Source: Streptomyces sp. NBC_01717 (GTDB lineage Bacteria > Actinomycetota > Actinomycetes > Streptomycetales > Streptomycetaceae). Taken from it: a stretch of DNA of 64,000 nucleotides. Under the pieces are notes generated by a model that saw only the letters and a program-made list of their open reading frames with translations, was not told where the DNA came from and ran no database searches. The stretch is from positions 992,001 to 1,056,000 of the forward strand of contig NZ_CP109178.1 in assembly GCF_036248255.1 (NCBI RefSeq), in the 5' to 3' direction. Within the stretch, counting starts at the first letter, position 1. The number at the start of each line of letters is the position of its first letter. The position numbers and the translations under genes were made by a program. Below, in pieces: positions 1 to 64,000 of the stretch.

Positions 1-465
1 CTGGGGCACGCCCAGGAGCCCGCAGATCACGGTGACGGGCAGCGGGTAGGCGAAGTCGTCGACGAGGTCGATCCGGTCCTTGCCCCGGAACGCCTGGATC
101 AGTTCCTCGGCGATCCGGGTGATGTCACCCTGCAGGGCGTCGATCCGTCCTGGGGAGTGCGGCGGGCCGAAAGGGCGCATGGCGATGCGGCGGAGCCGGT
201 CGTGTTCGGGGTCGTCGACGCCGATGAAGGCCGGCGGCATGTCGTCCGACCTGGCCAGCAGCGGGTCCGGATCCGTTCGGTTACGCAGGTCCGAACTGAT
301 CCGCGGGTCGTGGAGGAGCGCGGCGATCTCATGGTAGGTGCCCACCAGGTAGCTGCCGTCGCCCTGTCGTGACACGCCGTTCTCGCGGAGTTCTGCGTAG
401 AGCGGATACGGGTCGGCACGGTTCGCGTAGTCGGTGATGCGTTCAAAGAGGGTGTCCGGGGGCAT
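1..465 (-). CDS. cytochrome P450, N-terminal part (runs off the left edge)
   Basis: Haem monooxygenase; only the first 155 residues are in the window. The visible part starts MPPDTLFERITDYANRADPY and contains the helix-C region (DPEHDRLRRIAMRPFG), typical of class I bacterial P450s. The I-helix and haem-Cys loop lie outside the window. The ATG at 465 follows a TGAGGAG ribosome site. A ferredoxin and a ferredoxin reductase lie just upstream on the same strand, so the electron chain NAD(P)H to reductase to ferredoxin to P450 is encoded together. A 371-base spacer separates it from the reductase, so it may have its own promoter. The substrate cannot be told. Confidence 0.9.
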   Translation of the reverse strand, partial: MPPDTLFERITDYANRADPYPLYAELRENGVSRQGDGSYLVGTYHEIAALLHDPRISSDLRNRTDPDPLLARSDDMPPAFIGVDDPEHDRLRRIAMRPFGPPHSPGRIDALQGDITRIAEELIQAFRGKDRIDLVDDFAYPLPVTVICGLLGVPQ

Positions 466-836
466 GCGTGGGGCTCCTCATCGAGCATGTGCGGCGGTCG
501 GGGGTTCACAACTGCTGGGCATGCAAGCTGCTTTGGTGAACATGGGCACGATTGAGTGAACGGTGTGACATTCGGTGGGTGTGTCTGGCGGGGTGTGTGT
601 AGCGTTCTCGGTGCGATCTGGGACGCCGGGTGTGGCGTCAGCAGTCGGGGCCCCCGTGTCACCAGCGAGATGGTTCGGGGCCTCCCCGTCGCCTCTGGCC
701 ACACCCATATGGCCAGGTCGTAGGGATCCCGCCCGCCCGGGACGGACCGCATACGGGATATGCGTCGCCGACCGGGACGCGAAAGCGGAGGACCAGTGCG
801 CCCAAGACCGTTCGGGGCGTGCCGTTGAGCCAGGAC
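466..836. other. 371-base intergenic stretch
   Basis: Lies between the stop of the ferredoxin reductase and the start of the P450, both on the minus strand. Open frames here are short shadows with no recognisable protein. It probably holds the P450 leader or promoter, but I see no convincing palindrome or hairpin. Confidence 0.4.
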
Positions 837-2219
837 TCACTCCTGCTCACTGCCCAGGAACGGTGATTCGGCCCGCACCAGAATCAGGTGCCGGTCCGGC
901 AGATGACCGGTGAGAGCCACGGTCGGACCGTGCGAGAGCAGCTGAGGGGACGGCACGTCGGAGGGGACGGGCGTGGGCGAACCGGACCGGTCGGCGGCAC
1001 CGGGAGCGGGTGGGAACGGCGCCGCCGACTCGATGAGGTACTGGTAGTGCTCCAGCCACTTGGCGCGGTTCACACTGACCGCCGCGGTGACACGTCCCCG
1101 GTAGCCGTAGACGGCAACGAACCGGCCCTCGCGCAACGAGCCCTGGGCGATGACAACTTGATCGGAGAAGGTCGGTACGCCCACGGACTTGATGTTGAGG
1201 CCGAACTGGCTGGACCAGAAGGCGGGCACCGACAGGTGCGGGCGCCTGCGTGGTCCCGGGCTGATCATGTTGTGGGCCGCCACCTCGGCCTGCGCAACCG
1301 CGTTGCCCCAGTGTTCGAGGGAGAGCATCTGGTACTCGAAGAGGGGATGCGGGAAGCGTGCCACGTCTCCGGCGACGAAGACATCGTCGGTGACGATCCC
1401 GTACATGTCGAAGGCGCGGCACCCCGCGTCGCAGGCGACGCCTCGAGGGCCCGCGGCCAGGCCTGATCCGTCAAGCCATTCGGTGTTGCGGATGGCTCCC
1501 AACGCGACCACGGCGACATCGGCGTCGATCCGGCGGCCGTCGGAGAACTCGGCACCGGTGAGCCGGCCGTTGCTGCCCTTCAGAGCGGTGACGGTCACGC
1601 CGCAGCGCAGGTCGACCCCGTGTGCACGCTGCAGCCGCCCCGCATAACTGCCGAGTGTCCCGCCGAGCGCGCCGACGAGAGGCGAGGGTCCGCGTTCGGC
1701 GACCGTTACGTCGAGACCGCGCTCCCGGCAGGCGGACGCGATTTCCGAGCCGATGAATCCGGCGCCGATCACCAGGACCCGGCGCGGTCCTGCGTCGAGG
1801 AGTTCGGCGAGGCGGGCCGCGTCGTCATTCGTACGCAGGGTGAGTACGCCGTCCAGACGGGCTTCGTCGGAGTTCGCCCATGGTCGGGCCCGGGTCCCGG
1901 TGGCGATCAGCAGCCGGTCGAAGGGAAGCTCTTCGCCGTCGGCGAGGATCACCCGCTTCTTGATCGGGTCGACCCCGACGGCACGGACACCGAGCTTCCA
2001 TCGCGCGTCGACCTCGCGGCGGCCCGGCAGCCCGACGTCATGCGCGTGCACCCGCCCGAGCAGCACCTGCTTGGACAGCGGTGGTCTGTCGTAAGGAGGG
2101 TGGGGTTCCTCCCCCACAAGGGTCAGCGATCCGGCGAAGCCTTCGTCACGCAACGTCTCGGCGGCGCGCAGACCGGCCAGCGACGCACCGACGACGACGA
2201 TCCGGCCGACGCCGCTCAC
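837..2219 (-). CDS. NAD(P)H:ferredoxin reductase (FAD-dependent, P450 partner)
   Basis: Flavoprotein of the putidaredoxin-reductase type, 460 aa. An N-terminal FAD-binding motif (VVVGASLAGLRAAETLR) is followed by a second Rossmann motif for NAD(P)H (VLVIGAGFIGSEIASACRER) near residue 150, and then a reductase C-terminal domain. It should pass electrons from NAD(P)H to the adjacent ferredoxin for the P450. Its ATG overlaps the ferredoxin stop by 4 bases (ATGA), so the two are translationally coupled. The last ~55 residues form a proline-rich tail beyond the usual ~400-residue family length. Confidence 0.92.
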   Translation of the reverse strand: MSGVGRIVVVGASLAGLRAAETLRDEGFAGSLTLVGEEPHPPYDRPPLSKQVLLGRVHAHDVGLPGRREVDARWKLGVRAVGVDPIKKRVILADGEELPFDRLLIATGTRARPWANSDEARLDGVLTLRTNDDAARLAELLDAGPRRVLVIGAGFIGSEIASACRERGLDVTVAERGPSPLVGALGGTLGSYAGRLQRAHGVDLRCGVTVTALKGSNGRLTGAEFSDGRRIDADVAVVALGAIRNTEWLDGSGLAAGPRGVACDAGCRAFDMYGIVTDDVFVAGDVARFPHPLFEYQMLSLEHWGNAVAQAEVAAHNMISPGPRRRPHLSVPAFWSSQFGLNIKSVGVPTFSDQVVIAQGSLREGRFVAVYGYRGRVTAAVSVNRAKWLEHYQYLIESAAPFPPAPGAADRSGSPTPVPSDVPSPQLLSHGPTVALTGHLPDRHLILVRAESPFLGSEQE

Positions 2220-2425
2220 GGAGCGCCGACGCCCGCCGGCTCGCCGACGAGGATGGCCTGTACCGGACAGGCCACCGCAGCCCGGCGGACGCGCTCATGC
2301 TGATCGTCGGGCACGGTCGGCGTGAACATCAGGGCCTCCTCGCCATGCAGCTCGAACACCTGCGGTGCGAGAAAGACGCACTGCGCATACCCCTGGCAGC
2401 GATTGAGGTCGACAACGATCTGCAT
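2216..2425 (-). CDS. 3Fe-4S-type ferredoxin
   Basis: Small electron carrier of 69 aa. It has the pattern CQGYAQC (C-x5-C) near residue 10 and a later CP (AACPVQAI), as in the single-cluster [3Fe-4S] ferredoxins that serve Streptomyces P450s. The chosen ATG at 2425 is preceded by GGGAGGAG at good spacing; a longer frame upstream lacks any such site. First gene of the ferredoxin-reductase pair, with a 4-base overlap to the reductase. Confidence 0.92.
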   Translation of the reverse strand: MQIVVDLNRCQGYAQCVFLAPQVFELHGEEALMFTPTVPDDQHERVRRAAVACPVQAILVGEPAGVGAP

Positions 2426-2638
2426 CCCGGCCCACTCCTCCCTGCCACCCGTCACCTCTGTCCTAATGCCTGCCGGCGGCCGACGCGAACGATGCTGGTC
2501 CATCCGGGTTCGCAGACCGACGGGCCAGGAAGGGCGGTGGCTGCGGCAGACCGCGCGCCGCGGAAGCACCGGTTCCGCGGTGCAGCAGTTCCTCAGGGGC
2601 GACCCGCTCGGTCGTGGGAGCGGAAGCCGCGATGCCCC

Positions 2639-2986
2639 CTATCGGTGGCCCAGCACGTTGACGACCCGACCGTTGGGGTCCCGGACGAAGAACCGGCGCA
2701 CACCCCATTCCTCGTCCTGCAAGGGGTGCAGGATCTCCGCACCGCTGTCACGTACCACCGCGTAGGCCGCGTCCACGTCGTCCACCTCGACGCTCATGTC
2801 GGGCACGACCGGTGCGGTCCTGTCGTTCGTCATGAAGCTGACCTGTGCCGTCGGAGCGGACGGAGAGGCAAGCGTCATGATCCAGCCGTGGTTCATGACC
2901 TCTTCGAGGCCCAGCAGACCGTAGAAGTCGCGGCTCTCCTGGACGGTCTCCGACTGGATGTTGGGCACGACACGGCGAACGGCCAT
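2639..2986 (-). CDS. VOC (glyoxalase/bleomycin-resistance fold) protein
   Basis: 115-residue vicinal-oxygen-chelate protein. It has the two-module pattern of the family: an N-terminal segment ending near YGLLGLEEVMNHGW and a C-terminal one with DVDAAYAVVRDSGAEI and FFVRDPNGRVVNVLGH. The DPNG turn and final strand are typical of glyoxalase-like dioxygenases and resistance proteins. The ATG at 2986 is supported by GGAGG six bases upstream; the longer frame to 3112 is not. Substrate unknown. It lies upstream of and in line with the ferredoxin/reductase/P450 genes. Confidence 0.85.
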   Translation of the reverse strand: MAVRRVVPNIQSETVQESRDFYGLLGLEEVMNHGWIMTLASPSAPTAQVSFMTNDRTAPVVPDMSVEVDDVDAAYAVVRDSGAEILHPLQDEEWGVRRFFVRDPNGRVVNVLGHR

Positions 2987-3200
2987 CAACGCCTCCATGA
3001 AGTAGTCATGTGTATGAGCCGCCCCAGGAAACCTCGGGCACGCGCTCTGGTGAGACGAGCTCCAGGCTAGTTCGGCTGCGTGCCTCATCGCGGCTGGTCG
3101 CCTGACCGTCACGTCACTACGTCATGCGAGCTCGGGCACGGCGTGGGCCGTCGGCCCACCCCGCGTCCCGGCCCGCACGCGCCGTCGGACCGCTCGCCGC

Positions 3201-3454
3201 TCAGCCGAGTCCGACGGCGAAGACGTGCAGGCTGGCGTTGTCGGGAAGCGTCACACTCTTGATCCGCTTTCCGTCAGGCACGGAGAAGGGCGCTGTCGCG
3301 AACGGAGGACAACGTTGTTGAAGCGCCTGACAACGTTGTCGGATCTGCTGAAGCCGCCACCACCAGCATCCCCGCCGCCGCGGCGGCAACCGCGCCGCGA
3401 AATCCGCGACCGGTCCCGTGACCGGTTCCCTGACCTGTACGACGTCTCACACAC
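3201..3454 (-). pseudogene. relic of a secreted protein: signal peptide joined out of frame to a C-terminal tail
   Basis: One minus-strand frame gives an Arg-rich start followed by a hydrophobic Ala-rich stretch (GAVAAAAAGMLVVAASA), which looks like a signal peptide, and then stops after about 20 residues. A second frame, ending at 3201, gives FSVPDGKRIKSVTLPDNAS and then LHVFAVGLG before its stop. That tail is typical of the C-terminus of secreted glycoside hydrolases. I infer an internal deletion plus frameshift of such a gene. Parent family not identified. Confidence 0.4.
3309..3340. promoter_or_regulatory. two ACAACGTTGT palindromes, 21 bases apart
   Basis: The perfect 10-base palindrome ACAACGTTGT occurs at 3309-3318 and 3330-3339; the second extends to GACAACGTTGTC at 3329-3340. 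Centre-to-centre distance is 21 bases, two helical turns. CG-centred palindromes of this form are typical LacI-family operators of actinobacterial sugar genes. They sit inside the secreted-protein relic, so their present target is unclear. No LacI gene is adjacent. Confidence 0.5.
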
Positions 3455-3669
3455 GCCTCCGGGGAGTGAGGGCGGCTCAGCTCAGCCACCACACACTCGG
3501 CGAGTCGACAGTGTCCGGTCAAGAGCCGCGCAGGGATTGACCTGCGCCGGACGCTGCCGTGCAACCGCGCACGGTACAGATCCCGATGCACCTCGCTCGA
3601 CTTCCTCCAGGCTTGCCATAACAGCAAGAAAATTTGCATACGTGCTCGGGTGGCTCGCAGGGTGTCCGT

Positions 3670-4761
3670 ATGGATGAGACGGAGAAGAACGGCCTCACTG
3701 AGGCAGCTGCTGTTGTAGATGTCGTGGTCGTCGGAGGTGGGGTCGCCGGGCTGTCCGGTGCTCTGACATTGGCCCGTTCCCGGCGGTCGGTGCTGGTGAT
3801 CGACTGCGGGGAGCCGCGCAACGCGCCTGCATCCGGGGTCCATGGACTGTTGTCGCGCGACGGAATCGCGCCGGGCGAGCTGCTGCGGGCCGGTCAGGAG
3901 GAGGTCACCGGCTACGGCGGCCAGGTCGTGTCGGACAGGGTGCTGGCCGTCCGCCGTGACCGCGAACGGTTCGTCGTGGACACCGCCGGAGGCCGGAGCT
4001 ACGGTGCTCGGCGACTGCTGGTGACCACCGGGCTGATGGACGAATTCCCCGATGTCCCCGGCCTGCGGGAGCGGTGGGGTCGTGACGTGCTGCACTGCCC
4101 GTACTGCCATGGGTGGGAGGTGCGCGACACGCCGATCGGAGTACTGGCCGAAGGGCCCGCCGCAGTGCATCAGGCGCTGTTGTTCCGCCAGTTGTCTGCG
4201 GACGTGACTCTCTTCCTGCACACCGCGGACGACCCGGGCGAGGAGCAGTGGGAGCAGTTGGCCGCTCGCGGGATCGGCGTGGTCGACGGAGAGGTCGCCG
4301 CTCTCGAAGTGAGCGACGACCACCTGTCGGCCGTACGGCTCTCCTCCGGCCTGCGGGTACCGGTGCGGGCTCTGGTGGTGGCGCCCCGGTTCGATGCCCG
4401 TGGCGAGGTGCTCGCGGGCCTCGGCCTGACCGCGGTGGAACACCCCATGGGCGTGGGGAGTTACGTGGAATCGGACGCGAGCGGGTTCACCGGCGTCGCC
4501 GGGGTGTGGGTCGCCGGGAATGTCACCGACCTGTTGGGTGGGGTCCCCGCCGCCGCGGCCTCCGGAGTACAGGCAGCAGCGGCGATCAACGCCGACCTCG
4601 TGGCCGCCGACACCGATACCGCGGTGGCGCGCCGGAAGGAGGACCGGTTCGTCGATGTCTTCAGCCCGGATGCTGAGGCAGCCGGCTGCGAGCGCGCCCT
4701 GGGGAATCGCCGCCATGGACTCGACACGCTGCTCCGCCCGGGTCGCCCCACCGGTCGGTGA
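3670..4761 (+). CDS. thioredoxin-reductase-like NAD(P)/FAD-dependent oxidoreductase
   Basis: Two-domain flavoprotein of 363 aa. The FAD motif is VVVGGGVAGLSGALTLARS near residue 20. The central CPYCHGWE near residue 140 is the redox-active Cys-x2-Cys of thioredoxin-reductase relatives. A second nucleotide-binding region follows, and a conserved GVWVAGNVTD near residue 280 closes the FAD site. Streptomyces carry many such stand-alone TrxB-like proteins; the electron partner is unknown. The ATG at 3670 follows only a weak GCAGGGTG site. It converges with the XRE-cupin regulator. Confidence 0.85.
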   Translation: MDETEKNGLTEAAAVVDVVVVGGGVAGLSGALTLARSRRSVLVIDCGEPRNAPASGVHGLLSRDGIAPGELLRAGQEEVTGYGGQVVSDRVLAVRRDRERFVVDTAGGRSYGARRLLVTTGLMDEFPDVPGLRERWGRDVLHCPYCHGWEVRDTPIGVLAEGPAAVHQALLFRQLSADVTLFLHTADDPGEEQWEQLAARGIGVVDGEVAALEVSDDHLSAVRLSSGLRVPVRALVVAPRFDARGEVLAGLGLTAVEHPMGVGSYVESDASGFTGVAGVWVAGNVTDLLGGVPAAAASGVQAAAAINADLVAADTDTAVARRKEDRFVDVFSPDAEAAGCERALGNRRHGLDTLLRPGRPTGR

Positions 4762-4851
4762 CTCCCCTGCGCGGGTCGGCGGCGTACGCTGCCTGACCGC
4801 CGCCCGCGAAGAGCTCCCGCCCCGTGAGCGGGCGCGGACCACCGCATGCGG

Positions 4852-5436
4852 TCAGGTCGCGCGGGCGCGCAAGTGGGCGCGCTCACCCTGCGGGCCGAAG
4901 AGAACGAGCAGTTCGACCGCGTCGGAGTCGGCGGATCCCAGCCAGTGCGGCAGGTGGGTGTCGAACTCCGCCACCTCACCGGGTTTGAGAACCAGGTCCT
5001 GGTCTCCGAGGAGCAGCCTCAGGCGGCCGCTCAGGACGTAGACCCACTCGTGCCCCTCGTGGATCTTCAGGTCGGGTTCGGTGTCCCGTCGGCTGGGCGG
5101 GATCACCAGCTTGTGCGCCTGCATTCCGCCGGCCCGGCGGCTCAGCGGCACGAATGTCATCCCGGATCGGCGTACCGGGCGCAGGTGTACGCGTGGGTCC
5201 CCGGTCCGCGGTGCGCCGACCAGCTCGTCGAGCGGCACTCCGTAGGCGCGGGCCAGTGGCAGCAGCAGTTCCAGGTTCGGCCGCCGCCCACCGCTCTCCA
5301 GTCGCGAGAGCGTGCTCTCCGAGATGCCGGTCGTCTCCGCCAGGTCGGCCAGGGTGATGCCACGCTGCCTGCGCAGTGCGCGCAGTCGCGGCCCGACAGC
5401 GGCCAGTACGGTGCTCAGCTCGTCCACATCCGCCAT
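4852..5436 (-). CDS. XRE-family regulator with C-terminal cupin domain
   Basis: 194 aa. Residues ~15-70 form a helix-turn-helix (LADLAETTGISESTLSRLES) of the XRE/Cro type. Residues ~95-185 form a single cupin barrel (HEGHEWVYVLSGRLRLLLG and a final HWLGSAD segment), which usually senses a small ligand. Such proteins commonly repress a neighbouring catabolic or detoxification gene. It is divergent from the decayed Ogt-like gene across a 213-base gap, and its stop faces that of the TrxB-like gene. Ligand and targets unknown. Confidence 0.85.
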   Translation of the reverse strand: MADVDELSTVLAAVGPRLRALRRQRGITLADLAETTGISESTLSRLESGGRRPNLELLLPLARAYGVPLDELVGAPRTGDPRVHLRPVRRSGMTFVPLSRRAGGMQAHKLVIPPSRRDTEPDLKIHEGHEWVYVLSGRLRLLLGDQDLVLKPGEVAEFDTHLPHWLGSADSDAVELLVLFGPQGERAHLRARAT

Positions 5437-5649
5437 CTTGCTGAAACGGCACAGCCAATTGCAAGTGGATCAGCTCGGCGTGGCATCGCACATCGACGTC
5501 AGGGTGTCGTGATGAGCCCCTCCGACGTCGTGGAGCCCCGTCCCTACGACAAGGCCCGGCGCGGCGTCCGATTACCGCCGGCCTCTCGCACCCGAAACCC
5601 TCAGGCTGTGAGAGCGGAACGGCAACAGCCAGACGAAGGGACCACGACC

Positions 5650-6117
5650 ATGAGGGTCCACACCGTGATCGACAGCCCGCTCGGCCAACTGCTCCTGATG
5701 GGCCAGGAGTCCGGCACCGCACCGGGTGGCACGGCGATCACCTCACTGTCCGTGCAGGGCATGAGGAAGGCTCCCGTCGTCCGCACGGGCCGACGGCACG
5801 ACCAAGCCGCCTTTGCCGAGGCAGTACGACAGATCCGGGCGTACTTCGAAGGTGAACTGACCATGTTTCAGATGGAGTTCATGCCCACGGGGACCGAATT
5901 CCAGCAGCAGGTGTGGGGCGCCCTGGATGCCATCCCGTACGGCGCCACCACCACCTACGGCAAGCTGACCGAACGGCTCGGCCTTCCGCGTGAGCGGGTG
6001 CAGGCCGTGGGCGGGGCGGTCGGCGCCAGGTCGGCAGGTGCCATGCGGCACGGGGTCAGTACCGTCCGGTCCGGCCGCCGCCATGCGCTGGGCCTGGTCT
6101 TCCACGATGCCACCTGA
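5650..6117 (+). pseudogene. Ogt-like methylguanine-DNA methyltransferase lacking the active-site PCHR motif
   Basis: 155 codons. The first ~125 residues match O6-alkylguanine-DNA methyltransferases: a start MRVHTVIDSPLGQLLLMG, then GTEFQQQVWGALDAIPYG, then TTTYGKLTERLGL and VQAVGGAVGA. Immediately after, where family members have the PCHR loop with the methyl-accepting cysteine and a GGL-rich end, the frame reads into unrelated sequence and stops. A VPC in the +1 frame hints at a frameshift or deletion. It cannot act as a methyltransferase as written. Confidence 0.75.
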
Positions 6118-6186
6118 GTCGCGTGTACCTGCTCGGCGGGGACGGACTGCCGTACCGGAGCCGGCGGACCGCCAGGACACGCAGTG

Positions 6187-6217
6187 AGGCCCGGCACCGT
6201 GACGCGGTGCCGGGCTT
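6187..6217. terminator. bidirectional hairpin terminator
   Basis: GCCCGGCACCG (6189-6199) pairs perfectly with CGGTGCCGGGC (6205-6215) around a 5-base loop, with weaker pairing beyond. It lies between the Ogt-like relic and the end of rbsD, which converge, so it can serve both strands. Confidence 0.7.
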
Positions 6218-6235
6218 CACTCGTACGCACGCGTG

Positions 6236-6625
6236 TCAGAAGAAGACGCCGCAGCGCAGCATCGCGTTCGCGTAGGGCCGTGCCTCTCCGGTACGTACCA
6301 CCAGCCGCGCCCCTGCCGACAGCGCCTTGAGCTCGTCGTGTGCTACCAGATCCAGATCCGGGAAGCACCCTGCCAGCAGCCGGGCGGCCTCAGGATTCGC
6401 CTCCCGCACCTCGCGCGCGGCCGTGGCGCCCTCGATCACCAGCTCGTCCAGCAGCCCTTCGAGCACGTCGGCGAAGGAAGGGATCCCGGCGCGGAAGGCC
6501 AGATCGACGACGCGCGGACCGGCCGGGACGGGCATGCCCGCGTCGCAGACGAGGACCCTGTCGCCATGGCCCAGTTCGGCCAGTGCCCCGGCCAGATGAC
6601 GGTTGAGGATTCCGGCCTTCTTCAC
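6236..6625 (-). CDS. rbsD: D-ribose pyranase RbsD
   Basis: 129 aa. Interconverts beta-pyranose and beta-furanose forms of ribose so that ribokinase can use imported sugar. It shows the family N-terminus MKKAGILNRHLAGALAELGH, a VLVCDAGMP segment with the catalytic-region Asp, and a C-terminal RTGEARPYANAMLRCGVFF. Last gene of the rbs operon; its ATG overlaps the ribokinase stop by 4 bases, and a hairpin follows. Confidence 0.95.
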   Translation of the reverse strand: MKKAGILNRHLAGALAELGHGDRVLVCDAGMPVPAGPRVVDLAFRAGIPSFADVLEGLLDELVIEGATAAREVREANPEAARLLAGCFPDLDLVAHDELKALSAGARLVVRTGEARPYANAMLRCGVFF

Positions 6626-7527
6626 AGCGCGGAGACCTCCTCGGCGGTCGGGAAGGACGCCTGGGCGCCTTCCCTGGTGACGGCGGCGGCGCCCACCCGC
6701 ACGGCGAAGGCGGCAGCCGTCGCGAGGTCCTCGCCCAGGCTGAGCCGCCAGGCGAGGGCCGCGGTGAAGGCGTCGCCGGCCCCGGTGGTGTCCACGGCGT
6801 CGACCCTGGGACTGGGGACCAGTACCACGATCCCCGTACGGCCGTCGGCGACCAGCGCGCCCTGCGCACCCAGTGTGACCACCACCGACCGCGGGCCGAG
6901 CGCGAGAAGCTCCCGCGCCCAGTCCTCGGGGCCCGGCCCCGCCGCATCGCCGAGCGTGAACCGGGCCTCGTGCTCGTTGACGACCAGCGGGTCGCAGGCG
7001 GCGAGTACGTCCGCGGGCAGCGGCGCGGGCGGCGACGGATTCAGTACGAACCGGGAACCGGCCGGCCGGGTGCGTACCACCTCGGCCACGGTCTCCAGGG
7101 GGATCTCCAGCTGCGCCGAGACGACCCGGGCACCGGCGAGCAGGCCGCCGGCGGCCCGGATGTCGCCGGGCGTCAGCCGGGCGTTGGCCCCGGGCGAGAC
7201 CACGATGCTGTTGTCACCCGACGGATCTACCGTGATCAGCGCGACGCCGGTGGGCGCACCGCCGACCTGGACACCACCGGTATCGACACCGGCCGCGCGC
7301 TGTGATTCCAGCAGCAGTCGCCCATGGGCGTCGTCGCCGACCCTGGCGAGCAGCGCGGTACTGGCGCCGAGGCGGGCGGCGGCGACGGCCTGGTTGGCTC
7401 CCTTGCCGCCGGGGTGGACCGCAAGATCGGAACCGAGCACGGTCTCACCCGGCGCAGGTCGACGCTCGACGCCGATCACCAGGTCGGCGTTGGCCGACCC
7501 CACGACCAGCAGGTCGTAGTCGCGCAT
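6622..7527 (-). CDS. rbsK: ribokinase RbsK
   Basis: 301-residue PfkB-family kinase that phosphorylates D-ribose at O5 with ATP. The N-terminal motif GGKGANQAVAAARLG and the C-terminal signature DTTGAGDAFTAAL, with its catalytic Asp, are both intact. The ATG at 7527 follows AAAGGAGG. It overlaps rbsD by 4 bases and lies about 40 bases after the permease-binding protein fusion. The very long open frame running upstream through that gene is out of frame with it and spurious. Confidence 0.95.
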   Translation of the reverse strand: MRDYDLLVVGSANADLVIGVERRPAPGETVLGSDLAVHPGGKGANQAVAAARLGASTALLARVGDDAHGRLLLESQRAAGVDTGGVQVGGAPTGVALITVDPSGDNSIVVSPGANARLTPGDIRAAGGLLAGARVVSAQLEIPLETVAEVVRTRPAGSRFVLNPSPPAPLPADVLAACDPLVVNEHEARFTLGDAAGPGPEDWARELLALGPRSVVVTLGAQGALVADGRTGIVVLVPSPRVDAVDTTGAGDAFTAALAWRLSLGEDLATAAAFAVRVGAAAVTREGAQASFPTAEEVSAL

Positions 7528-7565
7528 CACTGTCCTCCTTTCATGAGGTACGGGGGTGGGGCTGG

Positions 7566-9518
7566 TCAGGAGAAGTCGGCGACGTTCTTCTCCGTCACGA
7601 CCTTCACCGGCACCTTGACCATGCTGTCGACCTGCTTGCCGCGCGCGGCCTCGACCGCGTTCTGCACGGCGATCTTCCCGAGTTCCTTCGGCTGCTGGGC
7701 GACCGAGGCGTACAGGGTGCCCGCGGCGACCGCCTTCAGGCCGTCGGGGGTGCCGTCGAACCCGACGACGTCGACGGACTTGCCGGCCTTGCTGCCGAGC
7801 GCCTTGACCGCGCCGAGCGCCATCTCGTCGTTCTCGGCGAAGACACCGGTGATGCGCGGGTGGGACTGCAGGAGGTTGGTCATGACGTCCAGGCCCTTCG
7901 TGCGGTCGAAGTCCGCGGGCTGCGAGGCGACGACCTTGATCCCCGGGTAGGCCTTCAGACCCTCGGTGAATCCCTTGCCGCGCTCGCGGCTGGCGGAGGT
8001 GCCCGCGGTGCCCTGGAGGACGACGATGTCGCCCTTGCCGCCGAGCTTCTCGGCGAGCGCCTTCGCGGCGAGCCTGCCGCCCGCGACGTTGTCGGAGGCG
8101 ACGAGCGTCGCCGTGTCCGCCTTGTTGACACCACGGTCGGCGGCGACCACCGGGATGTGCGCCTTGTTGGCGGCCCGCACCGCAGGTCCCACCGCGTCCG
8201 AGTCCACCGGGTTGACGATGATCGACTGCATGCCTGCGCCGGTGAAGTTCTGCAGCTGGTTGGCCTGCTGCGACGCGTCGTTCTGCGCGTCCGTCACGGT
8301 GAGGTCGATGCCGGCGTCCTTCGCCTCGGCCTGCGCGCCCGCCTTCATCTGGACGAAGAAGGGGTTGTTGAGCGTGGAGAGCGACATGCCGACCTTGGTG
8401 GTCGTACCGGAGTTGCCGGAGTTGAAGAAGGACACGGCTGCGACGACGGCCGCCACGCACACCGCGGCGATCGCGATTTTCGCGGCTCCCTTGCCCCGGG
8501 GCCCGGAAGCACCCGACGAGGGCGCCGACGTCGCGGACCCACCACCGGCCCGTCGGCGCACCGTGTCCAGCAGGACCGCGAGCGCGATCACGACACCGAT
8601 GACGACCTGCTGCCAGAAGGCCGAGACGGACAGCAGGTTGAGGCCGTTGCGGAGCACGGCGAGTATCAGCGCGCCGATCAGGGTTCCGGAGGCCTTGCCG
8701 ACGCCGCCCGCGAGGCTGGCGCCGCCGATGACGACCGCGGCGATCGCGTCCAGCTCGTACCCCTGAGCGGCCTGCGGCTGCGCGGAGACCAGGCGGGATG
8801 CGAGGACGATGCCCGCGACAGCGGCGAAGAGTCCGGACAGGGCGTAGATGACGAGCTTCTGCCGCTTGACGCGCAGGCCCGAGAGACGGGCCGCTTCCTC
8901 GTTGCCACCGATGGCGTACATCGAACGGCCGATGTACGTGCGCCCGAGGACGACCGCCGTCACCAGCCCCATCGCGACCATCACGAGGACGGGGACGGGC
9001 AGCCACCCGCCGAGCGTGTCGCCGAGCACCGAGACGGAGTCGGGGAAGGGGATCGGGCTGCCTTGCGAGATGACGAGGGACAGGCCGCGGCCGATCGAGA
9101 GCATCGCCAACGTGGCGATGAACGGCGGGAGTTTCCCGTACGAGACGAGGGCTCCGTTGACGAGACCGCAGGCGATACCAGTCGCCACGGCGAGGATCAC
9201 CGCGATCCACACGGGGACGCCTTCGGACGTCGCCATCCAGGCGAGCACGGTCGCCGAGAGCGCCGCCACCGAGCCGACGGAGAGGTCGATACCTGCCGAG
9301 ACGATGACGAAGGTCACGCCGAACGCGAGAATCGCCGTGACGGAGGCCTGCACACCCACATTCAGCAGGTTCTGAGTGGTGAGGAAGTCGCCGGAGAGCA
9401 GCGACATCGCCACCACCAGGACCACCAGGGCGCTCAGTGCGCCGTTGTCGAGCAGGATGCGGCGGAGCGCCGAGGCGCCACTTGCGCCCGAATTGCTCTT
9501 GAGCGTGTCAGTGGCCAC
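7566..9518 (-). CDS. ribose ABC transporter permease fused to its substrate-binding protein (RbsC-RbsB)
   Basis: A single 650-residue frame. Residues ~1-320 are an RbsC-type permease (AGIDLSVGSVAALSA, GRSMYAIGGNEEAARLSGL, AAVVIGGASLAGGVG). A Gly/Ser linker follows, then a hydrophobic segment near 346-366 that would anchor the rest outside the membrane. Residues ~373-650 are an RbsB-type periplasmic-binding-protein domain (MSLSTLNNPFFVQMKAGA, GVFAENDEMALGA, VVGFDGTPDG). The GTG at 9518 has GGAGGG upstream and overlaps the rbsA end by 11 bases; the ATG at 9536 lacks such a site. No separate rbsB is present. Confidence 0.92.
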   Translation of the reverse strand: MATDTLKSNSGASGASALRRILLDNGALSALVVLVVAMSLLSGDFLTTQNLLNVGVQASVTAILAFGVTFVIVSAGIDLSVGSVAALSATVLAWMATSEGVPVWIAVILAVATGIACGLVNGALVSYGKLPPFIATLAMLSIGRGLSLVISQGSPIPFPDSVSVLGDTLGGWLPVPVLVMVAMGLVTAVVLGRTYIGRSMYAIGGNEEAARLSGLRVKRQKLVIYALSGLFAAVAGIVLASRLVSAQPQAAQGYELDAIAAVVIGGASLAGGVGKASGTLIGALILAVLRNGLNLLSVSAFWQQVVIGVVIALAVLLDTVRRRAGGGSATSAPSSGASGPRGKGAAKIAIAAVCVAAVVAAVSFFNSGNSGTTTKVGMSLSTLNNPFFVQMKAGAQAEAKDAGIDLTVTDAQNDASQQANQLQNFTGAGMQSIIVNPVDSDAVGPAVRAANKAHIPVVAADRGVNKADTATLVASDNVAGGRLAAKALAEKLGGKGDIVVLQGTAGTSASRERGKGFTEGLKAYPGIKVVASQPADFDRTKGLDVMTNLLQSHPRITGVFAENDEMALGAVKALGSKAGKSVDVVGFDGTPDGLKAVAAGTLYASVAQQPKELGKIAVQNAVEAARGKQVDSMVKVPVKVVTEKNVADFS

Positions 9519-11052
9519 GGGAGCCCTCCACTTCATCGTTCACATCTGGGGTGGTTGTTACGGACGGGCCGCTGACGGCGAGCGCCATGACCGCGTCCTG
9601 GGTCGCTTCGTGCGCGGGCAGTTCGCCGGCGATCCGACCCTGGGCCATGACGAGCACCCGGTCGCTCATGCCGAGGACTTCGGGAAGGTCGCTGGAGATC
9701 ATCAGGACCGCGTGGCCGGAGGCCGTCAGTTGGTTGATGAGCTGATAGATCTCGACCTTCGCGCCGACGTCGATGCCTCGGGTCGGCTCGTCGAGGATCA
9801 GCACCCTGGTATCGGCGAGCAGCCACTTCCCGATGACGACCTTCTGCTGGTTGCCGCCGGAGAGAGTCCGGACGTGCTGGCCGAGGCCTGCCATCCGTAC
9901 GCCGAGCTCCTCGGCGATCCGGGCGGCGGCGGTGCGCTGCCCCTTGAGGTCCACGAGACCGCCGCGGCTGGCCGAACGCAGCGTGACCAGGCCGAGGTTC
10001 TCCTGCACCGAGGCGTCGAGCACGAGGCCCTGCCCCTTGCGGTCCTCGGGCACGAGCCCGATCCCGGCGCCCATGGCCGCGTTCACGTCGCCCTTGCCCA
10101 GCCGCTCGCCGCCCACCTCGACGCTCCCCGCGTCGTAGATGTCGGCGCCGAAGACGGCGCGGACGACCTCGGTGCGGCCGGCGCCGACGAGTCCGGCGAG
10201 TCCGACGACCTCTCCGGCGTGCACGTCGAAGCTGATGTCGTGGAAGACGCCGCCGCGGGTCAGCCCGCGCACGGAGAGCAACGCTTCGCCCGTCTCCGGG
10301 CGTTCGCGCGGATACTGCTGCTCGATGCTGCGCCCGACCATCAGCCGTACGAGCTCGTTCTCGGGGGTCGTGGCGGGCACCTGGTCGATGCTGCGGCCGT
10401 CGCGCAGAACGGTGACCCGGTCGCCGAGCGCCGCGATCTCCTCCAGGTGGTGGGTGATGAAGACGATCCCCACGCCGTCCGCGCGCAGCTGCCGGACGAT
10501 CCGGAAGAGCTTGTCCACCTCTTCGCTGGTCAGCACGGCGGTCGGCTCGTCCATGATCAGGACGCGGGCGTTCAGGCTGAGAGCCTTGGCGATCTCCACC
10601 ATCTGGAGCCGGGCGATGCCCAGTTCGCGCACCTTGGCCTTCGGTGAGACGTGCACGCCGACCCGGCGCAGGAGTTCCTCGGCGTCCGCCTCCATCTTCT
10701 TGCGGTCGATCATGCCGAAGCGCCGCGGCTGGCGGCCGAGGAAGATGTTCTCGGCGACGGTCAGCTCGGGCACCAGGTTGAATTCCTGGTAGATGGTGGC
10801 GATCCCGAGCCGTTCGGCGTCCTGGGCGCCGTGGACCCGCACCTCGTTACCGTCGACCAGGATCCGCCCGCTGTCCGGGCGGTAGGCGCCGGAGAGCATC
10901 TTGATCAGCGTGCTCTTGCCTGCGCCGTTCTCACCGAGCAGGACGTGCACCTCGCCGCGGCGCAGGTCGAAGTCGACGGAGTCCAGCGCGACCACGCCGG
11001 GGAAGGTCTTTCGTATTCCCTCGATACGCAGCAACTCGTCCTGGCTGCTCAC
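9508..11052 (-). CDS. rbsA: ribose ABC transporter ATP-binding protein RbsA
   Basis: 514-residue tandem ATPase of the sugar-import class. The first half has Walker A GENGAGKST and a full ABC domain. The second half has the degenerate GLVGAGRTE typical of the family, signature LSGGNQQKV and Walker B VLILDEPTRGID. It energises the RbsC-RbsB fusion that follows. The GTG at 11052 is preceded by GGAGGAG, and GTGA overlaps the regulator's stop by 4 bases, so rbsR and rbsA are coupled. Confidence 0.95.
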   Translation of the reverse strand: MSSQDELLRIEGIRKTFPGVVALDSVDFDLRRGEVHVLLGENGAGKSTLIKMLSGAYRPDSGRILVDGNEVRVHGAQDAERLGIATIYQEFNLVPELTVAENIFLGRQPRRFGMIDRKKMEADAEELLRRVGVHVSPKAKVRELGIARLQMVEIAKALSLNARVLIMDEPTAVLTSEEVDKLFRIVRQLRADGVGIVFITHHLEEIAALGDRVTVLRDGRSIDQVPATTPENELVRLMVGRSIEQQYPRERPETGEALLSVRGLTRGGVFHDISFDVHAGEVVGLAGLVGAGRTEVVRAVFGADIYDAGSVEVGGERLGKGDVNAAMGAGIGLVPEDRKGQGLVLDASVQENLGLVTLRSASRGGLVDLKGQRTAAARIAEELGVRMAGLGQHVRTLSGGNQQKVVIGKWLLADTRVLILDEPTRGIDVGAKVEIYQLINQLTASGHAVLMISSDLPEVLGMSDRVLVMAQGRIAGELPAHEATQDAVMALAVSGPSVTTTPDVNDEVEGSRGH

Positions 11053-12065
11053 AGGTTGCTCCTCCGGTTCGAAGCGGGCTCGCCGCACGACCTGCGTACG
11101 ACGAGACTTGCGGAAAGGGTGACGGACTGCGGAGGCCGGCCCTCGATGACGTCGACCAGCGCCCTTACGGCGGCTCGGCCGAGGTCTCCGGTCGGCTGGG
11201 CGATCGCCGTGATCGGCGGATCGGTGTGGACGAACCACGGGATGTCGTCGAACGCGGCGAGCGCGATGTCCTGCGGAACCCGCAGCCCGTGGGCACGGAT
11301 CGCGTCGAGTGCGCCGAGGGCCATCAGGTTGTCGGCGGCGAAGACCGCGTCGGGCGGCTCGGGCAGGGCCAGGAATCGCTCAGTGGCACGGCGTCCGCTG
11401 TCCGCCTGGAAGTCGCCCTGCCCGATGTAGGCGTCGGGCAGCGGAAGCCCGTGCTCACCCAAGGCGTCGCGAAAGGCCTCGACGCGCTCGCTGCCGGTGG
11501 TGGTGGCAGCCGGGCCCGCGATGATCGCGAGCCGGCGGTGGCCGAGGCGGTGCAGATGGGCGACGAGGTCCCGCACGGCGGGACATCCGTCGGCGCGCAC
11601 CACCGGCACGTCCACCCCGGGAATCCAGCGGTCCACGAAGACCATGGGGGTGCCGGCACGCGCGGCGTCGAGTATCTGCGGGGATCCGCCGTCGGTGGGC
11701 GAGACCAGGAGCCCGTCGATCCGGCGGTCGAGGAGCGTACGGACGTGGTGGTCCTGCAGCTCGGGCCGCTCGTCGGCGTTTCCGATGATGACGCTGTACC
11801 CGAGGGCGCGCGCCTCTTCCTCGACCGCGCGGGCCAGTGCGGTGAAGTACGGGTTGAGTACGTCGCTGATGATCAGCCCGAGGGTGCGCGTCTGGTCGGT
11901 GCGCAGCGACCGGGCGACGGCATTGGGCCGGTAGCCGAGCGCGTCGACAGCGGCGAGGACGCGGGCTCTCGCGTCGGGGCTGACGGACGGATGACTGTTG
12001 AGGACACGCGACACCGTGGCGACGGACACGCCCGCCTCGGCTGCGACATCTTTGATGCTCGCCAC
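11049..12065 (-). CDS. rbsR: LacI-family ribose operon repressor
   Basis: 338 aa. The N-terminal helix-turn-helix and hinge (IKDVAAEAGVSVATVSRVLN, with GYRPNAVARSLR) are followed by a periplasmic-binding-like effector domain. First gene of the rbs operon. The GTG at 12065 has AAGGAGGTG upstream. Two copies of an operator-like 15-mer lie 73-109 bases before it, which fits autoregulation with ribose as inducer. The effector is inferred from operon context, not from residues. Confidence 0.9.
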   Translation of the reverse strand: MASIKDVAAEAGVSVATVSRVLNSHPSVSPDARARVLAAVDALGYRPNAVARSLRTDQTRTLGLIISDVLNPYFTALARAVEEEARALGYSVIIGNADERPELQDHHVRTLLDRRIDGLLVSPTDGGSPQILDAARAGTPMVFVDRWIPGVDVPVVRADGCPAVRDLVAHLHRLGHRRLAIIAGPAATTTGSERVEAFRDALGEHGLPLPDAYIGQGDFQADSGRRATERFLALPEPPDAVFAADNLMALGALDAIRAHGLRVPQDIALAAFDDIPWFVHTDPPITAIAQPTGDLGRAAVRALVDVIEGRPPQSVTLSASLVVRRSCGEPASNRRSNL

Positions 12066-12137
12066 TGCCGGACCACCTCCTTGTGGTTTCCGTGAGCATC
12101 GGATCCAGAGGGTGACGCGGTCGGCGCCGAGGCTCGT

Positions 12138-12174
12138 GGAAACGATTACACGAGCAATTGGAAACGATTACACG
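12138..12174. promoter_or_regulatory. double LacI-type operator before the rbs operon
   Basis: GGAAACGATTACACG occurs twice as a perfect direct repeat, at 12138-12152 and 12160-12174, 22 bases apart. On the minus strand each reads CGTGTAATCGTTTCC, with the CG-centred core expected of LacI-family operators. Position just upstream of rbsR makes them the likely RbsR sites. Confidence 0.75.
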
Positions 12175-12338
12175 CCTCAGAAGCAAGACCCTCCCGACAC
12201 AGCGAGACGCAACCGTAATAAAGCGATGCTCACATGAGCGCGACCTGCAGTGCTCGCGGTCCCGTGCAACCTCCACGCAACGTCGTGCGGGGTTACCTGG
12301 AGCCACCGCATCGGTATCGGACAGCGAAAGGCCGACAC

Positions 12339-12701
12339 GTGACCCCCTCGGACGCACCGCTCGTGGAGCTCACCCCCGCAGCCGCCGATCTGGTGCGGCG
12401 GCTGCGCGAGGCCCACGGGCCGCTGATGTTCCACCAGTCCGGCGGCTGCTGCGACGGCAGTGCGCCCATGTGCTACCAGGACGGCGAGTTCCGTACCGGC
12501 AACTCCGACGTGCTGCTCGCCTCGCTCACGGTCGACGGGGTCGCGGAGCGCGTCCCCTTCTGGATGTCGAAGAGCCAGTTCGAGGTGTGGGCGCACACCC
12601 GCCTGATCGTCGATGTGGTGGCGGGGCGTGGCAGCGGGTTCTCGCTGGAGGCACCGGAGGGGGTCCGGTTCCTGATCCGGTCGCGCCTCGTCGGCGCCTG
12701 A
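12339..12701 (+). CDS. DUF779 family protein
   Basis: 120 aa. A cysteine-rich motif, HQSGGCCDGSAPMC, near residue 30 is the hallmark of the DUF779 family. Members are usually found beside acetaldehyde or alcohol dehydrogenases, but here no such gene is adjacent, and the biochemical role is unknown. The GTG at 12339 follows GAAAGG; a longer frame from 12234 is possible but lacks support. It is divergent from the rbs operon. Confidence 0.8.
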   Translation: MTPSDAPLVELTPAAADLVRRLREAHGPLMFHQSGGCCDGSAPMCYQDGEFRTGNSDVLLASLTVDGVAERVPFWMSKSQFEVWAHTRLIVDVVAGRGSGFSLEAPEGVRFLIRSRLVGA

Positions 12702-12732
12702 TCCGCGCAGGCCGCGCCCCCGACCCTGTACG

Positions 12733-12850
12733 TCACCGCGCGTCGCGCAGCGCCGCGATGCCGTTGAACACGCCGACGCAGGCCGCGCCATCGCGACCGA
12801 TGGTGATCGGCGCCGAGTTGTTCTTGTACGAGGGGCCCGTGCCCGTCACC
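12733..12850 (-). pseudogene. possible relic of a LamG-like C-terminus
   Basis: A minus-strand stretch reads YKNNSAPITIGRDGAACVG and then VFNGIAALRDAR before a stop. This resembles the last strands of LamG/concanavalin-type sugar-binding domains, but no start or upstream domain remains. Fragment only; the assignment rests on a short resemblance. Confidence 0.25.
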
Positions 12851-13033
12851 CTGCGTCGGCGGATTCACCGGTGCTGAAGTCGACCGCGGCGGGTTACCAG
12901 GTGTCGACGTCCCCGAAGAGGTCGGCTTACGTGCGGGGTCGCACCGCCGCCGAACGCCGGAGCGACCCCCTTGAGGTGTCCACTGAAGTGCCCTGTGTTT
13001 CATGACTGGTTCACTGCGCCACAACAAGTCCGA

Positions 13034-13228
13034 TCAGGGCGCGAGGCTGCTGACGACGTCGGCCGTGGCCGTGAGCCCCTCCTGAATGCTCGGCGCCATG
13101 CTCGTCCCCGCCAGGAAGAATCCGAGCAGCGCGCAGACGATCGCGTGCGAGAGCTTCAGTCCGCCGTTGCGGAGGAAGATCACCGCAAGGACCAGCAGTA
13201 ACAGCACCAGTGAGATCGAAATGGCCAT
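13034..13228 (-). CDS. small single-pass membrane protein, unknown function
   Basis: 64 aa. Residues ~4-21 (ISISLVLLLLVLAVIFL) form a transmembrane helix, and a second hydrophobic stretch (AIVCALLGFFLAG) lies at ~30-45. The rest is short and polar. The ATG at 13228 has GGAGGAGG six bases upstream, which is strong for a gene this small. I do not recognise a named family. It stands alone between convergent DUF779 and the GDPD-like gene. Confidence 0.7.
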   Translation of the reverse strand: MAISISLVLLLLVLAVIFLRNGGLKLSHAIVCALLGFFLAGTSMAPSIQEGLTATADVVSSLAP

Positions 13229-13362
13229 GGCCAACCTCCTCCGCCGCGCCGGAATGCGGCATTCGGCCGCCAGTGTGGCGTAACGAAGGGGCCATCCGGC
13301 GCACTGGCGTGTCCGCCATCCGGGTGTTGACTGACTGTCACCGCCGCAGGCCCTACGGCCCG

Positions 13363-14256
13363 TCAGACGCCTTCCCGGGTGCCGCTGTTCTTCGCGCGGA
13401 GGAAGAGCTCGAGCCCGGCCAGGTCATCCGTGTTGAGATGGTCGACCCCGGCGGCCAGCAGTTCGGTCCAGACGGCGTCGCGCTCGGGTCCCGCGACGTC
13501 CGGCGTCGCCCAGAAGCGGACGCGCTGCCCGCCGCGGTGGGCTGCGCCGACGAGGGCGCGGAGCCTGTCCCGCTCGGCGGCGGGGAACGAGCCCGTGCCC
13601 AGCCAGCCGAAGCTCTCGGTCCAGTTGCTGCTGATGAGCGGGATGAATGAGGCTGTCGCCGCGGTGCCGAGGTCGTCGAGCCTGCCGTCGTAGAAGGCGA
13701 GGCGCGTGCGCTGCCCCTCCATCGGGACCCGTGCGGCGCGGTCGCCGGAGATGACGGGGGTGACTGCGCCTGCGCGTACCCGGCCGTCGTGGTACGAAGT
13801 CAGCATCCGGCGGTACCGCCGTAGTTGCCGGTCGAGCTCCAGGTAGGCGGCGGCGCCGTCCGTCTTGATGTCGATGAGCAGCTGCACGGGTTCGCGGTAC
13901 CCGGCGTACACCGTGCCGTGGTTGGCCCTGACCCTGGCCAGCAACGGGTCAAGGTAGAGCGACGCAAGGGTGCGGGTGGGGTCCAGGTCGGTGGCTTCGT
14001 GGGCGACGAGCAACTCCCCGTCCACGAGGAAGATGTCCGCCTCGACGCTGGTGAACCCGTGAGAGAGAGCGTCGTGGAGTGGGTGCGTGTGGAGGTAGTC
14101 GTTGTGCGCGTGGGCCTGTCGCAGCGGGCGTAGGGGCGGGCGGTGCCGCGCGGCGACGGGCGCGGCGGCCGCGGCCGGCTGAAGGGGGACGGCTGCGCCT
14201 GCGGCCAGGGTGGCAAGGGCGGTGGTGACGACGCGACGGCGGGTCGGGAACGCCAT
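13363..14256 (-). CDS. secreted PI-PLC/GDPD-like phosphodiesterase
   Basis: 297 aa with an N-terminal export signal containing twin arginines (FPTRRRVVTTALATLAAGA), possibly Tat-dependent. The mature part begins with HAHNDYLHTHPLHDAL, followed by SVEADIFLVDGELLVAHE. These supply the His, Glu/Asp and His residues of the PI-PLC/glycerophosphodiester phosphodiesterase barrel. QLLIDIKTDG near residue 120 adds another barrel strand. The likely activity is on extracellular phosphodiesters; the substrate is not known. The ATG at 14256 has a GGGAG site. Confidence 0.8.
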   Translation of the reverse strand: MAFPTRRRVVTTALATLAAGAAVPLQPAAAAAPVAARHRPPLRPLRQAHAHNDYLHTHPLHDALSHGFTSVEADIFLVDGELLVAHEATDLDPTRTLASLYLDPLLARVRANHGTVYAGYREPVQLLIDIKTDGAAAYLELDRQLRRYRRMLTSYHDGRVRAGAVTPVISGDRAARVPMEGQRTRLAFYDGRLDDLGTAATASFIPLISSNWTESFGWLGTGSFPAAERDRLRALVGAAHRGGQRVRFWATPDVAGPERDAVWTELLAAGVDHLNTDDLAGLELFLRAKNSGTREGV

Positions 14257-14493
14257 GAATTCTCCCGGGAACGAGGTGCGGACCGGACGGGCGGACGCGA
14301 CCGAGTATGGGTCCGGAGCGACACCGTTGGGCAGGTACCTGCCAAGAGTTGACGCGGTCGTCGACCGTCCGTCGACTGCCGTTCCCCCGGGCGGACGGGC
14401 TCGTGGGTGGAGCGGGGCGTGGCCGGTCTGCATGGTCCTGTTCGATCGGGCCCCTGCTCTGCACCGCCCGGCCACCCGGCCGGAACGACGAAG

Positions 14494-14526
14494 GGGGCAG
14501 GGATATATGGCACATGTCCCTGCCCC
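14494..14526. terminator. hairpin terminator after the acyl-CoA dehydrogenase operon
   Basis: GGGGCAGGGA (14494-14503) and TCCCTGCCCC (14517-14526) form a perfect 10-base stem with a 13-base loop. It lies 29 bases past the stop of the second acyl-CoA dehydrogenase, on the side where its transcript ends. Confidence 0.65.
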
Positions 14527-14554
14527 ACGTCCCGCCGACATGGGCGCGGTTCCG

Positions 14555-15682
14555 CTACGGCGCGGGCAGTTCCATCAGTTCGGCGATCGCCTCGCGATGG
14601 CTTCCGGCCGTGCCGTACGCGATCGCGTCGGCCTTGGCCCGCTTCAGATACAGGTGCGCGGGGTGCTCCCACGTCATACCGATGCCGCCGTGCAGCTGGA
14701 TGCACTCCTCCGCGGCGTGGACCGCGACCTTGGAGCAGTACGCCTGTGCCACAGCCACCGCGAGGGGCGTGTCGGGGCTGCCGGTCGCGAGGGCGTCCGC
14801 GGCGTTTCGCGCAGCGGCGCGGGCCGAGACGACCTCCAGCCAGAGCTGCGCCATCCGGTGCTTGAGCGCCTGGAACGACCCGATGGGCCGGTTGAACTGA
14901 TGTCGTTCGCGGGTGTACCTGACCGTCTCGGTCAGGCACCACTCGGCGAGGCCGAGCTGCTCGGAGGCGAGCAGTCCGGCACCGGCGAGCAGCCCGCGGC
15001 GTACGGCGGAGCGTGCCGCTACCGCGTCGGCGAGGCGGGTTCCGGTGGCGGCGGTGAGGGTGACGGTGGCGAGCGGGCGGGTCTGGTCGAGCGCGACGAG
15101 CGGCTCGACGGTGACGCCGGGCGCAGCCGCCTCGACCGCGTACAGGCCGTCGGTGGTCGGCACGAGCAGTACATCGGCTGCGGCGGCGTCGGCGACCGCC
15201 GTGACGGTGCCGTCCAGCGTGCCGGTCACGGCCTCGGCCGCCGAGCTGTTCTCCGGCGCCGCGGGGAACGGCACGGCGAGGACCGCGACCTTGCGTCCTG
15301 CGGCCAGCTCGCCGAGGAGTTCGGCGACCGGACCGTCCTCGCTCCCCAGGGCGAGGAGTGCCTCGGTCGCGACGACCGCGCTGGTCAGGTAGGGGGCGGG
15401 GGCCACGCTGCGGCCCAGTTCCTCCAGGACGACCGCAGCCTCGCGATGGCCGGCGCCCTGGCCGCCGAGTTTCTCCGGCACGAGCAGCCCGGCGGCGCCG
15501 ATGTCGGCGCCGAGAGCCTTCCACAGCTGCGGGTCGTACGGCGTGTCGGACTCGATGCGGGCGATTACTGTCGGCGCGTCGGACCGGTCGGCGAGCAACG
15601 ACCGTACGGCGGCCCGCAGGTCGTCCTCGGCCTCCGAGTACAGCAGATCGGGCGCCACGGTCTCTTCGGTCTGTGCTGTCAT
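14555..15682 (-). CDS. acyl-CoA dehydrogenase, second subunit of a pair
   Basis: 375 aa. The C-terminal part carries family motifs (RYTRERHQFNRPIGSFQALK, ECIQLHGGIGMTWEHPAHLY). The N-terminal domain is more divergent than in classic enzymes. Two adjacent, coupled acyl-CoA dehydrogenase genes are typical of actinobacterial heterotetrameric enzymes that act on bulky or branched acyl-CoAs; I infer the same here. Its ATG overlaps the stop of the first subunit by 4 bases. Confidence 0.88.
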   Translation of the reverse strand: MTAQTEETVAPDLLYSEAEDDLRAAVRSLLADRSDAPTVIARIESDTPYDPQLWKALGADIGAAGLLVPEKLGGQGAGHREAAVVLEELGRSVAPAPYLTSAVVATEALLALGSEDGPVAELLGELAAGRKVAVLAVPFPAAPENSSAAEAVTGTLDGTVTAVADAAAADVLLVPTTDGLYAVEAAAPGVTVEPLVALDQTRPLATVTLTAATGTRLADAVAARSAVRRGLLAGAGLLASEQLGLAEWCLTETVRYTRERHQFNRPIGSFQALKHRMAQLWLEVVSARAAARNAADALATGSPDTPLAVAVAQAYCSKVAVHAAEECIQLHGGIGMTWEHPAHLYLKRAKADAIAYGTAGSHREAIAELMELPAP

Positions 15683-16872
15683 CGGGACAGGTCCTTCCAG
15701 GCGACGTCCTTGTCGTTGCGTGGCTCGGCGGGCAGCCCGAGGACGCGTTCGGCGACGATGTTCAGCAGAACCTCGCTCGTGCCGCCCTCGATCGAGTTGC
15801 CCTTGGACCGCAGATAGCGGTAGCCCGCATCGCGTCCGGTGAAGTCGACCAGGTCCGGTCGGCGCATCGTCCAGTCGCTGTACAACAGCCCGTCCTCGCC
15901 GAGGAGTTCGACCTCAAGTCCGCTGATCTCCTGGTTGAGTCGGGCGAAGGCGAGTTTCATGCCGGAGCCTTCAGGGCCCGGCTGCCCGGCGACGAGCTGC
16001 TGGCGCAGCCGTTCGCCGGCGAGCCTGGCGACCTCGGCCTCGACCCAGAGGGTGAGCAGCCGCTGGTGGAGATCGTGGGTGCGCAGTTCGGGACGTTCGC
16101 GCCAGGTCTTGGCAACCGGGCCGATCATGCCGCCCTCGCGCGGGATCCGGGATCCGCCGATCGAGACGCGCTCGTTCATGAGGGTGGTCTGGGCGACCTT
16201 CCAGCCGGCGCCGACCGGGCCGAGCCGTCGGCTGTCTGGGATACGTACGCCGGTGAGGAAGACCTCGTTGAACTCGGCCTCGCCGGTGATCTGACGCAGC
16301 GGCCGTACCTCGACACCCGGGTCGGTCATGTCGCAGATGAAGTAGCTGATGCCTCGGTGCTTGGGCAGGTCCGGGTCGGTGCGGGCGATGAGTATCGCCC
16401 ATCGGGCCACATGGGCACTGGACGTCCAGACCTTCTGGCCGTCGACGATCCAGTCCCCGTCGGCCGCTTCGCGCACGGCGCGGGTGCCCAGCGCGGCCAG
16501 GTCGGACCCGGCGCCCGGCTCGCTGAAGAGCTGGCACCACACCTCCTCGCCGACCCACAGGGGGCGCAGGAAGCGCCGCTTCTGCTCCTCGGTGCCGAAG
16601 CCGAGGATGGTGGGGGCGGCCATGCCGAGGCCGATACCGATGCGGCGCGGGTCGTTGTCGGGGGCGCCTGCTGCGGCGAGTTCGGCGTCAACGACCGGCT
16701 GCAGGGAGCGGGGTGCGTCGAGTCCGCCGAGCCCGGCCGGATAGTGCACCCACGCGAGGCCGGCGTCGAAGCGGGCCCGCAGGAAGTCCGTGCGTTCCGT
16801 GGTGGCCGGGGGGTGCGCGGCAAGCAGCTCCCGGGTGCGGCGGCGGAGTTCGGCCGCGTCGATGGCCGTCAT
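15679..16872 (-). CDS. acyl-CoA dehydrogenase, first subunit of a pair
   Basis: 397 aa. Clear FAD-dependent acyl-CoA dehydrogenase: CQLFSEPGAGSDLAALGTRA and the C-terminal SKGNSIEGGTSEVLLNIVAE. It oxidises an acyl-CoA to the trans-2-enoyl-CoA, passing electrons to ETF. The start ATG at 16872 overlaps the stop of the quinone oxidoreductase by 4 bases and its own stop overlaps the second subunit, so all three are one coupled operon. Substrate unknown. Confidence 0.92.
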   Translation of the reverse strand: MTAIDAAELRRRTRELLAAHPPATTERTDFLRARFDAGLAWVHYPAGLGGLDAPRSLQPVVDAELAAAGAPDNDPRRIGIGLGMAAPTILGFGTEEQKRRFLRPLWVGEEVWCQLFSEPGAGSDLAALGTRAVREAADGDWIVDGQKVWTSSAHVARWAILIARTDPDLPKHRGISYFICDMTDPGVEVRPLRQITGEAEFNEVFLTGVRIPDSRRLGPVGAGWKVAQTTLMNERVSIGGSRIPREGGMIGPVAKTWRERPELRTHDLHQRLLTLWVEAEVARLAGERLRQQLVAGQPGPEGSGMKLAFARLNQEISGLEVELLGEDGLLYSDWTMRRPDLVDFTGRDAGYRYLRSKGNSIEGGTSEVLLNIVAERVLGLPAEPRNDKDVAWKDLSR

Positions 16873-17837
16873 CGGGCGGCTCCCGCCGGAAGGACGACGA
16901 TACGGCCGGTGCTCGTGCCGTCGGCGACACGCTGGACCGCGTCCGCCGCACCGTCCATCGCGACACGCTCGCTGATCAGCGGCTTGATGACACCGCGCGC
17001 CGCGAGCGCGGTGAGCTCCTGGTGGCAGGCGCGGACCGCGGCCGGGTCCTTGGTGTTGTACAGACCCCAGTGGAGCCCGACGATCGAATAGTTCTTGACC
17101 AGTGCGTGGTTGAGCGCCGGGGTCGGGATGACGCCGCTCGCGAAGCCGACGACGATCACCCGGCCCTCGAAGGCGATGCACTTCACCGACTTGGCGTACG
17201 CGTCGCCGCCGACCGGGTCGTACACGACGTCGGCGCCGCGCCCACCGGTGGCTTCCTTGACCGCCGCGACAATGTCCTCGGTGCGGCGGTCGATGACCAG
17301 GTCGCAGCCGAGCTCATGGGCGATCTTGGCCTTCTCGGGGCCTCCGACGACCCCGATGACCTTGGCCCCGGCGGCCTTGCCGAGCTGGACGGCCGCGCTG
17401 CCGACACCGCCCGCCGCGGCGTGCACGAGGAGGGTCTCGCCCGCCTGGAGGTGAGCCCTGCGGTGCAGTCCGAACCAGCCCGTCTGGTAGCCGATGTGCA
17501 GCGCGGCCGCTTCGGCGTCGTCCAGGGTGTCCGGGGCGGGCAGAAGAGCCGCCTCGTCCGCGACGACGTACTCGGCGAAGCCGCCGTTCGGCAGGGCGGG
17601 GGTGGCGAGGACCCGGCGCCCGTCCTGCGTCTCGCCGCAGATCTCGACTCCCGGGGTGAACGGCAGGGGCGGCCGCACCTGGTACTGGCCGCGGCAGAGC
17701 AGCGCGTCCGGGAAGTTGATGTTCGCCGCGAGCACCTTGAGGAGCACCTGTCCGTCGCCGGGCGTGGGCCGCTCCGTCTCCTCGAGCCGCATCACCTCGC
17801 TCGGCTCGCCGTTCCGGTGCACTCGCCATGCCTGCAT
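16869..17837 (-). CDS. zinc-independent NADPH:quinone oxidoreductase (MDR superfamily)
   Basis: 322 aa. The N-terminal GroES-like domain has ANINFPDALLCRGQYQ and the Rossmann domain has LLVHAAAGGVGSAAVQLGKA near residue 140. There is no structural-zinc cysteine cluster, as in quinone/enoyl reductases. The first gene of the acyl-CoA dehydrogenase operon, so it may reduce an enoyl or quinone intermediate of that pathway. The ATG at 17837 follows GGAGG. Confidence 0.88.
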   Translation of the reverse strand: MQAWRVHRNGEPSEVMRLEETERPTPGDGQVLLKVLAANINFPDALLCRGQYQVRPPLPFTPGVEICGETQDGRRVLATPALPNGGFAEYVVADEAALLPAPDTLDDAEAAALHIGYQTGWFGLHRRAHLQAGETLLVHAAAGGVGSAAVQLGKAAGAKVIGVVGGPEKAKIAHELGCDLVIDRRTEDIVAAVKEATGGRGADVVYDPVGGDAYAKSVKCIAFEGRVIVVGFASGVIPTPALNHALVKNYSIVGLHWGLYNTKDPAAVRACHQELTALAARGVIKPLISERVAMDGAADAVQRVADGTSTGRIVVLPAGAAR

Positions 17838-17886
17838 GAGGGGCCTCCACAACACTGTCGGCATTACCACTGCTCCGGCGCATACT

Positions 17887-17898
17887 AAGCGGTCGCTT
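17887..17898. promoter_or_regulatory. TetR-type palindrome before the acyl-CoA dehydrogenase operon
   Basis: AAGCGGTCGCTT is a near-perfect palindrome (AAGCG-GT-CGCTT), extended on one side as ACTAAGCGGTCGCTTGCC. It lies ~50 bases upstream of the quinone oxidoreductase start. Similar sequences are common TetR-family operators of actinobacterial acyl-CoA catabolic genes. No TetR gene is adjacent. Confidence 0.45.
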
Positions 17899-17951
17899 GC
17901 CCACCTGGGAACAGCCTGCCCGGACCGATTCGGCCGAGCCGGGACATGACT

Positions 17952-17995
17952 GCGCGCCCGGCACGCCCCGAGAGGTCCGGGGGTGCCGGGCGCGC
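17952..17995. terminator. strong hairpin terminator after the GH84 gene
   Basis: GCGCGCCCGGCAC and GTGCCGGGCGCGC form a 13-base stem, continued by C/G pairs around a ~10-base loop. A second CCGGCCGG repeat hairpin follows at about 17996-18020. Both are downstream of the minus-strand GH84 stop at 18052. Confidence 0.65.
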
Positions 17996-18051
17996 GGCCG
18001 GCCGGAGCGGAGCCGGCCGGTGTCGAGGGCCGCTCCGACGGACCTACCGGT

Positions 18052-20727
18052 TCAGCCGACCACCAGCTCGGCGATCTGCGGCGCCGCCGACCCGGCACGC
18101 CAGGCGAGACGTACCGCATCAGCTGTGCGACCGGTCGTGTTCACCCTGGTGTACGGACCGTCGAGCTCGCCGACGGTGTGCCAGGTGCCGTCGACGCCCC
18201 GCAGCTGGATGTCGGCGAGGGCGTCCGCCCCGGCCGGCTGCAGGACGGTGACGGACCCGACGGAGCGCACGGAGCCGAGACCCAGCTCCAGCACCTCACC
18301 GGCCTCGGGCGCGCGCGCCGCCCGGTAGACGGTGCCCAGGTCACCGTCGGCCGCCGAGCGCAGGGCGGATCCGCTGGAGGCGGGCGGCCCGCCGGCCACC
18401 GCACCGTCCTTCAGCTCGACGGCGAACTCACGCACGACAAGCCAGTTCGTCTGGCCCGCGGTCGCCCGCGCCCGCACATAGCGGGCCTTCGTACCGGCGG
18501 GGGCTGTTGCGGTGACATCCGGCTTTCCGGAGAACGTGGTGAGCTGCTGCCAGCTCTGCCCGTCGACGGAGTACTCCAGCACGCCGTCGTGGAGGTAGTC
18601 GCCGGTGCTGCCGGGCTTGGCCATGGCGAGGGTGATGTCGCCGATCTCCCGTGCCCGGCCCAGGTCGACGGTGAGCTGATCACCGGCGGCGGGGGGCGCG
18701 TCGCTCCAGAAGTACGTCGAGTCGTCGCCGTCGAGCATCCGGGCGACGGTGTTGGTCTGGTACGTTCCGAGGCTGGTCGATGCCGTGGGCCTGCCGCTCA
18801 CACCGATGATCCGGTCGTGTTCGGCACTCGCCTTGTCGACGAATCCGTCCAGCACCCCGTCGCCGACGATGACCGGCACCTTGCGACCGTCAAGGCCCGT
18901 GTAGGTGAAGGACTTCGCCTCGGCGACGAGTGCGGGCAGCTGCCGACGGAGCTCCCAGGCCTGCGCGCCCTTTCCGGCGCGCGCCGCCTCGACCATGCGC
19001 AGGGCGGTGCGGGTCGCGGTTGCCCAGGCCTCGGTGGCGTCCAGCCAGGGGCCGGAGTCGTCGATGAACCCACGGTCCGGGAGGCTGCCGCGCAGGCGGT
19101 CCGGGGCGTCGCCCAGATCACGGAGCACCGAGGTGAGCCGCGCCACGTCCCCGGACTTCCAGTAGCGGGCGAACTCGGCTGCCAGGTCGGGTGCTTCCTG
19201 CTTGTTCAGCGCCGAGCTGTAGTTGATGTCGGCGAAGGCCCGCAGCGCCTTCTCGGTGCGGGCGTCGCCGCCCGCGTACTCCTTGAGCCCCTGCAGCCAC
19301 GAGGCCCGCTCGTCGTACGCGGCGTCGTTCCAGGAGTAGTCCGCGACCGTGTAGAGCGAGAGCTTGGAGGCGTACGGCTGGATCATCGGGTTGGCGGTGA
19401 TCCCGGCCAGCTCCCCCGGCAGCCCCTTCTCGCGGCCGTTGAACGGGCCGAGCAGCAGCCGGTTGGTGACGTAGTCGTTGACCGGGTAGTTGTCCCAGGT
19501 CAGGATCGGGTGGTTGAAGACCGTGCGGGCGGCCTTGGCCTGGGCGACGGTCATCGTCGGCGCGATGACGCCGACACCCGTCCACTCGACGAGGACATCG
19601 GGGTCGAGTTGCTCGGCGAGCGCCGTCTTGTAGGGCGACGCCGAGACGTTGTAGTACTCGGTGGGCACCATCTGGAGCGGCTGGGCGCCCGGGTGCGTGG
19701 CGATGAACTCCTTGTTCACCTTGTTCAGGAGGTACGCCTGCGCGGCACCCGCCGCACCGCCGCCGGTCCCCCACTTCTCCTCGTCCGCCGCGCAGTTCCA
19801 GTCGGTGTAGCTGATGTCGTCGAGTGGGACGGCGAAGGTGCGTACACCGATGTCCCAGATCGTCTGGAACTTGTCGACGAGCGCCTTGGCGTCGGCGTCG
19901 GAGCTGTAGCAGACGGAAAGTCCGGGCGAGAGGGCATAGGTGAACTCGACGTGCCGCTGCACGGCCCGGTCGGCGAGTTCCTTGATCTGCGCCAGCTGAT
20001 CGGCGGGATACTGGTCGCGCCACTTCGCGCGGAGATACGCGTCGTCCTTCGGCGAGTACACATAGATGTTCATCTTGTGCTCGCCGTAGTAGTCGAGCTG
20101 GTCGAGGCGCGCCGCATGGGACCAAGGCGTGCCGTAGAAGCCCTCGATGACGCCGCGCAGCGCGGTGCCCGGCCAGTCGCGCACGGCAAGCCCGTCGACC
20201 TTGGTGCCGGGGTGGTTCTGCCGCGGCAGGATCTGACGGAGGGTCTGGGCGGCGTAGTACGTGCCGGTGGTGTCCTTGCCCGCGAGGACGATGCGGTCGG
20301 CACCGATGCCGAGGACGTATCCGTCGGCGGGCAGCGCGTCGGGGCCTTCGATGTGCTGGGCCGCGAGGGCGGCGGTGGCACCGATGTGGACGGTGAGTCC
20401 GCTTCTGCCGGGGCTGTCGCTCCGTACGATCCGCTGCGCACCGGCTCGTCGCAGCGCGGCTTCGACGACCTTCACGGAGGGTTCGTCGGAGGTGTCGCCC
20501 GTCACGAGGGTGACGGTGGGGCTGATCGTGATCCGGTCGGACCGGGTCCTGACGGATTGCGGGGTCGGGGTGATGGCCGGAGTGCGTCGGCCGGTCTCGG
20601 CATTCGTCAGGGCGTCCGTCCGGCCGCTGTCGGCGGCCTGGGCAGCCGGCGCGGCGGTCAGCAGGCCACCGACGAGCAGACTCGCGGCCGCGGCGAGCGC
20701 GGTGAGACGGGGTGGGCGAGGCGTCAC
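18052..20727 (-). CDS. secreted GH84 beta-N-acetylglucosaminidase with CBM32-like domain
   Basis: 891 aa. Signal peptide (TALAAAASLLVGGLLTAAPA, then AQAA), an N-terminal GH20b-like domain, then the GH84 barrel with GVIEGFYGTPWSH near residue 190 and the paired catalytic aspartates in VPLDDIS near residue 302. A helical region and a discoidin/CBM32-like module (VARMLDGDDSTYFWSD) complete it. It should release GlcNAc from chitin-derived or glycoprotein material outside the cell. The GTG at 20727 follows GGAGGA closely; a GTG at 20745 is the alternative. Confidence 0.92.
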   Translation of the reverse strand: MTPRPPRLTALAAAASLLVGGLLTAAPAAQAADSGRTDALTNAETGRRTPAITPTPQSVRTRSDRITISPTVTLVTGDTSDEPSVKVVEAALRRAGAQRIVRSDSPGRSGLTVHIGATAALAAQHIEGPDALPADGYVLGIGADRIVLAGKDTTGTYYAAQTLRQILPRQNHPGTKVDGLAVRDWPGTALRGVIEGFYGTPWSHAARLDQLDYYGEHKMNIYVYSPKDDAYLRAKWRDQYPADQLAQIKELADRAVQRHVEFTYALSPGLSVCYSSDADAKALVDKFQTIWDIGVRTFAVPLDDISYTDWNCAADEEKWGTGGGAAGAAQAYLLNKVNKEFIATHPGAQPLQMVPTEYYNVSASPYKTALAEQLDPDVLVEWTGVGVIAPTMTVAQAKAARTVFNHPILTWDNYPVNDYVTNRLLLGPFNGREKGLPGELAGITANPMIQPYASKLSLYTVADYSWNDAAYDERASWLQGLKEYAGGDARTEKALRAFADINYSSALNKQEAPDLAAEFARYWKSGDVARLTSVLRDLGDAPDRLRGSLPDRGFIDDSGPWLDATEAWATATRTALRMVEAARAGKGAQAWELRRQLPALVAEAKSFTYTGLDGRKVPVIVGDGVLDGFVDKASAEHDRIIGVSGRPTASTSLGTYQTNTVARMLDGDDSTYFWSDAPPAAGDQLTVDLGRAREIGDITLAMAKPGSTGDYLHDGVLEYSVDGQSWQQLTTFSGKPDVTATAPAGTKARYVRARATAGQTNWLVVREFAVELKDGAVAGGPPASSGSALRSAADGDLGTVYRAARAPEAGEVLELGLGSVRSVGSVTVLQPAGADALADIQLRGVDGTWHTVGELDGPYTRVNTTGRTADAVRLAWRAGSAAPQIAELVVG

Positions 20728-20807
20728 AGGTCCTCCATGGGTCACTCAAGTCATCAGAGTCGCGCAACACAACGAGACCGAATTCAACATCGTGGCGCCG
20801 ACATGTC

Positions 20808-20823
20808 AATGGTCTGGACAACA
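20808..20823. promoter_or_regulatory. DasR-like operator (dre) before the GH84 gene
   Basis: TGGTCTGGACAA at 20810-20821 matches 10 of 12 positions of the DasR core TGGTCTAGACCA. It lies about 85 bases upstream of the GH84 start. DasR is the Streptomyces GntR-family regulator of GlcNAc and chitin genes, so an N-acetylglucosaminidase is a natural target. The rest of the 395-base intergenic stretch (20728-21122) shows nothing else I can name. Confidence 0.55.
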
Positions 20824-21122
20824 TCAACGCCTGGACCTGGTGTTTTGTCTTCGCAAGAGGGGTGCGATACACGCCCTGACGGGTCGTGGGCCGGAGCGGC
20901 TGCCGGGAACGCGGGAAGAGCCGGCGGTCGTGGCGGGCCCAACGACGGCCCCGGTCGGCGACATCCGGGAGCCGGAGCAGACCACGGAGGTGGTCGACGC
21001 GAAAGAGGCGACACGAGGCCCACCGGACGCGCTGACCGACAACGCGTCGGCCAACTATCGTTTTCCCGCAAAGCAGTTGGCGCCGAACGCCCGGCGAGCG
21101 GCGGACCATGTGTGTGATGGAC

Positions 21123-21551
21123 TCACGACGCGCGCCAGCCGCTCCACCGCAGGACCGAGACCTCGACCACCGGTCCGTCAGGAGGGTGCTCGGCGTACTG
21201 CCGGTATTTCGCCCTGAGCAGGCCGACACAGCGGGCGGCCTCGGAGAAGCGGTCGGGTGACGGGAGCACCCGGGCCTCGCCATCGGCCCGCACCCACCAC
21301 AGCCGGTCCCAGTCCTCCTCGTAGTGGTCGGTGAGCAGACAGACCGAAGGGTGGGCGGCGATGTTGGCCAGGCGTTTCAGGCGCGTCGTCCGCTTCGGTT
21401 TGTGGTCCACGGCCAGCATCACCGTGTCGCCGTCCAGGGCGAACACCACCGGCACCAGATGCGGGCGGGAGGCCGCGTCGATCGTCGCCAGGTGGGCGAT
21501 GCGCGCCGCGGCGAACCTCTCCCGGGCCTCAGCACTCGTCAGAGCGGGCAT
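21123..21551 (-). CDS. PPOX-class F420-type oxidoreductase (Rv0121-like)
   Basis: 142 aa, split-barrel flavin/deazaflavin-binding protein. ARIAHLATIDAASRPHLVPV followed by FALDGDTVMLAVDHKPKRT is typical of the pyridoxamine-oxidase-like F420 family, as is the C-terminal segment with LLRAKYRQYAEHPPDGPVVE. The ATG at 21551 follows AAGGGG; an upstream ATG at 21629 lacks a site. It lies 80 bases after an LLM-class F420 enzyme on the same strand, so both may share a transcript. Substrate unknown. Confidence 0.85.
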   Translation of the reverse strand: MPALTSAEARERFAAARIAHLATIDAASRPHLVPVVFALDGDTVMLAVDHKPKRTTRLKRLANIAAHPSVCLLTDHYEEDWDRLWWVRADGEARVLPSPDRFSEAARCVGLLRAKYRQYAEHPPDGPVVEVSVLRWSGWRAS

Positions 21552-21630
21552 CGCACCCCTTACGACAGTTGCGGCGATCACGGCGGGCGGTCGGGGATTT
21601 CCGGATCGACCCCACACCCCGAGGCGCATC

Positions 21631-22455
21631 TCAGCGGTATCGGCCGGCCACTTCGGCCAGCCGGTCGAGGTACTCCAGCGTCTCCCGTTCGGGCATCGTC
21701 GGCACGTAGAACAACAGTCGTTCGACGCCCAGACCGATGTAGCCCTCGATCTGACCGGGGTCGTCGGAAGCCGCGTACACCGTCACCGGCACCTCTCGCT
21801 CGGCAAGTGCGCGCAGCCGCTCGATCCGTGGACCGAGCTCCTGCGGCGAGGCGCTGTTGGCCAGCCACGCGTCTCCGAGTTGCGCCACCCGCGGGAACGC
21901 GCCCTCGCCGCCACCGACGTAGATCGGCGGATGGGGTCGCTGCACGGGCTTGGGCCATGCGAAGACCGGATCGAAGTTCACGAACTCACCGTGGAACTCG
22001 GCTCTCTCCGAGGTCCACAGCTCTCGCATGGCGCGCAGCCGCTCGTCGGTGAGCCGGCCACGGGTCGAGGGATCCGTGCCGTGGTTCCGCATCTCCTCAC
22101 GGTTCCAGCCGACACCGATACCGAAGATCACGCGGCCGCCGGAGACCAGATCGAGCGAAGCGACTTCCTTCGCCGTGATGATCGGGTCCCGCTGCGGGAT
22201 CAGGGCGATACCGGTGCCCAGCAGCAGCCGCTCGGTCACCACGCCGACCGCGGTCAGGGCAACGAAGGGGTCCAGGGTGCGGTAGTAGACCTCCGGCAGT
22301 TCACCACCGCCCGGGTAGGGCGTCTGACGGTCGGCCGGGATGTGGCTGTGCTCGGCGATGAACAACGAGTCGAAAGACCGTTCTTCGAGCGCGGCCCCGA
22401 GCGAGGTCGGGCCGATTCCCTGGTCGGTGATGAAAGTCGATACCCCGAATTTCAC
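21631..22455 (-). CDS. LLM-class F420-dependent oxidoreductase
   Basis: 274-residue luciferase-like TIM barrel. It starts MKFGVSTFITDQGIG and contains LLLGTGIALIPQRDPIITAK, then GRVIFGIGVGWNREEMRNHG and PPIYVGGGEGAFPRVAQLGD. These are hallmarks of actinobacterial F420-dependent oxidoreductases. It likely transfers hydride between F420H2 and an unknown substrate. Paired with the downstream PPOX-class gene. Confidence 0.88.
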   Translation of the reverse strand: MKFGVSTFITDQGIGPTSLGAALEERSFDSLFIAEHSHIPADRQTPYPGGGELPEVYYRTLDPFVALTAVGVVTERLLLGTGIALIPQRDPIITAKEVASLDLVSGGRVIFGIGVGWNREEMRNHGTDPSTRGRLTDERLRAMRELWTSERAEFHGEFVNFDPVFAWPKPVQRPHPPIYVGGGEGAFPRVAQLGDAWLANSASPQELGPRIERLRALAEREVPVTVYAASDDPGQIEGYIGLGVERLLFYVPTMPERETLEYLDRLAEVAGRYR

Positions 22456-22559
22456 GGCGGCTCCGTCGAGGATTGAGTGGGGAGAGGACGGGTGGCACAG
22501 ATCTGTTGACTACCCGCCCCCGGCGTTCCCGTTTCCATGACCACCCGGGAGAACCATCG

Positions 22560-22770
22560 CGTGGCCCCCCACCTCACTGGACCGGGCGGTGATCGCCCCG
22601 TCCACGGCGACGGTCCTCGATGCCCGGGACGGCAAGCGTCTGGCCACCAAGGTGTCCACTGCCGCACTCCAGCGGATCTTCGGCGTACCGCCGCTCGCCG
22701 TCGCCCTCTTCATGCTGGTCGATACGGTGGTCCGAGCCACGCCACGCCGTCACCGGCCGGCCGGGATCCG
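22560..22770 (+). pseudogene. C-terminal relic of a TauE/SafE sulfite exporter
   Basis: One plus-strand frame reads DGKRLATKVSTAALQRIFG followed by LAVALFMLVDTVVR. This is the pattern of the last transmembrane segments of TauE/SafE permeases (GARLATR...LRRLFA...L). No start or upstream helices remain, and the frame has no stop before the CstR gene. TauE exporters are regular partners of CstR and rhodanese genes, which lie just beyond, so I read this as the decayed third member. Confidence 0.5.
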
Positions 22771-22773
22771 GGC

Positions 22774-23702
<929 letters not shown>

Positions 23703-23722
23703 AGCGGTACGGAAGTGCCCGT

Positions 23723-23767
23723 ACGGCAGGAGCCGGTCACGCCACCGGCGTGACCGGCTCCTGCCGT
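23723..23767. terminator. perfect 21-base-stem bidirectional terminator
   Basis: ACGGCAGGAGCCGGTCACGC (plus one further C) at 23723-23743 pairs perfectly with its complement at 23747-23767 around a 3-base loop. It sits between the convergent rhodanese and hydrolase genes. Confidence 0.85.
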
Positions 23768-23778
23768 GAACAAGCAGG

Positions 23779-25101
23779 TCAGACGTCGTCCCGGACGAGG
23801 GCCAGCAGCCGGTCCAGCACCCGCGGTCCCCCGGCGCGCAGGCCGTCGTGCTCGAACTCGTTCGTCACCCAGGTGCGCAGTCCGCGGATCGACGCGGCGG
23901 TGCGCAGCGCATGCTCCGTGTCTACGTACATGTCGTCGTGGTAGACGGCCGCGGCGACCGGCACCTGGTTGGCGGCGAGGCGCTCGGGGTCGTACAGCTC
24001 GGGCCAGTCGGTACGGGAGGCGAGCAGTTCGGCGGTCTCGCGCAGCGGGCGCAGCGCCGGGTCGACCTCGAAGTGCCAGGGGTGGATGGTCTCGCCGGTG
24101 AGGAGCACCGGCCCGTCGCCCGCCAGGGCGGTGGCGACGTCGAACTGGGGGAATTCGGCGCGGACCCGCTCGGCGGCCCAGCCGGTGGGCTGCTTGCCCT
24201 GGCCGTAGATCGCCTCGTGCATCAGGGCGTACAGGGGGTGGCCCGCGAACGAGTTGGCGGTGCGCATGGCTTCCTGGAACGTGTCGGAGAGCTCGATGCC
24301 CAGCGGCGTGCGGACGAAGGCGTTCTCCAGCAGGTAGTGCAGCTGGTGGCTGCCGTTGCCGCTGCCGAGCATGATGCCCAGGGACTGGAACCCCTCGGGC
24401 GTGAGGCGGTGTCCGGCGCTCTCCGGGCGGTGCTCCGCAAGGTACGCGGCGATCTCGCGGACGCGCTCGACGTCCTGCGGGTAGCGGGCGTAGTGGGCGG
24501 CGACCTTGCGCTCGATCCGTGGGTACGCGGCGCGGTAGACGTCGTCCGCGTGGGCATCGAGCGAGGGCAGCCCGCCGGTGATCAGGACAGCCTTGAGCCC
24601 CTCGGGGGCGGCCGACAGGTAGTGGACCGCACAGAAGCCGCCGAACGACTGGCCGAGCACGGTCCACGGGGCGCCGCCGGTCAGCTGCGGCCGGATCAGC
24701 TCGCAGTCGCGCACGATGTTGTCGGAGCGGAAGTGGGCAAGATAGTCGGCCTGCTCGCGCGGGCCGCCGCGCAGCGGCAGCGTCTGCCGGTTGGCGGGGG
24801 TCGAAAGGCCGGTGCCGCGCTGGTCGAGGAGCAGCACGCGGAACTCCTCCACCGCCCGCCCCAGCCAGGCCTCCGTACCGACGAAGCGACGGGCCCCGAA
24901 GCCCGGTCCGCCCTCCAGATAGACCAACCACGGCAGATCGTCGCCGGCCTTGCCGCGGGCGACGGCTTCCCGGCCGAAGAGCTCGATCTGCTCACCGCCC
25001 GGATCGGTGTGATCGAGAGGAACCGTGAAATGACGGTCGGTGAGAACGACGCCGGGCTGCCGGTAACTGCTCAAGAGATGCTCCTGGATCAGATGTTTCA
25101 C
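23779..25101 (-). CDS. alpha/beta-hydrolase, proline iminopeptidase-like
   Basis: 440 aa, no signal peptide. Motifs in order: YLEGGPGFGARRF (oxyanion loop), LLLDQRGTGLSTP, the nucleophile elbow GQSFGGF with Ser near residue 150, and a C-terminal EHDG with the probable catalytic His. This order and the GGPG and DQRGxG motifs fit the prolyl aminopeptidase family. It likely removes N-terminal proline from peptides in the cytoplasm. ATG at 25101. Confidence 0.85.
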   Translation of the reverse strand: MKHLIQEHLLSSYRQPGVVLTDRHFTVPLDHTDPGGEQIELFGREAVARGKAGDDLPWLVYLEGGPGFGARRFVGTEAWLGRAVEEFRVLLLDQRGTGLSTPANRQTLPLRGGPREQADYLAHFRSDNIVRDCELIRPQLTGGAPWTVLGQSFGGFCAVHYLSAAPEGLKAVLITGGLPSLDAHADDVYRAAYPRIERKVAAHYARYPQDVERVREIAAYLAEHRPESAGHRLTPEGFQSLGIMLGSGNGSHQLHYLLENAFVRTPLGIELSDTFQEAMRTANSFAGHPLYALMHEAIYGQGKQPTGWAAERVRAEFPQFDVATALAGDGPVLLTGETIHPWHFEVDPALRPLRETAELLASRTDWPELYDPERLAANQVPVAAAVYHDDMYVDTEHALRTAASIRGLRTWVTNEFEHDGLRAGGPRVLDRLLALVRDDV

Positions 25102-25180
25102 GGACAGTTCAGCACACGGCCGTGACTCGGACGGTCCCGGCCCGTGTGCGCAGCGCGCGGGGCGCTCCTAGCGTGCAGTC

Positions 25181-26344
25181 ATGATCCGGTTCGAGCAGGT
25201 CAGCAAGGTCTATCCGGACGGTACGACCGCGGTCGACGGGCTGTCCTTCGAGGTGGGCGAGGGGGAACTCGTCACGTTGGTCGGACCGTCCGGCTGCGGC
25301 AAGACGACCACGATGATGATGGTGAACCGGCTGATCGAGCCGACCTCGGGCAGGATCCTGGTCGACGGCGAGGACATCGCGCAGGTCGACCCGGTGAAGC
25401 TGCGCCGCCGGATCGGCTATGTCATCCAGCAGGTCGGGCTCTTCCCGCACCGGACGGTCCTCGACAACACGGCGACCGTCCCCTCGTTGGTCGGCTGGAA
25501 GCGGGCGAGGGCGCGGGAGCGGGCGGCCGAGCTGCTGGATCTGGTGGGACTGGACCCGAACACGTACGGGTCCCGCTACCCCGCCCAGCTTTCCGGCGGC
25601 CAGCGGCAAAGGGTGGGCGTGGCACGGGCGCTGGCCGCCGATCCGCCGGTTCTGCTGATGGACGAACCGTTCGGCGCGGTCGACCCTGTGGTGCGCGAGC
25701 GGCTGCAGGACGAGTTCCTGAGCCTGCAGGCGGCGGTCAGGAAGACGGTCCTGATGGTGACCCATGACATCGAGGAGGCGGTCCGGATGGGCGACCGGAT
25801 CGCCGTGTACGGGGAGGGGCGCATCGAGCAGTTCGACAGCCCGGCGGCCGTGCTCGGCATGCCCGCGACTCCGTACGTGGCCCGGTTCGTGGGCGCGGAC
25901 CGGGGGCTGAAACGGCTGTCGGTCACCACGATCGAGCCGGACGACCTGGAGGAACCGCCGGTGGCGCGGCTCGACGAACCCGCCCGGACGGCGGCGGCCC
26001 GGCTGACCGGCGCGGACGCCCGCTGGGCGGTCGTACTGAACAGCGAGGGCGAGCTGCACGGCTGGGTGTCGGCGGACGCTCTGCGGACCGCCGGAGAACA
26101 TCGCACGGTCGGTGACCTGGCACGCCGGATGGACACGTGGGTGCCGGTCGGCACCCCGCTGAAGCAGGCGTTCAGCGAGATGCTCCAGCAGGACGCCGGC
26201 TGGGTGGCGGTGCTGGACGGTGCGCGTTTCCTCGGCGTACTGACTCCGGCGAAGCTCCATGAGGCGCTGCGTCGGTCGGTGGACGCGGACGCGCGGGGAG
26301 TGGGACGCGACGAGGTGCGGTTCGACTCGGTGGCGGGCGCGTAG
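25181..26344 (+). CDS. betaine/choline-type ABC transporter ATP-binding protein with CBS domains
   Basis: 387 aa. ATPase domain (~1-235): Walker A GPSGCGKTT, Q-loop QQVGLFPHRT, signature LSGGQRQRV, Walker B LLMDEPFGAVDP, and H-loop THDIEEA. Residues ~265-375 hold two CBS-like motifs, which in OpuA-type importers sense ionic strength. It should energise uptake of an osmoprotectant. Its permeases and binding protein are missing here but lie at 35847-38148 on the other strand. No clear ribosome site; a TAGCGT box 7 bases upstream suggests a leaderless transcript. Confidence 0.9.
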   Translation: MIRFEQVSKVYPDGTTAVDGLSFEVGEGELVTLVGPSGCGKTTTMMMVNRLIEPTSGRILVDGEDIAQVDPVKLRRRIGYVIQQVGLFPHRTVLDNTATVPSLVGWKRARARERAAELLDLVGLDPNTYGSRYPAQLSGGQRQRVGVARALAADPPVLLMDEPFGAVDPVVRERLQDEFLSLQAAVRKTVLMVTHDIEEAVRMGDRIAVYGEGRIEQFDSPAAVLGMPATPYVARFVGADRGLKRLSVTTIEPDDLEEPPVARLDEPARTAAARLTGADARWAVVLNSEGELHGWVSADALRTAGEHRTVGDLARRMDTWVPVGTPLKQAFSEMLQQDAGWVAVLDGARFLGVLTPAKLHEALRRSVDADARGVGRDEVRFDSVAGA

Positions 26345-26568
26345 CGAGCGCGCTGCGCGTCGCACGCCACGCGCCCGACAGGACCCGGGGGATCGCCGTC
26401 GGACGGCCATGCGGGAAGAGCGCCGCGACCTGAGGCGAACCGCTCGAATCGCTGTCAGGCATCAGAGGGAGCGTCACAGGCCTCCGGCCTGCGGGCAACG
26501 TGCATTCGCCGCGCCCGCGGGCCGGATGGCGGATGGGGCCCGACCGACCCCGATCCGCCGGGCAGGCC

Positions 26569-27594
26569 CTAAACCGCTCGGGCCACCGCAATGGCCCCCT
26601 GGAGCCGCTCGCCCGCCTCGTAGACCATGTACGCCGCCCCGTCCTGCGTACCGAAACTCGGCGCCGCGCTGCGCCCGTTGTCCGGTGCGCCGGAGAGCGA
26701 GTCATGGAAGAGACCCAGGTGGTCGCGGCGGGAGAAGTCGTTGCCGACCTCGGTGATCAGGAGGTTGCCGCCGCTCTCCTTGTCGTTGTTGTAGACGACG
26801 TACGCGCTGCCGTTCCGGGTGAGAAGATGCGGGCCCCCGACATTCACGGCACCGACGTCGGCATGGCTGACCAGTGGTTTCTGGTCGAACGTCCAGTCAC
26901 GGCCGTCGGCGGACCAGCCCCAGTGGATGTCACGGTGATTGGTGGTGTTGTTCAGCATGAACAGCATCACGTAGCGGGCGCCGCGCGAGGGCAGATCGTG
27001 CGGGAAGACCCGGGCGTATGACGTCTCCGTCGTCCCGGCCGGGAGCATCGCCGTGGTCAGCACCACCTTGTCGTACGTGAAGTGGATGCCGTCCTTCGAG
27101 CGGGCGAGGCGGGTCGTGGTGTTCTCGCCGTGGAAGTAGAGCCACATCTCCTGCGCGTCCTCGTTCCACAGGACGTGCGGCGACGAGACATGACTGACCT
27201 TGTAGTGCGGCTGCCAGTCGTTGGCCACGATCGGGTTGGCGGGGTACTCGGTGAAGGGGCCCTCGATGTCGTCGCCGTAGGCGAGGCAGATGCCACCGGG
27301 GGCGTCGTGCGGCGCGTAGTAGAGGTAGTACCGGCCCAGCGGCGCCGGCACCCGGCCCGCCGCTCCCCTGATGCAGGGGAAGATGATCTCGCCGGTGGGG
27401 TTGTACTTCAGCTGCGAGGGCTGCAGCAGCGTCTTGACGTACCGGTAGTCGGGGAAGCCGGCGGGCGCGGCGGCCGCGGTGCCGGTCGTGGTGGCGCCGA
27501 CAGCGAGGACCGTACCGGCGGCTGCGGCTGAGCGCAGGAAGAGGCGGCGGCCCATCCGCGGCTCGCTCTCGGGGTGGATCTGCGGTTCGTTCAT
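26569..27594 (-). CDS. Tat-secreted five-bladed beta-propeller (GH43-like) protein
   Basis: 341 aa. Twin-arginine signal (GRRLFLRSAAAAGTVLAVGA) and then a mature part with propeller-type repeats: GRYYLYYAPHD, GICLAYGDDIEGPF, SPHVLWNEDAQEMWLYFHG, TRLARSKDGIHF, and SAYVVYNNDKE. The pattern of DG-F and Y-W-Y blades is that of GH43/GH32-like glycosidases, though I cannot place the catalytic residues. Last gene of the LacI-controlled operon, so it probably releases the sugar-like substrate outside the cell. The ATG at 27594 follows GGAG. Confidence 0.75.
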   Translation of the reverse strand: MNEPQIHPESEPRMGRRLFLRSAAAAGTVLAVGATTTGTAAAAPAGFPDYRYVKTLLQPSQLKYNPTGEIIFPCIRGAAGRVPAPLGRYYLYYAPHDAPGGICLAYGDDIEGPFTEYPANPIVANDWQPHYKVSHVSSPHVLWNEDAQEMWLYFHGENTTTRLARSKDGIHFTYDKVVLTTAMLPAGTTETSYARVFPHDLPSRGARYVMLFMLNNTTNHRDIHWGWSADGRDWTFDQKPLVSHADVGAVNVGGPHLLTRNGSAYVVYNNDKESGGNLLITEVGNDFSRRDHLGLFHDSLSGAPDNGRSAAPSFGTQDGAAYMVYEAGERLQGAIAVARAV

Positions 27595-27626
27595 GGGTGA
27601 ACTCCGTCCCAGGAGTGGTGAACGTG

Positions 27627-28910
27627 TCAGAGGTACGTGGCGGCGGTCACGCAGAATCCGCCGAGGGCGACGGCCCAGACGTACGGCAGCGTGCGGACCA
27701 TCACCTGCTGGGGCGTGACGCCCGCGTACTGCGCGCTCCACACCGTCTGGGTACTCGTGGGGTCGGCGACGCCGAACACCTGGTTGTACGAGGTGGCGAG
27801 ACCCAGCACCGCGGTGGCGGGGTAGATTCCCGCTGCGATCAGGACACCGGCAATACCCGCGCCGAGGCCGAAGACGTTGAGCGGGCCGCGGTAGAGGCAG
27901 AGCGGTACGAGGACGGTGAAGACGAGCACGAACAGCACGGCGTTCTGCGGGCTGACCGCCTTGACGAGGGGTTCGAGCGCGTCGATCGCTCCGGGCAGTT
28001 TCACGGCTGCGAGCAGGATGCCGATGGCGACGAACAGGGCGATCGGTGCGGCGGCGACCTCGAAGCCTCCGTAGAGGGTGCGCAGCAGCCGCTTGTTCAT
28101 CTCACGCGGCCGGGTGGTGGTGACCAGGCAGTACAGCACGCCCGCGAGCAGCGACGGAATGATGGCCACGTCCAGACCGAGGGCCAGGACCAGGGGCACA
28201 ACCGGGGTGAGCAGCGCGTACCAAGGGGCGTCACCGAGCCGGACGCGCCGGCCGGAGCGCGGCTTGGCGGCGAGGGACTTGGCGGACCAGGCGTGTTCGA
28301 CGCCGCGGCGGCGGGACTCGATGAGGACGAAAAGGACCGCGGCTGCCAGTGCGAAGGGGAACAGTTTGATCATGAAGCCTCGGACGGTGGGGACGGGCAA
28401 TTCGAGCGCGGTGGAGAAGAACTGCCAGATGGGGAGCTCGAACGGCATTCCTGCCGCGATGCCCATGAGGATCGTGCCGGCTGCGGTGACCTTGGGGATG
28501 CCGACGGCGATCATCGCGGGGATGCCGATGATCCCGGCGAGCATCGCGGCCGGCGCGGAGCCCGTCACCGTACCGACGAGGGTGGAGACGACGAGGACAC
28601 CCAGTGCCACCACTACCGGGCGGTCACCGCCGAATTCGACGATCTTGCGGACGAGGGTGCCCGCAATGCCCGTCTCGTCCAGCAGCTTGCCGAGCCAGGA
28701 GCCGAGCAGGATGGCGATCATGGTGGCCGCGAGGGCCGGGGCGCCTTCCTGGAGGACGGTGTCCAGAACGCTGTTCTTGCCGGTGAGCGGGGCCCCCGCG
28801 ACGAAGGCGATGACGATGGCCAGGACGACGAGCGCGAAGGCCGTGGGGAGTTTCCGGGTGAGCATCGCGGCGACACCGGCCGCCATGACGAGGAGGATGA
28901 CGACGCCCAT
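27627..28910 (-). CDS. CitMHS/GntP-type carboxylate transporter
   Basis: 427 aa with about 11-12 transmembrane helices. GVVILLVMAAGVAAMLTRK starts the first helix, and the paired loops (TGSAPAAMLAGIIGIPAMIA; APIALFVAIGILLAAVK) resemble the ion-transporter superfamily of citrate, gluconate and dicarboxylate symporters. It starts 5 bases after the HExxH gene and precedes the secreted propeller protein, so it should import the operon's substrate or an acidic product. Exact family and substrate uncertain. Confidence 0.75.
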   Translation of the reverse strand: MGVVILLVMAAGVAAMLTRKLPTAFALVVLAIVIAFVAGAPLTGKNSVLDTVLQEGAPALAATMIAILLGSWLGKLLDETGIAGTLVRKIVEFGGDRPVVVALGVLVVSTLVGTVTGSAPAAMLAGIIGIPAMIAVGIPKVTAAGTILMGIAAGMPFELPIWQFFSTALELPVPTVRGFMIKLFPFALAAAVLFVLIESRRRGVEHAWSAKSLAAKPRSGRRVRLGDAPWYALLTPVVPLVLALGLDVAIIPSLLAGVLYCLVTTTRPREMNKRLLRTLYGGFEVAAAPIALFVAIGILLAAVKLPGAIDALEPLVKAVSPQNAVLFVLVFTVLVPLCLYRGPLNVFGLGAGIAGVLIAAGIYPATAVLGLATSYNQVFGVADPTSTQTVWSAQYAGVTPQQVMVRTLPYVWAVALGGFCVTAATYL

Positions 28911-28914
28911 GGCG

Positions 28915-29502
28915 TTACTTCTCTCTTCCGTGCGGGGCAAGGGTGGTGCGGTCGCCGGCTTCGGCGAGCGCGGCGGTCAGCAGCAGCGGGCTGCGGCCCA
29001 GTCCACAGGCGGTACGGGCGTAGGCGTGAGCGGCGATCTCCTCTGCCCCGGCGACATGGCCGTACAGACGCCTGCGTCCGGCGCTCAGCAGGACATGGCC
29101 GAGCGCGCGTTTCAACGCCGCCTTCGCCGGGCCGTGATGGAGCTGTTCATGGACGGCCTCGTGCGCGAGGGCTGCGGCGCGCACCGAGCCCGCCGGGTAC
29201 CAATGGCGCCAGCCGCGCTCGTCGATCAGGGCTTCGGCACGGGCGAGCGTGTCGGTGTACAGCTCCACGGTCGCGGGGCGTGAGGTGTAGCGGGCGAGGA
29301 GGCCGTGCTCCAGTCCGCCGTCGCGTTCGACGATGCGGGCGCGGGACGGAACAGGGGTGAGCCGGGCGCCGAACTCCGTTGCCACGGTGGCCCAGTGGCG
29401 CAGCAGGTCGCGGTCGCGGCCTTCGTGCGTGGGGGTTCCCGCCAGAAGTTGTACGCCGAACTCGATGTCGTCCGTGGCGGAGAGATCGATGAGCGCGCTC
29501 AT
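28915..29502 (-). CDS. unknown protein with HExxH motif, partner of the hydantoinase
   Basis: 195 aa, soluble, no signal peptide. I do not recognise the family. Near residue 114 it has LAHEAVHEQLHHG, which contains HEAVH, a zincin-type HExxH, and further histidines. The surrounding region is helical. Its ATG overlaps the stop of the hydantoinase-like gene by 4 bases, and the transporter follows within a few bases, so it belongs to the pathway. It may be a metal-dependent hydrolase or a small second subunit; both are guesses. Confidence 0.6.
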   Translation of the reverse strand: MSALIDLSATDDIEFGVQLLAGTPTHEGRDRDLLRHWATVATEFGARLTPVPSRARIVERDGGLEHGLLARYTSRPATVELYTDTLARAEALIDERGWRHWYPAGSVRAAALAHEAVHEQLHHGPAKAALKRALGHVLLSAGRRRLYGHVAGAEEIAAHAYARTACGLGRSPLLLTAALAEAGDRTTLAPHGREK

Positions 29503-31628
29503 GTACGTACCTCCACGACCGCGACCACGGACTCGTCCGCCGAACGGGTACCGAGTTCGCTGCGGGCCAGGGCGAGCAGCGGCTGCGGGTCCAGGACGCC
29601 GGAGAGGTCGGCGATGCGGGAACCGAGCAGCAGCCGCAGGGCGGGGGCGCGGACACCGCCGTCGCCGTACGAGGTGGCGTCGGCGACGAGCCGGGCCAGG
29701 GTCTCGGGGGCGCTTCCCACGGTGGTGGTCTCCACCAGGGCGTCGGGGGCGTGCAGCCTGACGACGCCGTCGGCGTCGACGACCCGCACCGGGTGCCGGA
29801 CGGTGCGGAACCGGCGGCGGATCTCGGTGCTGTAGACCGTGTGGGCGGGGGTCCTGGCCAGGACGCTCACGGCCGACGGGTCGGCTTTCAGGCTTGCCGC
29901 CGCGGCGTGCAGCCGTTCGTTCTCGTCGGCGCGGTGTGCGCGGTCCTGGGTGCGCAGTTCGGTGGCGCCGGTGGCCACCGCCCGTACGGTGCTGGTCTGC
30001 GGGTCCACGGTCACCTCGACCTCCACCCCGTCCGCCGCGGCGCCCTGTGCAACGACGGCTGCCTCGGCCTCGGCGCGGACGGCGAGGATCTGTTCCTGGC
30101 CGGCGCCCGGGATGATCCGCTCGATCTGCTCACGGACCAGGGCGAGGGCGACCCCGATGGGACTGATGACCTCGCTGTGCTGGGCGATCCGGCCCTCCTG
30201 GCCGGTGACCGAGGCGAGATGGGGGGTGACGGATGCGGCACCTCCGCCTCCTCCGACCAGTACCGTGGTGTCCTTGTCGAGCCGGTAGTCGCGGATCATC
30301 GCGTCGGTCACGGCCCTGACCTGTTCGGCACCCTTGTCGAGGAGCTGGGCGGCTGCCGTCGCGACATCGGTGGAGAGTGCGGCGGCCAGCGGGGCCAGGG
30401 CGGCACGGGCGACGTCCTGGTCGCAGCGGGCGAAGTCGCCCTCGGGTACCCGGCCCAGCGCGTTGGCCGCACAGGTCATCGTGATCGCGTACCTGCCGCC
30501 GGCCGCGTCGATGACGGCGTAGTCGTCGGGGTCGCCCTCCATCGGCCGGACGGTGGTGATGCGCGCGTCGCGCAGTTCGTCGAGGGTGGCGAAGCAGGCG
30601 TACGGCAGTCCGGCGATGTGCGCGCTGCGCGGCCCGGCACCGATCACCTTGCCGCCGCCGATCCGGACCATGGAGCCGCCGCCGACGCCCACGGTCCGCA
30701 CATCGAGTGCGGAGAGGTACGACGCCTTCCCGAGGATGGTGGCGTGCCGGACGGCGACCTTGCCACGGCGGACGACACTGATGTCGGTGGAGGTGCCCCC
30801 GGTCTCCAGGAACAGGCCCTCGCTGATCCGTTCCTGCATCAGCGCACCCGCCACCCCCGCGGCAGGCCCGGAGAGTACGGTCAGCAGGGGGCGCCTGCGC
30901 ATCTCGTCGAGCGACATCACACCGCCGTCGCAGCGCATCACCATCAGAGGTGCGCTCACCCCGGCCTTGGTGATGGACGCGTCGACGAGGTCGGCGGTGG
31001 CGAGCATGCGGGGCAGGATGGCGGCATTGACCACGGCGGTACGGGTCCGTTTGGCGAGTCCGTACAGAGACGTGATCTCGTGCGCGGCCGTCATCGGGAG
31101 GCCGTGCGGGCGGGCCGTGTCGAGGACCGCCTGCTCCCCCTCCGGGCGGTCGACGCTGAACGGCTCGCTGGCGACAAGGACTTGGGCGCCGTCACGGGTG
31201 ACCGCGTCGACGGCCCGCCGCACCTCGTCCGGATCGTCGGGGTCGGCCACATGTGCGTAGGAGAGCGGTAGCCGTTTGCCCGGGGTGAGTTCGAGCCTGC
31301 CGAGCGAGGCGAGTCGGCGGGTGAGCGCACCGCCCGGCCCCGCTCCGATGCCGATCAGTCCGACGGTGGCGACATCGCCCTCCAGCAGGGCGTTGGTAGC
31401 CTGTGTCGTGCCGTGTGCCAGGAAGGCTACGTCCTCGGCGGCACGGCCGGTCTGCTCCAGCAGCCGGTCGAGCGCTTGGACGATGCCGTGGGCGACCCCG
31501 TCCTCGTGGTGGTGGCTGGTGGGTACCTTCACCTGCCCCAGCAGGTCGAGGGTCGTGGCGTCGACGGCCACGGCGTCGGTGAAGGTTCCGCCCACGTCGA
31601 TACCGACGCGGATGCGGTGGGTGGTCAT
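29499..31628 (-). CDS. hydantoinase/oxoprolinase family ATP-dependent hydrolase (HyuA-type)
   Basis: 709 aa. The N-terminal GIDVGGTFTDAVAVD is the ASKHA-type phosphate loop of HyuA/OplahA proteins. Next come FLAHGTTQATNALLEG, VLSGPAAGVAGALM, LFLETGGTSTDIS and VGVGGGSMVRIGGG. These enzymes spend ATP to open lactam, hydantoin or related rings, or to carboxylate ketones, usually with a HyuB partner. No HyuB is present; a 195-residue HExxH protein follows instead. The ATG at 31628 has AAGGAGGTG upstream. Confidence 0.85.
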   Translation of the reverse strand: MTTHRIRVGIDVGGTFTDAVAVDATTLDLLGQVKVPTSHHHEDGVAHGIVQALDRLLEQTGRAAEDVAFLAHGTTQATNALLEGDVATVGLIGIGAGPGGALTRRLASLGRLELTPGKRLPLSYAHVADPDDPDEVRRAVDAVTRDGAQVLVASEPFSVDRPEGEQAVLDTARPHGLPMTAAHEITSLYGLAKRTRTAVVNAAILPRMLATADLVDASITKAGVSAPLMVMRCDGGVMSLDEMRRRPLLTVLSGPAAGVAGALMQERISEGLFLETGGTSTDISVVRRGKVAVRHATILGKASYLSALDVRTVGVGGGSMVRIGGGKVIGAGPRSAHIAGLPYACFATLDELRDARITTVRPMEGDPDDYAVIDAAGGRYAITMTCAANALGRVPEGDFARCDQDVARAALAPLAAALSTDVATAAAQLLDKGAEQVRAVTDAMIRDYRLDKDTTVLVGGGGGAASVTPHLASVTGQEGRIAQHSEVISPIGVALALVREQIERIIPGAGQEQILAVRAEAEAAVVAQGAAADGVEVEVTVDPQTSTVRAVATGATELRTQDRAHRADENERLHAAAASLKADPSAVSVLARTPAHTVYSTEIRRRFRTVRHPVRVVDADGVVRLHAPDALVETTTVGSAPETLARLVADATSYGDGGVRAPALRLLLGSRIADLSGVLDPQPLLALARSELGTRSADESVVAVVEVRT

Positions 31629-31670
31629 GGCTGGGCACCTCCTTGTGCGGGTGGGTTGATGCGCGGGCGG

Positions 31671-31704
31671 GCCGGGTGGGACAGGTGGAGCTGTCCCACC
31701 CGGC
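31671..31704. terminator. intercistronic hairpin between the FAD oxidoreductase and hydantoinase genes
   Basis: GCCGGGTGGGACAG (31671-31684) and CTGTCCCACCCGGC (31691-31704) form a perfect 14-base stem with a 6-base loop. It lies between two genes of the same operon, so it may partially terminate, stabilise the upstream mRNA, or split the operon into two units. Confidence 0.65.
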
Positions 31705-31737
31705 GTTTCACTGGTTCGGGTCCGGCGAGGCCGGCGG

Positions 31738-33348
31738 TCAGTAACCGCGTACGTCGGGCCAGTGGCGCTGAACCCCGTGGCGGTCGAGCAGCCGCGCGAA
31801 CGCCTCGTACCGCTTGTCCTCGGCCTGGACCTGGTGCGGTTCGACGCCTTCGGCGAGACAGTGGGCGGCCAGGGCACCGGCGACCTCGCCGAGGTTCCAC
31901 TCCACCGGGTGGAGCCGGTAGCAGCCGTTCGTGATGTGGGTGGTGCCGATGTTCTTGCCGGCCGGCAGCAGATTGCGGACGCGGCGCGGCACGAGGGCGC
32001 CGAGCGGGATCTCGAACGGCACCGAGCCGATGTCGATGTAGTTGTCGCCTCCGGTGGAGGGGTGCAGATCGATGCGGTAGCTGCCGACACCGACCGCGTC
32101 CCGGTGGTGTGTCCCGCCGTGCGGACCGACGAGATCGATCGCCACGTCGTGCTCGGTGACGGTGGTGACGGCCTTGATCCGGCGGGACTCGCGTACGTAC
32201 GGGGCCTTGGCGAGGCCGTCGTCGGTACCGGTGATGTCGGGGCGGATCCGCAGTCCGGGGAAGCCGGTGCCACCGTCCTGACGCGGAGCCTCGGTCTGCA
32301 GCCAGTACAGGAGCGAGAGCGACAACTGCCGTGCCTCGGCGACGGCTTGGGCCGACACCTCTTCACCGGCGCCGACGAGGGGCTTGAGCCAGTAGTCGTT
32401 CAGAGGCCAGTTGACGAGCGTGATGTCGGAGTCGAAGGCGCCGGGGCGGTGCATCCCGCGGGCGAGGATGCGGCGGAAGCCCCACAGTTCCTTGTCGCCC
32501 GCGTCCGCGCTCTGATCGGCGCTGACGGCGAGCGGGTCGATGTCCGGGTTGGGGACGAAGGTACGCGGTACCGATTCCAGGGAGCGGGGGTCGGGCGCCT
32601 GGAAGCCGAGGAGCGGGCCGGGCCAGAAGTCGGGGCGGTAGGAGCGCCAGAACCCGTAGTCGGCGGGGCGGTCGATGGTGTGCTTCTCGCCCTCGTGGTG
32701 GGAGAGCGCGAAGCAGACGGTGATGCCCTGCTGGTTGAGCGGCTGGGCCTGTTCGGGGGCGTGCGGTTCGTCGAACTCGCTCTGCGCCTCGGCGCCGATG
32801 GCGTGCTCGACGCCGCCGAGTTCGAGGAGTTCGCCGGTCTCGGTGGCATCGATGACGTAGCGGGCGGTGACGGTGGTGCGGTCGCCGGTCCGGAGACTCT
32901 CCAGGGTCACCGCCCGGATGACATCGTTTTCCGACTCCGCCGTCACGGCCCGGTGTTCGGTGAGCAACGTGAGCCGGCCCGCCGCCCGGTGCGGGGCGAG
33001 CATCGCCTCCAGCACGGTGAGCGCGATGCGTGGTTCATGGCAGAGCTTGCTGACCCGCCCGGCGCCCGGGTTGAGGTCGGTGAGGGCGAGGGCTTCGGAG
33101 CGCATCGGGTACCACTGACGGTAGTACGCCCGGATCCCTTCGCGCAGTCGGCGGTACGAGGCGGTGGTGCCGAACTGCTCCACCCATGGGTGCTCGTCCG
33201 GTGGGACGGCCTGGGAGGTGAGCTGGCCGCCGATCCAGTCGGTCTCCTCGGTGAGGACGACGGTGCGTCCGGCGCGGCAGGCGGCGAGTGCGGCGGCGAC
33301 GCCGCCGAGTCCGGCGCCCACGATGAGGATGTCCGGTTCGGGTATCAC
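31738..33348 (-). CDS. FAD-dependent oxidoreductase (PF12831-like)
   Basis: 536 aa. N-terminal FAD motif ILIVGAGLGGVAAALAACRA, then DWIGGQLTSQAVPPDEHP, and C-terminal LLPAGKNIGTTHITNGCYRL with HPVEWNLGEVAGALAAHCL. This order fits FAD_oxidored proteins that occur in carbohydrate-use clusters. It probably oxidises a hydroxyl or amine of the substrate; the acceptor is unknown. The GTG at 33348 follows AAGGAG and overlaps the LacI stop by 4 bases (GTGA). Confidence 0.85.
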   Translation of the reverse strand: MIPEPDILIVGAGLGGVAAALAACRAGRTVVLTEETDWIGGQLTSQAVPPDEHPWVEQFGTTASYRRLREGIRAYYRQWYPMRSEALALTDLNPGAGRVSKLCHEPRIALTVLEAMLAPHRAAGRLTLLTEHRAVTAESENDVIRAVTLESLRTGDRTTVTARYVIDATETGELLELGGVEHAIGAEAQSEFDEPHAPEQAQPLNQQGITVCFALSHHEGEKHTIDRPADYGFWRSYRPDFWPGPLLGFQAPDPRSLESVPRTFVPNPDIDPLAVSADQSADAGDKELWGFRRILARGMHRPGAFDSDITLVNWPLNDYWLKPLVGAGEEVSAQAVAEARQLSLSLLYWLQTEAPRQDGGTGFPGLRIRPDITGTDDGLAKAPYVRESRRIKAVTTVTEHDVAIDLVGPHGGTHHRDAVGVGSYRIDLHPSTGGDNYIDIGSVPFEIPLGALVPRRVRNLLPAGKNIGTTHITNGCYRLHPVEWNLGEVAGALAAHCLAEGVEPHQVQAEDKRYEAFARLLDRHGVQRHWPDVRGY

Positions 33349-34496
33349 AGGTCTCCTTGTGCTGTACGTGCAGGTGGTGCGGTCGGTCGGCTCTGGTGGG
33401 CCGGGGGCGGTGGTCCGGCCGTAGCGCCGGGTCGGAACGCGCAGGCCACCAGGGGTTCGGTGGCCTCCTCCCCCGCGACCAGCGCGGCGAGCATCCGTAC
33501 AGCCGCCGCGCCGAGTTGGGTGCGGGGGATGTCGAAGCCGGTGGGTTCGGGGCCGTCCGCGAGGTCGGCGGGCGGGCTGCCGAGGAGCGCCAGCGAGGCG
33601 TCGCGCGGGCAGTCGATCCCGGTTTCGGTGACGGCACGGCGCAGGGCGCGCCAGGCAGCTCCGGTGTCGGTCTCCTCGGCGACAAGCGCCGTGACGCCGT
33701 CGGCGAGCCAGTCCCGCAGCCGTTCGGGGGTGAGGTCTCGTTCCGGGTCCGCGGAACGGAAGACTGTCTCGGGGCCGCCGGGAAGCCCGGCCGCCTCCAG
33801 CCCCTTGAGGAAGCCGTGTTCACGGTCGGTGGAGGCGGGTGCCTCGTCGTCCTCGCGGATCAGCAGTATCCGCCGGTGCCCCAGTGCGGCAAGGCGGGCG
33901 ACGACCTCGCGGCTGGCGCTCACGTAATCGGCACCGACCCAGGCCAGGCCCTCCAGTTCGTCCCGGCGGCCGAGATGCACCACCGGGAAGCCGTCGGCGA
34001 CCAGCCGCTGCAGCTCCTGGGCCGGCGCGTGCCGACCCAGGAACAGACAGCCGTCGGCGAGGCGGACCCGGCTCAGCGCGTCGGGCCCGGCGGCCCCCGC
34101 GCCGCCGGTGCTCGAACCGGTGAACAGCACCAGGTCGTAACCGCGTTCCGCGGCCTCGCGCTCCACGCCAACCAGGAACGGGTAGTACGAGTGCTGCACA
34201 TCGGTCGGGAACGTCGCGGTGAAGCTGAAGACGCCCAGCAGGTTGTTGCGCGCCGCCGCCAGTCTGCGGGCAGCCGGGTCGGGGACGTAACCGAGGCTGC
34301 GTGCCGCCTCCAGAACCTTCTGCCGGGTCTCCTCCGAGATCGTGGCGCCCTGCTTCTTGTCCGCGAGCACAAGCGAGACCGTGGCCTGTGAGACCCCGGC
34401 GAGCCGTGCGACCTCGGCCTGACGCGGGCGGGCCGTGCGGCCTGCCGGTGCGGGTGAACGGCCGGGCCTGGCCCGCTTCCTGGGTTCCTCCACCAT
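33345..34496 (-). CDS. LacI-family regulator of the FAD-oxidoreductase/hydantoinase operon
   Basis: 383 aa. Helix-turn-helix VARLAGVSQATVSLVLADKK, hinge GYVPDPAARRLAAARN, then a sugar-binding-like effector domain; a basic N-terminal and a proline-rich C-terminal extension flank it. First gene of the minus-strand operon and divergent from the CE7 esterase. Two CG-centred palindromes lie just before its start, so it probably represses both directions. Effector unknown. The ATG at 34496 has a close GAGGAG site. Confidence 0.88.
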   Translation of the reverse strand: MVEEPRKRARPGRSPAPAGRTARPRQAEVARLAGVSQATVSLVLADKKQGATISEETRQKVLEAARSLGYVPDPAARRLAAARNNLLGVFSFTATFPTDVQHSYYPFLVGVEREAAERGYDLVLFTGSSTGGAGAAGPDALSRVRLADGCLFLGRHAPAQELQRLVADGFPVVHLGRRDELEGLAWVGADYVSASREVVARLAALGHRRILLIREDDEAPASTDREHGFLKGLEAAGLPGGPETVFRSADPERDLTPERLRDWLADGVTALVAEETDTGAAWRALRRAVTETGIDCPRDASLALLGSPPADLADGPEPTGFDIPRTQLGAAAVRMLAALVAGEEATEPLVACAFRPGATAGPPPPAHQSRPTAPPARTAQGDL

Positions 34497-34513
34497 GGCT
34501 CCTCAGATCAGGT

Positions 34514-34538
34514 AATGCGTATTAGTAATGCGCATTAA
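34514..34538. promoter_or_regulatory. tandem LacI-type operators TAATGCGTATTA and TAATGCGCATTA
   Basis: TAATGCGTATTA (34514-34525) and the perfect palindrome TAATGCGCATTA (34527-34538) lie 13 bases apart, centre to centre. They are the only AT-rich patch here and sit between the LacI start and the divergent CE7 esterase, so both promoters can be covered by one repressor. Confidence 0.75.
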
Positions 34539-34692
34539 CGAGTACTGTGAGGGTCGGTCCGGTGCCCGTCAAGGGTTCGGACACAACTTCTCCCCGGCGC
34601 AAGGGCACCCTCGCCCGCGCGCCGCCAACCCGTACGGTGCGATCAACCATCCCCACGGTGATCACTCACCCCTGCGAAGAAGGCGGTTCCGC

Positions 34693-35667
34693 ATGTCGCT
34701 GTTCGATCTACCCCTCGACGAACTGCGCGACTATCGCAGCCGTTCGGTGGAGCCGGAGGACTTCGACGCGTTCTGGTCGAAGACCCTCGACGAGGCAAGG
34801 TCCCACGACCTCGACGCCCGGTTCGAGCTGCGTACCGGCACAGGGCTGGCGACCGTCGACGTGTACGACGTGACGTTCGCGGGCTTCGGCGGTCACCCGG
34901 TCAAGGGCTGGTTCGTCGTCCCGGCGGGCACTACCGAACCACTGCCAGTGGTCGTGGAGTTCATCGGCTACGGCGGCGGGCGGGGCCTGGCCCACACCCA
35001 TCTGCTCTGGGCGTCGGCCGGTTTCGCCCACTTCGTGATGGACACCCGGGGCCAGGGCAGCGGCTGGCTCGTCGGCGACACCCCCGACCCGGTGGGCAGC
35101 CCGCCCTCGTACCCCGGTTTCATGACCCGTGGCATCGAGGACCCGCACGCGTTCTATTACCGGCGCGTGTTCACCGACGCGGTACGTGCGGTGGAGGCTG
35201 CGCGCTCGCATCCGCTGAGCGATGCGGCGCACACCGCGGCCGTCGGTGTGAGTCAGGGCGGCGGCATCACGCTCGCCGTCGGCGGGCTGATACCCGACCT
35301 CACGGCGATCGCGCCGGACGTCCCGTTCCTGTGCGACTTCCCCCGCGCGCTCACCGTCACCGACCGCAACCCGTACCGCGAGGTGGGCAGCTACCTCAAG
35401 ACGCACCGGGGCCGGGCCGAACGGGCGAGGGCCACTCTGTCCTACTTCGACGGGGTGCACTTCGCCGCACGCGGGCGCGCACCGGCGCTGTTCTCGACGG
35501 CTCTGGAGGACATGACCTGCCCGCCCTCGACCGTCTTCGCCGCCTTCAACGCGTACGCCCACCAGGACAAGGCCATCGAGGTGTACGACTTCAATGATCA
35601 CGAGGGCGGTGGACCGTTCCAGGAGGCCGCGCAGCTGGGCTGGCTGCCCGGGAAGCTGACGGCCTGA
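34693..35667 (+). CDS. CE7 acetylxylan esterase/cephalosporin-C deacetylase
   Basis: 324 aa, cytoplasmic. It opens MSLFDLPLDELRDYR and has RGQGSGW of the oxyanion region, nucleophile GVSQGGG with Ser187, then LEDMTCPPSTVFA with the Asp, and NDHEGGG with the His. This is the CE7 order. It removes acetyl groups from sugars or oligosaccharides after uptake. Divergent from the LacI operon and probably co-regulated, which suggests an acetylated sugar-like substrate. The ATG at 34693 follows GAAGAAGG. Confidence 0.9.
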   Translation: MSLFDLPLDELRDYRSRSVEPEDFDAFWSKTLDEARSHDLDARFELRTGTGLATVDVYDVTFAGFGGHPVKGWFVVPAGTTEPLPVVVEFIGYGGGRGLAHTHLLWASAGFAHFVMDTRGQGSGWLVGDTPDPVGSPPSYPGFMTRGIEDPHAFYYRRVFTDAVRAVEAARSHPLSDAAHTAAVGVSQGGGITLAVGGLIPDLTAIAPDVPFLCDFPRALTVTDRNPYREVGSYLKTHRGRAERARATLSYFDGVHFAARGRAPALFSTALEDMTCPPSTVFAAFNAYAHQDKAIEVYDFNDHEGGGPFQEAAQLGWLPGKLTA

Positions 35668-35686
35668 TCCCGAAGAAAGGCCCAAA

Positions 35687-35846
35687 GGGCTGTCCCGTAA
35701 CCCCCGGCGGGCGCGCGACGACAGCTACGGCACCTCGCCGCGTTGTCGGAACGCCCGAATACGCCCAGTATGAGGACGCCCCTCCGCCTTGCGATGCACC
35801 GCATCTGACGCCGCGCGCGGATCCACCAGGGATTACGGGACAGCCC
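35687..35846. mobile_element. MITE-like element with 18-base terminal inverted repeats
   Basis: GGGCTGTCCCGTAACCCC at the left end and its complement (as GGGCTGTCCCGTAATCCC) at the right end bound a ~160-base stretch with no coding capacity. One mismatch separates the repeats. Size and structure are those of a non-autonomous DNA transposon; the sequence resembles a repeat I recall from other Streptomyces genomes. I see no clear target duplication. It abuts the stop codon of the binding-protein gene. Confidence 0.75.
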
Positions 35847-36800
35847 TTAGCCACCGATAAGGAGCGTTTTGGACTCCAGGTAGTTCCGGGCGACGTCCTC
35901 GGGCAGCCGTCGCCAGCTGTCCACCAGTTCGTTCATGCGGGCCAGGTCGGAAGTCGTCAGCACAGTGTTGAGCCCGCCCAGTGCGTCGCGTACCCCGGCG
36001 CTGCCGGCCTGCGACCGGCTGACGACGGGGACGAGATGGTCGGCGTTCTGAAGGTGTTTGTCGTCGGCGAGCAGCACGAGCCCGAAGTCGTCGAGGGTGG
36101 CGTCGGTGGTGGTGGTCAGAACCATCTGGTCCCGACCGCTCTGCACGGCCTGTTTGGCCTGGGTGGTGCCGGCGCCCTTGGGGTCGACGGCGGTGATGTC
36201 GATGCCGTACGTCTTCTTCAGCCCGGGTGCGCAGTAAGGCCGTTGTACGCATTCGTCGCCCGCGGCGAGCCGCACCGGCAGCCCGGACCTGCCGAGGTCG
36301 CTGAGCGTCTTCAGCCGGTGCCTCGCCGCGTACGGGGCGGCGACGGCGAACGCGTTCTGGTTGACGGCGTGTCCTGGGTCCAGGACGGTGAGGCGGCGGG
36401 GGGCGACCAGGGCCCGCAGGGCCTTCATGGTGGTGTCGAGGTCGGGCGAGCCGACGGGGATGGCGTCGGCGCCGTTCTTCTTGGCGTTCAGCCAGTCGGC
36501 GAAGGTGGCGGCGTACTCCGGTACGACGTCGATCTGGCCGCTCTCCAGCGCCGGTTCGTAGATCTCCCGGTCGGTGACAGAGATGATCTTCGTGGAATAG
36601 CCGGCCCTGTCGAGCAGCAGTGCGTACATCTGGGCGAGCAGATCGCTCTCGGTGAAGCCCGCGGAGCCGACGGTGAAGTGTCTGCTGTCGCCAGGCGGGG
36701 CGGTGATGTCTCCCTGGTTCTCCAGGGCGGGCCCGCCGGCGCACGCGGTCCCCGTCAGCAGCAGCGTCAGGAGCACGGATACGGTCCGGCAGGCCCTCAT
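35847..36800 (-). CDS. glycine betaine/choline-type substrate-binding lipoprotein
   Basis: 317 aa. Lipoprotein signal with lipobox LTGTAC, then a ProX/OpuAC-like domain: FTVGSAGFTESDLLAQMYAL, SGQIDVVPEYAATFADWL, and DDFGLVLLADDKHLQNADHL. It should capture an osmoprotectant outside the cell. Its ATG overlaps the permease stop by 4 bases. The C-terminus (ESKTLLIGG) ends exactly where the MITE-like repeat begins, so the last residues and stop may have been changed by the insertion. Confidence 0.88.
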   Translation of the reverse strand: MRACRTVSVLLTLLLTGTACAGGPALENQGDITAPPGDSRHFTVGSAGFTESDLLAQMYALLLDRAGYSTKIISVTDREIYEPALESGQIDVVPEYAATFADWLNAKKNGADAIPVGSPDLDTTMKALRALVAPRRLTVLDPGHAVNQNAFAVAAPYAARHRLKTLSDLGRSGLPVRLAAGDECVQRPYCAPGLKKTYGIDITAVDPKGAGTTQAKQAVQSGRDQMVLTTTTDATLDDFGLVLLADDKHLQNADHLVPVVSRSQAGSAGVRDALGGLNTVLTTSDLARMNELVDSWRRLPEDVARNYLESKTLLIGG

Positions 36801-37474
36801 CCGGTGTCCTCACCGCGCACCCAGGCGGGGGCGAAACGCTGCCCGATCTCGAAGGCCCCTTCGACGATCAGAGCGAAGACGGCGACGAGGATCGCTCCTG
36901 CGACCACCTGCGGCGTGGAGGCGAGGTTGAAGCCCGCGGTGATGATCCGGCCGAGTCCCCCGCCGCCCGCCAGCGCGGCAAGGGCGGCGGTGGCGACGAG
37001 CTGGACGGCGGCGATCCGTACGCCGGTCAGGATGAGCGGCAGAGCGAGCGGCACCTCGACGCGCACCAGCAGCTGCCGACCCGTCATCCCCATGCCGCGG
37101 GCGGCCCGTACGACATCCCGGTCGACCTCCCGCATCCCCACGTACGCGTTGGTGAGCAGCGGAGGGACCGCGAAGAGCACCAGGGCGACGACGGTCGGCC
37201 CCTCGCCGTACCTGCCGATCGGGGTGAGCAGCAGCAGAACGAGGACGGCGAAGGTGGGAACGGCCCGGCCGACGTTGGAGATGTTGACGGCGAGCGCGCC
37301 ACCCTTGCCGAGATGACCGAGGACCACAGCCACCGGCAGTGCGATGAGACAGCTGATCAGCAGGCAGACGACGGTGAGGAGCAGATGCTGTTCGAGGCGG
37401 TGCCAGATGCCGTTGTCGCCGGACCAGTGGGTGGCGCTGGTGAGCCAGGACCAGGTGTCGGAGAGGGTCTTCAC
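36797..37474 (-). CDS. glycine betaine/choline-type ABC permease
   Basis: 225 aa, about six helices. The inner-membrane signature VPLALPLILTGVRIAAVQLV with AALAGGGGLGRII is typical of OpuB/ProW-type permeases. The GTG at 37474 has GGAGG five bases upstream and overlaps the other permease by 4 bases (GTGA); a GTG at 37492 lacks support. Forms the membrane channel with the adjacent permease. The ATPase is probably the gene at 25181. Confidence 0.88.
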   Translation of the reverse strand: MKTLSDTWSWLTSATHWSGDNGIWHRLEQHLLLTVVCLLISCLIALPVAVVLGHLGKGGALAVNISNVGRAVPTFAVLVLLLLTPIGRYGEGPTVVALVLFAVPPLLTNAYVGMREVDRDVVRAARGMGMTGRQLLVRVEVPLALPLILTGVRIAAVQLVATAALAALAGGGGLGRIITAGFNLASTPQVVAGAILVAVFALIVEGAFEIGQRFAPAWVRGEDTG

Positions 37475-38148
37475 GACTGCCTCCGGGTCCACGGGGTCAG
37501 CAGCCGCTGGACGCCGAGCAACAGCAGGTCGGCGCAGACGGCGATGACGACGCAGAGGACGGATGCGGTGAGCACCTGGGCCTTGAAGGAGGTGTTCATC
37601 CCGGAGTAGATGAGATTGCCCAGCCCGCCGTAGCCGACGATCGCGCCGACGGTGACCAGCGAGACCGCGGAGACGGTGGCGATCCGGAGCCCGGCCATGG
37701 CGGCGGGGAAAGCGAGTGGCAGCTCCACGGCGACCAGCAGACGGATGGGCCCGTAACCCATTCCGCGGGCGGCCAGCCGGGTCTCCTCGGGCACGGCACG
37801 CAGTCCGGCGAGGATGTTCCGAACCAGCAGGGTGAGCGAGTAGAGGACGAGCCCCGCGACGACGAGCGAGGCGGAGAGTCCGTAGACCGGGAGCAGCAGC
37901 GAGAACATGGCGAGCGACGGCACGGTGTAGAGGATGGTCGTCACGCCGAGCACGGGTCCGGCCGCCCAGCGCCAGCGCCGGGCGGCGAGAGCGAGCGGGA
38001 CGGCGACGAGCAGTCCGACGAACACGGAGACCGCGGTCAGCTGGAGATGCTGGATGACGGCGTCCTGGAGGATCTCGCGACGGCTCGTTAAATAGGCCCC
38101 GCAGAGCCAGTCGTTGCGCGCGAGGCAGTCGTCGGGTGGCGCGGTCAC
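37471..38148 (-). CDS. glycine betaine/choline-type ABC permease
   Basis: 225 aa with the usual helices and the permease loop ELPLAFPAAMAGLRIATVSA followed by VTVGAIVGYGGLGNLIYSG. It opens with DDCLARNDWLCGAY, a segment conserved in this permease class. First gene of the permease-permease-binding protein operon, all joined by 4-base overlaps. I chose the GTG at 38148; the frame continues to 38244 but that part is Pro/Arg-rich and unlike homologues. No clear ribosome site. Confidence 0.82.
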   Translation of the reverse strand: MTAPPDDCLARNDWLCGAYLTSRREILQDAVIQHLQLTAVSVFVGLLVAVPLALAARRWRWAAGPVLGVTTILYTVPSLAMFSLLLPVYGLSASLVVAGLVLYSLTLLVRNILAGLRAVPEETRLAARGMGYGPIRLLVAVELPLAFPAAMAGLRIATVSAVSLVTVGAIVGYGGLGNLIYSGMNTSFKAQVLTASVLCVVIAVCADLLLLGVQRLLTPWTRRQS

Positions 38149-38462
38149 GTGTTCATTGGAACGCGGCGAGGCGGGAGCCGCGCGCCTTGATCGACTGTTC
38201 GGGGGCGGCGCGGCCGGCCGGAGTGGAACCCGCGGCGATCGCATGCCATCGGACCGGGCTGCCCTGCGGGCTGCTCCGGTGCCGCCAGGGCGACGGAGCC
38301 GCCACCGTCTGCCCGGGGTGACAGGCGGCGCCGCCGCATGTCGTTCGCCCTGCCGTCCGCCCCCGGCGGACTTATGATCGCCGTCCCGCGCCTTCGCGGG
38401 CCCGCCTTCGCATACCGCCCCCGCAGCCCGAGCGCACCTGATCAGGGTGACGAGGAGAAGTC

Positions 38463-38918
38463 ATGACCACTCAGTTCGAGGCTACGGTCGAGATCGACCG
38501 GCCCATCGCCGAAGTCTTCGCCTATCTCGCCGATGGCGAGCACGACCCGGAGTTCAGTCCACGTGTGATGAGGATCGAGAAGTCACCGGCCGGGCCGACG
38601 GCGGTGGGAACGGTGTTCCGGAGCACGGTCAAGGACGCCGGCATGAAGACCCGGCGGGAGTTCCGGATCAAGGAGCTGGCGACGCCCACCCGCATCCGCT
38701 GGGAGGAGCTCTCGAAGAACCTGGTCACCGCCGCTGAAGGCGGCTACGACCTCGAGGCCACAGCCGACGGAACGACCAAGGTGCGGATCTTCAATGTCCT
38801 GGAGGGCCACGGCATCGGCAAGCTCCTGATGGGCTTCGCCGCCGGTGCCGCGCGCAAGGACGCCCCCGCGTTCGGGCAGCGGATCAAGGCGGCGGCCGAG
38901 GCTGCGATCGCCCGCTGA
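38463..38918 (+). CDS. SRPBCC (START/Bet v1-fold) protein
   Basis: 151 aa. The start TTQFEATVEIDRPIAEVFAY, then ADGEHDPEFSP and RIRWEELSKNLVTAAEGGYD, are typical of polyketide-cyclase-like SRPBCC proteins that bind hydrophobic ligands in a single cavity. The family is functionally diverse and no catalytic residue can be assigned. The ATG at 38463 follows GAGGAGAAG. Stands alone. Confidence 0.8.
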   Translation: MTTQFEATVEIDRPIAEVFAYLADGEHDPEFSPRVMRIEKSPAGPTAVGTVFRSTVKDAGMKTRREFRIKELATPTRIRWEELSKNLVTAAEGGYDLEATADGTTKVRIFNVLEGHGIGKLLMGFAAGAARKDAPAFGQRIKAAAEAAIAR

Positions 38919-39472
38919 GCAAGCGGTGCCCCGCCCCGTCGGGCTCGTTCACCTCCTGCGGCGTATCGCCTCCACGGGCCGGTCGACGAGCCCCACGAGC
39001 AACGTATGAGTGCAGATCACCATGACCGGGGCGAGGACGGCCAGGACCGGACGACGGGCGGCCCGGCGCTGTCTCCACGGGAGGAACCGACTCACCACCG
39101 CCGGCGCCGACGAGAGCAGCAGTCCGCGGACGAGCACGGTCCACGCGGTTTCGGAACCGGCGTTGAACCGGCCCGCAGTTCGTCGTTGGGCATGGGTACG
39201 ACTTGCAGGCTGTAGAGCACGTACATCGCGCAGTGCTTCGCACCGTCCTCGTTGCCCGTGACCGTCGAAGCGGAATGCGAGGAGTGGGCACGGGGACGCA
39301 TCGCCGTAATGCACGCGGTGAGTGCGCGCACTCATGTGCCACCATCCGCAGAGCGGTTGTGCGCCTGCTGCGTACGAGGGGCAACCGCGCGCCTATGGCC
39401 GGGGACGCCCGTGGGCGAAGGAAGACCGCAACACCTGGGGTACACGGTGCCGTCGCAGGCCGCGCCGGCTGA
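38919..39472. other. non-coding or decayed stretch
   Basis: No intact gene. A minus-strand frame ending at 38949 contains a membrane-like tail (TVLVRGLLLSSAPAVVSRFL and VMVICTHTLLVGLVD). The sequence before it looks coding only in another frame, suggesting a frameshifted relic of a small membrane protein. I cannot name the parent. Confidence 0.3.
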
Positions 39473-39690
39473 GTGGGGAAAGCAGGTCCGGGACAGCCGT
39501 ACCCGGACCAGGGCTCGGGCTGCCCGCAGAACGACTTCACCAACCGCAACACCACGTTCATGACGTGGAACCTGCTGCACCTGGCGCGGTTGCTCAAGGA
39601 CGCGGGTGGCATTCCGGCGCACGGGAACCAGCGCTCGGAGTGGGCCGCCGGCTGCCGCTTCGGGCTCCAGCGTCTGCGTATAGCCGCGGC
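39473..39690 (+). pseudogene. fragment of an unidentified conserved protein
   Basis: A short plus-strand frame reads YPDQGSGCPQNDFTNRNTT, then FMTWNLLHLARLLKDAGG and IPAHGNQRSEWAAGCRFG. The composition and Trp/His/Asn content look like real protein, not shadow, but the frame has no start or domain and degenerates after the Gly. I do not recognise the parent family. Probably a truncated insertion-born remnant. Confidence 0.4.
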
Positions 39691-39855
39691 CCGGACCCGA
39701 ACCCGGGTTCCCACGTGGGTCAGGCGCGCAGGAGGCGCGTGTCGCCGTTGGGACATGTCGCAGTTGTGACACGTGAGGCCGGCGACACGTCAGCTTCATC
39801 AGTGGATTCTTTCGGACAGGTTGTGACCCCCAGCTGTACGAAAGGGTTTTCGCTG

Positions 39856-42800
39856 ATGACATGGATACGCCTGACGGGGGCGATATCGGCAGGGCTGTTG
39901 CTGGTTGCCGGAGGCGTGCCTGCCGCCGCCACCACGGGGAAGGCAGCCACCGGGACCTCCACTCGTCCCGCCGCCGTGCCGGGGGCTCGCTCCGCGACCG
40001 TGCGACTGGTGACCGGTGACCGGGTGACCGTGACGTCGTTGCCCGGCGGACGGCACACCGCGTCGGTGCAGCCCGGACCCGGGCGCGAGCGTGTCCCCTT
40101 CCGGACGCTGGAGGGGGACGACAAGGCACTGACCGTGCTGCCGTTCGACGCCGAGCCGTTGGTGTCCGCCGGCACCCTGGACCGCCGCCTCTTCGATGTG
40201 ACGGCCCTGATCGCCGATGGCTACGACGAGGCCCACACCTCCGCGCTTCCGCTGATCGTCTCCTCGGAGCCGTCACAGGTCGGGGCCAGGGTCAGTTCAC
40301 AGGCGGCGAAGGCCGCCGCGGCGACCGCTGACCGGCTGGTGGCGTTCAAGGCGGCCGCGACGCCTGCCCGTAGGCTGGAGAGCCTCGACGCACGGTCGCT
40401 GCGGGTCGCCGACGACGACCTGGGACGCTTCTGGAAGACGCTGAACCCCGGCGGAAAGTCGGACGCCGCTCGTGCGTCGGTCGCTCCACGGGTCTCGCTG
40501 GACGGCAAGGTGAAGGCCGTGCTGGACCGCAGCACCGCGCAGATCAACGCGCCCGCCGCCTGGAAGGCCGGTTACGAGGGCCAGGGCGTGAAGGTGGCCG
40601 TGCTGGACACCGGCGTCGACGCGAACCACCCCGACCTGGCCGGCCGCGTCGCGGAGGCGAAGGACTTCTCCGGCAGCCCGAGCACGGACGACCACTTCGG
40701 CCACGGCACGCACGTCGCCGCGACCGTCGGCGGCACGGGCGCCGCGTCCTCGGGCACCCGGCGCGGTGTCGCGCCCCGCGCCGACCTGCTGATCGGCAAG
40801 GTACTGGGTGACGACGGCTTCGGCTCGGAGTCGTCCGTCATCGACGGCATGGAATGGGCTGCCTCCCAGCACGCCAAGGTCGTCAACATGAGCCTCGGTT
40901 CGGACACCGAGACCGATGGCACCGACCCGATGAGCCAGGCCGTCAACACCCTGACCGCGTCCACCGACACCCTCTTCGTCGTGGCGGCGGGCAACGCGGG
41001 CCCGGGGCCGTCCACGGTCGGATCGCCGGGTGCGGCCGACGCCGCGCTGACCGTCGGAGCCGTCGACCGTGACGACTCCCTCGCCTCGTTCTCCAGCCGC
41101 GGCCCACGCCTGGGCGACGCGGCGGTAAAGCCCGACGTGACCGCCCCCGGCGTCGGCATCGTCGCCGCCCGCGCGTCCGGCACCACCATGGGCGACCCGG
41201 TCGATGCCAACTACACCTCCGCGTCAGGCACTTCGATGGCGACCCCGCATGTCGCCGGCGCCGCCGCGCTGCTGGCCCAGCAGCACCCCGACTGGGGCGC
41301 CCAGCAGCTCAAGGACGCCCTGATCAGCACCTCGCACACGGTGCCCGGCACCAAGGTGACCGAGCAGGGCGGCGGTCGCATCGACCTGGCCACGGCCATG
41401 GGCCCTGTCACGGCCACCGGCAGCGTCACCCTCGCCCCGCTCCACATCGGCGGCAGCGGGAAGCAGCAGGGGGCCACCGTCCGCTACACCAACACCGGCG
41501 ACAAGCCGGTGACGCTCTCCCTGGCTGCCACCCTGGCCACCAACACCGGGCGCACCCTCGCCGGCGGCGTGGTCACCCTCGAGTCCGACACGGTGCGGCT
41601 GGCCCCCGGCGCCACGGCCGAAGTACCGCTGCGCACCGACGCGGCGAACGCCGTCCGCGGCAAGTACTACGGCTACGTCACCGCCACGTCTGCCGACGGC
41701 ACCGTGCTCACCCACACCACTGTGGCCCTGAACGTGCATGCCCCGGTACACAAGCTCACCGTGGTCGCCCGCGACCGCGACGGCAAGGTCATCGCGGGCG
41801 CCGCTCCGGTGATCTGGGGCGCCGACGGCTTCGTGAACTACACGAGCATGGAGCCGGCCGTCGCCGAAGTGGAGGAAGGCACCTACCAGCTCAGCTTCGG
41901 CACGCTGGACACGGCGGCCGACGGCCAGGAGCTGCGCGAGGTGGTCAACCCGGAGGTGAAGGTCACCAAGGACATGTCGGTGACGCTCAACGCCGCCGAC
42001 ACCACCCCGGTGCAGATCCGCACGCCCCGCCCCGCCGAGCAGCGCGGTGTGCTCAGCTACCAGACGTACCGGAAGATCGACGGCAACGGCCTGATCCAGG
42101 GCGTGATGTTCTTCGACATCGCCAAGCGCATCTACGTCAGTCCCACCGCCAAGGTCACCGACGGCGACTTCGAGTTCTCCTCGCGCTGGCAGATGGTGGC
42201 CCCCCAGCTGCGGGCGAAGGTGTCCGGCACGTCGCTGGGCTTCACCCCGTATTACGTGAACACCTCGCCGGCCTTCAGCGACAAGGGAGCACGGCTGACC
42301 GCCGTGGACGCCGGCAAGGGCACGAGCGCCGATCTTCGCGCCGCACACGTACGCGGCAAACTGGCCGTCGTCCGCTGGGACTTCTCCGACGACCGGGCGC
42401 TCGCGCAGGCCGCGGCGGACGCCGGGGCCAAGGCACTGATGCTGGTCGTCGAGGACGGCTTCTACCCCTGGACGCGGTGGAGCCCGATCGGTGACCGGAT
42501 GGCCGTGCCCACCATGCGCGCCGGCACGGCGGAAGGCACCGCGCTGCTCAAGCGCGCCACGCAGCGGACCACGACGGTGGAGTTCTCCGGCACGGTCCGC
42601 AGCCCGTACCTGTACGACGTGATGCAGGTGTCCAAGGGCTCCGTCCCCAAGCGGCTGGTGTACACCGTCTCCGAGCGCGAGAGCGCGGTGGTCCGCAGCA
42701 CGTACACCCGCACCGGTGCCTCGTCCTGGGCGAGCGAGCAGCGTTTCGGATGGCGGCCCTACCAGGACACCGCGTGGAACCAGTACACGCGCTACGTTCC

Positions 42801-43689
42801 GGCAGGACAGGAACGCGTCGAGTACGTGACCGGCGGTGACACGCTGTGGAAGCACGTCGTGCACCACAACGTCATCGACGTGCCCGACTTCCCGCTGGCG
42901 GCCGGCATGCACGACGACACGCGCACCTACCGGCCGGGCCAGCGCGCCACGGAGCGCTGGTTCGGAGCGGTGGTCCGCCCGTCGATCCCGCGTGGTGGGC
43001 ACCTGCCGTCGGTGCGCAACGGCGACACCCTGTCGGTGTACGTGCCGGAGTTCAACGACTCCGGCGCCGGCCACTGGTCGTTCGCGGAGGCCGACAGCTT
43101 CGGTGGCGGCGTCGGCACCGGCGTCGCGGCGGCCGCGGTGAGCGACACGGCCACGGCGGCGCTGTACCGGAACGGAAAGCGGATCGCCGAGTCCGACCAG
43201 GGCGCGTGGGGCAACTTCGAGGTGCCCGCGGGCGACGCCGAATACCGGATGGACCTGACGACCGCCCGTACCTCGGACGACTGGCGCTTCGGCACCGGCA
43301 CGCGAACGTCGTGGACGTTCCGCTCCGACACCGCAGCCGACACGGCCCTGTTGCCGATGCTCCAGGTCGACTACACCGTGCCGGTCGACGTCCGGAACGC
43401 GGTGGGCCCGCAGCGCAGGCACACCCTCGGCCTGGACGTCCGGATGCAGGACGGCGTGGCGGCACCGCGCGGCGTCACACTGAAGGTCGAGACGTCCTAC
43501 GACGACGGGCGGACCTGGACCACTGCCACCACGGCCCGCAAGGGCAGCGGCTTCACCGCTGTTGTGGAGCGGCCGGCCCGGATGCACGGCGACGCGTACG
43601 TGACGCTGCGCGTGACCGCGAAGGACACGGCCGGCAACACCGTCCGGCAGACAGTGGACCGCGCGTACCTGCAGCGCGGCACCGCATGA
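39856..43689 (+). CDS. large secreted S8 (subtilisin-like) serine peptidase
   Basis: 1277 aa. Signal peptide (LTGAISAGLLLVAGGVPAAA), a propeptide region, then the subtilisin domain with catalytic Asp near 250 (DTGVDANHPD), His near 281 (HGTH) and Ser near 458 (GTSMATPHVA). Long C-terminal beta domains follow, including a PA-like insert near 820-920 (RGKLAVVRWDFSDDRALAQA). It should degrade proteins outside the cell. The ATG at 39856 has GAAAGGG at a somewhat long spacing. A long frame upstream from 39322 is spurious. Confidence 0.9.
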   Translation: MTWIRLTGAISAGLLLVAGGVPAAATTGKAATGTSTRPAAVPGARSATVRLVTGDRVTVTSLPGGRHTASVQPGPGRERVPFRTLEGDDKALTVLPFDAEPLVSAGTLDRRLFDVTALIADGYDEAHTSALPLIVSSEPSQVGARVSSQAAKAAAATADRLVAFKAAATPARRLESLDARSLRVADDDLGRFWKTLNPGGKSDAARASVAPRVSLDGKVKAVLDRSTAQINAPAAWKAGYEGQGVKVAVLDTGVDANHPDLAGRVAEAKDFSGSPSTDDHFGHGTHVAATVGGTGAASSGTRRGVAPRADLLIGKVLGDDGFGSESSVIDGMEWAASQHAKVVNMSLGSDTETDGTDPMSQAVNTLTASTDTLFVVAAGNAGPGPSTVGSPGAADAALTVGAVDRDDSLASFSSRGPRLGDAAVKPDVTAPGVGIVAARASGTTMGDPVDANYTSASGTSMATPHVAGAAALLAQQHPDWGAQQLKDALISTSHTVPGTKVTEQGGGRIDLATAMGPVTATGSVTLAPLHIGGSGKQQGATVRYTNTGDKPVTLSLAATLATNTGRTLAGGVVTLESDTVRLAPGATAEVPLRTDAANAVRGKYYGYVTATSADGTVLTHTTVALNVHAPVHKLTVVARDRDGKVIAGAAPVIWGADGFVNYTSMEPAVAEVEEGTYQLSFGTLDTAADGQELREVVNPEVKVTKDMSVTLNAADTTPVQIRTPRPAEQRGVLSYQTYRKIDGNGLIQGVMFFDIAKRIYVSPTAKVTDGDFEFSSRWQMVAPQLRAKVSGTSLGFTPYYVNTSPAFSDKGARLTAVDAGKGTSADLRAAHVRGKLAVVRWDFSDDRALAQAAADAGAKALMLVVEDGFYPWTRWSPIGDRMAVPTMRAGTAEGTALLKRATQRTTTVEFSGTVRSPYLYDVMQVSKGSVPKRLVYTVSERESAVVRSTYTRTGASSWASEQRFGWRPYQDTAWNQYTRYVPAGQERVEYVTGGDTLWKHVVHHNVIDVPDFPLAAGMHDDTRTYRPGQRATERWFGAVVRPSIPRGGHLPSVRNGDTLSVYVPEFNDSGAGHWSFAEADSFGGGVGTGVAAAAVSDTATAALYRNGKRIAESDQGAWGNFEVPAGDAEYRMDLTTARTSDDWRFGTGTRTSWTFRSDTAADTALLPMLQVDYTVPVDVRNAVGPQRRHTLGLDVRMQDGVAAPRGVTLKVETSYDDGRTWTTATTARKGSGFTAVVERPARMHGDAYVTLRVTAKDTAGNTVRQTVDRAYLQRGTA

Positions 43690-43730
43690 GACGCCGGGAA
43701 CGGTAGCGCGGACCTGACCGGCTGAATAGC

Positions 43731-43766
43731 GGCGGGTGCCAGGGGGTGTGAGCCCTGGCACCCGCC
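43731..43766. terminator. hairpin terminator after the S8 peptidase
   Basis: GGCGGGTGCCAGGG (43731-43744) and CCCTGGCACCCGCC (43753-43766) pair perfectly over 14 bases with an 8-base loop, 42 bases after the peptidase stop. Confidence 0.8.
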
Positions 43767-43850
43767 GTGCCATGTCCATGTGCGGCCATACTTCGCGACG
43801 TTGCCGGTCCGACCGGTGGGGACGGGCTTCGCGCCGATATTCTGCAGCAC

Positions 43851-44663
43851 GTGATCAACTCATATGCGGGCCTTGACGATGCAGGTGTTGCGATAGCTGC
43901 GGCGCGTGCCGGCGCGGACGTGGTGCACACCATGTACGGCCGGCGGCTCACCCGCATCGACAAGGGCGCCGGGGACTTCGCCACCGCCGCCGATGTGGAG
44001 GCCGAGAAGACGATTCTCGGCGTCATCCGTGCCGCCCGGCCCGATGATGCGGTGCTCGGCGAGGAGGGCGGTCAGCAGGGTGCTGCCGACGCGGTGCGCC
44101 AGTGGTTGGTGGATCCCTTGTGCGGCACGCTGAACTACGCCGTCGGCAACATGCTGGTGGCCGTCAACGTGGCGCTGCGCGACGGCGCGGCGGCGGTGGC
44201 CGACCCGTTCAGCGGCGAGGTCTTCTTCACCGACGGTGAGACCGCCCAGGTGCGGCGGGACGGGGCAGATGCGCGGCTGACGCCCACGCCCGCCAGCCAA
44301 CTGGTGGACGTCAACCTGGATCCGCCGTTCCCGAGTGCGCCGGGGTTCCGGGCCGTGGACCTGCTGGCCCATCCTGAGTTCGTCGAGCGGTTCCGGCCGC
44401 GGGTCGTGTCCACCACGCTCGCGTTGGCCTGGGTCGCCGCCGGCACGCGCGCCGCGTATGTCACCGATGGCGGCGACCTTTCCGGGAGCGTACATTTCGC
44501 CGCGGGCATCGCTGTGTGCCAGGCCGCCGGCTGCGTCGTCACCGGGATCGACGGCGCCCCGATCGGGCAGGCAGGAGGCCGCGGGCTCGTCGTGGCCGCC
44601 GACGCCGACACCCACGGGCTGCTGATGTCGATGATCCGCAGCGAAAGCCGGAACCGCACCTGA
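43851..44663 (+). CDS. inositol-monophosphatase-fold protein with altered metal site
   Basis: 270 aa. Fold motifs are clear: GAGDFATAADVEAEKTILGV, a GEEGG loop, VDPLCGTLNYAVGNMLVAVN and a final SVHFAAGIAVCQAAGC. In active family members the second reads DP-[IL]-DGT and the last WD-x-AAG. Here the metal-binding Asp is Cys and the WD pair is VH. It therefore probably lacks classical phosphatase chemistry or uses different metals. The GTG at 43851 is a guess based on family length; no good ribosome site is visible. Confidence 0.75.
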   Translation: MINSYAGLDDAGVAIAAARAGADVVHTMYGRRLTRIDKGAGDFATAADVEAEKTILGVIRAARPDDAVLGEEGGQQGAADAVRQWLVDPLCGTLNYAVGNMLVAVNVALRDGAAAVADPFSGEVFFTDGETAQVRRDGADARLTPTPASQLVDVNLDPPFPSAPGFRAVDLLAHPEFVERFRPRVVSTTLALAWVAAGTRAAYVTDGGDLSGSVHFAAGIAVCQAAGCVVTGIDGAPIGQAGGRGLVVAADADTHGLLMSMIRSESRNRT

Positions 44664-44725
44664 CTTCGTCACAGGTGCGGCCGGCGTCGCAGCGGAGCCG
44701 GAGCGGCCACCACCGAACAAACGAA

Positions 44726-44755
44726 TGCCCCGCCACCACTACGGGTGACAGGGCA
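44726..44755 (-). terminator. hairpin terminator after the repeat-containing membrane protein
   Basis: TGCCCTGTCACC and GGTGGCGGGGCA on the minus strand form a 12-base stem, with two G-U pairs, and a 6-base loop. It lies just past the stop of the minus-strand gene ending at 44767. Confidence 0.55.
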
Positions 44756-44766
44756 TCGTCATGCCG

Positions 44767-45447
44767 TCAGTTCGTCGGGTAACGCGTCACCTTCGACACC
44801 TTGCACGTCACCTTGCCCGGCACCTTCACGAGGCCCTGCGCCTGCTCCTTGGCCTTCTGCCCCACGGCCAGGCTGTCGGTTGCGGCCAAGCCCTGGCCGA
44901 GACGTGTACCCGAACCGTCCAAGAACTCCACGTTGACGACGTAGGTCGCCTTCGAGTCGCCGTGGTTCACGATCTCCACGTCAGCGGCCGGCCACGTCGT
45001 CAGCGAATCCACCACGCACTTGGTGACCTTCACATCCGCCTCGGGGCTCCCTTCCTCGACGGCGGGCTCCTCGGAGGGCGCGTCCTTCCCAGGTGCCTTG
45101 TCCTGCGGCGCCTCGGTCACCGGCAGCGTCCGCGGCTTCGGTGCATGGCTCACCGTGACCGCCACCACCGCACCACAGCCGCCGAGCAGCACCAGCCCAC
45201 CGAGCACCGACAGCGTCACGATCAGCCCGGTATTCGACTTCCTGGGCGGCGGCGCGCCCCACCCCGGGCCCTGCTGGGGCCACTGCTGATACGGCGGCGG
45301 AGGAGGCTGCTGCTGCCACTGAGGCGGCTGCTGGGACTCCTGGCCCGGCTGCTGGCCAGGCTCCTGGCCGGGTTGCTGGCCAGGCTCCTGGCCGGGTTGC
45401 TGGCCAGGCTCCTGGCCGGGTTGCTGAGGCGGGTAGCCGTACGACAT
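44767..45447 (-). CDS. single-pass membrane protein with Pro/Gln repeats and FxLYD-like domain
   Basis: 226 aa. It begins MSYGYPPQQP and has a low-complexity N-terminus with QPGQEPGQ repeats, then a transmembrane helix (GLIVTLSVLGGLVLLGGCGA) near residue 73. The extracellular part has VTKCVVDSLTTWPAADVEIV, NVEFLDGSGTRLGQGLA and a final Cys strand, resembling FxLYD-type domains. The two cysteines may form a disulfide. Function unknown; likely cell-envelope. The ATG at 45447 follows GGGGGA. Confidence 0.8.
   Translation of the reverse strand: MSYGYPPQQPGQEPGQQPGQEPGQQPGQEPGQQPGQESQQPPQWQQQPPPPPYQQWPQQGPGWGAPPPRKSNTGLIVTLSVLGGLVLLGGCGAVVAVTVSHAPKPRTLPVTEAPQDKAPGKDAPSEEPAVEEGSPEADVKVTKCVVDSLTTWPAADVEIVNHGDSKATYVVNVEFLDGSGTRLGQGLAATDSLAVGQKAKEQAQGLVKVPGKVTCKVSKVTRYPTN
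45337..45430. repeat. 24-base tandem repeat, about 4 copies, encoding QPGQEPGQ
   Basis: The unit CTCCTGGCCGGGTTGCTGGC plus CAGG is perfect at 45361-45384 and 45385-45408, has two changes at 45337-45360, and is partial at 45409-45430. It encodes the Pro/Gly/Gln linker of the membrane protein and is likely length-variable between strains. Confidence 0.85.
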
Positions 45448-45835
45448 GTGATCCCCCCATGGGATGCGCGTGGTCCTGAGCCCGCTCACGCTATGCCTGT
45501 CCGGAATGTTCTGGCCCGCTCGTGTCGGATTTGTGACAGGCCTGCTCGGCCGCGCCCTGGACGCGGCCGTGGGGGTGAAGGATGCCTGGCTCGCGCGAGC
45601 GCTCCCTCGTAGCGGCCACCAGGGCGAGATCGGCTGGACGCCGATGCGGCGCCCCTGCTCGTCGGGCAGGTGGCCCGTACTCCCCCCGGCCCGGTCGGGC
45701 TGGACTTCGGCGGTCCGGTGCCACTGGTCCTGATTTTCAGTGGCGTGGATCATCCAGCCCTGTTTCCCGTGGCAGGCCTCCTCGCCTGCGGCGAAAATGG
45801 TGGTCGGAAGGCAAATGAGGAGGTTGGCATCCGGT
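45448..45835. other. 388-base divergent intergenic stretch
   Basis: Lies between the start of the membrane protein and the permease-phosphatase fusion. A minus-strand frame here has protein-like stretches (IFAAGEEACHGKQGWMIHA) but no start, stop or known domain. It may be a relic or chance. The promoters of both genes should be here; no operator stands out. Confidence 0.3.
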
Positions 45836-48493
45836 GTGAAGCACTCCCGTAGCCCTGGCGCGTCCGACGCGCCGCTCGCACTCGACTCAGGCGCGGGTAG
45901 AAAAGGGCTCAAGTCCGGTGCCCTGGGACTGCTCTCCTCCGTTGCCATCGGCTTGGCGTCCACCGCCCCGGCGTACAGCCTCGCGGCCACGCTGGGCCTC
46001 ATCGTGGCGGGGGTCGGACTGCAGGCCCCGATCATCACGATGCTGGCCTTCGTCCCGATGCTGCTGATCGCGTACGCCTACAAGGAACTCAACGCGAGCA
46101 ACGCCGATTGCGGGACCACCTTCACCTGGGCGACCCGTGCGTTCGGCCCGCGCACCGGCTGGATGGGCGGCTGGGGCATCATCGTCGCCGACATCATCGT
46201 CATGGCGAACCTCGCCGAGATCGCCGGCATCTACGGCTTCCGGCTCCTGGGCTACGACTCCCTCACGGAAAGCAGGGTGTGGACCACCCTCGCGGGTGTC
46301 ATCTGGATCGGCGTCATGACCGCGATCTGCTACGTCGGCATCGAGATCTCGGCCGCCGTTCAGCGGTGGCTCCTGTTCATCGAGGTGGCCGTACTGTTGC
46401 TGTTCGCCGTCACCGCCCTGGTCAAGGTGTACACCGGCAACCCCGAGATGGCGATCCACGTCTCCGCCTCCTGGTTCAACCCCCTCCACGTGCCATCGGC
46501 CGAGGCGCTGACGGCGGGCATCCTCGCCGCCGTCTTCATCTACTGGGGCTGGGACACCGCCGTCACGGTCAACGAGGAGACCGCGGACAGCACGCGCATC
46601 CCCGGACGCGCCGCGGTCATCTCCGTCGTGCTGCTGCTGGTCATCTACGCCCTGGTCGCCACCTCGGCGCAGGCCTTCGCGGGAGTCGGCTCCGCCGGGA
46701 TCGGGCTCGGCAACAGGGACAACGCGGGCGACGTGCTCTCGGGTCTGGGCGACGCCGTCTTCGGCAGCCACGGGGCGGGGCCCTTCTTCTCCAAGCTGCT
46801 GATCCTCATGGTGCTGACCTCCGCGGTGGCCTCCGCCCAGACCACCATCCTCCCTATGGCCCGGACCGTCTTCTCCATGGCCGCGCACAAGGCCGTCCCC
46901 TCCCGGTTCGCCCGACTGCACCGCAGATTCCTCACCCCGACCTGGTCGACGGTCTCCTTGGGCCTGGCCTCCGTCGGTTTCCTCGTCCTGCTGACGGCGA
47001 TCAGCGACAACGTCCTCGCCGACTCCATCGAGTCGGTCGGGCTCGCGATCACGTTCTACTACGGCCTCACCGGCTTCGCCTGTGTCTGGTATTTCCGCAG
47101 GGTGCTCACCCGCAGCCGCAGGGACTTCCTGTTCAAGGGCCTGCTGCCGGGTCTGGGCGCGCTGACGATGCTCTTCCTCTTCTGTTACGCCGCCTTCGTC
47201 GTCTACGCCGACCCCCGCTACGGTGCGACCTCCATCGACCTGCCGTTCATCGGACTGACGGGCGGGGTCACTGTCGTGGGCCTCGGGGCCCTGCTGCTCG
47301 GCGTCGTGCTGATGCTGGTCGTCACGCGCGAGCACGCCGCAGCCCTCCGGCTTCAACGCAGTCTGCTTCCTCACCGGCTGCCGCAGCCGACCGCTGTCGA
47401 GATGGCGAGCCGCTATGTGCCCGCCGACAGCCGGTCCGGGGTGGGCGGTGACTGGTTCGACGTCATCCCACTGTCGGGAACGCGTGTCGGCCTGGTCGTC
47501 GGGGAGGTGATCGGCCACGGGCTGCTCGCCGCCGCCACCATGGGGCGCCTGCGCACCGGCGTACGCGTCCTCGCCCGCCTGGACCTCGACCCGGACGAGC
47601 TCCTCTCGCGTCTGGACGACGTGGTCGGGCAGACCGCCAAGGAGCGGGCGGCCGTTCATGGTGCCGGCGGCGCGGGACCCCGGGAGGACGACGCCCTGGG
47701 GGTGACGTGCCTGTACGCGGTGTACGACCCGGTGTCGGGACAGTGCAGCATGGCGCGCGCCGGCGATTCGATGGCCGCGGTCGTCCTGTCGGACAGCGGC
47801 GTCGCCACCTACCCGGATCTCCCGCCGGGCCCTCCGCTGGGACTGGGTGGTCTGCCCTACGAGACCATGGGATTCCAGCTGCCGCAGGGCAGCCTTGTCG
47901 CCCTCTTCACCGACGGGCTCGTCCAGGCGGCCGATGCCGACATCGACGTCGGACTCGGTCTGCTCACCGAAGCCCTCGCCCAGCACCGGCGTCCCTTGGA
48001 AGAACTCTGTGACCGCGCAGTCGCGACCCTGGTGCCAGGGCCGGCGAACGACGACGCGGTCCTGCTCCTCGTACGCACACGGATGCTCGACGAACACCAG
48101 GTGGCTACGTGGGAGCTGACCGCGGAGGCGGCGATGGTCGGCAAGGCCCGCGCCGTGACCACGGCGCAACTCGGAACATGGGGGCTGGACGAGCTGTCGT
48201 TCTCCACCGAACTCATCGTCAGTGAGCTGGTCACCAACGCCATCCGCTATGCCGCCGGCCCGATCCACGTCCGGCTCATCCGCGACGAAACCCTGATCTG
48301 CGAGGTCGCCGACACCGGGCACACCTCACCCCATCTGCGCCATGCCGCCGCTGACGACGAGAGCGGCCGTGGCCTGTTCATCGTCGCCCAGATGGCGCAG
48401 CAGTGGGGCACGCGCTACACGCCCACCGGCAAGACCATTTGGGTGGAGCAGGCCCTGCCGGCGGACCCTGCCGTCGGTGAAGCTCCCTCTTAG
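45836..48493 (+). CDS. amino-acid permease fused to a SpoIIE/PP2C phosphatase and an anti-sigma-type HATPase domain
   Basis: 885 aa, one uninterrupted frame. Residues ~20-495 are an APC-family permease (GLASTAPAYSLAATLGLIVA, FIYWGWDTAVTVNEETADST). At ~498 it passes into a PP2C/SpoIIE domain starting AAALRLQRSLLPHRLPQ, with GGDWFDVIP, VGEVIGHG, FTDGLVQ and NDDAVLLLV. Residues ~755-885 form an RsbW-like HATPase domain (ELIVSELVTNAIRYA, ESGRGLFIVAQMA). The Asp of the usual VGDVxGHG is Glu. It would couple amino-acid transport at the membrane to (de)phosphorylation of anti-sigma partners. GTG at 45836 has GAGGAGG 12 bases before; an ATG at 45815 or 45797 is possible. Confidence 0.88.
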   Translation: MKHSRSPGASDAPLALDSGAGRKGLKSGALGLLSSVAIGLASTAPAYSLAATLGLIVAGVGLQAPIITMLAFVPMLLIAYAYKELNASNADCGTTFTWATRAFGPRTGWMGGWGIIVADIIVMANLAEIAGIYGFRLLGYDSLTESRVWTTLAGVIWIGVMTAICYVGIEISAAVQRWLLFIEVAVLLLFAVTALVKVYTGNPEMAIHVSASWFNPLHVPSAEALTAGILAAVFIYWGWDTAVTVNEETADSTRIPGRAAVISVVLLLVIYALVATSAQAFAGVGSAGIGLGNRDNAGDVLSGLGDAVFGSHGAGPFFSKLLILMVLTSAVASAQTTILPMARTVFSMAAHKAVPSRFARLHRRFLTPTWSTVSLGLASVGFLVLLTAISDNVLADSIESVGLAITFYYGLTGFACVWYFRRVLTRSRRDFLFKGLLPGLGALTMLFLFCYAAFVVYADPRYGATSIDLPFIGLTGGVTVVGLGALLLGVVLMLVVTREHAAALRLQRSLLPHRLPQPTAVEMASRYVPADSRSGVGGDWFDVIPLSGTRVGLVVGEVIGHGLLAAATMGRLRTGVRVLARLDLDPDELLSRLDDVVGQTAKERAAVHGAGGAGPREDDALGVTCLYAVYDPVSGQCSMARAGDSMAAVVLSDSGVATYPDLPPGPPLGLGGLPYETMGFQLPQGSLVALFTDGLVQAADADIDVGLGLLTEALAQHRRPLEELCDRAVATLVPGPANDDAVLLLVRTRMLDEHQVATWELTAEAAMVGKARAVTTAQLGTWGLDELSFSTELIVSELVTNAIRYAAGPIHVRLIRDETLICEVADTGHTSPHLRHAAADDESGRGLFIVAQMAQQWGTRYTPTGKTIWVEQALPADPAVGEAPS

Positions 48494-48622
48494 CTTGTTC
48501 TTTGCCGTCTGCCCCGGCAATTCGTCCGATCCTTGCCCCGCCCTTGCACCGGATCAGCGCTTCGGCCCGGGAAGCAGCCGTGTCTCCGCCGGCAGGACAC
48601 CCCGTTGCGGCAACCTGTGCGC

Positions 48623-48895
48623 ATGACCGACACCTTCGAGCACACCCCTCAGATCTGGAACGCCGCCCAGCTGCGCGATGCCCTCAAGGATCTCCCCGAT
48701 GACGCGCCCATCCATATCGGGGTGGCGAGCGACCCCGGTGACTTCGATGGATACCGCGGCTTCGTCCTCGTGGACGCACATCAGGTGGAGAACTGGTGGC
48801 CGGCCACCTCCACCGCGCCGGAACGCACCGAGACGGAGCAGGCGCTGACACTGTTCGCCGACTGGGAGCCGGACAGGTACGACCTTCTCGACTGA
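48623..48895 (+). CDS. DUF6225-type small protein
   Basis: 90 aa, acidic, soluble. MTDTFEHTPQIWNAAQLRDA followed by LKDLPDDAPIHIGVASDPGD and ALTLFADWEPDRYDLLD resembles the small DUF6225-like proteins of Streptomyces, of unknown function. The ATG at 48623 gives the typical start. Lies 130 bases after the permease-phosphatase fusion, so co-transcription is possible. Confidence 0.7.
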   Translation: MTDTFEHTPQIWNAAQLRDALKDLPDDAPIHIGVASDPGDFDGYRGFVLVDAHQVENWWPATSTAPERTETEQALTLFADWEPDRYDLLD

Positions 48896-48940
48896 ACCGG
48901 CCGCGTTCCGACCGGGCTGTCAGTCACCGTGGGGCGCGGG

Positions 48941-49228
48941 TCAGGGCCGGATGACGTCCTCACCCTGCTGGTGAACGAGGTCGGGGCGGTTGAGCCGGCG
49001 CAGTGCGAGGAGACCGCCGATGCCAGGGATGACGGCCGTGGCCCTGGTGACCGGTGTGGCCTGCTCGAGGCGCCAGGTGGCCACCACGACGAACAGGTAG
49101 GCACAGCCGTGGGTGGGGCCCATCAGGGAGGAAATGGGTTCGAGGTGGGCGGTGGCGAGGTTGGTCAGCAGGATGATCAGTGAGATGAGTTCGCCCTGGG
49201 CCGCAATACGCAGGTGGCGGAGGTTCAC
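48941..49228 (-). CDS. DUF3817 membrane protein
   Basis: 95 aa with three hydrophobic helices: RIAAQGELISLIILLTN, PTHGCAYLFVVVATWRLE and ATAVIPGIGGLLA. The HG..Y pattern of the middle helix is typical of DUF3817 integral membrane proteins. Last gene of the operon that starts with the DJ-1-like gene. The GTG at 49228 has GGGAG seven bases before and starts just after the DUF2269 gene ends. Role unknown. Confidence 0.8.
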   Translation of the reverse strand: MNLRHLRIAAQGELISLIILLTNLATAHLEPISSLMGPTHGCAYLFVVVATWRLEQATPVTRATAVIPGIGGLLALRRLNRPDLVHQQGEDVIRP

Positions 49229-49230
49229 GG

Positions 49231-49698
49231 TCACACTCCCGTCGTGGAACCGGGGCGGATGATCATCAAGACGGTGACGGTGGCCCACAGCAGGTTGAAG
49301 ACGCCGGTGTGCATGGCGAGGCGGCCGGCCGAGCGGGGCCCGGAGCCGGCGCCCGGGGTCTGCGCGGTGGCGAGCGCGCGGTCCTGGGCGGGCAGGATCA
49401 GCAGGGCCAGGGTGGCCGCGGCCGCCGCGGTCAGCAGGATCGATGTGATCAGCCATCCGCTGCCGAGGACGCCGAGGCTGCCGGCCGTGGCGAACCCGAA
49501 GACCGGGACGGCGATGCCGATGGCCGCGTAGACGCGGCAGATGCGGTGCAGCATCCGCAGGTTCGTGAGCGCCTCGCGGTCGCCCGGGTCGCTGTGCGCG
49601 TGGCGTAGGGCTTTGGGAAACATGCTCGCGGCGACGGTGACGGGGCCGATGGCCAGGACGGAGGCCAGGACGTGCAGGGAGAGGAGGAGTTTCGTCAT
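49231..49698 (-). CDS. DUF2269-like membrane protein
   Basis: 155 aa, four helices: LLLSLHVLASVLAIGPVTVA, RVYAAIGIAVPVFGFA, WLITSILLTAAAAATLALLI and HTGVFNLLWATVTVLMII. The His in the first helix and the general plan match DUF2269-like proteins. The ATG at 49698 directly follows the stop of the DUF3224 gene, so it is coupled to it. Role unknown. Confidence 0.75.
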   Translation of the reverse strand: MTKLLLSLHVLASVLAIGPVTVAASMFPKALRHAHSDPGDREALTNLRMLHRICRVYAAIGIAVPVFGFATAGSLGVLGSGWLITSILLTAAAAATLALLILPAQDRALATAQTPGAGSGPRSAGRLAMHTGVFNLLWATVTVLMIIRPGSTTGV

Positions 49699-49700
49699 GG

Positions 49701-50021
49701 TCAGTGTTCCGTCGCCGGCTGGGTGGCCCGGCGCCGGCCGGTGACCTTGGAGGCGGGCAGGCGTCCGGCCTTGGACGTGCCGACCAGGGTGTCGCCGTCG
49801 ACCGTCACCGCAAAGACCAGGTTCAGGCGCATGGGCTGGGTGACGGCCTGCCTCCAGGTGAGCTGGTGGCCGTCGAGGGCGACTTCGGCAAGCGGGACCT
49901 CCTCCCCCGCCCCGTGGGCGACCCCGGTCAGGACACTGTGCTGTCGGCGAAGTTCGACCACCGCCTTGATCGTGCCGATGGGGGTCGAGATGGACAGGTC
50001 CCAGGTGCCTTCGACAGACAT
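49701..50021 (-). CDS. DUF3224 protein
   Basis: 106 aa, small beta-barrel-type protein. MSVEGTWDLSISTPIGTIKA, then VELRRQHSVLTGVAHGAGEE and LTWRQAVTQPMRLNLVFAVT, are the DUF3224 pattern, related to allene-oxide-cyclase barrels. Second gene of the DJ-1 operon. The ATG at 50021 follows AAGGAAG. Biochemical role unknown. Confidence 0.82.
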   Translation of the reverse strand: MSVEGTWDLSISTPIGTIKAVVELRRQHSVLTGVAHGAGEEVPLAEVALDGHQLTWRQAVTQPMRLNLVFAVTVDGDTLVGTSKAGRLPASKVTGRRRATQPATEH

Positions 50022-50077
50022 GCTGCTGTACTTCCTTACGGTGCGTGCGGTGAACAGGTGCCCGAGAAGGGGCGTGG

Positions 50078-50767
50078 TCAGAGGCCGGTGGGCACGGGGC
50101 CCTCGGGGCGCCAGACGGTGCCGCGACGCTCGTGGGCGAACAGCTCCTCGACGGCGTGGGCGATCCGGGGGCCCACTTCGCGCTCCAGCAGGTACAGGCC
50201 CAGGTCGAGCCCGGAGGTGACGCCGGCGCCGGTGACCAGGTCGCCGTCGTCGACGACGCGGGCGTGAACCGCATGGACGCCGGTGGCATCGAGCATGTCC
50301 AGGCCCATGTGGTGGGTCGTGGCGTGGCGGCCCTCGAGCAGGCCGGCCATGGCCAGTACGAGCGAGCCGCCGCACACCGCGCCGACCGTCACCTGCGGAT
50401 TGTGCATGGCCGCTCTCAGCAGCGCCGGCAGTTCGGTGTTCAAGGTGCGGCCCAGCAGCACGGGTATGAGGTCGTCCTGCTTCTGTTCGCCCGTCCCGGC
50501 CTCCAGGTCAGGTGTTTCGCCGGGCTCCCCGACACGGCCCGAGGCTCCGGGAACCAGGACCAGGCCCGCACGGCCGGGGTCGAGAGCGGCAGCCGCCTGC
50601 AGCGCCAGCCCCCCGGTTCCGCTGACCACCGCGCGGGGTCCCTCGGCGGACACCAGCTCCACACTCACCGCCCCGCCGGAGGCGGTTCCACCGGCGTACA
50701 GCACCTCGTAGGGGGCGATGACATCCAGCGGATCGAAGCCGTCGAACAGGACGATCTGGGCGTGCAT
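50078..50767 (-). CDS. DJ-1/PfpI family protein
   Basis: 229 aa. Starts MHAQIVLFDGFDPLDVIAPY, and the nucleophile elbow VGAVCGGSLVLAMAGLLEG carries the reactive Cys. The family includes glyoxalase-type, isonitrile-hydratase and chaperone members, and the region TTHHMGLDMLDATG resembles isonitrile hydratases. Substrate not known. First gene of a four-gene operon, divergent from a GlxA-type regulator that has the same fold in its N-terminal half. Confidence 0.85.
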   Translation of the reverse strand: MHAQIVLFDGFDPLDVIAPYEVLYAGGTASGGAVSVELVSAEGPRAVVSGTGGLALQAAAALDPGRAGLVLVPGASGRVGEPGETPDLEAGTGEQKQDDLIPVLLGRTLNTELPALLRAAMHNPQVTVGAVCGGSLVLAMAGLLEGRHATTHHMGLDMLDATGVHAVHARVVDDGDLVTGAGVTSGLDLGLYLLEREVGPRIAHAVEELFAHERRGTVWRPEGPVPTGL

Positions 50768-50973
50768 GCAACTTCCTTCACGTGCGAGGGACCGGTCTGC
50801 ACCGGCTGGACCTCGACGCTATGCACGTTTCATTCGACCGCCCAGTGGCGTTGGTGACATGTTTCAACGGGATATTGCCATCGCCAGGTCATGGGGTCTT
50901 GAGCTGGACAAATGGCTGTTCACGGTTCCCTGATGTCCGAGTCGGCGACAGGGCGGGCAGGTATGTTCTGGCC

Positions 50974-51912
50974 ATGCACACCGTTGCTGTTCTCGCCCTG
51001 GACCAGGTGATCCCCTTCGACCTGTCCACCCCGATCGAGGTCTTCGACCGCACCCGCCTCCCGGACGGGCGCCCCGGCTACCAGGTCCGCGTGTGCGCCG
51101 AGCAGCCGGATATCGACGCAGGCGCCTTCCGTCTGCGTGCGCCCTGGGGACTGGACGGCCTCAAGGGCGCCGACACGATCATCGTGCCCGGCACCGCCGA
51201 CCCCGCCGCCCCGCTCACCCCCGCTGTCCGCGACGCGCTGCTCGCCGCGGCGAAGGACGGCACCCGTATCGCCTCCATCTGCTCGGGCGCCTTCCCTCTC
51301 GCCGCCACCGGCCTGCTGGACGGCCTGCGCGCCACCACCCACTGGATCGCGGCCGGTCTCCTGGCCGCCGCCCACCCCGACATCGAGGTCGACCCGGATG
51401 TCCTGTACGTCGACAACGGGCAGATCCTCACCTCGGCAGGAGCCGCCGCCGGCCTGGACCTGTGCCTGCACATGATCCGCAGCGACTACGGCTCGGCCGT
51501 CGCCGCCGACGCCGCACGCCTGTCCGTCGTCCCTCTCGAACGCGAGGGTGGCCAGGCGCAGTTCATCGTCCACGACCACATACCCACCCCACAGGGCTCC
51601 GAGCTCGAACCCCTGCTCAGCTGGCTCCAGGACAACCTGGGCCGCGATCTGGCCCTCGCCGACATCGCCGCTCGGGCCGGAGTCAGCACCCGGACCCTGA
51701 TCCGGCGCTTCCGCGAACAGACCGGGGTCACCCCGCTCCAGTGGCTCCACCGGGCCCGCATCCGGCAGGCCCAGCACCTTCTGGAGACCACCCGCCACTC
51801 CGTCGAACGCATCGGTGCCCAGGTCGGCTTCGGATCGCCCACCGCCTTCCGCGACCGCTTCCGGCGCACCACCGGCGTCAGCCCCCACACCTACCGGCGC
51901 TCCTTCAGCTGA
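50974..51912 (+). CDS. GlxA-type transcriptional regulator (DJ-1-like domain + AraC DNA-binding domain)
   Basis: 312 aa. Residues ~1-190 are a DJ-1/PfpI-like domain (IASICSGAFPLAATGLLDGL). Residues ~210-312 are an AraC helix-turn-helix pair (DIAARAGVSTRTLIRRFREQ and IGAQVGFGSPTAFRDRFRR). It probably senses a small molecule through the first domain and controls the divergent DJ-1/DUF3224/DUF2269/DUF3817 operon. The ATG at 50974 has only a weak ribosome site. Confidence 0.88.
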   Translation: MHTVAVLALDQVIPFDLSTPIEVFDRTRLPDGRPGYQVRVCAEQPDIDAGAFRLRAPWGLDGLKGADTIIVPGTADPAAPLTPAVRDALLAAAKDGTRIASICSGAFPLAATGLLDGLRATTHWIAAGLLAAAHPDIEVDPDVLYVDNGQILTSAGAAAGLDLCLHMIRSDYGSAVAADAARLSVVPLEREGGQAQFIVHDHIPTPQGSELEPLLSWLQDNLGRDLALADIAARAGVSTRTLIRRFREQTGVTPLQWLHRARIRQAQHLLETTRHSVERIGAQVGFGSPTAFRDRFRRTTGVSPHTYRRSFS

Positions 51913-52097
51913 GCCTTCTGTACGTCCTGCCGCCGAGTGGACCCGGGAAGGACGTCGAGCCGACCGAGGTGGGACAACCCGAGCTACCCGCGCCGCGGGC
52001 TGTACGTGGGGGCCGCAATCGTTTCGCGCGGCATCCGAAGCTCTCGACGACGACGCTCGGGCCTGAGCAAGCACCCTCTCTGCTTGCCCGTCGAGGT

Positions 52098-53984
52098 TCA
52101 GGGCCGCCTCGCACAGGTTTTCTCCCCCGCCACCGCTTGCAGCACCAGTACCGAGAGGTCGTCCTCGACGGGCCCCGTCCCGAAGTCGTGCGCCGCCCGT
52201 CGTACGTGCTCCGCAAGTGCCTTCGCGCTCAGCCCCATGCCCTGCCTGAGTACATCGGCCAGACCGTCATTGTCGTCCAACTGCCAGTTGCCGCAGCGGC
52301 GTTCGGTGACGCCGTCGGTAACGCACAACAGCGTCTCACCGGGCGCGAGGTCGAAGCTGGCGGCCCGGAATTCGGCGCCCTCATCGATGCCGAGCAGCAT
52401 CTGGGGTACGGAGGCCGGTTCCACCCTGCCGTCGGCGCACAGATGCAGCGGCGGAGGATGGCCCGCAGTGGCGACCGTGCAGTGGGCCCCGGGCACGCCC
52501 GGGTCGACCGTCAGCTCCCCGTACAGCAGGCTCAGGAAGCGGGAGCCGGTCTGCTCGGCACCGAGCGCGAATGCCTCGGCGCTCTCTTCCGCCATGGCGA
52601 CGTTCAGCCGGCCGAGCACCGACTCGACGCCATGGCCCTCGCGCGCCAGCAGCCTCACCAGGTGGCGGGCCAGGCCGGTGACGGACATCGCCTCCGGGTC
52701 CTTTCCCTGCACGTCCCCGAGCAGGAAGCACCAGTGGTTCTCGCCCCTCGGGAAGATGTCGTAGAAGTCGCCGCCTACGGTCTGCCCCTCGCCGTGCGGC
52801 TCGTAGACGATCGCCGTATCGACGCCGACGATCCTGGCCAGCGCCGCCGGCAGCTGCCTGCGCTGGAGCGCGGCGCTGATCCTGCGCTGCCGGGTGTACT
52901 GGCGAGCGGTGTACACGGCCTGCGCGACTCTGCGGGCCACATCCTGGACCATCCGCACCACGGTGTCGGTCATCTGCGGCTGCCCTGCCCGGCCGAGCAG
53001 CAGTATCCCCTGGTCGGAATCGCGGGCGATGAGTGGGAAGGCGAACGCCGACCCGCCCTCATGGGCGACGCCGGCACTCTCCGGCCACGGCCAGGGCGTA
53101 CCCCCGATGCGGACCGCGGAAGGCGGCGGAATCCGTTCCAGTTCCTCGCGCAGCGGAGTGATGCGCTGCTCGTCGGCATGCCAGACCCGGGACAGTTGCA
53201 GGCCCATCCCGGGCATGTTCAGCCAGATGCCGCACCAGTCCGCGAGCCGGGGTACGAGCATCTGGGCCGCGAGCGCGGTGACCATGGCCTCGTCGAGCTG
53301 GCCCGCCAGGAGTTCGCTGGTCTCGGCGAGGAACGACGGGCCGCCACGGTCGGACCACTCGGCGGCGTACCCCTGGGCATGCGCCGGATGTACGGATGGC
53401 CCTGCGTCATAGGGCTGCGCGTCGCTGTGGCGCCCGGTGCTGCCGGGCTTGGTGACACCGGGCCGGGAGGCGGCCGAATCTGTCGCGGCAGTGTCTCCCT
53501 CCGCGGCCTCCAGCCGGAACCAGACCCTCTTCTCCGCCCGCCGGTAGGTCACGCCCCAGGACTCCGAGAGTGCGCTCACCAGCTGGAGGCCGTAGCCGGG
53601 CTCGTCACGCTTGGTGTCCGCTCCACCGCGTACCCCCCTGGAGGGGTGGCGGTCCGCGACCTCCACGACGACACCCAACCGGGTGGCCGGGTCCCGCTCC
53701 AGGCGGCAGACCACGTCGATATCGGTGCCTGCGTACATGACGGCGTTGGTGACCAGCTCGCTGACAAGCAGGACGGCATCGTCGACGAGCTCCTCGGGGA
53801 TCGCCGTCGGCGCAGGGGCCGCGCCCTCATCGGAAGCCGTATCGGCGTCGGACGCCCCGTCCCCATTCAGGGGCGCCGTCCACCCCTGGAGCGCCGCACA
53901 CACGAATTCCCGCGCCCGGGCGGCTGCCAGCTGATTCGCCTGCAACCCCTTCCTGGACACGGATTCGGTCGTGTGTACGGACAA
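52098..53984 (-). CDS. SpoIIE-type PP2C phosphatase with N-terminal HATPase domain
   Basis: 628 aa, soluble. Residues ~10-160 form an anti-sigma-like ATPase (ELVDDAVLLVSELVTNAVMY; EPGYGLQLVSALSESWG). A GAF-like region (~220-380) follows, then PP2C/SpoIIE (~390-615) with GGDFYDIFP, LGDVQGK, CVTDGVTE and EDDLSVLVL. It combines kinase-like and phosphatase activity on anti-anti-sigma proteins. The TTG at 53984 has GGGGGA five bases upstream; the frame extends to 54014. Divergent from the poly-HAMP kinase, so both may share control. Confidence 0.87.
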   Translation of the reverse strand: MSVHTTESVSRKGLQANQLAAARAREFVCAALQGWTAPLNGDGASDADTASDEGAAPAPTAIPEELVDDAVLLVSELVTNAVMYAGTDIDVVCRLERDPATRLGVVVEVADRHPSRGVRGGADTKRDEPGYGLQLVSALSESWGVTYRRAEKRVWFRLEAAEGDTAATDSAASRPGVTKPGSTGRHSDAQPYDAGPSVHPAHAQGYAAEWSDRGGPSFLAETSELLAGQLDEAMVTALAAQMLVPRLADWCGIWLNMPGMGLQLSRVWHADEQRITPLREELERIPPPSAVRIGGTPWPWPESAGVAHEGGSAFAFPLIARDSDQGILLLGRAGQPQMTDTVVRMVQDVARRVAQAVYTARQYTRQRRISAALQRRQLPAALARIVGVDTAIVYEPHGEGQTVGGDFYDIFPRGENHWCFLLGDVQGKDPEAMSVTGLARHLVRLLAREGHGVESVLGRLNVAMAEESAEAFALGAEQTGSRFLSLLYGELTVDPGVPGAHCTVATAGHPPPLHLCADGRVEPASVPQMLLGIDEGAEFRAASFDLAPGETLLCVTDGVTERRCGNWQLDDNDGLADVLRQGMGLSAKALAEHVRRAAHDFGTGPVEDDLSVLVLQAVAGEKTCARRP

Positions 53985-54114
53985 CGGAATCCCCCTTCCC
54001 CCTGTATGTACCAATTACGCCTGGAAAGCACTATTTTCGTGCGCTTTATACTATGACATGCGTGACCAATGAACCTCTGGTGTGCACCAATGGATCTTGG
54101 GCGGAGAATGCTCC

Positions 54115-57100
54115 ATGACACTGGACTCGACCCAGCCCGACACAGAGCCGGACGGACAGGTTCGTACGAGCGATCTGCGTCCCTTGCTCGCCGCGATGAA
54201 AGCCCTGTGCGACGGTGATTTCACAGCGCGCGTGGAGGACCCGGAGAAACGGGACGGGGCCGCCCTGCCGGACGGGGTGCTGGCCGAAATGGCCGGGGTG
54301 TTCCAACAGATCGTCGCGCGCAACGCACATCTGGCCTCGGAGCTCCAGCGGGTGCGCCACGAGATCATCCGACAGGGACGACTGGAGGAGCGGATTTCGG
54401 CGAGTCCCGGCACGGGGACCTGGACGACGAACGTCGAGGCCGCCAATACGGTGCTCGAAGCACTGGTGGTACCCGTCGCGAAGGCCACCCGGGTGCTCGA
54501 CGCCGTCGCGGACGGCGATCTGACCCAGCACGTCGATCTGCACGAGGGAAGCCGCCAGCTCCGCGGTGACCTGCGGCGCCTGGGCATCGGCGTGAACCGC
54601 ATGGTGGACCAGCTCTCGCTCTTCACCGGCGAGGTGACCCGGGTCGCCCGCGAGGTCGGCACCGAGGGGCGCCTCGGCGGCCGGGCGAAGGCGCAGGGAC
54701 TGTCGGGGGACTGGCTCCACGTGACCGAAGCGGTCAATACGATGGCGTCCCGGCTGACGGCGCAGGTGCGGGACATCGCGGTCGTGACGACGGCGGTGGC
54801 GCGCGGCGACCTGACGCAGCAGGTGACGGTCGAAGCCACCGGCGAGCTGCTGGAGCTGAAGCTCACGGTCAACACCATGGTCGACCAGCTGAGGGCGTTC
54901 GCCGACGAGGTCACCAGGGTCGCCCGCGAGGTCGGCACCGAGGGCCAGCTCGGCGGCCGCGCCCAGGTCAGGGGCGTATCCGGGGTCTGGAAAGACCTCA
55001 CCGACAACGTCAACTTCATGGCGTCGAACCTGACGTCCCAGGTCCGCAACATCGCCCAGGTGACCACCGCCGTAGCCAACGGCGACCTCAGTCAGAAGAT
55101 CACCGTGGACGCGCGGGGCGAGATCCTGCAGCTGAAGTCGACGATCAACACCATGGTCGACCAGCTGTCCGCCTTCGCCGACGAGGTCACCCGCGTCGCC
55201 CGCGAGGTCGGCACCGAGGGCCAGCTCGGCGGCCGCGCCCACGTCAGGGGCGTATCCGGGGTCTGGAAAGACCTCACCGACAACGTCAACTTCATGGCCG
55301 ACAACCTCACCTCGCAGGTCCGCAACATCGCCCAGGTCGCCACCGCCGTCGCGGAGGGCGACCTCGGCAAGACGATCACCGTGGAGGCCAAGGGAGAGAT
55401 CCTGGAGCTGAAGTCGACGATCAACACCATGGTCGACCAGCTGTCCGCCTTCGCCGACGAGGTCACCCGCGTCGCCCGCGAGGTCGGCACCGAAGGCAAC
55501 CTCGGCGGTCAGGCACAGGTCAGGGGCGCTTCCGGGGTCTGGAAGGACCTCACCGACAACGTCAACCGCATGGCGCTCAACCTGACCTCCCAGGTCCGCA
55601 ACATCGCCCAGGTGACCACCGCCGTCGCCAACGGCGACCTGTCGAAGAAGATCGATGTCGACGCGCGCGGCGAGATCCTGGAGCTGAAGGACACCGTCAA
55701 CACGATGGTCCAGCAGCTGAGGGCTTTCGCGGACGAGGTGACCCGGGTGGCCCGCGAGGTCGGTACCGACGGGCGACTCGGCGGCCAAGCTCAGGTCCAC
55801 GGTGTGTCGGGCGTCTGGAAGAACCTCACCGACAACGTCAACTTCATGGCCGACAACCTCACCTCCCAGGTCCGCAACATCGCCCAGGTCGCCACCGCCG
55901 TCGCGGAGGGCGACCTGTCGAAGAAGATCGACGTGGACGCGCGCGGCGAGATCCTGGAACTCAAGTCCACGATCAACACCATGGTCGACACGCTCTCCGC
56001 CTTCTCCTCCGAGGTGACTCGAGTGGCCCGCGAGGTGGGCAGCGAGGGCCAGCTGGGCGGCCAGGCTCGGGTGGAGGGTGTCTTCGGGACCTGGAAGCGG
56101 CTGACCACCAGCGTCAATGAGCTGGCGCTGAACCTGACCACCCAGGTGCGCGCGATCGCCGAGGTAGCCAGCGCCGTCACGCAGGGCGACATGTCCGGCT
56201 CCATCTCGGTGGAGGCCCAGGGCGAGGTCGCCGCCCTGAAGAACAACATCAACCTCATGGTGGCGAATCTCCGTGAGACCACCCGGGCCAAGGACTGGCT
56301 GGAGTCCAACCTGACCCGTATCGCCGCACTCATGCAGGGCCACCGCGACCTGGTCGAGGTCGCCGACCTGATCCTGCGCGAGCTGACCCCTCTGGTGAAC
56401 GCCCAGTACGGAGCGTTCTTCCTGGCAGAACCGGGCGCGGAGCCCGGCGAGGACCTCGAGCTCCTGGCCGGTTATGGCACCGGCCAGCCCGAGGTCAGCC
56501 GCCGGCGTACCCGGCTCAGCCTGGACGCCCCCAGCTGGGGTCTGGTCACCCAGGCCGCAACGGAGAAACGGCGGATTCTCATCGAGTCCGTCCCCACCGA
56601 ATACATCACCATCAGTTCGGGCCTCGGCGCCGCGCCCCCGGCCAGCGTCGTCATCCTGCCGATCCTCTTCGAGGACCGGGTGCTCGGAGTCATCGAACTG
56701 GCCTCGTTCAGCAGCTTCAGCGAGGTCCACCTGGCCTTCGTCGACCAGTTCGTAAACACCATCGGTGTCTCCATCAACACCATCATCGCCAACTCCCGTA
56801 CCGAGTCCCTCCTCTCGGAATCCCAGCGCCTCACGGCCGAACTGCGCAAGCGCTCCGACGAGTTGCAGCTCACCAACGCCGAGCTGGAGGAGAAGGCGGC
56901 ACTGCTGGCCACGTCCTCCCAGTACAAGTCGGAATTCCTGGCGAACATGTCGCACGAACTGCGCACCCCGCTCAATTCGCTCCTCGTGCTGTCGCGGCTC
57001 CTCGCCGACAACCCCGACGACCGCCTCTCCGCGCAGGAGGTGGAGTTCGCCGTCACCATCCACCGCGCGGGCTCCGACCTGCTGCAGCTGATCAATGACA

Positions 57101-58398
57101 TCCTCGACCTGTCGAAGATCGAGGCAGGCCGGATGGATGTGCATCCCAAGAAGCTGCCGCTGATCAAACTGCTCGACTACGTACGGGCGACGTTCCAGCC
57201 GCTCGCTCTGGACCGCGGCCTGTCGTTCGAGATCAAGGTCGGCGAGAACGTACCGCTCGAACTCTTCTCGGACGAGCAGCGGCTCCAGCAGATCCTCCGC
57301 AACCTCCTCTCCAACGCGATGAAGTTCACCTCTTCCGGCGGAGTGCAACTGATCGTCGAACGCTCGACGGTCTCGGACTTCGAGGAGGAGACGCTGCGCA
57401 AGGCCGACGCCGTCATCGCTCTGACCGTCAAGGACAGCGGCATCGGCATCGCGCCGGAGAAGCTCGACCAGATCTTCGAGGCCTTCCAGCAGTCCGACGG
57501 CACCACGAACCGCAAGTACGGCGGCACCGGGCTCGGCCTCTCCATCAGCCGGGACATGGCGGGACTGCTCGGCGGCCGGATCATCGCCGAGAGCGAACCG
57601 GGCGTCGGCTCCGCCTTCACCCTCTTCGTCCCCGTGCACTACGTGGGTCCGCCCCCCGGGGCCCTCGCCGCGGTGGAACCGCGCCCCGCGAGCGGCGCCA
57701 CCCGAGCCGCCGCCGGACTCACCGCTCTGACGGGCCGGCCCGGAGCCGCTGCCGAGCCCGGGCCCACGTCGCAGATCGATGTGTTCAGGCCCAAGGAGTC
57801 CGCGCCCCGCGCCGGAGGCCGGCCCGACGGCAGCGACGACGGCGTCAGCTGGCCGGAGACGACCCGGCTCAGGGACTGGCTGAGTGGTCGCCTCGCCGGG
57901 GTGCTGGCCAACCGTTGCATCCTCATCGTCGACGACGACATCCGGAACGTCTTCGCACTGACGCATGTGCTGGGCCGCGTCGGCATCAGCGTCAAGTACG
58001 CGGAGAACGGCCGCGAGGGCCTCGAGGTCCTTGATCGGACACCTGACGTATCACTGGTGCTGATGGACATCATGATGCCCGAGATGGATGGATACGAGAT
58101 GATCAGAGCGATCCGGCGCACACCTCGTTTCGCGGATCTGCCGATCATCGCGCTCACCGCGAAGGCCATGCCCGGTGACCGCGAGAAGGCCATCGAGAGC
58201 GGCGCCGACGACTACGTCCCCAAGCCGGTGGACGTCGACCGCCTGCTGTCGGTGATCTGCCGGCTCTTCGACCCGCAGTGCACTCTGCCGGAGCCGCGGC
58301 CGGATCCCTCGGACAACGTCCGCGCCACGGACCGGGACGACGGCGACGCTCTCGGAAACAGGGACGATGACGACGGAGCGACAGGACGGCCATCATGA
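54115..58398 (+). CDS. soluble hybrid histidine kinase with six HAMP repeats
   Basis: 1427 aa with no transmembrane segment. Residues ~173-724 hold six 92-residue HAMP-type repeats ([10 protein letters not shown]...DLTDNVN...GDLS.KI). A GAF domain (~736-895), the HisKA domain with phospho-His947 (MSHELRTP), HATPase (~1060-1175, [10 protein letters not shown]) and a receiver domain with Asp1318 ([10 protein letters not shown]) follow. This layout matches poly-HAMP osmo/stress kinases such as fungal group III kinases. The ATG at 54115 follows GGCGGAG. The stop overlaps the next response regulator by 4 bases. Confidence 0.92.
54631..56286. repeat. six exact 276-base HAMP-coding repeats
   Basis: The segment coding [10 protein letters not shown] recurs at 54631, 54907, 55183, 55459, 55735 and 56011, spaced exactly 276 bases (92 codons). 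Copies 2 and 3 differ at very few bases over more than 120, indicating recent duplication or gene conversion. Confidence 0.9.
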
Positions 58399-59123
58399 CG
58401 GCGCCACAAGCAGCAGCATCGGAGACCGCCAGCATCCTCATCGTCGACGACATGGAGGAGAACCTGGTCGCCCTCGAAGCCGTACTCGGCTCGCTGGGCC
58501 ATGTGGTCCGCGCGCGCTCGGGTGAGGAAGCCCTCAAGGCGATGCTGCGCCAGGAATTCGCGGTCGTGCTCATCGACGTGCTGATGCCGGGCATGAACGG
58601 CTTCGAGACCGCCGCCAACATCAAGGGCCTCGACCAGACGAAGGACGTCCCGATCATCCTGCTGACCGGAGCCGCAGTCGATCCGAACTACGCCTATCGC
58701 GGCTACACGGTGGGCGCCGCCGATTTCCTGATCAAGCCGTTCGACCCCTGGCTGCTGCGGACCAAGGTCAACGTCTTCCTCGATCTTTTCCGCAAGAACC
58801 GCCAGCTCGTGGACCAATCCGACCAGTTGAAGCGCCTCCTGACGGCGGACGGCGGCCACCCCGGGGTTGCGCCGGCCGCCCCCGCCCCGGCTGACGCAAC
58901 CACCGAGCCTTCGTACGTTACGGGCCGCCAGGACCCTACGGACGCCGCGGAAGGCTCTGCACCCCCGGAAGAGCCCGACCGACTCTCCGAGGTCGTCGGC
59001 CAACTCGCCCAGGCGGAACTCCTGCTACGAGATGCCAACGGTCCGGGCGGGGCGGACCTCGCCGACCGCATCGTCGAACTGGAACAGGCGGTGGGACGGC
59101 TGATGGCGGAACGCGAGACGTAG
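58395..59123 (+). CDS. response regulator with single receiver domain and coiled tail
   Basis: 242 aa. Residues ~12-135 form a receiver domain (ILIVDDMEENLVALEAVLG) with phospho-Asp61 in LIDVLMPGMNG and the conserved KP near residue 115. The remaining ~100 residues are Ala/Pro-rich with a coiled-coil-like end (LADRIVELEQAVGRLMAE) and no DNA-binding domain. It probably acts by protein contact. ATG overlaps the stop of the poly-HAMP kinase by 4 bases, so the two are a dedicated pair. Confidence 0.9.
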   Translation: MTAPQAAASETASILIVDDMEENLVALEAVLGSLGHVVRARSGEEALKAMLRQEFAVVLIDVLMPGMNGFETAANIKGLDQTKDVPIILLTGAAVDPNYAYRGYTVGAADFLIKPFDPWLLRTKVNVFLDLFRKNRQLVDQSDQLKRLLTADGGHPGVAPAAPAPADATTEPSYVTGRQDPTDAAEGSAPPEEPDRLSEVVGQLAQAELLLRDANGPGGADLADRIVELEQAVGRLMAERET

Positions 59124-59132
59124 GAAGGCACT

Positions 59133-59149
59133 CGGATCGTCACGATCCG
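59133..59149. terminator. short hairpin after the response regulator
   Basis: CGGATCG and CGATCCG form a 7-base stem with a 3-base loop, ten bases past the stop. Between convergent genes; weak as a terminator. Confidence 0.35.
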
Positions 59150-59192
59150 CCGGTCACGCCACCGACCCCGAGGGCGCCCACTCCTGGGTCCG

Positions 59193-60473
59193 CTACAAGC
59201 CGGGACGGTCCGGCCCTCGTCCCCTTCGGATGCCGGTCGCCGACCGTGCACGGGTGGGCTTCGCCTGTGTGGATCTCCGCGCCCGCTGCAGAGCCTGATG
59301 GACCGACCAGACCACGGAGACGAGGGGCACCGTCACGATCGCTCCCAGCACCCCCGCCGCGATCGCGCCGGCGATCACGGAGAGCGCGATCACGACCGGA
59401 TGCAGTCGGACGGCCCAGCTCATCACGATCGGGTGCAGCAGATGCCCCTCGATCTGCCCGATGACGACGATCAGCGCGATGACGACGGCCGCTACGATCG
59501 GGCCCTTCGACGCCAGAGCCACAACGGCAGCAATTCCAAGGGCGATCGGTGAGCCGATCAGGGGTACGAAGGCCGCGAAGAACTCCAGCAGCGCCAACGG
59601 AAGCGCCAGCGGCACTCCCAGTACGAACAGGGCGAGTCCGACGAGTACGGCGTTGGTGGCAGCCACCACGATGATGCCGTGGGTGTACCCCGTGAACGTC
59701 CGCCACGCTGCTCGGCCCGCGATCTCCACCCGCTCCCGCGCCGTCGCCGGCAGCTGTTCGCACAACCAGCCCCATTGCCGGTCGCCCGAGTAGATGAAGA
59801 AGACCGAGCAGAACAGCGCGAGAACGAACACGGTCATCACTTCCACCACTCGGCCCACGCCACTGAGCGCCGAGCTGATCAGGGTGGACCGATGGCTGGA
59901 CAGATATTGTCCGATCCGGGCCTGCAAGTCTTTCAGTGCACCGGGGTTCAGACGGAACGGTGGCTCCGCCAGCCAGCGCTCGATCCTGGCGAGGCCTTCG
60001 CTGAACTGCCGCTCCAGCCCGGCCCTTTCTCCGGCGACCGCCTCACCGACAAGGGACAGCACGCCCAGGACCAGGACGAGACTGCCGAGGAGCGCCACTG
60101 CCACCGCGAGCGGCCGCGGCAGCACACGAGCCAGGAAGTCCGTCGGCGGGCGCAGCACCGCCGTGACTACCAGGCCGAGAAAGACGGCTACCGCGACCTC
60201 GTGGAACCGTCCCAGCGCTGAAAAACCGGCGTAGACGACAACTCCCACGACGAGGATCCGCCAGGCGTAGGCAGCGGCCGTCCGCAGCGCAGGCGACACA
60301 CGCGGCCCCTGCGTCGGGTCGGTCGGCGCATGCTGCGAGCCCGGGCCCCGGGAAGCACGGCCGGTGATGCCGCGTAGTGCCTGGCGCGACGCCGCACGAG
60401 CTCGGTGCCTCCGTCTTTCAGGCCGGAAGCCGGGGTCCGGGTCGTCGGGCTGCAGATGCGATCGCCTGGGCAT
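59193..60473 (-). CDS. AI-2E family transporter
   Basis: 426 aa, about eight helices. ILVVGVVVYAGFSALGRFHE starts the first, VFVLALFCSVFFIYSGDRQW lies mid-protein, and LPLALLEFFAAFVPLIGSPI with LLHPIVMSWAVRLHPVVIAL are the signature end helices of the AI-2E/TqsA/PerM family, which exports small molecules or ions. The N-terminal ~60 residues are Arg/Pro-rich and cytoplasmic; a GTG near residue 59 could be the true start. Substrate unknown. Confidence 0.85.
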   Translation of the reverse strand: MPRRSHLQPDDPDPGFRPERRRHRARAASRQALRGITGRASRGPGSQHAPTDPTQGPRVSPALRTAAAYAWRILVVGVVVYAGFSALGRFHEVAVAVFLGLVVTAVLRPPTDFLARVLPRPLAVAVALLGSLVLVLGVLSLVGEAVAGERAGLERQFSEGLARIERWLAEPPFRLNPGALKDLQARIGQYLSSHRSTLISSALSGVGRVVEVMTVFVLALFCSVFFIYSGDRQWGWLCEQLPATARERVEIAGRAAWRTFTGYTHGIIVVAATNAVLVGLALFVLGVPLALPLALLEFFAAFVPLIGSPIALGIAAVVALASKGPIVAAVVIALIVVIGQIEGHLLHPIVMSWAVRLHPVVIALSVIAGAIAAGVLGAIVTVPLVSVVWSVHQALQRARRSTQAKPTRARSATGIRRGRGPDRPGL

Positions 60474-60571
60474 TCCTTGCTGGTACCAGTCGGCGACGCG
60501 TCATCCCAGCTCCTGCGGCTGCATACACGCGAAGTCACCCAGCAGGCGCAGTCACGGGTCGCGCCGACAGC

Positions 60572-60913
60572 TCAGTTGTCCAACGCCGCCCGCGCCAGGT
60601 CACGGAGCTCGTCATCCGGGATGGAAGCCGCGTCGTCGGGCCGTAGCCGGATGGTCGCCCTGCCTGAGATGAGCGCGGGGTGGCGGGTGGCGAAACCGGC
60701 GTCGCGGCCTTGCTGCCAGCCGTAGAGGGAAACTCCGTGGTTCCATGCGCCGACATGGAGCCGACGGCTGCCGACCTTGTAGGTGGGGATCCTGTAGGAG
60801 ATGACCACGGCCGCCCCGGGGTGGGCCTCCAGGATCAGCCGGTGCAGTCGGTCGAACAGCGGACGGTGCTCGGCGGGAATGCCGTCGATGTAGTCGCGCA
60901 CTTCCTTGTCCAC
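60572..60913 (-). CDS. DUF1801 (YdhG-like) protein
   Basis: 113 aa. DKEVRDYIDGIPAEHRPLFD and LEAHPGAAVVISYRIPTYKV, then RLHVGAWNHGVSLYGW, define the DUF1801 fold, small proteins found in stress-related clusters. I chose the GTG at 60913, although the only strong site (GGGAGG) lies 13 bases before it; an in-frame ATG at 60943 is the alternative. Upstream of the GH15 gene's end by about 50 bases on the same strand. Confidence 0.75.
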   Translation of the reverse strand: MDKEVRDYIDGIPAEHRPLFDRLHRLILEAHPGAAVVISYRIPTYKVGSRRLHVGAWNHGVSLYGWQQGRDAGFATRHPALISGRATIRLRPDDAASIPDDELRDLARAALDN

Positions 60914-60962
60914 CGCTTCATTATGGCCTCCCTGTTCGCGCATGGGACGGCGAGCCGGTTGA

Positions 60963-62792
60963 TCAGGGCTGAGCGCCTGCCTTCGCCCGGGCGAGGTTGA
61001 CGCCACTGGCGATGATCCCGATGTGGCTGAACGCCTGAGGAAAGTTGCCCATGAACTCCCCCGTGGACGGGTCGATCTGTTCCGACAGCAGCCCCAGCGG
61101 GCTCGCCCGGGCACACAGCGAGGCATACAGTTCGTCGGCCTCTTCGATCCGGCCTTGGCCGATCAGGTTGTCGACCAGCCAGAAACTGCACAGCACGAAG
61201 GCACCCTCGTCGCCGGCCAGACCATCGGGTGACTCCTTGTGCAGGTAGCGATAGAGCAACCCGTTGCCGGCCGACAGACGCTCGGCGATGGCCCTGGTGG
61301 TCGCCACCATGCGCGGGTGATCAGCCGGCACAACCTGGCGCAGGGGAAGGGCGAGCAGGCTCGCGTCCACGATGCCGCCGCCGTCCAGGTGTGTGCTCAG
61401 GGTCTGTGCGTCCTCGTCCCAGGACTGCTCCAGGATGAGCCGGCGCAGCCGGTCGGCCGAGGCTCGCCACTCGGCGATCCGCCCGGGCAGGTGAAGCCGC
61501 TCACCGATGGCCGCGGCCCGGTCCAGGGCCACCTGGCACATCCCGGCCGAGTACGTGAACACCCGGCCCTCGCTGCGCACCTCCCAGATTCCCTGATCCG
61601 GCTGCCGCCAGGCCTGCCCCGCCGCTTCGGCCAGATCGGCCAGGCTGGTCCACAGCGCGGGCTGGACCTCACCGCCGGAAAGCAGCCACTGGTCGGCGCA
61701 GTCGAGGATCTCGCCGTAGACGTCGTGCTGGCGCTGGTCGGCCGCGCCGTTGCCCCACCGCACCGGGGCAGAGCGCCGATAGCCTTCCAACTCGCTGTCC
61801 TCGACCTCGTCCGGCACCGGACTGCCATCGAGGCCGTACATGATCCGGGGCCGACGGCTGTATTCGAAGGCGTCAAGAACCCAGCCGAGGAAGGCGTCGG
61901 CCTCGCCACGGAAGCCGATGCGGCGCAGGGCGAACACGGCGAAGGCCGCATCGCGGATCCAGGCGTAGCGGTAGTCCCAGTTGCGGATCCCGCCGATCGG
62001 CGCAGGCAGGGCGGATGTGGGTGCCGCGACCAGCGAGCCGTTGGCCCAGTCGTCGCACATTTTCAGCGTGATCGCGGCGCGCCTGACCAAGGACTCCTCA
62101 GGGCCGCCGTAGTCCATGTGCTTCATCCAGCGGCGCCATGCGTCGGCGGTCTCCTGCAGCATCGCGTCGGCGTCGAACCGGTGGTGGCGATGGAAGCGGC
62201 CCCAGGACAACACGAGATCGAGGCGATCACCTTGCTGCAGGTCATGTGTGCTGTGCAGGCCGTCCAGGGGACGGCTGGACCGCAGGTGGAGTCGCAGGTC
62301 CGGTCGCCGGGACGATCGCACTTCCAGCCCGCTGAACAACGCCCGCGCCTGCCCACCGCCGCGGGGCTCAAGGTCCACCCGTAGGCGCACATTGCCGGCC
62401 AGCACCACCGCCGAACGCACAAGTTCGGCGCGATCAGCCGGTGCGTCATCGGTGAGATCAGCGCCCGAGCGCAGGGCCAGCGCATCGGTGACGCGAACCA
62501 AGCCGGTGGGAGTGCGCAATTCGGTTGTCAGTACACCGGTGTCAGGTTCATAGCGCTGTCGCGCCTCCACCAGGTCTTCCGGTGCCAGGGTGAAATGCCC
62601 GCCTCGTGCTTGATCCAGCAAGCCGCAGAACAGGGGTTCGGCATCGAATCGGGGAAGGCACATCCACGAGACGGAGCCGTCCAGGCCCACCAGCGCGGCT
62701 GTCGCGCCGTCCCCGATGAGGCCGAGGTTCTCCAGCGGCAGGTAACCCTCCCGCCTGCGGACCGGCCGGAACGGTGGATCCGGATCGTGCAT
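60963..62792 (-). CDS. GH15 family glycoside hydrolase (glucoamylase/trehalase-like)
   Basis: 609 aa, cytoplasmic. N-terminal beta-domain starting GYLPLENLGLIGDGATAALV, then the (alpha/alpha)6 barrel with IGGIRNWDYRYAWIRDAAFA near residue 265 and a C-terminal LLSEQIDPSTGEFMGNFPQA, which carries the second catalytic-region motif of the family. Actinobacterial members often hydrolyse trehalose or maltooligosaccharides and are linked to osmotic or spore metabolism. The ATG at 62792 follows GAGGCGG. Confidence 0.9.
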   Translation of the reverse strand: MHDPDPPFRPVRRREGYLPLENLGLIGDGATAALVGLDGSVSWMCLPRFDAEPLFCGLLDQARGGHFTLAPEDLVEARQRYEPDTGVLTTELRTPTGLVRVTDALALRSGADLTDDAPADRAELVRSAVVLAGNVRLRVDLEPRGGGQARALFSGLEVRSSRRPDLRLHLRSSRPLDGLHSTHDLQQGDRLDLVLSWGRFHRHHRFDADAMLQETADAWRRWMKHMDYGGPEESLVRRAAITLKMCDDWANGSLVAAPTSALPAPIGGIRNWDYRYAWIRDAAFAVFALRRIGFRGEADAFLGWVLDAFEYSRRPRIMYGLDGSPVPDEVEDSELEGYRRSAPVRWGNGAADQRQHDVYGEILDCADQWLLSGGEVQPALWTSLADLAEAAGQAWRQPDQGIWEVRSEGRVFTYSAGMCQVALDRAAAIGERLHLPGRIAEWRASADRLRRLILEQSWDEDAQTLSTHLDGGGIVDASLLALPLRQVVPADHPRMVATTRAIAERLSAGNGLLYRYLHKESPDGLAGDEGAFVLCSFWLVDNLIGQGRIEEADELYASLCARASPLGLLSEQIDPSTGEFMGNFPQAFSHIGIIASGVNLARAKAGAQP

Positions 62793-63193
62793 GCCGCCTC
62801 GCTTCCGCAGCGCCCAGAATTCCGGGCGATCTCATGTGCGCGCCTGGAAGGTGTTCATCACTTTCCCGGCGTTCGGTGATCTCGACCGCGGTGTGGAACG
62901 TCACGTCCGCGCAGAGCGCCTCGGTGGCGGCGTGGTCCTCCTGGCCCCGTGTCAACTCAGGGATCAGCTCGGCAAGGGCAATGTCGTCGCTGGTGAATAT
63001 CCACGATCGCGTCCGCGCCGCGTCGTATCGCGCTCCCACGCTCCCAGGGAGCGAGTCGGAACGCGACCCGGCCGCTCCGGCAGTGATGCTGTCCGGTGAA
63101 AACCGATCCGCGTGCAGCGGTGGGAGCCTGCGCACGGGACCCGGTGCGGGCGGTCGGCAGCACGGCTGCCGCTCGGCAGGCGGGCCCCCGGGC
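62793..63193. other. 401-base intergenic stretch
   Basis: Between the GH15 start and the end of the last phosphatase. A minus-strand frame contains protein-like pieces (DDIALAELIPELTRGQEDHA) but no start or known domain. Possibly a relic; no operator or hairpin stands out. Confidence 0.3.
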
Positions 63194-64000
63194 CTACAGG
63201 CGGAGAACGACCAGAGCGATGTCGTCGCGGGCGCCGGCGCTGACGCCGAGGCGGGCGAGTACGGCGTCAGCAAGGCGTTGGGGGCTGAGGCGGGTGAAGC
63301 GGGCGAGTGCGTCGGTGAGGCGGTGCAGACCGGCGTCGATGTCCTCGCCGCGGCGTTCGATGAGGCCGTCGGTGTAGAGCACGAGGGTGTCGCCGGGGGT
63401 GTAGGACAGCTCTGCCTGGGGGCGGGGGACGTGTTCGGGGCGGGCGCCCAGCGGTGGGTCGGTGGCCTGGTCGAGCAGGTCGAAGGTGCCGTCGTGGTGG
63501 ACCAGGACAGGCGGGAGGTGGCCGGCGCTGCTGTAGGTGAGGCGGTGGCTGTGAGGGGCGATGACGACTTGGACCGCGGTGGTGGTCAGCGCACCTTCGA
63601 CCGAGCGCGCGTACAGCCCCAGAACCTCCAGCGCCTTGGCGGGCTCCTGGCGGGATCGGACGGCGGCGGACAGCGCGCTGCGAAGCATTCCCATGACGGC
63701 AGCAGCCTCCAGGCCGTGGCCGACAACGTCACCGACGGCCAGGGCGCAGCCGTCGTCGGGCAGGTCGACCAGGTCGTACCAGTCGCCGCACACGTTCAGA
63801 GATCCGGCGGCCGGCAGGTAGCGCACCGCGACATTGCGATGCCGGGCCAGGTCGGGCGAGTAGAGCATGGCTTCCTGCAACCTGATGGCGACCTGGCGTT
63901 CACGGGCGTGGGCTTGGCGCAGTTCCTCGTTCAGCCCCTGGAGCTCACGCGCCCGTGCGTACAGTTCGGATTCCATCGCCTCCCATTTGCCGAGCTCCCC
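63194..64000 (-). CDS. SpoIIE/PP2C phosphatase, C-terminal part (runs off the right edge)
   Basis: At least 268 residues. A coiled-coil-like segment (ELYARARELQGLNEELRQAH) leads into a complete SpoIIE phosphatase domain with GDWYDLVDL, AVGDVVGHGLEAAAVMG, YTDGLIERR and ARDDIALVVL, so both metal sites are intact. The frame is open to the window edge; an ATG at 63976 preceded by GGGAGG is possible, but the coiled region suggests a longer protein with an upstream sensor domain. Likely acts on anti-anti-sigma factors, like the two other phosphatases nearby. Confidence 0.85.
   Translation of the reverse strand, partial: GELGKWEAMESELYARARELQGLNEELRQAHARERQVAIRLQEAMLYSPDLARHRNVAVRYLPAAGSLNVCGDWYDLVDLPDDGCALAVGDVVGHGLEAAAVMGMLRSALSAAVRSRQEPAKALEVLGLYARSVEGALTTTAVQVVIAPHSHRLTYSSAGHLPPVLVHHDGTFDLLDQATDPPLGARPEHVPRPQAELSYTPGDTLVLYTDGLIERRGEDIDAGLHRLTDALARFTRLSPQRLADAVLARLGVSAGARDDIALVVLRL

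Follow-up and report, generated by a model that had tools for sequence, protein, structure and literature searches.

CbrA of Pseudomonas is a histidine transporter and transceptor with the domain order SLC5-STAC-PAS-histidine kinase (passages of PMC13022988 and PMC7096432). According to passages of the latter paper, its uptake is unaffected by removal or mutation of the kinase domain, and its measured activities are not significantly affected by L-histidine (PMC7096432). In Ks-Amt5 of an anammox bacterium, an Amt transporter is fused to a histidine kinase, and coupling of ligand to kinase is reported in passages of its description (PMC5764959). As for the phosphatases, the PP2C domain of Bacillus subtilis SpoIIE and RsbU is under the control of a linker and switch helices (passages of PMC5468089 and PMC12143880), and in PPM phosphatases of this type the linker helices pair and move the switch helices (passages of PMC12143880). 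The same passages describe Escherichia coli RssB, which is without phosphatase activity (PMC12143880).

The window analysed here is a stretch of 64,000 nucleotides from Streptomyces sp. NBC_01717; positions are those of the window, and all features lie on its plus strand. An open frame spans 45740-48493 and, as judged from this frame, homologues and Pfam domains, holds a gene of 885 codons plus stop (45836..48493) starting with a GTG at 45836, with a putative ribosome-binding site, GAGGAGG (45817..45823), 12 nt 5' of the start. The encoded chain of 885 residues, uninterrupted by stops, comprises an APC permease of full length, followed by a SpoIIE/PP2C domain and then an RsbW-like ATPase, so that the frame and the Pfam matches bear out the proposal of a first-pass annotation that these three parts form one polypeptide. 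AA_permease (residues 39-456; 73.7 bits against a curated cut-off of 24.6), SpoIIE (548-748; 146.6 against 25) and HATPase_c_2 (762-870; 49.3 against 27.4) all exceed their thresholds, and HATPase_c also passes with a weaker match (793-870; 32.1 against 26.4). Codons on either side of the join have a high third-position GC (permease 0.93, C-terminal part 0.85), and dN/dS against eight other fusions is low in each of the three domains (0.17-0.45, with dS affected by codon bias). Homologues of the fusion are mostly named 'amino acid permease' or 'SpoIIE family protein phosphatase' in databases. Some JGI entries carry the composite name 'amino acid transporter/anti-sigma regulatory factor (Ser/Thr protein kinase)', and automatic annotation has therefore seen both ends of the protein.

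A transporter domain and a signalling enzyme in one chain make this protein a transceptor in the wide sense, and CbrA and Ks-Amt5 appear, by analogy, to be its closest counterparts in logic. As far as passages of the papers cited above describe them, CbrA likewise joins an N-terminal nutrient (amino acid) transporter to a signalling enzyme, and Ks-Amt5 likewise recruits an uptake transporter as a sensory module. In the same passages, CbrA differs in having an SLC5 rather than an APC transporter, STAC and PAS domains interposed between its membrane part and its output, and a histidine kinase/response regulator output in place of Ser/Thr partner switching, whereas Ks-Amt5 differs in its Amt transporter, its histidine kinase and its anammox host. 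An SLC5-STAC arrangement is absent from the fusion, where Pfam gives AA_permease and the structural model leaves no room for a domain between the last transmembrane helix and the linker. Nor is there a histidine kinase output according to Pfam, since no phosphoacceptor-histidine domain is among the matches of the protein, which has SpoIIE and HATPase_c_2 instead. To our knowledge, B. subtilis SpoIIE and RsbU and E. coli RssB have neither a transporter nor a fused anti-sigma kinase. The order SpoIIE-ATPase is that of Rv1364c of Mycobacterium tuberculosis (PAS-RsbU-RsbW-STAS, PDB 3ke6), the best PDB match of the C-terminal part both by sequence and by Foldseek, with an rmsd of 10.5 over both domains. 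Passages of PMC12143880 give Rv1364c a soluble PAS sensor and a C-terminal anti-anti-sigma domain, the latter not found by Pfam in the fusion.

The join lies at residues 495-497. Its placement at TREHAAALRLQ in the first-pass annotation agrees with the ends of the matches to unfused proteins: most unfused permeases stop at residues 493-498, others at 499-505 and a few before that, and the best unfused SpoIIE proteins of the same genome start mostly at 495-498 (some at 479-493). At this junction the paralogues read '...NARRYTREHxxALTLQRSLLP' (six compared, with small variations) and the fusion reads '...LMLVVTREHAAALRLQRSLLP'. The segment kept from PAS/GAF-SpoIIE proteins is a linker helix of residues 497-512 (TREHAAALRLQRSLLP; 47324..47371), placed by the paralogue alignment and by the AF2 model, in which the last transmembrane helix (477-496) is followed, after a break of one residue, by a helix at 498-510. 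The placement of whole domains in the predicted models is not reliable, because pTM is 0.59 and the mean pLDDT ranges from 57 to 76 among the five models.

The closest relatives of the C-terminal module with its linker are PAS/GAF-SpoIIE-HATPase proteins of Streptomyces, the nearest nine in the genome being 53-59% identical. Ahead of the linker, Pfam detects PAS, GAF or Cache sensors in seven of the nine paralogues that were scanned, DUF4118 in an eighth and, in the last, no family at the N-terminus, whereas the fusion lacks a soluble PAS/GAF sensor at this place and has the permease there. None of the 39 paralogues examined, out of 92 matches in the same genome, has more than four membrane helices in a simple hydropathy scan. 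The ends of unfused permeases near residue 495, the paralogue junction and the sensors ahead of it together indicate that the last transmembrane helix of the permease replaces the last helix of the sensor. At the join, a SpoIIE-ATPase protein of a type common in Streptomyces has thus exchanged its GAF/PAS sensor for the permease and retained the linker helix. The view that each of the three parts is normally a separate protein does not hold for the C-terminal pair: SpoIIE and ATPase domains occur together in 35 of the 39 examined SpoIIE paralogues. Because this combination is the rule among them, the novelty lies in the permease that stands in for the PAS/GAF sensor.

A search for homologues spanning the junction, suggested along with the first annotation, showed that the fusion is not unique to one assembly. 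Of 392 same-genus genomes, 38 gave a close permease match, which continues through the join in 28 (31 loci). The three domains lie in one frame at 28/28 loci, taken as one per genome, with G755, G693 and G625 represented without their second copies. In 297 genomes of the same family, a sample that overlaps the former, a match extends through the join in 26, from three genus codes as counted from the rows; these are matches by alignment rather than domain by domain, and one (G951) lies at a contig edge. No match through the join other than that of the source genome itself was obtained at E <= 1e-60 in 396 genomes of the phylum. The best 120 of 7837 homologues all contain permease, SpoIIE and HATPase domains according to Pfam, with lengths of 839-909 aa and identities of 70-98%. 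The best 80 of 551 relatives in named genomes comprise 33 fusions, one gene interrupted by N and 46 permeases with no in-frame SpoIIE match, in a frame check of loci other than the minus-oriented ones, whose fusions are among those covered by the 28-locus check. Titles of the 33 fusion records give Streptomyces, Kitasatospora, Streptantibioticus and, once, Streptosporangium. The latter (L124) is titled Streptosporangium nondiastaticum (Streptosporangiaceae at NCBI), and its gene groups with a same-genus sequence in the permease tree; one of the best 120 homologues (P0026) is titled Saccharothrix sp. ST-888. These other genus names may reflect misnaming or transfer.

Inspection of long frames (apart from the unfused G791 and G795 of the same-family sample) showed by eye that the permease ends the frame within about 60 residues in L190-L193, and Pfam found only a permease in L161, L166 and L170. 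The locus of S. lilacinus (L156) was considered as a split gene and rejected, as the break coincides with a run of N in the assembly. Some genomes keep both a fusion and an unfused relative (e.g. G434, G597, G800 and G959). The fusion is dispensable, since only 7-9% of the genomes in the same-genus and same-family samples have it.

Phylogenies of the two halves indicate a common origin of the fusions. In a tree of 66 permease domains, selected from those available by thinning and by leaving aside two truncated sequences, the fusions, counting L156, form one clade (SH-aLRT 100), which adjoins unfused permeases of Kitasatospora and then of Streptacidiphilus. In a tree of 51 C-terminal modules, 16 fusions likewise form one clade (100) among the SpoIIE-ATPase paralogues of the same genome. 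As each tree contains a single fusion clade, a single joining of the two families is enough to account for the data, and the fusion is genuine, inherited and of single origin as far as the trees show. In two Streptacidiphilus with the unfused permease, the next gene downstream on the same strand encodes a PAS-SpoIIE protein without ATPase, its first possible start lying 189 and 127 bases beyond the stop codon of the permease. With 36 and 32 SpoIIE matches in these two genomes, such adjacency is unlikely by chance; it counts as one event, the two being sister species in the tree, and is taken as a hint.

The permease part (residues 30-496; 45923..47323, with its last transmembrane helix at 477-496) has the APC/LeuT fold. 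Residues 20-512 share this fold with the APC permeases ApcT, BasC/LAT and CAT, which are 10-20% identical among the matches listed and are without a signalling domain. Homology gave no substrate, since matches to the NCBIfam permease models score far short of their thresholds and the relatives of solved structure are remote. A comparison with 36 unfused relatives, in which 136 permease columns are conserved, shows 117 of these columns kept in 29 fusions. In TM6, F234, Y236-D240 and N246-E248 are identical in all 29, and in TM1, S42 and P45-S48 are nearly unchanged, with the adjoining T43 and A44 varying in some fusions. The TM1 and TM6 motifs we take to be the lining of the substrate site in APC transporters. 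The TM8 threonines T334, T341 and T345 (the last less conserved) vary or are replaced, T341 in nearly all fusions. Substrate binding is probably retained in the fused permease. Permease dN/dS in fusions is 0.17-0.35, and fused permeases have evolved about twice as fast as unfused ones, with a median distance from the common node of 0.44 (30 rows) against 0.20 (four unfused Kitasatospora rows). This faster evolution suits a switch from plain uptake to sensing; relaxed constraint would look alike.

The SpoIIE/PP2C domain (residues 513-750; 47372..48085) was delimited by Pfam and by the Rv1364c and SpoIIE chains. Alignment to solved SpoIIE places residues 557, 693 and 739 at D628, D746 and D795, the metal ligands named in passages of PMC5468089, and D539 of the GGD motif (47450..47452) at SpoIIE residue 610, with numbering counted back from D628. 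The fusion therefore lacks the all-Asp set of SpoIIE/PPM phosphatases, having E557 (47504..47506) in place of the M2 ligand D628, D693 (47912..47914) and D739 (48050..48052). A Glu at the first Asp of VGDVxGHG had been read from the sequence at the outset, and it is indeed there, at the M2 site. As a private tuning of this one protein it was rejected: in 121 sequences (the fusion and the best 120 of 7837 matches, which represent near rather than distant members), column 557 has D in 91, E in 22 and N in 8. In the same sequences, column 693 has D in 69, G in 39 and other residues in 13, and column 739 has D in 52, E in 38, V in 30 and N in one; three Asp are present in 24/121 and three carboxylates in 52/121, and at least one carboxylate is lost in 69/121. 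The Asp-Asp-Asp state needs at least six changes on the tree, and the metal-ligand states are therefore clustered by descent. No support emerged for ligand loss being specifically tied to the fusion, as at least one of the three Asp is also missing in 15 of the 39 unfused paralogues (counted from rows). Glu at 557 thus belongs to a broader decay of phosphatase metal ligands that extends over the family and the unfused paralogues, and to which RssB, described as devoid of phosphatase activity in passages of PMC12143880, offers a parallel. Glu could still bind metal, and with this residue at the M2 position the alignment suggests an activity that is probably weakened or retuned more than clearly lost.

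The ATPase domain (residues 751-876; 48086..48463), of the RsbW-like GHKL, anti-sigma kinase type, was recognised by Pfam and is present in all 121 of these sequences. In them E797, N801, D826, G844 and G846 are invariant (121/121), and the same E, N, D, G, G are kept in 35/35 unfused paralogues of the genome that have the domain. Because the ATPase boxes are invariant while the phosphatase metal ligands erode, the kinase/anti-sigma side appears more likely to be the obligatory output. It would also be the likely common denominator of the family, since the phosphatase could hardly be the output in members without metal ligands.

The surroundings of the gene were considered as a guide to ligand or partner and rejected. 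No neighbour is conserved: the most shared one occurs in only 10 of 35 fusion loci, mostly in one subclade where these are in the tree, in a count of script-called genes that includes the source locus and L156 as well as some loci cut by contig ends. None of the eight STAS matches in the genome is near the fusion, the nearest lying about 0.7 Mb off.

We consider it fairly probable that this protein is a membrane receptor in which an APC amino-acid/amine permease was substituted, once, for the PAS/GAF sensor of a SpoIIE-ATPase regulator and sets its output. Ligand occupancy, or the inward or outward state of the permease, would shift the last transmembrane helix, which would reorient paired linker helices as in RsbU, in a protein that presumably dimerises. 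The linker helices would in turn determine how strongly the phosphatase and the kinase act on a STAS anti-anti-sigma protein whose gene lies elsewhere. The best reading, by analogy, would be a one-piece transceptor of CbrA-like logic with a Ser/Thr partner-switching output. Fusion alone is no proof of ligand coupling, because even CbrA activities are, in passages of PMC7096432, not significantly affected by L-histidine. A bolder version is possible, and we offer it tentatively: through the last of its transmembrane helices, the APC permease might signal amino-acid supply directly to the anti-sigma kinase, and the PP2C domain of many members might have decayed from an enzyme to a transmission or docking part, so that occupancy would set sigma-factor release with no soluble sensor, in what would be the first partner-switching transceptor.

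Information could also run in the reverse direction, with a working transporter whose uptake is gated by a cytoplasmic SpoIIE-ATPase part that senses ATP or a partner protein. The conserved substrate-site motifs would suit this, as would the existence of APC-fold transporters with a regulatory nucleotide, KimA (c-di-AMP) being among the fold matches. We nevertheless think it unlikely: the C-terminal module derives from signalling proteins that carry an N-terminal sensor on the same linker helix, it carries an ATP site of the type found in anti-sigma kinases, and the accelerated evolution of the fused permease gives no hint of a stricter role in transport. That same acceleration, together with the replaced TM8 threonines, would be expected if the permease were a mere anchor that places kinase and phosphatase at the membrane with no ligand control, and Bacillus SpoIIE also has a membrane part, of ten helices (passages of PMC5468089 and PMC12088040). 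An anchor would not need the TM1/TM6 site residues and the 117/136 conserved positions that the fusions keep, nor does a permease dN/dS of 0.17-0.35 speak for it, and we regard this explanation as improbable.

If two activities merely shared a chain, as a neutral fusion without coupling, the presence of the gene in a minority of genomes and its unconserved neighbourhood would be readily understood. Such neutrality seems very improbable given that the join occurs in three genus codes with no split by stop or frameshift at the loci examined, that the splice retains the linker helix, and that a SpoIIE gene adjoins the unfused permease in the two Streptacidiphilus. A frameshift or assembly join at the junction, which the first-pass annotation had named as what would undo its reading, has a practically negligible chance: dozens of separately assembled genomes carry the fusion, and the sole interrupted case is the run of N in L156. 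We therefore keep to the membrane receptor as our reading.

No paper on an APC-SpoIIE-ATPase protein was found among open-licence PMC papers, by titles and starts of abstracts, consistent with the initial impression that no system of this layout had been described. The words permease and transporter do not occur in the main text of a survey of bacterial PP2C phosphatases (PMC12088040), and passages of PMC10717218 and PMC13118837 do not describe such a protein. It is a real variant of the transceptor in the wide sense, present in three genus codes and mechanistically suggestive, for which we found no description in the open-licence literature. The transporter-kinase fusions found in that literature feed histidine kinases; if our reading is true, the use of a transporter as a sensor extends to Ser/Thr partner switching too, and a single protein would serve for testing nutrient sensing, transport and sigma control together. 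The genome has dozens of SpoIIE-ATPase regulators, and the input domain of this one belongs to a family with solved structures and extant unfused relatives. Natural variants within the fusion family, some having the phosphatase metal ligands and others lacking them, are a further resource.

In two species of Streptacidiphilus, a PAS-SpoIIE gene comes directly after the unfused permease, in the same orientation (L144, 8583-10340; L146, 8530-10350). Three further members of this genus (L145, L151 and L155) carry near the unfused permease a similar gene, here encoded on the other strand; in L145, the one locus of these three covered by a domain scan, this gene encodes a PAS-GGDEF-EAL protein.

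Around the fusion gene itself, a DUF6225 protein is encoded immediately 3' (window 48626-48892, + strand), and does not appear among the most-shared neighbours in the comparison of the 35 fusion loci. A second SpoIIE regulator lies about 3.6 kb from the fusion (window 52101-54014, - strand), with a HATPase-GAF-SpoIIE arrangement, the reverse of the domain order in the fusion. Among the fusion loci compared, relatives of this regulator were found near the fusion only in L110 and L123.

Within the genus, genome G693 holds two copies of the fusion with equal scores (C1:121929 and C1:10201042), close to both chromosome ends, and perhaps located in terminal inverted repeats. The fusion is also present in a record titled Streptosporangium nondiastaticum (L124); its sequence is placed within Streptomyces in the tree, and its occurrence under this name may reflect either a transfer or a misnamed record.

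Among the paralogues in the genome from which the window comes, L079 (G000, C2:28134-29309) has a DUF4118 membrane domain, with four helices according to hydropathy, that runs straight into the linker and SpoIIE-ATPase module also present in the fusion: a different membrane input to the same output. This genome encodes at least 35 SpoIIE-ATPase proteins (among L070-L108), as against only eight STAS domain matches. This excess may mean that many regulators share few possible substrates, or that the STAS model misses substrates. At least one of the three phosphatase metal-binding Asp residues is absent in 15 of the 39 paralogues, whereas the ATPase boxes are whole in all those that have an ATPase domain (35/35). 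The decay of the SpoIIE domain among these paralogues is worth a separate study.
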